From Phormidesmis priestleyi (GTDB lineage: Bacteria; Cyanobacteriota; Cyanobacteriia; Phormidesmidales; Phormidesmidaceae): DNA of 22,228 nt. The position numbers and the translations under genes were made by a program. Location: assembly GCA_003242115.1 (NCBI GenBank), contig QBMP01000022.1, positions 3,998 to 26,225 of the forward strand, given 5' to 3'. The notes beneath the pieces are model-generated. The model did no database searches, had not been told where the DNA came from, and saw only the letters and a program-made list of their open reading frames with translations. Position 1 is the first letter of the stretch. Every line of letters starts with the position of its first letter. Positions 1 through 22,228 of this stretch are shown one piece after another.

Positions 1-1
1 G

Positions 2-442
2 GGTCGGCGCTATATTTCGGCTTTTGCGGTGATTGCCGCGACGTTGGCAGCGGTGCCGCTACCCTTTGCGACGATGCCGGTGCTGACGGCATTACAGGTT
101 TCGATGGTGGGGGTGTTGGGTCAGCTCTATGGGCAGCGGCTGACGCGATCGCAGGCGGGCGGGGTGATGAGTGCGATCGCAGGTGGATTTTTTGCGCAAG
201 CGATTGGCCGTGAGCTGATTAAATTTATCCCTGGGTTTGGCAGTGTCATCGCCGCCTCTTGGGCCGCGAGCTACACCTGGGCATTAGGTGAAGGAGCCTG
301 CGCTTACTTTGGTGATTTGATGGGCGGCAAAAAGCCCGATCCAGCCCGGATTCAGCAGGTGATGGCCGAAGCCTTTGAAGTGGCCAAAACCAACTTTCTC
401 GCTGCGGATAAAGCAGAAAAGGCGGATAAAGCAGATAACTAA
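2..442 (+). CDS. DUF697-type membrane protein, C-terminal part (cut by window edge)
   Basis: The frame is open to the left edge; the first possible in-frame start inside the window is GTG at 29, but translation in the same frame continues upstream (GRRYISAFA), so this is the 3' part of a longer gene. What is visible has two hydrophobic stretches with the DUF697/YcjF pattern: small-residue helix with prolines, then LTALQVSMVGVLGQLYG, then AGGFFAQAIGRELIKFIPGFG followed by ASYTWALGEGACAYF. In this family the domain usually sits C-terminal to a GTPase domain or stands alone in the inner membrane. The tail is charged and repetitive (AEKADKADN). Its role is not known. Family assignment is by remembered pattern and fairly secure; the missing N-terminus prevents saying whether a GTPase domain is attached. 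Confidence 0.7.
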   Translation, partial: GRRYISAFAVIAATLAAVPLPFATMPVLTALQVSMVGVLGQLYGQRLTRSQAGGVMSAIAGGFFAQAIGRELIKFIPGFGSVIAASWAASYTWALGEGACAYFGDLMGGKKPDPARIQQVMAEAFEVAKTNFLAADKAEKADKADN

Positions 443-496
443 AAGCATCTACACTGTTACTTGCGGATACTTGCGAATCGTTGCCAAGGCCATATC

Positions 497-1111
497 ATGA
501 CTTACACGCCATCAAAATTATTGACCGTCGAAGATTTTACCAGTCAGTATGGAGATGATTCGCGCTATGAACTCATTGATGGAGAATTGCGAGATTTGGA
601 ACCGACAGGCCCGCATGAATCAGTCGCTGGTGAGCTGGCAGGCCACTGGTTTTCGGCTTTTCGGAGCGGGCCACAAGCGGCTGCTCGGTCATGGACTATT
701 CCTAAAAACTGTCTGATTTGTCCGCCTGCCGCGCAGTCTACGGCGCTGCGACCGGACGTAATTGTGTTAGATAAAGCAAAGCTAGAACGAGAGCCTTTTT
801 GGCAAAAGGAGCCGGTGATTGCGTCGGGGCAGTCGATTGTCGCGATCGCTGAAATTGTCAGCACCAATTGGCAAGATGATTATGCCCGTAAAGTAGAAGA
901 ATATTTACTGCTCGCTGTAGCAGAATATTGGATTGTTGATTTTCGAGGATTAGGCGGTTTAGAATTTATCGGCAGACCCAAGCAGCCGACTATCACAATT
1001 TGTCAATTGCAAGGCGGCTACTATCAAAAACAACAATTCCGGTTGCATGAGCCAATCGCTTCAAGGATTTTCCCGACTTTAACCCTGACCTTAGCTGACT
1101 TGATGCCGTAA
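497..1111 (+). CDS. Uma2 family (DUF820) putative restriction-like endonuclease
   Basis: A 204-residue protein if read from ATG 497, which has AAGG seven bases upstream; the frame also allows a TTG at 461 but that adds an unlikely leader. The layout is that of the cyanobacterial Uma2/DUF820 family: LLTVEDF near the N-terminus, YELIDGELRDLEPTGPHE, then RPDVIVLD, then IAEIVS and KVEEYLLLAVAEYWIVD. The D of RPDV, the E of AEIVS and the K of KVEEY match the PD-(D/E)XK nuclease core. These genes are highly multiplied in cyanobacteria and their biological job is unresolved (proposed mobile or transposase-associated nucleases). It stands alone 54 bases after the preceding gene; nothing links it functionally to its neighbours. 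Length is normal for the family. Confidence 0.85.
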   Translation: MTYTPSKLLTVEDFTSQYGDDSRYELIDGELRDLEPTGPHESVAGELAGHWFSAFRSGPQAAARSWTIPKNCLICPPAAQSTALRPDVIVLDKAKLEREPFWQKEPVIASGQSIVAIAEIVSTNWQDDYARKVEEYLLLAVAEYWIVDFRGLGGLEFIGRPKQPTITICQLQGGYYQKQQFRLHEPIASRIFPTLTLTLADLMP

Positions 1112-1239
1112 GCTCCAATGCCAGAGTTCTCCAGACTTCTTGCAAAATCTATGGCGCGATTAGCGGCTTCGGCACTCTGAATATATCATGAGTAATTAGT
1201 TCAAATTAACTAGCTCACGCTGACTGAGCCCGACTTGCA

Positions 1240-2865
1240 ATGTCGCCACTCGCTGAAGAGGACTTACCCCAAACCCCTACCGAAAAACCCGATCCGCCAC
1301 AGCTGCGTCCCTATCAAGTGCAGCTCATCAATGACCTTTACCACGAGCTAAATGCGGGTCATAAGCGGGTGGCGATAATCGCTGGGACGGGAGCGGGGAA
1401 AACGATTATCAGCGGACAGATTTGCGCCCATGCCGAAGAGGCCGGAAAGCGGCTGATGTTTTTGGTGCATTTAGATGTGCTGGTAGGGCAAACCTACGAA
1501 AAAATGAAGGCGTTTGGCTTGCAGTGCGGCTTTATTAAAGCGGGCTGGGAGGAGAATCGCGATGCGCCCATTCAAATTGCCAGCATTCAGACAATGGCGA
1601 AGCGGCGCTGGTGGCAGCAGTGGCCTGCTGATGTGGTTTTTTATGATGAGGGGCACATCACGCTGTTTAGTCAGGTGGGTAAAAAGGTGATGCTGCGTAC
1701 TCACAAAGACGCTGTGCACTTGGTGATGACGGCGACGCCGCTGCGACTAGGTAAAGAACAGCTTGGCGATCATTTGGATACGCTGGTGTCTTCACCCGTA
1801 CCGTATGACTTACAGCAGATGGGCTATCTCTCTAAAATGAAGTATTACAGTATGCCGAGAGATGGGATGGCGAATCTAGAAGAGGTCAGTATCTCTAAAG
1901 GAGATTATGATGAGAGAGATTTGAAAAATGTTTGCGATCGCACCGAACTGATTGAAAAAATTGTCGAAGAATGGCACCGTATCGCCCAGGGCAAACGCAC
2001 CATTGCCTTTTGTGTCGATGTAGAACATGCCAACCATGTCGCCGAAGCTTTTCGCAAAGCGGGCGTCAGCGCTGAAACTGTCGATGGCAGCACCGCCATT
2101 AAAGATCGCAAAAAGCTCTATCACGACTTAAAAACAGGTGATCTAACGGTACTGACTTCTTGCAATGTGATCAGCATTGGCTTTGATGAACCGAGTGTGG
2201 AAGTTGGGCTAATGCTACGGCCCACCCAGTCGAGCGCTATGCACTTTCAGCAGTTGGGCCGGGTGATGCGAATTTCACCGGATACCGGCAAAGACTATGG
2301 GATTATTCTCGATCAGGCCGGTAACCTTCAGCGATTGGGCTTTCCAGAAGATGTTGAAGGTTATGAATTGCCGACTCAAAAGCAGTCGAGCGGCGGCGGC
2401 GGGGTTGCCCCGACTAAGCCTTGCCCTGCTTGCGGAAGAATTGTCCTGTCTTTTATTGTCAAATGCCCAGACTGCGAGCATCAGTGGGTGAGCGATCGCC
2501 CCATCAACACCGAAGACATGGTAGAAATTTACTCCAATCAGCAGGCCAGACAAATTCGCGATGTCACCACCCTGATGGAGCTGTATCACAGCCACAGGCG
2601 CAGGGCTTTTAAGCGAGGCTACGCGCCCACCTGGGCTGATAGAGCCTTTTATGAACAGTGCGATCGCCTGCCCAATCCAAGCTGGGCCTTTGGCTCTCTG
2701 TACGGAGCGCGGCCAATTTGGGAACAGCAGCTTGTGATTGTTGATTACTTGCGCAAGAGTGCGCGGCGCATTGGCAAAGGAGCCGACTGGGTGATCTACG
2801 AATTCGAAAAAGAAGTTGGCCCCCATAGCTGGGCCAAGATTGCTCAGTATGAAAGCAAAAATTAG
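1240..2865 (+). CDS. SF2 DEAD/DEAH-type helicase with C-terminal zinc ribbon
   Basis: A 541-residue ATP-dependent nucleic-acid helicase or translocase of superfamily 2. Visible motifs in order: Q-like RPYQVQLI (23-30), Walker A GTGAGKT (49-55), motif II as DEGH (136-139, in place of DEAH), motif III TAT (164-166), helicase C segment with TSCNVISIGFD (about 306-316) and motif VI QQLGRVMR (337-344). A four-cysteine zinc ribbon follows (C395, C398, C409, C412) after a glycine-serine linker, then a roughly 110-residue basic, aromatic-rich tail that I cannot assign. The set-up resembles stand-alone phage/plasmid-type helicases in cyanobacteria, related to the UvrB/RecG-like ResIII group. Start ATG 1240 has no good ribosome-binding site, but the Walker A position argues for it. 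It has its own 128-base upstream region containing a small TAGTT/AACTA inverted repeat (1197-1212). Confidence 0.85.
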   Translation: MSPLAEEDLPQTPTEKPDPPQLRPYQVQLINDLYHELNAGHKRVAIIAGTGAGKTIISGQICAHAEEAGKRLMFLVHLDVLVGQTYEKMKAFGLQCGFIKAGWEENRDAPIQIASIQTMAKRRWWQQWPADVVFYDEGHITLFSQVGKKVMLRTHKDAVHLVMTATPLRLGKEQLGDHLDTLVSSPVPYDLQQMGYLSKMKYYSMPRDGMANLEEVSISKGDYDERDLKNVCDRTELIEKIVEEWHRIAQGKRTIAFCVDVEHANHVAEAFRKAGVSAETVDGSTAIKDRKKLYHDLKTGDLTVLTSCNVISIGFDEPSVEVGLMLRPTQSSAMHFQQLGRVMRISPDTGKDYGIILDQAGNLQRLGFPEDVEGYELPTQKQSSGGGGVAPTKPCPACGRIVLSFIVKCPDCEHQWVSDRPINTEDMVEIYSNQQARQIRDVTTLMELYHSHRRRAFKRGYAPTWADRAFYEQCDRLPNPSWAFGSLYGARPIWEQQLVIVDYLRKSARRIGKGADWVIYEFEKEVGPHSWAKIAQYESKN

Positions 2866-3001
2866 TTTCTGATTCGAGAAACCTATACTAATGGATGCAT
2901 ACGCTGTGACACTTCAGAGGCCGGAGCAGGCAACCAACAGATGTGTGGCAGTTTTTCGATAAGGTTATAATGCTTCCAGATTTTTATATGCTCAGCTATT
3001 C

Positions 3002-3730
3002 ATGGTCTTAAAATTGCAGCGTCATCGTAAATCGGCCCTCCGCCGTTTCGCCTATCAGTCTGTAGCGGTTTGTCTTGGGGGAACGATGATGGCTGGGTTC
3101 AGCTCAGCAAAAGCTTTTTCTCAAGAATCCATCTCAGAGCCAGCCGGAGAGCCAGCTATAGAATCAGCCATAGAACCAACCTCAGAACCAACCGAAAACG
3201 AGCCCTCTACCAGCGCACAGCCAACCTCTGATAAATTACGGGCTTTGTTTGAGTCGATTGTGGTTCGCCCAACGGTAGCGCCGGTACCGGCTGAGGTAGT
3301 TCCCGAAATGATGCCAGCAGCGGCAGCAGAGACTACGGAGCAAACGGTGCGACTGAGATTGAGCTTGAGCGATCGCAAAGTCTACGTCTACCGAGGTGAG
3401 AACATAGAAGCTACCTATCCAGTTGCCATTGGTAAATCAGGATGGGAAACGCCAACGGGCGAATTTAAAGTGATCTCACAAATCAATCAGCCCGGATGGA
3501 CAAACCCTTTTACCGATGAAGTGATGCCACCAGGGCCCGACAATCCTTTAGGCGATCGCTGGATCGGCTTCTGGACAGATGGCAATAACACCATCGGCTT
3601 TCACGGCACCCCCAATCGTGAATCGGTAGGCCGAGCGGCCTCTCACGGCTGCGTGCGCATGTACAACGAAGATATTCGCAAGCTTTTTGAGATAGTCGCC
3701 TTGGGAACGTCCGTTACTGTTGAGCCATAG
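3002..3730 (+). CDS. L,D-transpeptidase (YkuD), exported
   Basis: A 242-residue periplasmic enzyme that would form 3-3 cross-links in peptidoglycan or attach proteins to it. Residues 1-40 make a long Sec-type signal peptide (basic RHRKSALRR, hydrophobic SVAVCLGGTMMAGF, AKA-F). Residues 41-75 are a low-complexity linker made of repeated EP/SEP/IEP units, a likely extended wall spacer. The YkuD domain spans about 116-242: it starts VRLRLSLSDRKVYVY, has the typical IGKSGWETPTGEF segment, the substrate-site HGT at 201-203 and the catalytic SHGCVR at 214-219 with Cys217. All key residues are intact. The start at ATG 3002 lacks a clear Shine-Dalgarno but begins the signal peptide properly. It converges on the SH3 gene downstream, with a hairpin in between. 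Confidence 0.92.
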   Translation: MVLKLQRHRKSALRRFAYQSVAVCLGGTMMAGFSSAKAFSQESISEPAGEPAIESAIEPTSEPTENEPSTSAQPTSDKLRALFESIVVRPTVAPVPAEVVPEMMPAAAAETTEQTVRLRLSLSDRKVYVYRGENIEATYPVAIGKSGWETPTGEFKVISQINQPGWTNPFTDEVMPPGPDNPLGDRWIGFWTDGNNTIGFHGTPNRESVGRAASHGCVRMYNEDIRKLFEIVALGTSVTVEP

Positions 3731-3760
3731 CACTTTAGGCGAATAATATTTTAAACTAAG

Positions 3761-3796
3761 GCAAATTTGTCAGTACGTCCCTACAGACAAATTTGC
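3761..3796. terminator. Hairpin between convergent genes, overlapping the SH3 gene's 3' end
   Basis: GCAAATTTGTC (3761-3771) and GACAAATTTGC (3786-3796) form a perfect 11-base-pair stem with a 14-base loop. The right arm includes the last codons of the minus-strand SH3 gene, whose stop lies in the loop. There is no strong U-tract on either side, so it may be a weak bidirectional terminator or simply a 3'-end stabilising hairpin. Confidence 0.55.
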
Positions 3797-4506
3797 TCTC
3801 CCCACTTCGCTGGCCCCCGATCACTATTAGGCCCTAACTTGCACTGAAATGGCCGCACAAGCCGTTCTGGCATAGCTCCATAGTTAAGGTAATTGCTGTC
3901 ACCTGCGCCTACGCTAAAAGCAACCAATCCGGTGGTGGCACAGTTTTCAATCAGCTTCGAGGCCATCGCATTCATCAATACCGGCGAGGCCAAAACATTG
4001 TTGCCGCCGCTACCTGCCAAAATAAAGGTAAAGCTACTAGGTCGGTTGGCTGGGCCATCGGTATAGCCGTGCGATCGCTGATTGCGGGTTTCAATTCGAG
4101 TATTGGGCACGGCTCTGATTTGCTGCTCAGTTTGGGCAATAGCGGCATCACAGCTCAGTCGTGGCGTCGCTGGAAAAGGCGCAACAAGGCTGACTAAATC
4201 AGAGCGAATCCACAGACTGTTCGTGAGATTGATAGTAGTTGGCTGCGCTTGATACCATTTGTATCCGGCGGCATCAAAGCGTTCGCTAATAATATTAAAG
4301 GGGCTGCCGTTGCGAAGGGTTGCCAGCACGCCAGCGCCGGTTGTTGGGGCGGCTCGCAGATTCGCCGAGCCACCGTCAAGCGTGGTCGATACCCAGCCAC
4401 GCTCAGGACTGGCCCAGGCGCTTTGGGGAGTGGCGAGGTTGAGGGCGGTAGCGCAACCAGCTCCAAACAATAAACTGGATAGCAAATTTGTTAATAACCG
4501 TTTCAT
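3781..4506 (-). CDS. Secreted SH3 domain protein
   Basis: A 241-residue exported protein. The N-terminus (MKRLLTNLLSSLLFGAGCATALNL...AWA-S) is a Sec signal peptide with probable cleavage after AWA at about residue 32; the internal GAGC lacks the Leu/Val normally at -3 of a lipobox, so a lipoprotein is less likely. Residues about 36-108 form a bacterial SH3 domain (GWVSTTLDGGSANLRAAPTT, then KWYQAQ and LWIRSDLVS). The C-terminal 130 residues, with four cysteines, are not recognised; they contain SSFTFILAGSGGNNVL and a conserved-looking LVAFSVGAGDSNY segment. Its start codon is placed by TGAGG, which overlaps the stop of the upstream 92-residue ORF and lies five bases from ATG 4506, implying translational coupling. 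Function unknown; SH3b domains often bind cell-wall or surface ligands. Confidence 0.85.
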   Translation of the reverse strand: MKRLLTNLLSSLLFGAGCATALNLATPQSAWASPERGWVSTTLDGGSANLRAAPTTGAGVLATLRNGSPFNIISERFDAAGYKWYQAQPTTINLTNSLWIRSDLVSLVAPFPATPRLSCDAAIAQTEQQIRAVPNTRIETRNQRSHGYTDGPANRPSSFTFILAGSGGNNVLASPVLMNAMASKLIENCATTGLVAFSVGAGDSNYLNYGAMPERLVRPFQCKLGPNSDRGPAKWGEQICL

Positions 4507-4513
4507 AAAAACC

Positions 4514-4792
4514 TCAATGAATAGTGCGAGAGCTAAGTGGAGTCGGCGGAGAACTGGATTTTAGCAAAGTCTGCACGACGACTTGCTGACTTTGTTTCCA
4601 AGGCAATTGATTAAAAATTGGCGCACTCAAAACGCTCAAAAAATTGGCCATTAGAGTAGGTATATCAAGCGTTATTGAAGGCATGTTCTTTTGGGAGCTA
4701 TTGTGAAAACTATTGTCAAAACCATTCTCATCACCCTTGTCAGGAATTTTATTAGAACCCTTGTCAGAGCGGCTGTTAGAACCAAGAATCAT
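4514..4792 (-). CDS. Hypothetical protein (92 aa), first gene of SH3 operon
   Basis: Not recognised. ATG 4792 is preceded by AAAGGGAG at good spacing, and the stop overlaps the ribosome-binding site of the SH3 gene seven bases on, both of which argue that it is translated. Residues 1-36 are hydrophilic and repetitive (DKG, FDN, HNSSQKN), residues 37-60 are mildly hydrophobic (LDIPTLMANFLSVLSAPIF), followed by PWKQSQQVVVQTLL and a Ser/Pro tail. No signal peptide and no enzyme motif. The repetitive start reflects recurring GACAA/TCTAA-like bases in the DNA. It could be a regulatory leader ORF whose translation controls the SH3 gene rather than a functional protein. Confidence 0.5.
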   Translation of the reverse strand: MILGSNSRSDKGSNKIPDKGDENGFDNSFHNSSQKNMPSITLDIPTLMANFLSVLSAPIFNQLPWKQSQQVVVQTLLKSSSPPTPLSSRTIH

Positions 4793-4849
4793 GAGCTATT
4801 CTCCCTTTTACAGAAGCAGTAAGAAAAGTGTTACAACTGGTTTCAAATC

Positions 4850-4893
4850 TTGTCAAAATTGATTCCAAATTGATTCCAAATTGATTCCGAATT
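4850..4893. repeat. 11-base tandem repeat, four units (iteron-like)
   Basis: Units: TTGTCAAAATT (4850-4860, degenerate), GATTCCAAATT (4861-4871), GATTCCAAATT (4872-4882), GATTCCGAATT (4883-4893). The period is exactly 11 bases, close to one helical turn, so every unit faces the same side of DNA. It lies 58-101 bases upstream of the 92-aa ORF start on the minus strand. Likely a binding array for a DNA-binding regulator; the regulator is not known. Confidence 0.7.
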
Positions 4894-5020
4894 AAACAGT
4901 GTGGTTGCTTCTAGGTGTTTAGAAGCTATCAGCGAATCTGGCGACAATTCTGCGGATGAGTTCGAGCTTTTTCTTTAGACCGCTTCTAAGCTACGGCACA
5001 TTCACAGGCGTTTTGCAGCG

Positions 5021-5037
5021 GTTACCAAACTGGTAAC
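5021..5037. promoter_or_regulatory. 17-base palindrome, candidate operator
   Basis: GTTACCA-AAC-TGGTAAC is a perfect 7+7 inverted repeat with a 3-base centre. The flanks AGCG and GCT extend the symmetry with one bulged base. It is about 230 bases upstream of the Tat-type ferritin gene and has the size of a dimeric repressor or activator site. No matching regulator is encoded in the window. Confidence 0.5.
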
Positions 5038-5268
5038 GCTTAGAAATGAGTCTGTTTAGCCCGTCTATCAAAGATTGTCAAGAGGTAAGAAAGCGTAGAA
5101 AGGGCTTCTAGCGCTTTTGGCATAGAAAGCGGTAGCCCCTTTTATGCCTAATGGTATGCATCTAACAGGTCTGATTACTCGTACTACTTATAAGAGCGGT
5201 GTGGATAAGCGCGATCACGCTTAACACAGCCCACGCGGCTATTAAATACTCTTAAAGGATACGGCCAT

Positions 5269-5985
5269 ATGACATCTCAAAACGCACTGCCTACCTCGCG
5301 CCGAGGTCTGATGAAATGGGGACTTTGGGGCTTAGGCGGCTTGATGGTCGCGACCCTTCCCAAAGCGGCGATCGCGCAATCCAACATGACCCTTACCTTC
5401 AATGCCAACGATGAAGGCATTCTCAACTTTGCCCTCCTGCTCGAAGAACTAGAAGCTGCTTTCTATGCAGCGGCGGTTAGCTCCGGTAAAATTTCAGACA
5501 GCAAAGAACTGGAATACGTGAAAGAACTAGGCGCTCAAGAAGCAGCCCATGTTACTTTTTTACGCAGCGTATTAGGCGACATGGTGCTATTTGAAACCGC
5601 CGATCTGAGCTTTAATTCAGCGGGGTTGAATGCGATTTTGAAAGATCGCAACACCATCCTTAACACCGCTGTCACCCTCGAAGATGTCGGCGTCCATGCC
5701 TACAACGGTGCAGGCCCTAGCCTAACTAACCCTACCTACCTCCTCGCCGCAGGCTCTATCGTCTCGGTCGAAGCCCGTCATGCCGGTGGTGTCAGAGCCC
5801 TGCTCGGCAGACCCACCACCGAACCTGACAGCGATCGCTTAATCAGTGACGCTGACCTGGTAGCTAGCCTCAATCCATTTAAAGGCAGAGCTTACGACGA
5901 GCTGTATAGTCCCAAACAGGTAGTGGCCATCGTTGGCTCACTCGGCATTCTCAATAACCCTATTAACGGCTCACTCGTCGCCTAA
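5269..5985 (+). CDS. Tat-exported ferritin-like domain protein
   Basis: A 238-residue protein with a twin-arginine signal (SRRGLMKWGLWGLGGL, cleavage near AIA-Q at about residue 37) followed by a four-helix ferritin-like fold of the PF13668 type. Candidate di-metal ligands: E of LLLEELEAAFY, the first ExxH in QEAAH, E of TLEDVGVHAY and the second ExxH in VEARH. All four helices and both ExxH motifs are present, so the metal centre looks intact. Tat export suggests folding with its metal before export. Proteins of this family are exported and poorly characterised; iron, manganese or peroxide handling has been suggested. It is 11 bases upstream of a second family member with AAGGAGG overlapping its own stop codon, so the pair is co-translated. 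Confidence 0.85.
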   Translation: MTSQNALPTSRRGLMKWGLWGLGGLMVATLPKAAIAQSNMTLTFNANDEGILNFALLLEELEAAFYAAAVSSGKISDSKELEYVKELGAQEAAHVTFLRSVLGDMVLFETADLSFNSAGLNAILKDRNTILNTAVTLEDVGVHAYNGAGPSLTNPTYLLAAGSIVSVEARHAGGVRALLGRPTTEPDSDRLISDADLVASLNPFKGRAYDELYSPKQVVAIVGSLGILNNPINGSLVA

Positions 5986-5996
5986 GGAGGACACCC

Positions 5997-6938
5997 ATGA
6001 AAACACGTTTTAATTCAGCGCTTCAGACCCTTCAATTTAACACTCAATCTATGGTGAAATCTGCGGTGCGATCGCTTTTACTCTCCCTAAAGAGCACTCT
6101 AATTGCTCTTTTAGAAAAAATTAATCAGCAGTCTTTGATCAAGGGCATGGCATTCGTGCTGCCGCTAGCCATGCTGTTTCTATGTGTTGGCCCTACCCCC
6201 GCAGCGCAGGCCCAAGAAGCTGTTTTGACCCCTCGCCAAGTCGTTGAATATGCCCTGACGCTCGAAAAACTAGAAGCTGACTTTTATCGTCGAGCGGTTG
6301 CCGCCGCCCAAAACGGCGGCCTCGCAGGCGTTCCTCAAGCAGCCAAAGACGTTATCGTCTCCTATGGTCAAGATGAAGCCCAGCACGTCACGGATCTTTC
6401 GGCTGTTTTGCCTTCTTTAGGCGGCAATCCAAACGCTATCAGAATTCCAACAAATCCTAACTATGCCGCTATTCTAGGCCGCGATCCGTTTGCTAACCCA
6501 GCAGACTTCCTGCTAGTCGGGCAGTACGTCGAAGATTTGGGCGTTGCCGCTTACAAAGGGCAGGTGCAAAACCTGCTGGCAGCAGGTGAAGCGGGTAAAA
6601 CGGTGCTAGCCGCTGCGCTCGCAATTCACAGCGTCGAAGCTCGTCATGCAGCAGGTGTGAGGTTCTTGCGCAATTCCCTACTCGGCGCTGATGTCAATCC
6701 TTGGATTTCGGCTAACGCTAGCAGCAGCGAAGTTATTTACAACGAAAACCGCATGGGTTCGCCTATCCCCTTTAGCACTGCCGCTTTTGATGGCTATGCA
6801 ACCCGATCGGAAGTACTGGCGCTAGTCGGCCCAGTTTTGACGGAGGCTCCCATGACTAACCGACCGACGCCGATGCCTACACCTCAGCCTTCAACCACTC
6901 AGCCCCCAACCAACAACTCACCCCGCGCCCTGTGGTAA
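5997..6938 (+). CDS. Sec-exported ferritin-like domain protein with Pro/Thr-rich tail
   Basis: A 313-residue relative of the preceding protein. Its ATG has a strong AAGGAGG eight bases upstream that overlaps the previous stop. The first 75 residues form an unusually long N-terminal region: basic and amphipathic at first, then a Sec-type hydrophobic core (MAFVLPLAMLFLCVG) ending AQA-Q. The ferritin-like domain (about 76-265) keeps E in TLEKLEADFY, the first ExxH in DEAQH, E in VEDLGVAAY and the second ExxH in VEARH. The last 30 residues are PTPMPTPQPSTTQPP-like, a flexible wall or surface linker. Unlike its partner it has no twin arginine, so the two would reach the periplasm by different routes. 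A terminator follows. Confidence 0.85.
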   Translation: MKTRFNSALQTLQFNTQSMVKSAVRSLLLSLKSTLIALLEKINQQSLIKGMAFVLPLAMLFLCVGPTPAAQAQEAVLTPRQVVEYALTLEKLEADFYRRAVAAAQNGGLAGVPQAAKDVIVSYGQDEAQHVTDLSAVLPSLGGNPNAIRIPTNPNYAAILGRDPFANPADFLLVGQYVEDLGVAAYKGQVQNLLAAGEAGKTVLAAALAIHSVEARHAAGVRFLRNSLLGADVNPWISANASSSEVIYNENRMGSPIPFSTAAFDGYATRSEVLALVGPVLTEAPMTNRPTPMPTPQPSTTQPPTNNSPRALW

Positions 6939-6998
6939 GCGTTAGAGTTTTAATTTAAAAGCTCTGAAATTTGTTAATGGCTATCGTTTCCTGAGCTA

Positions 6999-7036
6999 AT
7001 AAAAGCTGTTGTTCTTCATAGGGCAACAGCTTTTAT
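6999..7036. terminator. Intrinsic terminator after the ferritin-like pair
   Basis: ATAAAAGCTGTTG (6999-7011) pairs perfectly with CAACAGCTTTTAT (7024-7036), a 13-base-pair stem with a 12-base loop. The A-run on the left and T-run on the right of the stem make it usable in both directions. It lies 60 bases after the second ferritin-like gene. Confidence 0.85.
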
Positions 7037-7072
7037 CTTAAGGTAGAAAAATAACAATGTTCTGCTCTGGTT

Positions 7073-7098
7073 AGCCATAGCTGGCTCCGCTTTAGCGG
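7073..7098. repeat. Two adjacent short hairpins
   Basis: AGCCA-TAGC-TGGCT (7073-7086) is followed at once by CCGC-TTTA-GCGG (7087-7098). Two contiguous short stems in a non-coding region could be part of a small RNA, a REP-like element or chance; no U-tract follows. Confidence 0.4.
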
Positions 7099-7140
7099 TG
7101 CGTCAGGAATTCTTTGACTTCACTTCATTGAGGCCGAACT

Positions 7141-7205
7141 TCAACAATTCCCGCATCTGTATAAGTCAGCCTCATCTGTATAGGTCAGTATGCGGGCATT
7201 GTTGA
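7141..7205. repeat. Long inverted repeat enclosing a direct repeat
   Basis: Arms TCAACAATTCCCGCAT (7141-7156) and ATGCGGGCATTGTTGA (7190-7205) match at 15 of 16 positions. Between them a 16-base direct repeat CATCTGTATARGTCAG occurs twice (7154-7169 and 7173-7188, offset 19 bases), the first copy overlapping the left arm. It lies 110 bases before the kinase start. It may be a regulator site, an RNA element or the ends of a very small mobile remnant. Confidence 0.6.
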
Positions 7206-7315
7206 CTGTATTTATTTTTACCAATCTGAGCTTGTGTAAGATACTTTTTAAGCGCAAGCATCTTAAATACAGGACTCAGATACTAATATGAAGGTATTGA
7301 TTATGGATCAGGGAT

Positions 7316-8764
7316 ATGCTACAAACAGCTCATAATGCTTTCGTCAGTTTTGCATACATACCCCACGGACATTGCTATTTATGGAAACCGGGATTAGTCT
7401 GGCTACATCTCCTCTCTGACGGATTCATTGCTCTGGCCTATTTTTCAATTCCAATAGCACTGGTCTATTTTGTTCAGCGACGGCAGGATTTACCCTATCC
7501 GTGGTTGTTTTTGCTTTTTGGTGCCTTTATTGTTGCCTGTGGTTTCACTCATATCTTTGCCGTTTGGACGCTATGGCATCCTAACTATTGGACGTCAGGT
7601 ACGGTAAAGGCTCTGACTGCCGTGATTTCACTCATAACTTCGGCAATGATGATTCCTGTTATTCCCGAAGCCTTGGCATTGCCTGGGCGGGGAGAACTCG
7701 AAAAAGCGAAAGCAGACCTAGAACAGCGTGTGCTTGAACGTACTCAAGCTTTACAGCTGAGTGAAGAGCGTCTCCAGATGGCACTTGCGGGTTCTGGAGA
7801 TGGTCTATGGGATTGGAATATTACAACGAAAGAAGTGTATTTCAGCCCTCGATGGCAGCAGATGCTCGGCTACGAGGTAAACGAGCTTCCTGGTCATATC
7901 GGCACATGGGAGAGCCTGATTCACCCAGACGATAAACCTAGCCATATGGAGGCGCTAGCGCTTCATATGCAGGATAGTCGAGTTCCCTATGCCTTTGATT
8001 ATCGGATAAAAACAAAGTTAGGCGGATGGAAATGGATCGGTAACTATGGCCAAGTAGTAACCCGCAATGAGAATGGGGATGCCGTCAGAATGTCGGGAAC
8101 TCACAAAGATATTAGCGATCGCAAACAGCGTGAACAAGAACTTGCTAAATCCCTGGCCGAAAAAAACGTAATGCTGCAAGAAATTCACCATCGGGTCAAA
8201 AACAACTTGCAGATTATTTGCAGCTTGCTCAATTTGCAGACCCAATCTAGCGATCCGCAGATTGTAGAGATCATGAAAGAAAGCCAGAACCGAGTGAAGT
8301 CAATGGCCTTAGTGCATGAGAATCTATACAAATCTGAGAATTTATCGAAGATAAATCTTGAAAGCTACGTCCAAGATTTGTCTAGAAATCTATTGAGATC
8401 CTATCACTCTAAAACGAGTTCAACCAAAATTAGCGTTGCCGTTTTAAATATCTCTCTCGACATTGATACCGCAGTGCCCTGCGGACTCATTATCAATGAG
8501 TTAGTTTCCAATGCTTTAAAGTATGCATTCCCTGAACAACGACAAGGAGAAGTCAAAATCAGTATCTTTAAAGCAGCTAACCAAGACGTGATCCTAAATA
8601 TCGCCGACGACGGGATTGGATTGTCCCCTGAGATCAATCTTAAACAGATAAATACCATGGGTCTACGCATGGTCACAGCCTTAATTCGGCAGATTTCGGG
8701 TACCCTAAGCGTTAATCGAGAAGCTGGGAGTTCATTTACGATTAGTTTCCCCGAGCAGGTTTAG
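7316..8764 (+). CDS. Ethylene-receptor-type sensor histidine kinase (ETR domain-PAS-HisKA_2-HATPase)
   Basis: A 482-residue membrane kinase. Residues about 28-122 form three transmembrane helices that align without gaps to the ethylene-binding domain of plant ETR1: SDGFIALAYFSIPIALVYF carries Asp35 and Tyr42, and GAFIVACGFTH carries Cys75 and His79, with the same spacing as ETR1 Asp25, Tyr32, Cys65 and His69 that hold Cu(I) and ethylene. A short coiled coil (126-150), a PAS_3-type domain (about 152-275: GDGLWDWN, WESLIHPDD, GTHKDISDRK), a HisKA_2 phosphoacceptor segment (EIHHRVKNNLQ, His291/292) and a HATPase domain (INELVSNALKYAFP, DDGIGL) follow. Synechocystis Slr1212 (UirS/SynEtr1) shares the sensor but has a bilin-binding GAF domain that is absent here. 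It is co-directional with, and 47 bases from, a cyclic di-GMP response regulator, its likely partner. Confidence 0.92.
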   Translation: MLQTAHNAFVSFAYIPHGHCYLWKPGLVWLHLLSDGFIALAYFSIPIALVYFVQRRQDLPYPWLFLLFGAFIVACGFTHIFAVWTLWHPNYWTSGTVKALTAVISLITSAMMIPVIPEALALPGRGELEKAKADLEQRVLERTQALQLSEERLQMALAGSGDGLWDWNITTKEVYFSPRWQQMLGYEVNELPGHIGTWESLIHPDDKPSHMEALALHMQDSRVPYAFDYRIKTKLGGWKWIGNYGQVVTRNENGDAVRMSGTHKDISDRKQREQELAKSLAEKNVMLQEIHHRVKNNLQIICSLLNLQTQSSDPQIVEIMKESQNRVKSMALVHENLYKSENLSKINLESYVQDLSRNLLRSYHSKTSSTKISVAVLNISLDIDTAVPCGLIINELVSNALKYAFPEQRQGEVKISIFKAANQDVILNIADDGIGLSPEINLKQINTMGLRMVTALIRQISGTLSVNREAGSSFTISFPEQV

Positions 8765-8811
8765 TAGCACAAGTTTGTGTATTACCTGTATCAATACTTA
8801 GATCTAAAACA

Positions 8812-10905
8812 ATGGAATCTTCTTTAGCTCCGACCAGTATCTTGATTGTTGAAGATGAAGGACTTATTGCGCTCGACATAGAAACTCATTTGTTGAATTT
8901 AGGCTACCAAATTGCGGGCATAGCCGAAACGGGTCGATTAGCTATCCAAAGAGCCCTTGCATCGCCGCCGCCTGATTTAATCTTGATGGATATTCGGCTG
9001 AAAGGAGATATGGATGGGATTGAAGCGGCCTCTGAAATCTCTGCACAAGTCGATATTCCTATTGTTTTTCTGACGGCTTTCTCAGATGAAAATACGCTCA
9101 ATAAGGCTAAATTAGTATCGCCCTTTGCCTATATCCGTAAACCCTTTGATACAGCTGACTTACACATAAGTATTGAAATTGCTCTCCAAAAGCATTGTTC
9201 TGAAAAAATCATAAAGCAGCAAAAAAATTGGCTTAATACCGTTTTAGAAAGTATTGGAGATGCTGTCGTAACGACTGATAATGATGGCAAGATTACTTTC
9301 GTGAATCGGGTTGCTGAGTCTATTACTCAGTGGATCAAATCTGAGACTCTCGGCAGACCGATTAATGATGTTGTTTCCTTAGTTGACCGCGATAAAAACT
9401 CCATTGAAAATCCCATCTTTCAAGCTTTAAGAACGGGGCAGGGGGAGCCTCTGCCAGAGGGCACTTTGCTAATCACAAAAAATCAGCAAGAAGTTCCTGT
9501 TGAAGACAGTGCAGTATTGATATTAGATGACACACAGCACGCTCATGGAGCCGTGATTGTTTTTCGAGATGTTAGTGAACGTGTAGCGGCAAAGCAACAG
9601 CTATTTAATCATGCCTATTACGACGCACTCACGAATCTTCCTAATCGCTCATTGTTTGTTGATCGACTTCAACATTTAGTTGATTTGAACAGGCGATACC
9701 CCAACTGCCAATTTGCCGTACTATTTGTTGACTTAGACCGATTTAAAATTGTTAACGATAGTCTAGGACACCCGATTGGCGATCAGTTACTGATTGCTGC
9801 TGCAAAACGGTTACAGAAATGCCTACGACCTACGGATACGGTTTCTCGCTTTGGTGGGGACGAGTTTGCTATTTTACTAGAGCAGTGTCCAGATTTTGAG
9901 TTTGTTTACAAGTTAGCTGATCGGATTAATCGTGAACTCAGCGTTCCTTATCATTTGAGTAACTACAATCTCTTCAGCTCTGCCAGTATTGGCATTGTTC
10001 AAGGGCAATCTCAGTATGAAACAGCCGAGGATATGGTGCGAGATGCAGATATTGCAATGTATCAGGCCAAAGCGAATGGCAAAGGTCGCTATGCTATTTT
10101 TGATGATGCGATGCATACACAAGTTAAAAGGCGACTCACGTTAGAAAATGATTTGCGACAAGCGGTTTCTGACAATGCATTGACGATTCACTATCAGCCG
10201 ATTGTTTCATTGGCTGATAGCGCGATTGTAGGCTTTGAAGCGCTAGCGCGTTGGGAGCATCCTGAACAAGGGCTGATTTCTCCTGATATATTCATCCCGA
10301 TTGCTGAAGAAACCGGACTCATTGTTCAGCTTGATCAATGGGTTTTGCGTCAAGCCTGCCAGCAAATCAAAGTCTGGCAAGATCGGTTCTCTGCCAAAGC
10401 AAAATTGGGCGTTAGCGTTAATTTATCGAGCTACCATTTTTCACAGATGGATGTGGTTGAGCAGGTTAAGCAAGCGCTTGCAGATGCGGCATTGTCGGCA
10501 GCTAGTCTGAGGTTAGAACTTACTGAAAGCACTCTCATTGAGAATACTGAGTCAGTGGCTCAAATACTGTTAGAGTTGAAAAATCTAGGTATCGAAATCT
10601 ATATTGATGATTTTGGGACAGGCTATTCGTCTTTAAGCTATCTGCATAAATATCCAATTAGCACCCTTAAAATTGACCGTTCCTTTATTCATCATATTGA
10701 CTCTAATACAGACCAATTTGAGATTGTTCGCACAATTATTATTTTAGCCAAAGCCTTAAATATGACTGCAATAGCAGAAGGCGTAGAAACAGAGGAAGAA
10801 ATAGAGGCTATTCGCGGCTTAGGGTGCGAGTATGTACAGGGATACTATTTTCACCGCCCCCTAACATGCAATCAAGTTACAACTCTGCTGGAAAATTGTA
10901 GCTGA
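8812..10905 (+). CDS. Response regulator REC-PAS-GGDEF-EAL (cyclic di-GMP turnover)
   Basis: A 697-residue protein. REC domain 8-125 with phosphoacceptor Asp60 (LMDIRL), Thr88 and Lys110 (RKPF). PAS about 135-255 (NTVLESIGDAVVTTDNDGKI ... GAVIVFRDVSERVAAKQ). GGDEF about 262-430: GGDEF at 348-352 intact, with an inhibitory-site RxxD (RPTD, 339-342) at the proper five-residue distance. EAL about 445-697: EALARWEH (476-483), ELTES, DDFGTGYSSL (599-608), KIDRSFI (Lys620) and AEGVET, all intact. Both diguanylate cyclase and phosphodiesterase activity are therefore possible, and which one dominates cannot be read from sequence. Phosphorylation by the upstream ethylene-receptor-type kinase is the natural inference. 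ATG 8812 has no good Shine-Dalgarno, which suggests coupling to the kinase. Confidence 0.93.
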   Translation: MESSLAPTSILIVEDEGLIALDIETHLLNLGYQIAGIAETGRLAIQRALASPPPDLILMDIRLKGDMDGIEAASEISAQVDIPIVFLTAFSDENTLNKAKLVSPFAYIRKPFDTADLHISIEIALQKHCSEKIIKQQKNWLNTVLESIGDAVVTTDNDGKITFVNRVAESITQWIKSETLGRPINDVVSLVDRDKNSIENPIFQALRTGQGEPLPEGTLLITKNQQEVPVEDSAVLILDDTQHAHGAVIVFRDVSERVAAKQQLFNHAYYDALTNLPNRSLFVDRLQHLVDLNRRYPNCQFAVLFVDLDRFKIVNDSLGHPIGDQLLIAAAKRLQKCLRPTDTVSRFGGDEFAILLEQCPDFEFVYKLADRINRELSVPYHLSNYNLFSSASIGIVQGQSQYETAEDMVRDADIAMYQAKANGKGRYAIFDDAMHTQVKRRLTLENDLRQAVSDNALTIHYQPIVSLADSAIVGFEALARWEHPEQGLISPDIFIPIAEETGLIVQLDQWVLRQACQQIKVWQDRFSAKAKLGVSVNLSSYHFSQMDVVEQVKQALADAALSAASLRLELTESTLIENTESVAQILLELKNLGIEIYIDDFGTGYSSLSYLHKYPISTLKIDRSFIHHIDSNTDQFEIVRTIIILAKALNMTAIAEGVETEEEIEAIRGLGCEYVQGYYFHRPLTCNQVTTLLENCS

Positions 10906-10921
10906 AGGGGTATTCTGACCG

Positions 10922-11107
10922 TCAAGACCGCAGCCTCAATAATAGTGCCTCAGTGCCTGACATAGAGACTGGTTCTAGGGCGTAAGGTGCATAGGCAGGC
11001 AGCAAGGCCCAGCTTTGAGCAAAGAAGATGACTACGAATGAACCTACGCAGAAAAGTAATCCCAGGCTGACGGATGATAATAGCCGTTTACCGACTCTCT
11101 TAAATAT
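10922..11107 (-). pseudogene. Small secreted-protein-like frame with ATA in place of a start codon
   Basis: After the multicopper oxidase stop on the same strand, AGGAG (11118-11122) is followed ten bases later by ATA (11105-11107) and then an open frame of 61 codons to TGA 10922. The frame reads FKRVGKRLLSSVSLGLL, a further hydrophobic run and ALLPAYA, which is a textbook signal peptide or membrane anchor with an AYA cleavage site, then a short tail (PYALEPVSMSG...). No ATG, GTG or TTG lies upstream in this frame (a TGA occurs two codons before). Either the start mutated from ATG to ATA, or a non-standard start is used, or the resemblance is chance. It would be the third gene of the oxidase operon. 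Confidence 0.3.
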
Positions 11108-11129
11108 GGTTCAACATCTCCTATAGTTT

Positions 11130-12611
11130 TCAAGCCTGTTGTATTTCCAAAATCCCCATCATGCCGCGATCTTCATGATCGAGCACATGGCAGTGATAGA
11201 CAGTTTTACCCACGTAGTCACGAAAGGCCATCCGAATACGAACGGTTTCTCTAGGACTCACTGGTACCACGTCTTTCCAGGTGGGGTAGGGTGTAGGCCG
11301 ACCACCCTGACTGATGATTTGGAACTTGTTGGTATGAACATGGAAGGGATGAACCATTGAGCCCGTGTTCGTCACCTCCCAGTCTTCAACGGTGTTCAGC
11401 ATTACTTGAGTGTCAACGCGAGCAGGGTCAAAGGCTTTGCCGTTAATCATAAACACCATGCCGTTGCCCATCATGCCGCCACCACCCATCATTCCACCGC
11501 CGCCCATGCCATGATTCAGCGTAAACTGTCGAGTTGTCTGCGGTTCTGGCAGTGGCTCGACTGCAATTAACTGGCTGGGCAAAGGCATCTCGTCGGTTTC
11601 TCCCTCATAGGTGAGTGTCGCGACCGTTTCAGCACTGTCTGAACTTTGGTTTCTGCTCATCATTCCACCCATCATTCCGCCTTGCGCAGGGTTAAAAGGT
11701 TGATTAATCAGGCGATAACTATTGGGCGCTTGATTTCCCTGTACCAGTACCTCAACCCGCTCTCCAGGAGCTAGAACCACATCACTCAGTTCGGTAGGAG
11801 AAGAAATAGCTCCCCCATCTGTCGCAATCAGATGCATAGGATGATCTTCTAGTGAGAGACGAAAGAATCGAGAAGGAGAAGCGTTGAGTAGTCGCAATCG
11901 TAACAGTCCGCCCCTTTGAATAGTCATTCTTGGGTTGATTTGTCCGCTAGCTGTCAGTAAACCGCCAGCGCGACCTGTCATTGCGGTCATATGGCCGGTC
12001 TCGGAGATGTTACCGTTACTGTCTAAGGCGAAATCTTTGAGGACTAAGAACTCTTCTTTAGCGGCTTTAATTTCAGGAATTTCATCTAGCTCGCCGCGAA
12101 CAATAAAAAGGCCAGCGAGACCAGCGAAAAGTTGTTCGGCTACTAGCCCGTGCTTGTGGGGATGATACCAAAAGGTGCCCGCTGGATGTGTATCAGGAAT
12201 TTGATATTCGTAGGTATGGCTCTCACCAGGAGAAATCTCTAAAAATACATTGTCACCTGAGCCAGTGGGTGGAATATGCAGACCGTGGTAGTGGACGTTG
12301 GTGGGCTGATTGAGCTGATTAGTGAAGCGGATTTGTACTCTATCGCCAGCGTTGGCTTCTAGCAGTGGGCCAGGGACTTTGCCGTTGTAGGCAAGTAGGT
12401 TAGCAGTGCGACTTCCCAACTGTACAGACTGAGCCTTAGCTTCTAAATCCAAGCTGAGCAAACCGTTTTTGCTTTTATAAGTCTGGAACTGAATCGGTTC
12501 AGAAACGGGCGCAGAAGAGAGTGGCTGTGACCTGGAGCACTGAGATAGCAGCATAGCCGTCGTAGTACCTGCGCTCAGCCGCAAAAAGTCTCTCCGTTTT
12601 ATTGATCTCAT
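11130..12611 (-). CDS. Multicopper oxidase, Tat-exported, Met-rich (CueO/CopA-like)
   Basis: A 493-residue periplasmic oxidase, probably oxidising Cu(I) to the less toxic Cu(II). Twin-arginine signal KRRDFLRLSAGTTTAMLL at the N-terminus; LSQC at 22-25 is a poor lipobox. Copper ligands: HYHG (107-110), WYHPHKH (149-154), HPFHVH (421-426) and HCHVLDHEDRGM (473-484). Thus the type 1 site is His421, Cys474, His479 and axial Met484, and the trinuclear cluster ligands are complete. Two Met-rich loops, GGMMGGMMS and GMGGGGMMGGGGMMGNGM, resemble the copper-binding insert of CueO-type cuprous oxidases. Its ATG overlaps the stop of an upstream Met-rich small gene in an ATGA junction. The divergent neighbours are a copper-type ATPase and an RND system, which supports a copper-resistance role over laccase activity. 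Confidence 0.93.
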   Translation of the reverse strand: MRSIKRRDFLRLSAGTTTAMLLSQCSRSQPLSSAPVSEPIQFQTYKSKNGLLSLDLEAKAQSVQLGSRTANLLAYNGKVPGPLLEANAGDRVQIRFTNQLNQPTNVHYHGLHIPPTGSGDNVFLEISPGESHTYEYQIPDTHPAGTFWYHPHKHGLVAEQLFAGLAGLFIVRGELDEIPEIKAAKEEFLVLKDFALDSNGNISETGHMTAMTGRAGGLLTASGQINPRMTIQRGGLLRLRLLNASPSRFFRLSLEDHPMHLIATDGGAISSPTELSDVVLAPGERVEVLVQGNQAPNSYRLINQPFNPAQGGMMGGMMSRNQSSDSAETVATLTYEGETDEMPLPSQLIAVEPLPEPQTTRQFTLNHGMGGGGMMGGGGMMGNGMVFMINGKAFDPARVDTQVMLNTVEDWEVTNTGSMVHPFHVHTNKFQIISQGGRPTPYPTWKDVVPVSPRETVRIRMAFRDYVGKTVYHCHVLDHEDRGMMGILEIQQA

Positions 12612-12784
12612 GAGTTTTCAACTGGATTTTCTATCAAGGGTAATGCTTTGCTTCCTTGATTTTGCATCATGTTATCTTGCCTCATCATGCCGCCTCTGCT
12701 CATCATGCCGCCCATAAACAAAGCTCCGAGCAGAAGGGTAGCGACAACACCTGTCAGGAACCCGATTATAAATTTGCTGTTCAT
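12608..12784 (-). CDS. 58-aa Met-rich single-pass membrane protein, coupled to multicopper oxidase
   Basis: A small gene easily missed. ATG 12784 has GAGG about ten bases upstream; it reads MNSKFIIGFLTGVVATLLLG, a single transmembrane helix or uncleaved signal anchor to about residue 24, then a Met-rich segment MGGMMSRGGMMRQDNMMQNQ (24-43), then a short polar tail ending NPVENS. Nine of the 20 residues 24-43 region are Met in MM pairs, the pattern of Cu(I)/Ag(I) binding in the periplasm. Its TGA overlaps the oxidase ATG (ATGA), so the two are translated together. The same MGGMM pattern recurs inside the oxidase. I infer that it hands copper to, or tethers copper near, the oxidase. I do not recognise a named family. 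Confidence 0.78.
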   Translation of the reverse strand: MNSKFIIGFLTGVVATLLLGALFMGGMMSRGGMMRQDNMMQNQGSKALPLIENPVENS

Positions 12785-12880
12785 CGATAGATGTCCTCAA
12801 AATGTGCGGAATAGCATTGTTCGAGACTTGTTACGCAATAGCCTTCTTTCAAATACTAACCTCTGTACTCCACTATGGAG

Positions 12881-12935
12881 TCAAGTCATTTGTATAGAAT
12901 CAAGTCATTTGGTTTGTATAGAATCAAGTCATTTG
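12881..12935. repeat. Three direct repeats of TCAAGTCATTTG
   Basis: TCAAGTCATTTG occurs at 12881-12892, 12900-12911 and 12924-12935 (offsets 19 and 24 bases). The second and third copies extend to a 20-base identity beginning GTATAGAA. The array sits 97-151 bases upstream of the Met-rich small gene and may be in its 5' leader. Candidate operator array or product of short duplications. Confidence 0.65.
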
Positions 12936-12972
12936 CGAAATGCGCCTAATTAGAAATATTCTGGCAAAAAAT

Positions 12973-12989
12973 ATGAAATAGCGATGAAA
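12973..12989 (-). promoter_or_regulatory. Candidate metal-response operator box 1 (TTTCAT-N5-TTTCAT)
   Basis: Plus strand ATGAAA-TAGCG-ATGAAA; on the minus strand TTTCAT-CGCTA-TTTCAT, an 11-base-phased direct repeat oriented toward the Met-rich/oxidase operon. Such spacing is typical of OmpR/PhoB-type response regulators. One of four like sites, all in front of metal genes. Confidence 0.6.
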
Positions 12990-13043
12990 AGTCAGCAGTT
13001 TTATGGAGAATAAGCGCTGATAGCCTGTTGCTAGCATTCAATT

Positions 13044-13060
13044 ATGAAAACAGGGTGAAA
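13044..13060 (-). promoter_or_regulatory. Candidate metal-response operator box 2 (TTTCAC-N5-TTTCAT)
   Basis: Plus strand ATGAAA-ACAGG-GTGAAA; minus strand TTTCAC-CCTGT-TTTCAT. It lies 71 bases from box 1 in the same divergent region and could serve the ATPase, the oxidase operon or both. Confidence 0.6.
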
Positions 13061-13227
13061 TAGTCTTATCTCAAAGGAGTGAAGTAGTTGTTCTCTCTTT
13101 TGAGTGTTGTGCGCACAGGTAAATTTCGTTAAGACTGATGTGTATACCTATAAAGAGTCTAAAGTCGAGTCTAAAGCATGTCATCAACAAGGCGAGCACG
13201 CTCTCACTAACGTCAGGAAGATCTTCC

Positions 13228-15365
13228 ATGAATCAATCCGACCGCCCCAAGCCCAAGAAAAACAGTCGCTCTTTGTTGGCTGACAACAATCATCAGGCGA
13301 TCTTGTCTAAGCAGCATGACGGACACAACCACGAGGGTCATAGTAGCGCTAAGGAGAGTGGCAGCGATCGCGGTATGCAGGGTGGCCACAATATGCACAG
13401 CGGCCACGGCAAACATGCAGGCCACACTCCGGGAATGTTCAAGCGACGATTTTTTGTCTCTCTCATCCTTACGCTGCCGATTCTCTATTTCTCTACTCAG
13501 CTTCAGAGCTGGCTAGGGTACCAAGCGATCGCGTTTCCCGGCTCAAACTGGATTAATCCTGTTCTTGGCATCATTCTCTACTGCTATGGCGGCTGGCCGT
13601 TTCTGAAAGGAGCTTGGCGCGAGTTCCATAGCCAAATTGCCATGATGACGCTGATTGCATTGGCAATCACGGTAGCTTTTATTTATAGTCTTGCGGTATC
13701 GCTAGGTCTTGACGGTAAACCGTTCTACTGGGAGCTAGCGACCCTGATCGACATTATGCTGCTAGGCCACTGGATTGAAATGGCCTCAGTAAAAGGTGCG
13801 AGTCAGGCGCTGGAGGAGCTTTCTACGCTGGTGCCGAATCAGGCGCATCGGATGAGCAATGATCAGGTCGAAGATGTTGCAGTGAGCGAAATTCAGATTG
13901 ACGATGTAATTCTGATTCGCCCTGGCGAGCAGATTCCAAATGACGGTGAGGTGATTGAAGGGAGCACCAGCGTCAATGAGTCATTTTTAACCGGAGAATC
14001 GAAGCCTGTTTCTAAACATGTTGGCGATGAAGTTGTGGCAGGCTCAGTTAATACTGAGGGTTCGGTTAAGGCTAAGGTAACGCGGGTGGGTGGCGATACG
14101 GCAATTAGTCAGATAATGCGGCTGGTGGATGAGGCACAGAATTCTCGCAGTCGCTTTCAGGCACTAGCCGATAAAACGGCTTACTGGTTGACTTTGATTG
14201 CGATCGCATCTGGTACGCTCACCTTTGTTGTCTGGCTCTCAATTGATACCTTAGTTTTTGCCATCAACCGGGCTGTCACCGTATTAGTTATTACCTGCCC
14301 CCATGCGCTAGGTCTGGCCATTCCACTGGTGATTGCCAACTCTACCAAGCTAGCCGCAGGCAACGGCATTTTGGTTCGCAATCGAGACTCGCTAGAACGT
14401 GCTAAAGATATCAGGATTATGGCGTTTGACAAAACAGGGACGCTGACTGAGGGTAAGTTTGGGGTGCAAGATGTGATCGCAGAGGGAATGGAAAGCGAGC
14501 AGGCATTAGCGATCGCGGCGGCACTAGAAACATCCTCAGAACATCCTCTAGCCCAGGCCATCGTCGAGACCGCCAACCAACGACAGCTCGATCTGCCTCA
14601 AATGCAAAACTTCCAAACCATCACAGGTCGGGGAGTAGAAGGTGAGGTAAATGGACAAACCTATCGTTTGGGTCGCCCGGAATGGATAAAGGAACAAAAA
14701 CTACAGCTACCTGACGAGCTAAAGAATGCGCTGGATCAGGCTGATAAACGCGGAGAAAGTGCCGTTGTGCTAATGACCGCCGCTCGCACTGTTGCCGTTA
14801 TCTCTATGGCCGACCAAGTGCGAGAGAGTGCCCGCAAAGCAGTTGACCGCTTGAAGGCAATGAACATTCAGACCGTAATGATTACGGACGATGCCGAAGC
14901 GGTTGCTCGCAGCGTTGCGGAAGATCTAGGCATTGATCGCTACTATGCTCGGGTTCTGCCAGAAGACAAGGTAAACCGCATTAAAGAACTTAAGCAGGAG
15001 AAGCGCCTACCGCTTTTGTTGGAGACGGTGTAAATGATGCTGCCGCGTTGCTAGAAGCCAATATGGGTATGGCCATTGGAGCCGGTACCAATGTGGCGAT
15101 TGAGTCCGCAGACTTAGTTCTGATAGAAGACGATCCGCTAGACGCCGTGAAGGCGCTAAACCTGGCGAAAAAAACCTACAGTAAGACAATTCAGAACCTG
15201 ATGTGGGCCACTGGCTACAACGTAATTGCGATTCCGCTTGCAGCGGGCGTACTGTCGCCTTGGGGCATTGTTCTTTCCCCAGCAGTAGGCGCAATCCTGA
15301 TGAGTCTTTCTACCATTATTGTGGCTATCAACGCCATATTGCTGCGCCGAGCAAAACTAGATTAG
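13228..15365 (+). pseudogene. copB: CPH-type (CopB, P1B-3) metal ATPase, frameshifted in the hinge motif
   Basis: A Cu/Ag-type P1B ATPase read in two frames. The first part runs from ATG 13228 (AGGAAG upstream) to TAA 15033; the second frame continues to TAG 15365. Numbered from 13228, residues 30-67 are a His-rich metal-binding tail (HDGHNHEGH, GGHNMHSGHGKHAGH) replacing the HMA domains of CopA. TGES is at 255-258, the membrane metal motif is TCPHALG with CPH at 357-359 (the P1B-3 signature) and DKTGT begins at Asp401. The hinge GDGVND is only found in the second frame (15021-15038), followed by [12 protein letters not shown] and the last two membrane helices. Loss of one base near 15012-15014 explains it; one extra G there would give [10 protein letters not shown]. 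The first product alone lacks the hinge and two helices and should be inactive. The rest looks well preserved, so the lesion is recent or a sequencing error. Confidence 0.85.
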
Positions 15366-15508
15366 CAGCATTTTGACAACTTTTTGTACCGTACTTTGAG
15401 TAATTTCGATTTGAGATGAAGACTTTAACTATAAAGTTGAGAGCGTAAATCTTTCTGATCGCCTTGCTACGCAAAGATAAGAAAACCCAATAAGAGAAAA
15501 GACTCCGA

Positions 15509-15525
15509 TTTCACTCTAGTTTCAT
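15509..15525 (+). promoter_or_regulatory. Candidate metal-response operator box 3 (TTTCAC-N5-TTTCAT)
   Basis: TTTCAC-TCTAG-TTTCAT, followed after five more bases by a partial third unit TTTCG in the same 11-base phase. It ends 63 bases before the EF-hand protein start, in the same orientation. Confidence 0.6.
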
Positions 15526-15588
15526 ATTCATTTCGTATCGTAGAAGACAGTTGCATAAGAGCAACCCACGCTACTAAGGATTTTGATT

Positions 15589-15759
15589 GTGAAACGTTTT
15601 TTGATTGCTAATCTGTTTTTGCTTCTCTCTGCGGCAGCGATCGCGCCTGCCGCTATGGCCCAAAACCCAAGCCATAGCTCAGCGACCGATCGCAATGGCG
15701 ATGGTGTTGTCAGCATACAAGAGGTACGCCTTCACTATTTGGACTACAGCACGAAGTAA
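15589..15759 (+). CDS. 56-aa periplasmic single EF-hand protein
   Basis: Starts at GTG 15589 with AAGGA eight bases upstream and ends at TAA 15757-15759. Residues 1-24 are a clean Sec signal peptide (MKRFLIANLFLLLSAAAIAP...AMA-Q). The mature peptide is about 32 residues and contains one canonical EF-hand loop, DRNGDGVVSIQE, with ligands at positions 1, 3, 5, 9 and 12 (D, N, D, S, E), then VRLHYLDYSTK. A lone loop would need to dimerise or pair with another protein to bind Ca2+ well; the only other possible metal ligands are two His. Its position between the ATPase and the RND genes and the operator-like box 63 bases upstream place it in the metal regulon. Small EF-hand proteins do occur in metal-resistance loci, but the role is unproven. 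Confidence 0.75.
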   Translation: MKRFLIANLFLLLSAAAIAPAAMAQNPSHSSATDRNGDGVVSIQEVRLHYLDYSTK

Positions 15760-15842
15760 ACGCTTGAGCGATTAAGTTCGCTGCTTGTTTATCCATGCAA
15801 TACTTATTGAGATCTGATTTAGATAGATTTCAATGAACTCAA

Positions 15843-15880
15843 AAGTGCTTTTGGATTCTTCAGTTAATCCAAGAGCACTT
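15843..15880. terminator. Hairpin after the EF-hand gene
   Basis: AAGTGCTTTTGGATT (15843-15857) and AATCCAAGAGCACTT (15866-15880) pair over 15 positions, 14 Watson-Crick and one G-U in RNA, with an 8-base loop. There is no U-tract after it on the plus strand. It may terminate or attenuate between the EF-hand gene and the RND genes. Confidence 0.55.
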
Positions 15881-15946
15881 CGTGGTGTGCATACAAATAG
15901 CGCGAATACAGATCAAATACTGTTGCGATCGCTATAGCCAGTTTAA

Positions 15947-15963
15947 TTTCATCCTGATTTCAC
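15947..15963 (+). promoter_or_regulatory. Candidate metal-response operator box 4 (TTTCAT-N5-TTTCAC)
   Basis: TTTCAT-CCTGA-TTTCAC, ending 64 bases before the RND adaptor start, almost the same distance as box 3 from its gene. An inverted half-site ATGAAA follows at 15970-15975. Confidence 0.6.
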
Positions 15964-16027
15964 ATTTATATGAAACTATGAGCGGACAGATAAAATTTTG
16001 CACTTTACTCAGCAAGTAGAATTGCCC

Positions 16028-17686
16028 ATGCCCCCCCAGCTCAACTGTCGATGCGGCTCCTCTTTTTATAGGCTTTCTGGAACACTCTTAAGTTTGCTGT
16101 TGCTAGCCATACCTGCTACTGCGCTGGCTCATGCGGGTCATGGCAATGAATTTCAAGGCAGTTCAGGGGCCACCTCAGCAGACAGTATTCAAGTGGATGC
16201 CGAAACCGCAGAGCGGATTGGGCTAAAGGTAGAGCCAGTCACCCTCAGGCGTTTGGCCTTTGGCACTCAAGTGACCGGGCAGATTGAGACTGCACCTAGT
16301 CGCAGAGTAGAGGTGACTAATCCTGCGGGCGGCAAAGTTGTACAGCTATTTGCGCAGCCGGGAGATAGCGTACAGCAGGGAGAGGCGCTAGCTGTTATCA
16401 CCAGCGGTGAACTAGCAGAGCTACGGGTGAGTGCATTGGATCGCCGCGCCGAGGCGACGGGCACTGTGCAAGTAGCGCAGACGAATTTACAGCTTGCACA
16501 GCAGACCTATGCCCGCCAGCAGCAGATTGCTCAAACTTCAATAGCGCAAGCACAAACAGAACTGAGAGTAGCGCAAGAACAGTACGACCGCGATCGCGAA
16601 CTGACCGCAAAAGGGGCGCTCGCCAGACGAGACCTTTTGGAGTCAGAAGCGCATTTAGCAGAGGCGAGAAAAGCTTTGACAGGGGCGCAGAGCCGATTAG
16701 ATGTGCTGGATGCAGGTGCTGAGAGAGATCGCGCTCAAACCACCCTACAGGTCGCTCAATCTCGCGCTGAGCTAAGCACCACAACCTACGACACCCGCCT
16801 TCAGCAGCTTGGGGCAAACGCCAACGAAGACGGCACTATCACCATTACCGCACCAATTTCGGGACGAATCGCCGATAGAGAAGTGTCATTGGGGCAGTCA
16901 TCTGAGGATGCTGGCTCGGCGCTGATGACGATCATTGACGATCGCACGGTGCTAGCAACTGCTAACGTCTACGAGAAAGATTTACAGCAAATTGCCATCG
17001 GTCAGTCCGTAAGGGTGAAGGTAGCGGGCTTGCCAGATCGGACTTTTTCAGGAGAAGTGACGCTAGTAGGGGCGGTCGTAGAAGGTGATACTCGAGTCAT
17101 TCCGGTCAAGGCCGAAATTGAGAATTCTGACGGGGCGCTGAAGCCAGGGATGTTTGCCGAAATTGAAGTCGTAAATAAGAGTAGCTCAGCACCTGTTTTG
17201 GCGGTGCCGCAATCGGCCCTGACCGAAGTTAAAGGACAGCAGGTGGTGTATGTGCAAAATGGCGGAGGCTATCAGCCCGTAGAGGTGACCCTAGGAAAGA
17301 CGGCAGGAGACTGGGTGGAAGTGAAGAGCGGTGTCTTTGAAGGCGATCGCATTGTGACGCAGCGGGTAGCACAGCTCTACGCTCAGTCGCTGCGCGGTGG
17401 GGGCGAAACCGAAGCAGCGGTAGACGAAGTAGAGATCGCTGATAGTTCCAGTTTACCGTGGTGGGTAATGCTACCCGTTGGCGGTGTGATCGCAGCCGGT
17501 GCTTTTTGGATAGGTCGCCGGTCGCAAAAAGAATCTGTTCCTTCACTCACAGCCGGACTAGCAGTAGATCCATCTCACCTTGGCTCCTCTTCGTCTGTGC
17601 CAGATATTAGACCAAATATTATGCCAAGTATTAGATCTAATCGAACGGTCGCTAACGAGCAACCGCAATCGTCCGATCAGGGCTAA
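16028..17686 (+). CDS. RND efflux periplasmic adaptor (CusB/CzcB family)
   Basis: A 552-residue membrane-fusion protein that would link an RND pump to an outer-membrane channel. From ATG 16028 it has a Sec signal peptide (LLSLLLLAIPATALAHAGHG); TTG 15998 is an alternative but unlikely start. After the signal comes HAGHGNEF, a small His cluster. The order is then a barrel-sandwich half (VTGQIETAPSRRVEVTNPAGGKVVQLFAQPGDSV), a long alpha-hairpin rich in Gln, Ala and Arg (about 150-270, QVAQTNLQLAQQTYARQQQ), the second lipoyl half (ITAPISGRIADREVSLGQSS), beta-barrel and membrane-proximal domains. An extra C-terminal transmembrane helix (WWVMLPVGGVIAAGAFWIG) and a 50-residue tail follow, unlike E. 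coli CusB. It is 84 bases upstream of the pump gene and in the same orientation. Confidence 0.9.
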   Translation: MPPQLNCRCGSSFYRLSGTLLSLLLLAIPATALAHAGHGNEFQGSSGATSADSIQVDAETAERIGLKVEPVTLRRLAFGTQVTGQIETAPSRRVEVTNPAGGKVVQLFAQPGDSVQQGEALAVITSGELAELRVSALDRRAEATGTVQVAQTNLQLAQQTYARQQQIAQTSIAQAQTELRVAQEQYDRDRELTAKGALARRDLLESEAHLAEARKALTGAQSRLDVLDAGAERDRAQTTLQVAQSRAELSTTTYDTRLQQLGANANEDGTITITAPISGRIADREVSLGQSSEDAGSALMTIIDDRTVLATANVYEKDLQQIAIGQSVRVKVAGLPDRTFSGEVTLVGAVVEGDTRVIPVKAEIENSDGALKPGMFAEIEVVNKSSSAPVLAVPQSALTEVKGQQVVYVQNGGGYQPVEVTLGKTAGDWVEVKSGVFEGDRIVTQRVAQLYAQSLRGGGETEAAVDEVEIADSSSLPWWVMLPVGGVIAAGAFWIGRRSQKESVPSLTAGLAVDPSHLGSSSSVPDIRPNIMPSIRSNRTVANEQPQSSDQG

Positions 17687-17770
17687 GCGAACTAAATTCA
17701 GGCCGATTTCAGAATTCATCTCATTTCCTTTTACAGCCGCCACTTGCTGTCAGCAGGCGATCGCTAAACT

Positions 17771-20700
17771 ATGCTCAACTCAATTTTGAAATGGTCGATT
17801 GTTCAGCGCTGGCTGGTGGTGATCGGGGCGGTGCTGGTGACGGTGCTGGGCATTTACAACCTCACCCAAATGCCGCTAGATGTGTTTCCTGATTTTGCCC
17901 CGCCGCAGGTCGAAATTCAGACCGAGGCTCCTGGCTTAGCGCCCGAAGAAGTCGAATCGTTGATTACCCTGCCGATTGAAAGTGCGGTAAATGGCACCCC
18001 CGGCGTAGAAACGGTGCGGTCGTCTTCGGCGGTGAGTATATCGGTGGTGAAGGTTATTTTTGGCTGGGGCACTGATGTGTATCAGGCCAGACAGCTCGTA
18101 GCAGAACGTCTACAGCAAGTACAAGATAAGCTACCAGAGGGCGTCGGCACCCCGCAAATCGCGCCGGTTTCGTCCCCGATTGGCACGATTTTGATGTATG
18201 CCCTCACGCCGCAAACGACCTCTTTGATGGAAGTGCGGCGACTGGTTGATCGCGATGTCACCAACCGACTGCTGGCGGTGCCTGGGGTGTCTCAGGTGAT
18301 TGCCTACGGGGGCGATGTAAGGCAGTATCAGGTATTGGTTGATCCGGCCAAGCTGGTGGCCTTTAACGTTTCGCTGCAAGCGGTGACCGAAGCGGCGGCG
18401 GCGGCCAATGTCAATGCGGCTGGCGGCTTCCTGACCACGCCCGATCAGGAGATGATTATTCGCGGCGTAGGACGGCTCACGTCAATTGATGAGCTAGGAG
18501 AATCTGTGATTCCGGGTCGCGATGGCCCGCCCGTGTTGCTGCGCGATGTGGCCCAGGTGTCTGTGGGGGCAGCGCTGAAGCGGGGCGATGGCAGTTTTAA
18601 TGGCGATCGCGCCGTAATCATCGTGGTGAATAAGCAGCCGCTAAACGACACACCCACCGTTACGCAAGCTGTTGAGCAGGCAATGGCCGAGGTCAAAAGC
18701 GTTTTGCCTGAAGACGTGACGGTAACAGAAACGTTTCGACAGGAGAACTTCATTGAAGCTTCGATTGAAAATGTGCTGGGTTCCCTGCGAGATGGCATCA
18801 TCATTGTCTCGATCATTCTGTTGTTGTTTTTGATGAACTGGCGCACCGCCGTCATCACTCTCAGCGCGATTCCCCTGTCGATTTTGGTTGGCATGATGAT
18901 TTTGAACGCCTTTGGTCAGGGCATTAACACTATGACCTTGGGCGGTCTAGCCGTGGCGATTGGCTCGGTTGTAGATGATTCCATTGTTGACATGGAAAAT
19001 GCCTATCGAGGACTGCGGCAAAATCAGCTAGCGGGTACGCCAGAGCATCCGTTCAAAGTGGTGTACCGAACCTCTGTAGAAGTGCGAGTCAGCGTCCTTT
19101 TTTCGACGGTGATTATTGCGGTGATATTCGCGCCTATTTTTAGCTTAGTCGGCGTGGAAGGTCGAATTTTTGCCCCGATGGGCGTGGCTTATTTGGTGTC
19201 TATTTTTGCCTCTACCGCTGTGGCAATGACCCTATCGCCTGCCCTGTGCGCCATTCTGTTGGCCAACCGACCGCTTCCCAGCGATGAGACCTGGGTGAGC
19301 GCTTTTGTGCAACGGCTGTATCGCCCTATGCTCGGAGTGGTGATGCGGCGAGCCAAGGTCGTGCTGATGATTGCTGGGGCTTCATTAGTGGCCGCTCTAA
19401 TCATGTTTTCTAGTCTAGGGCGCGTGTTTTTGCCCGAGTTTCAAGAGCCTTCCCTGGTGAATGCCATGCTACTTTATCCAGGAGTTTCGCTAGAAGCTAC
19501 GAACCAGTCTGGGCTGGCTATGCAGTCGGCCTTAAAGGACGATCCGCGATTTGAGACAGTGCAGCTACGCGCCGGACGTGCGCCCGGAGATGCCGATGCA
19601 GGTGGCGTCAACTTAGGCCACTTAGATATAGAACTCAGCCCCATAGGATTAGCAGATCGAGAGGCGTCGATTGAGAAAATCCGCGAGGAATTTGCGCGGA
19701 TTCCAGGGATTGCGCCCAGTATTGGCGGGTTTATTTCGCACCGGATGGATGAGGTGCTTTCTGGGGTGAGAAGTGCGATCGCCATCAAAATTTTCGGCCC
19801 CGATCTAGACGAACTCCGCTCTATCGGTAGCGAAGTAGAAACCGCCATTCGAGAGATTGATGGCCTCGTCGATCTTCAGCTAGAGCCTCAAGTTCCCATT
19901 CGCCAAGTGCAAATTCAGTTTGATCGCGCTGCCGCCGCCCGCTATGGCCTCACCGTCGGCCAAATCTCCGAGATTGTTGAAACCGCGCTCAACGGTCGTG
20001 TGGTTTCTCAGGTGCTAGAGCAACAGCAGCTCTTTGATCTGCTAGTTTGGCTGGAAGACGGGGCCAGGAACAACTTAGAGACGATTCAAAATCTGCTGAT
20101 TGATACGCCAACCGGCCAAAGGATTCCCCTAGCCCAGGTCGCCCAGGTTGAGTATGGGACAGGCCCAAACACGATTAACCGTGAGAATGTTTCGCGCTTG
20201 ATTGTGGTGTCTGCAAACGTGGCCGGACGAGATTTAGGCTCTGTTGTAGACGACATTCAGGCTAAAGTAAGCGAGACGATTCCGCTGCCCTCTGGCTACT
20301 TTATTCAATATGGAGGACAGTTTGAATCAGAGCAGCGAGCCAGTCATAATCTCCTAGTTTTTGGAGGACTAGCCCTGGTACTCATTTCAGTGCTGATGTA
20401 CTTCGCCGTCAAATCATTAGCTGGCGTGGTGATGATTATGATCAACCTGCCACTTGCTCTGGTCGGCGGCATCTTTTCGATTGCGCTCGGCGGCGGTATT
20501 GTCTCGGTGGCCTCACTGGTCGGCTTCATTACCCTGTTTGGGGTAGCCACTCGCAACGGCCTGCTGCTAGTAGATAATTACAATACCAAGCTAGCAAAGG
20601 GAATGCCACTTCAGGAAGTGATTGTCGAAGGCTCAATGGAACGACTCGTGGCCATTTTGATGACGGCGCTGACGTCGGCCTTGGGCATGGTTCCCCTGGT

Positions 20701-20908
20701 GATTGGTAACGGGGCTGGAAAAGAGATTTTGCAACCTTTGGCAGTCGTGGTGCTAGGGGGCTTGGTGACATCCACAGCGCTTACCCTGCTGGTGTTACCG
20801 GCACTTTATGCGCTGTTTGGCAAATATCTAGTTGCCAAACCAGCAGCTACTTCTGTTCAAGGCGAGGTCTTATGGGATGTTTCGCCTGAGGAGGCTTCAG
20901 CGATTTGA
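17771..20908 (+). CDS. Heavy-metal RND efflux pump (CzcA/CusA family)
   Basis: A 1045-residue proton-driven inner-membrane pump of normal family length: TM1 (WLVVIGAVLVTVLGIYNL), VFPDFAPPQVEIQTEAPG, large periplasmic loop, six-helix block, second loop and second block. The proton relay segment VVDDSIVDMENAYRGL has acidic residues at 402, 403, 407 and 409. In the second periplasmic loop, HRMDEVLSGVR (from His657) aligns with CzcA RFNELIAGVR and CusA RIDMLATGIK; here Glu661 sits where CusA has a metal-binding Met (Met672, from memory). That leans toward the CzcA-like divalent type, although the neighbouring genes point to copper or silver. The substrate therefore remains open. Translation starts at ATG 17771; the gene overlaps nothing and is followed by the YtkA-like lipoprotein. 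Confidence 0.92.
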   Translation: MLNSILKWSIVQRWLVVIGAVLVTVLGIYNLTQMPLDVFPDFAPPQVEIQTEAPGLAPEEVESLITLPIESAVNGTPGVETVRSSSAVSISVVKVIFGWGTDVYQARQLVAERLQQVQDKLPEGVGTPQIAPVSSPIGTILMYALTPQTTSLMEVRRLVDRDVTNRLLAVPGVSQVIAYGGDVRQYQVLVDPAKLVAFNVSLQAVTEAAAAANVNAAGGFLTTPDQEMIIRGVGRLTSIDELGESVIPGRDGPPVLLRDVAQVSVGAALKRGDGSFNGDRAVIIVVNKQPLNDTPTVTQAVEQAMAEVKSVLPEDVTVTETFRQENFIEASIENVLGSLRDGIIIVSIILLLFLMNWRTAVITLSAIPLSILVGMMILNAFGQGINTMTLGGLAVAIGSVVDDSIVDMENAYRGLRQNQLAGTPEHPFKVVYRTSVEVRVSVLFSTVIIAVIFAPIFSLVGVEGRIFAPMGVAYLVSIFASTAVAMTLSPALCAILLANRPLPSDETWVSAFVQRLYRPMLGVVMRRAKVVLMIAGASLVAALIMFSSLGRVFLPEFQEPSLVNAMLLYPGVSLEATNQSGLAMQSALKDDPRFETVQLRAGRAPGDADAGGVNLGHLDIELSPIGLADREASIEKIREEFARIPGIAPSIGGFISHRMDEVLSGVRSAIAIKIFGPDLDELRSIGSEVETAIREIDGLVDLQLEPQVPIRQVQIQFDRAAAARYGLTVGQISEIVETALNGRVVSQVLEQQQLFDLLVWLEDGARNNLETIQNLLIDTPTGQRIPLAQVAQVEYGTGPNTINRENVSRLIVVSANVAGRDLGSVVDDIQAKVSETIPLPSGYFIQYGGQFESEQRASHNLLVFGGLALVLISVLMYFAVKSLAGVVMIMINLPLALVGGIFSIALGGGIVSVASLVGFITLFGVATRNGLLLVDNYNTKLAKGMPLQEVIVEGSMERLVAILMTALTSALGMVPLVIGNGAGKEILQPLAVVVLGGLVTSTALTLLVLPALYALFGKYLVAKPAATSVQGEVLWDVSPEEASAI

Positions 20909-21018
20909 GGTTGCTGAATAGAATAAAGATGAGGAGGTACTTCTACTCTGAATCTGCTGTAAAGTCTATTTCCGCTCGTCATCTAATAAACACGTTTTTA
21001 CTGAAAAAGAGAGAATTT

Positions 21019-21495
21019 ATGAAACTGAATCGATCTATGGTTGCCGTCCTTGCCAGCGCAAGTCTGTTGGTGTTGACCGGCTGTGGCAGCAGTGGCGATA
21101 CGACTGCTGAAGTTGACCCTAGCCCAACCAGCGCGGAAAGCCCGGTGGCGGAAACTTCTGAACCAGCAGCAGATACTGAAGCGAAACAGGGCGGTCAGGT
21201 TGTTGAAGTTGGCGCATACCATTTGGAACTGGTGCCTGAGTTAGAAGCAGATGGCACCCATGTGGATCTGTACTTACAGCAAGGAGACAGTCATGAACCC
21301 ATTCCCGATGCTCAGGTCACTGCCCAAGTAGATCTTCCTGATGGGACTCAACAGTCACTAGAGATGGACTACGATGCTGAAGGCGAACACTACGTTGCGC
21401 TCTTGCCCAGCAATGCGGCAGGAGAATACAAAGTAGCTATTTTGTCCGATATCAACGGAGAGAAGGTTAACGGGCGCTTCAGTTTTAGCAGGTAG
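21019..21495 (+). CDS. YtkA-like domain lipoprotein
   Basis: A 158-residue lipoprotein from ATG 21019 with AGAGAG upstream; a longer frame from TTG 20905 has no signal-like start and is rejected. The signal MVAVLASASLLVLTGC has a good lipobox LTGC (Cys22). Residues 23-60 are an Asp/Glu/Ser/Pro-rich linker. About 62-158 is a beta-sandwich resembling the YtkA/FixH-like family: VGAYHLELVPELEADGTHVDLYL, DAQVTAQVDLPDGTQQSLEM, YVALLPSNAAGEYKVAILSD. It is the third gene after the RND adaptor and pump, as small periplasmic proteins often are (compare the third gene of Synechocystis copBAC). A role as a periplasmic metal-binding or pump-accessory protein is inferred from context only. Confidence 0.8.
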   Translation: MKLNRSMVAVLASASLLVLTGCGSSGDTTAEVDPSPTSAESPVAETSEPAADTEAKQGGQVVEVGAYHLELVPELEADGTHVDLYLQQGDSHEPIPDAQVTAQVDLPDGTQQSLEMDYDAEGEHYVALLPSNAAGEYKVAILSDINGEKVNGRFSFSR

Positions 21496-21511
21496 TTATC
21501 TACCATACCGA

Positions 21512-21551
21512 TGAGAAGGGAATGGCGTTGTCACTGACCAGTCCCTTCTCA
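21512..21551. terminator. Hairpin between convergent lipoprotein and DUF305 genes
   Basis: TGAGAAGGGA (21512-21521) and TCCCTTCTCA (21542-21551) form a perfect 10-base-pair stem with a 20-base loop that can pair further (TGG/CCA). It lies in the 73-base gap between two genes that face each other. No U-tract; likely a shared bidirectional terminator or mRNA end. A smaller hairpin GGTAG-TTAT-CTACC (21491-21504) includes the lipoprotein stop codon. Confidence 0.6.
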
Positions 21552-21568
21552 CAGCGTAAGCTTAGGCG

Positions 21569-22099
21569 CTATTGGCCGTACCAGTCTTTTTTCCACTGAT
21601 TCATCAGATCAATTTCTGCCTGCTGGGTTCTGAGGATGTCGTTAGAAACCTGTTGTATTTCAGGGCGATCGCTATTCTTCAGCGCTTCCTTTGCCATCAC
21701 TAAAGCGCCGTCGTGGTGAGGAATCATGCCGTTGATAAAGCGCAGGTCAAACTCGTCGTCTGCTTTACCCAAATCGCCATCCATGCGCATACTCGATTGC
21801 ATCTCGGAAGACATTTCCATCGTGTGTCCCATTTGAGCATCGTACATAATGGGGTCGGCGCTAGCCTGTGGATACCATGTCTGCCGCCAAGTCTGCATTC
21901 GAGAAATTTCACTTTCTTGAGCTTTAATAATGTTTTGTGCTAGCTCTTTGACTTCGGGGCGCTGAGAGTTTTGTAGGGCAGAGTTAGCCATAGTAATGGC
22001 CCCTTGGTGATGCAAGATCATCCCATCAATAAAGCGCAGGTCAAACTCATCATCTTTAGGGCCAAGATTCATCGTCATCGCATGATCCGGCATCGACAT
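21569..22099 (-). CDS. Two-repeat DUF305 (CopM-like) copper-binding protein, N-terminus disturbed
   Basis: Two DUF305 repeats of about 62 residues. Repeat 1: DDEFDLRFIDGMILHHQGA to WRQTWYP. Repeat 2: DDEFDLRFINGMIPHHDGA to WKKDWYG. Each has the HH pair, ExxxM motifs and a closing tryptophan. The linker is Met-rich (MGHTMEMSSEMQSSMRM). DUF305 helices bind Cu(I)/Ag(I) through Met and His; Synechocystis CopM is such a protein. The frame is open upstream of ATG 22099 to codon 22177 and encodes VAGC, a lipobox, then a Ser/Pro/Thr linker, but TAG 22178-22180 stands directly before it and no start codon precedes the lipobox. So the signal peptide appears lost, or the true start is altered by a frameshift. 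Read from 22099 the product would be cytoplasmic. It faces the RND gene group. Confidence 0.82.
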   Translation of the reverse strand: MSMPDHAMTMNLGPKDDEFDLRFIDGMILHHQGAITMANSALQNSQRPEVKELAQNIIKAQESEISRMQTWRQTWYPQASADPIMYDAQMGHTMEMSSEMQSSMRMDGDLGKADDEFDLRFINGMIPHHDGALVMAKEALKNSDRPEIQQVSNDILRTQQAEIDLMNQWKKDWYGQ

Positions 22100-22177
22100 A
22101 CTGTTACCTACAGGCGTAGACTGCTCTGGCGTTTGAGAAACCGAATTAGAAGGACTAGAAGGACTGCATCCAGCTAC

Positions 22178-22228
22178 CTAAGTTTTGCCCAAATTAACGG
22201 CAACATGCTCAGGTTCTAGCAGTTTCGA
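22178..22228 (-). CDS. Possible 3' end of another gene, cut by window edge
   Basis: The same frame that holds the DUF305 lipobox is open from the window edge to TAG 22178 and reads SKLLEPEHVAVNLGKT. It is hydrophilic and does not look like a signal peptide, so it may be the C-terminus of a preceding minus-strand gene. Only 16 codons are visible and nothing is recognised. Confidence 0.22.
   Translation of the reverse strand, partial: SKLLEPEHVAVNLGKT

Follow-up and report, generated by a model that had tools for sequence, protein, structure and literature searches.

The stretch of DNA analysed, hereafter the window, comprises 22,228 nucleotides from the cyanobacterium Phormidesmis priestleyi. 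It carries a gene for a sensor kinase with an ethylene-binding domain (EBD) and, starting 47 bases after its end on the same strand, a gene for a response regulator with both GGDEF and EAL domains (Table 1).

Table 1. Features of the kinase-regulator locus, in window positions
Feature	Residues or length	Position	Strand	Basis
Sensor kinase EBD-PAS_3-HisKA_2-HATPase_c	482 aa	7316..8764	+	ORF + Pfam
PHGHC motif, before helix 1	16-20	7361..7375	+	
EBD (ETR1_N)	27-122	7394..7681	+	Pfam, E 7.9e-42
EBD codon	D35	7418-7420	+	
EBD codon	C75	7538-7540	+	
EBD codon	H79	7550-7552	+	
Kinase PAS_3	174-263	7835..8104	+	Pfam, E 3.3e-23
HisKA_2		8180..8404	+	Pfam, E 6.1e-28
Predicted phospho-acceptor in HisKA_2	H292	8189-8191	+	
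HATPase_c	391-481	8486..8758	+	Pfam, E 5.2e-11
Response regulator REC-PAS-GGDEF-EAL	697 aa	8812..10905	+	ORF + Pfam
Receiver (Response_reg)	D60, T88, K110	8839..9174	+	Pfam, E 1.5e-17
Receiver codon	D60	8989-8991	+	
Regulator PAS		9238..9573	+	Pfam, E 3.1e-13
GGDEF domain		9613..10086	+	Pfam, E 8.2e-46
RxxD inhibitory-site motif	339-342			
GGDEF motif	348-352	9853-9867	+	
EAL domain		10147..10860	+	Pfam, E 5.5e-79
EAL motif	476-478	10237-10245	+	
CusA-like gene		17771-20908		Named by eye

The ETR1_N match spans positions 2-97 of the 97 in the profile and scores 141.9 bits (curated cut-off 27); the domain shows the three hydrophobic stretches of a three-helix ETR1_N domain. This profile found nothing in 14 control genomes (0/14), which argues that the window match is not due to chance. 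The domain was compared with the ETR1 N-terminus, whose binding residues are D25, Y32, I35, P36, I62, C65 and H69. All seven positions are held in the window (D35, Y42, I45, P46, I72, C75 and H79). A previous reading of the sequence alone (the sequence-only reading) had rightly named D35, Y42, C75 and H79; I45, P46 and I72 match too. It had also called the alignment to ETR1 gap-free, which is correct through H79, after which a three-residue gap before helix 3 changes the offset from 10 to 7, placing ETR1 K91 at window K98. The number of residues needed for ethylene binding, seven, is that given in the passage cited (PMC6682694). In AzoEtr1 of Azospirillum brasilense, for which ethylene binding has been demonstrated, the corresponding residues carry the same numbers as in the window: D35, C75, H79 and K98 (PMC11819568, passages cited).

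Conservation was examined in a survey of 160 regions hand-picked among the matches listed, in which pairs of the window's family were over-sampled and most rows of one listing, the EBD proteins of ~290 and ~650 aa among them, were left out. D35, C75 and H79 are jointly present in 151 of the 166 survey EBDs. The motif preceding helix 1 is nearly invariant: H17 and C20 occur together in 157/166 of these cyanobacterial domains, and PHGxC comes close to the known copper ligands in conservation. The motif is not known from ETR1.

Beyond the EBD, the protein has the HisKA_2 phospho-acceptor histidine and ATPase boxes of a two-component kinase, and H292 is invariant among five aligned kinases. Compared as a whole with solved structures, it gave eight matches, none reaching the residues before 144. 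As for the regulator, its receiver aspartate, I-site, GGDEF and EAL motifs are intact; the earlier statement that GGDEF, RxxD and EAL are preserved is thereby borne out. The EAL domain also has the N, E, DDFGTG, K and AEGVE motifs. A pattern for its last Gln missed the window and its nearest relative L083, both of which read VQGY.

The co-occurrence survey that the sequence-only reading had called for recovered the same adjacent pair at no fewer than seven loci (at least the window, L083, L084, L212, L238, L298 and L327), spread over several cyanobacterial genera. Every one of these loci retains the seven binding residues (those of L298 and L327 were read from sequence fragments), and the regulators likewise have their receiver, I-site, GGDEF and EAL motifs. 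Relative to L083, kinase and regulator have diverged to the same extent (dS 0.419 and 0.429) and under equal purifying selection (dN/dS 0.138 and 0.140). The pair is nonetheless patchy, with full-length kinase matches in 3 of the 63 genomes of the family, its own included. The pair as described is confirmed as real and conserved.

Could the two genes be mere neighbours, the kinase signalling to another regulator? Many EBD kinases do adjoin regulators of other kinds, and promoter and terminator signals at the pair are not above those of shuffled sequence (8 against 8.8 and 1 against 3.2), so that co-transcription is argued for by the spacing and nothing else. However, adjacency at seven loci in several genera and matching substitution levels speak against this, as do the regulator homologues outside the EBD group: in 11 of 12 loci they adjoin HisKA_2 kinases, the twelfth ending at a contig end. 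Kinase class and regulator therefore go together, and we consider the non-partner explanation very unlikely. No EBD was found in these HisKA_2 kinases next to the family's other regulator homologues; their inputs are PAS domains, joined in some of them by REC, which indicates that the sensor input is exchangeable.

Two independent origins of EBD pairing, suggested by the first regulator tree, in which L281 was mislabelled as non-EBD, are not claimed: the L281 kinase ends at a contig end and its sensor input is not visible. With L281 set aside, one change of input suffices, judging by eye from the original tree. Tested as a single clade, the EBD rows gave p = 0.118 when every row was used and 0.042 when L298 and L327 were omitted; both runs treated L281 as non-EBD and excluded the outgroup row L191. 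A strong enrichment of GGDEF domains beside EBD kinases was likewise rejected: they lie near 20 of 146 EBD kinases and 9 of 143 others, about a twofold difference in sets that include non-independent relatives, with at least 4 of the 20 from the window's over-sampled family and a rough control set (149 of 258 HATPase matches came from three genomes).

Another explanation is that the EBD binds copper yet responds to a different ligand, or functions chiefly as an anchor for the kinase, while the real signal (redox state, oxygen or a small molecule) enters through the PAS domains. It would accommodate the PAS and occasional REC inputs of the non-EBD partners, and the variable number of PAS domains between EBD and HisKA_2: one in the window, L083 and L084, two in L212, L238 and L298, and none found in L327. 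Yet all seven loci conserve the seven binding residues, and in L327 no PAS was detected at that place. We regard this explanation as rather improbable.

A third possibility is that the EBD reports Cu(I) itself, the pair assisting the neighbouring copper genes or a switch of lifestyle set off by copper. In the window it adjoins genes for CueO-like oxidase, copper-type P-ATPase, CusB-like, CusA-like (named by eye) and CopM/DUF305 proteins. Cu(I) loading alone makes ETR1 rigid (PMC12643061, passage cited), and at L156, which is an EBD locus but of a different kind, a CopM-like gene follows after 2.5 kb, scoring 83.1 bits against a cut-off of 90. However, when the other six pair loci were scanned with the window's copper genes, over 5.9-6.1 kb on the upstream side (89 bases for L083) and 2.4-7.2 kb on the downstream side, none was found, save for an ATPase hit at L327. 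That P-ATPase was rejected as a copper type (Cation_ATPase_N/C by Pfam). Beside the EBD loci L155 and L162, ATPase pieces scored best with non-heavy-metal classes, and an RND piece in L223 likewise scored best with another class. Conversely, no EBD gene lies in the stretches examined around the best same-genus MCO homologues (G053, G054, G055, G057) or the Ferritin_2 pairs (G052, G055), a comparison that left out lesser MCO copies and G056. The GC content of the pair (0.42-0.45) is below that of its neighbours (0.50-0.54), as for a later arrival. CusRS- or CopRS-like copper-sensing systems have a DNA-binding regulator conserved beside copper genes; here Pfam (E 0.001) detected no DNA-binding domain in the regulator, and among the seven pair loci copper neighbours were found at the window only. 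Copper as the signal, entertained in the sequence-only reading, is therefore set aside as the principal explanation, and we judge it quite unlikely.

The reading we favour, with a probability of roughly 0.57, is a two-component system that converts a membrane signal, most likely ethylene on Cu(I), into a change of c-di-GMP. From ligand and copper loading to phosphotransfer, enzyme activity and sign of response, the scheme we infer would run as follows. The kinase dimer would autophosphorylate at H292 and pass the phosphate to D60 of the regulator, whose REC and PAS domains would decide how far synthesis by GGDEF outweighs breakdown by EAL, or the reverse. Autophosphorylation would be lowered by ethylene on the Cu(I) that C75 and H79 hold, at a site positioned by D35 and K98; the regulator would lose phosphate and c-di-GMP would fall. 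The profile of PilZ, the commonest c-di-GMP receptor, had no match in the genome; a ComFB-family protein is a candidate receptor. Both GGDEF and EAL being intact, the sign of the response could go either way. Biofilm formation accompanies high c-di-GMP more often than low. In Synechocystis, ethylene is reported to increase biofilm formation (PMC11819568), which counts against the predicted sign. In the passages cited, phosphorylation of CdgS increased its cyclase activity (PMC9927289), hormone binding reduces PcrK autokinase activity and activates the PcrR phosphodiesterase (PMC7072313, PMC6637768), ethylene lowers c-di-GMP in Azospirillum (PMC11819568), and inhibition by ethylene was proposed for Synechocystis Etr1 (PMC6508509). 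From three precedents, a lowering of c-di-GMP by ethylene is predicted.

This kind of system is partly known beforehand, and its novelty is narrower than proposed: precedents in print (GeiEtr2, Azospirillum, CdgK-CdgS) contradict the idea of a first link of its kind. In the passages cited, CdgK-CdgS (All2875-All2874) of Anabaena PCC 7120 is likewise an adjacent kinase and c-di-GMP response regulator, cotranscribed and shown to work via phosphorylation (PMC9927289), and All2875 is described as a CHASE-domain receptor with moderate cytokinin binding (PMC7700396). CdgK is a hybrid kinase of the HisKA type that includes REC and Hpt, whereas the window kinase has an EBD and HisKA_2; for CdgS the description is that of a diguanylate cyclase, in contrast to a regulator with both GGDEF and EAL. 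GeiEtr2 of Geitlerinema PCC 7105, an ethylene receptor whose gene is grouped with one for a diguanylate cyclase, is described as having 1025 aa with PAS, GAF and its own receiver (PMC6682694), unlike the 482-aa window kinase. Loci L154, L159 and L167 resemble GeiEtr2 in appearance. AzoEtr1 shares the EBD-PAS-histidine kinase layout and a downstream regulator gene; the product of the latter, according to the cited passage, is a receiver of 135 aa that lacks any recognised output domain (PMC11819568), in contrast to GGDEF-EAL. SynEtr1/UirS (Slr1212) of Synechocystis, an EBD kinase that binds ethylene, is described with a light-sensing domain and a transcription-factor partner (PMC5812497); in the window pair Pfam (E 0.001) detected neither a GAF nor a DNA-binding domain, in agreement with the GAF absence read earlier. 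PcrK-PcrR of Xanthomonas is a plant-hormone receptor kinase controlling a c-di-GMP-degrading regulator (PMC7072313, PMC6637768), with cytokinin and CHASE in place of the EBD; PcrR matches the HD-GYP protein HGdpX2 and is not of the GGDEF-EAL type.

One-protein EBD-GGDEF proteins of ~290 aa form 87 clusters. They are more striking than the pair and would be a more direct route. The sequence-only interpretation as a whole is partly supported. Neither EBD-GGDEF fusions nor this exact pair turned up in a search of the open-licence literature. We tentatively propose, as possible but short of probable, that ethylene or another Cu(I)-bound gas acting on c-di-GMP is a standing cyanobacterial route built in at least three ways: EBD kinase with REC-(PAS-)GGDEF-EAL, EBD-PAS/GAF-GGDEF(-EAL) fusions, and minimal EBD-GGDEF, where the ~290-aa protein would be a ligand-gated diguanylate cyclase. 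As part of the same proposal, PHGxC might act as a further metal site, or as a handle for loading copper, in these bacterial receptors.

In Azospirillum, the path from receptor to responses, including lowered c-di-GMP, is stated as unknown in the passage cited (PMC11819568); the pair, and more so the one-protein EBD-GGDEF, would be simple objects on which to test that question. If the favoured reading is true, the pair would provide a bacterial ethylene route that does not start with a transcription factor, and would account for the way in which a gas made by plants or microbes might alter cyanobacterial surface behaviour.

The window belongs to contig C144 of a 4.8-Mb genome, and in that genome (92.8% complete) a profile search returned the sensor kinase as the sole match to ETR1_N, the Pfam ethylene-binding domain (EBD), which spans kinase residues 27-122. 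The sequence-only reading had aligned this kinase without gaps to ETR1 at Asp25, Tyr32, Cys65 and His69. Compared with ETR1, the residues are present and the alignment is ungapped up to His79, but three residues are dropped ahead of helix 3; K98 aligns with ETR1 K91. All seven ethylene-binding residues are found in the window EBD. Our survey of 160 regions gave 166 distinct EBD genes, 139 of which carry all seven, and D35, C75 and H79 occur together in 151/166; Asp25, Cys65 and His69 are named as the copper site of ETR1 (extract of PMC12643061). A PHGxC motif stands before helix 1. Its H17 and C20 are both kept in 157/166 survey EBDs, nearly the conservation of the copper ligands, and the motif is presumably missing from ETR1. 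One N-terminal cysteine of cyanobacterial receptors has been described as a possible disulfide former (extract of PMC6682694).

The regulator gene follows the kinase gene after 47 bases on the same strand. Its GGDEF, RxxD and EAL motifs had been called intact, and motif reading bears this out: RxxD sits five residues ahead of GGDEF, EAL is accompanied by further EAL-domain motifs, and the receiver carries D60, T88 and K110. Because both enzymes may be working, the sign of the c-di-GMP change is unreadable from sequence. Three precedents agree in direction: phosphorylation of CdgS raises cyclase activity (PMC9927289), PcrR without phosphate degrades c-di-GMP (PMC7072313, PMC6637768) and ethylene lowers c-di-GMP in Azospirillum (PMC11819568). 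Inhibition by ethylene has been proposed for Synechocystis Etr1 (PMC6508509). By analogy, ethylene is predicted to lower phosphate on the regulator, upon which c-di-GMP would fall. We favour, with a probability of roughly 0.57, an explanation where ethylene on Cu(I) would inhibit the kinase, the regulator would lose its phosphate and c-di-GMP would drop. The increase in Synechocystis biofilm formation under ethylene (extract of PMC11819568) counts against the predicted drop; it slightly lowered the weight of this explanation and slightly raised that of an unlikely one, where the EBD serves another ligand or mainly anchors the kinase and PAS carries the signal. As to a c-di-GMP receptor, profile searches of the genome gave no match to PilZ and one to ComFB, a family with c-di-GMP-binding members (PMC12313861, in part); the ComFB match is a candidate. 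GGDEF has 11 matches in the genome, two of them within one frame.

The pair lies between a Ferritin_2 tandem, likewise present in genomes G052 and G055, and a copper cluster. That the kinase is rather a copper sensor seems improbable: a further EBD gene, in L156, does have a CopM-like gene, just under the family cut-off, 2.5 kb beyond it on the downstream side, but the Ferritin_2/copper-cluster setting was not found at the other six pair loci scanned. GC content (0.42-0.45 in the pair vs 0.50-0.54 in its neighbours) fits a later arrival of the pair. Within the cluster, a frame change seems to split the copper-type P-ATPase into 631 aa followed by 105 aa in a different frame; its homologue in genome G054, close to the multicopper oxidase there, is intact at 756 aa.

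Features of the window and of further loci (L, locus; P, protein match; G000, genome of the window)
Feature	Position	Strand	Basis
Ferritin_2 tandem	window 5269-6938
Sensor kinase, EBD-PAS-HisKA_2-HATPase, 482 aa	window 7316-8764	+	ORF reading, Pfam
PHGxC motif	window 7361-7375	+	alignment of survey EBDs
Response regulator, REC-PAS-GGDEF-EAL, 697 aa	window 8812-10905	+	ORF reading, Pfam
Copper-type P-ATPase	window 13138-15365
Further GGDEF gene, just beyond window	G000:C144:1697-2227	-
CopM-like gene	L156:11602-12249
Adjacent pair	window; L083 (P. priestleyi Ana); L084 (Halomicronema MAG); L212, L238 (window's family); L298 (Cyanosarcina radialis); L327 (Lyngbya confervoides)
EBD-GGDEF or EBD-GGDEF-EAL fusions, with or without PAS/GAF	L089:2499-4277; L142; L146; L158; L168; L202; L217; L348		Pfam
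Hybrid EBD kinase + REC-GGDEF-EAL regulator	L154; L159; L167; L169; L179; L193; L195; L215
Weak EBD fused to GGDEF-EAL, 641 aa	L374:2276-4201		by eye (N for D35)
Minimal EBD-GGDEF proteins, ~290 aa	L371:2304-3230; L372:1945-2820 (-); L373:1575-2507 (-)
Minimal EBD-GGDEF protein clusters	P0121-P0206; P0212

The co-occurrence survey proposed earlier was run, and the pair proved adjacent at seven loci. Kinase distribution is patchy, with full-length matches in 3/63 family genomes (own genome counted); ETR1_N occurs in 49/63 genomes of the family and 90/386 sampled across the phylum. At the protein level 7871 matches were obtained, and the top 120 include at least 19 clusters of 419-484 aa that share the core domains at ≥61% identity. 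The P. priestleyi Ana kinase is 88% identical to ours, with dS 0.419 and dN/dS 0.138 (regulator, 0.429 and 0.140); against L084, where dS is near saturation, dN/dS is 0.099 for the kinase and 0.084 for the regulator.

GGDEF domains are found near or fused to the EBD elsewhere. Pfam confirmed fusions, with or without EAL, in seven survey EBD genes and in L348; L089 joins the EBD straight to GGDEF-EAL, and the binding residues are complete in all seven survey members. Another 19 unfused survey EBD genes directly adjoin a GGDEF gene, and a same-strand GGDEF lies within 4 kb of 20/146 EBD kinases vs 9/143 other HATPase genes (controls from three genomes). In a second frequent arrangement, a hybrid EBD kinase with receiver (GAF, HisKA and REC in five loci checked by Pfam) adjoins a REC-GGDEF-EAL regulator of ~600 aa. 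These loci resemble the published GeiEtr2 neighbourhood (PMC6682694, in part). The observation of kinase and regulator was right, and the ethylene-to-c-di-GMP interpretation is plausible but narrower in novelty than first proposed. Weak-EBD open frames of 641-673 aa occur in 14/63 family genomes, L374 alone being read.

Shorter open frames with an EBD (278-339 aa) occur in 19 family genomes, one cut-off kinase excluded. The three read all place GGDEF directly after the EBD (Pfam on L371). At E 1e-30 a protein search gave 92 matches, 87 of them clusters of this kind (253-363 aa), named in their sources, where at all, GGDEF domain-containing, diguanylate cyclase-like or hypothetical. C75 and H79 are present in 87/87, D35 in 82, GGDEF or GGEEF in 85 and the RxxD I-site in 79, K98 in only 36; H17 and C20 are both present in 82, the remaining five being gapped there. 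Judged by these motifs, each may be a diguanylate cyclase that ethylene or copper gates within a single protein.

Finally, regulator homologues in the family (17 matches at E 1e-150) come after EBD kinases in five cases and after HisKA_2 kinases without detected EBD in 11 (Pfam run on seven), which have PAS inputs and in some REC; the L274 kinase frame is cut at its start, and L281, its kinase cut off, is the remaining match. From these partners the basic unit would seem to consist of a kinase core and the regulator, the EBD being one exchangeable input among others, and the regulator trees would fit a single change of input, in either direction.
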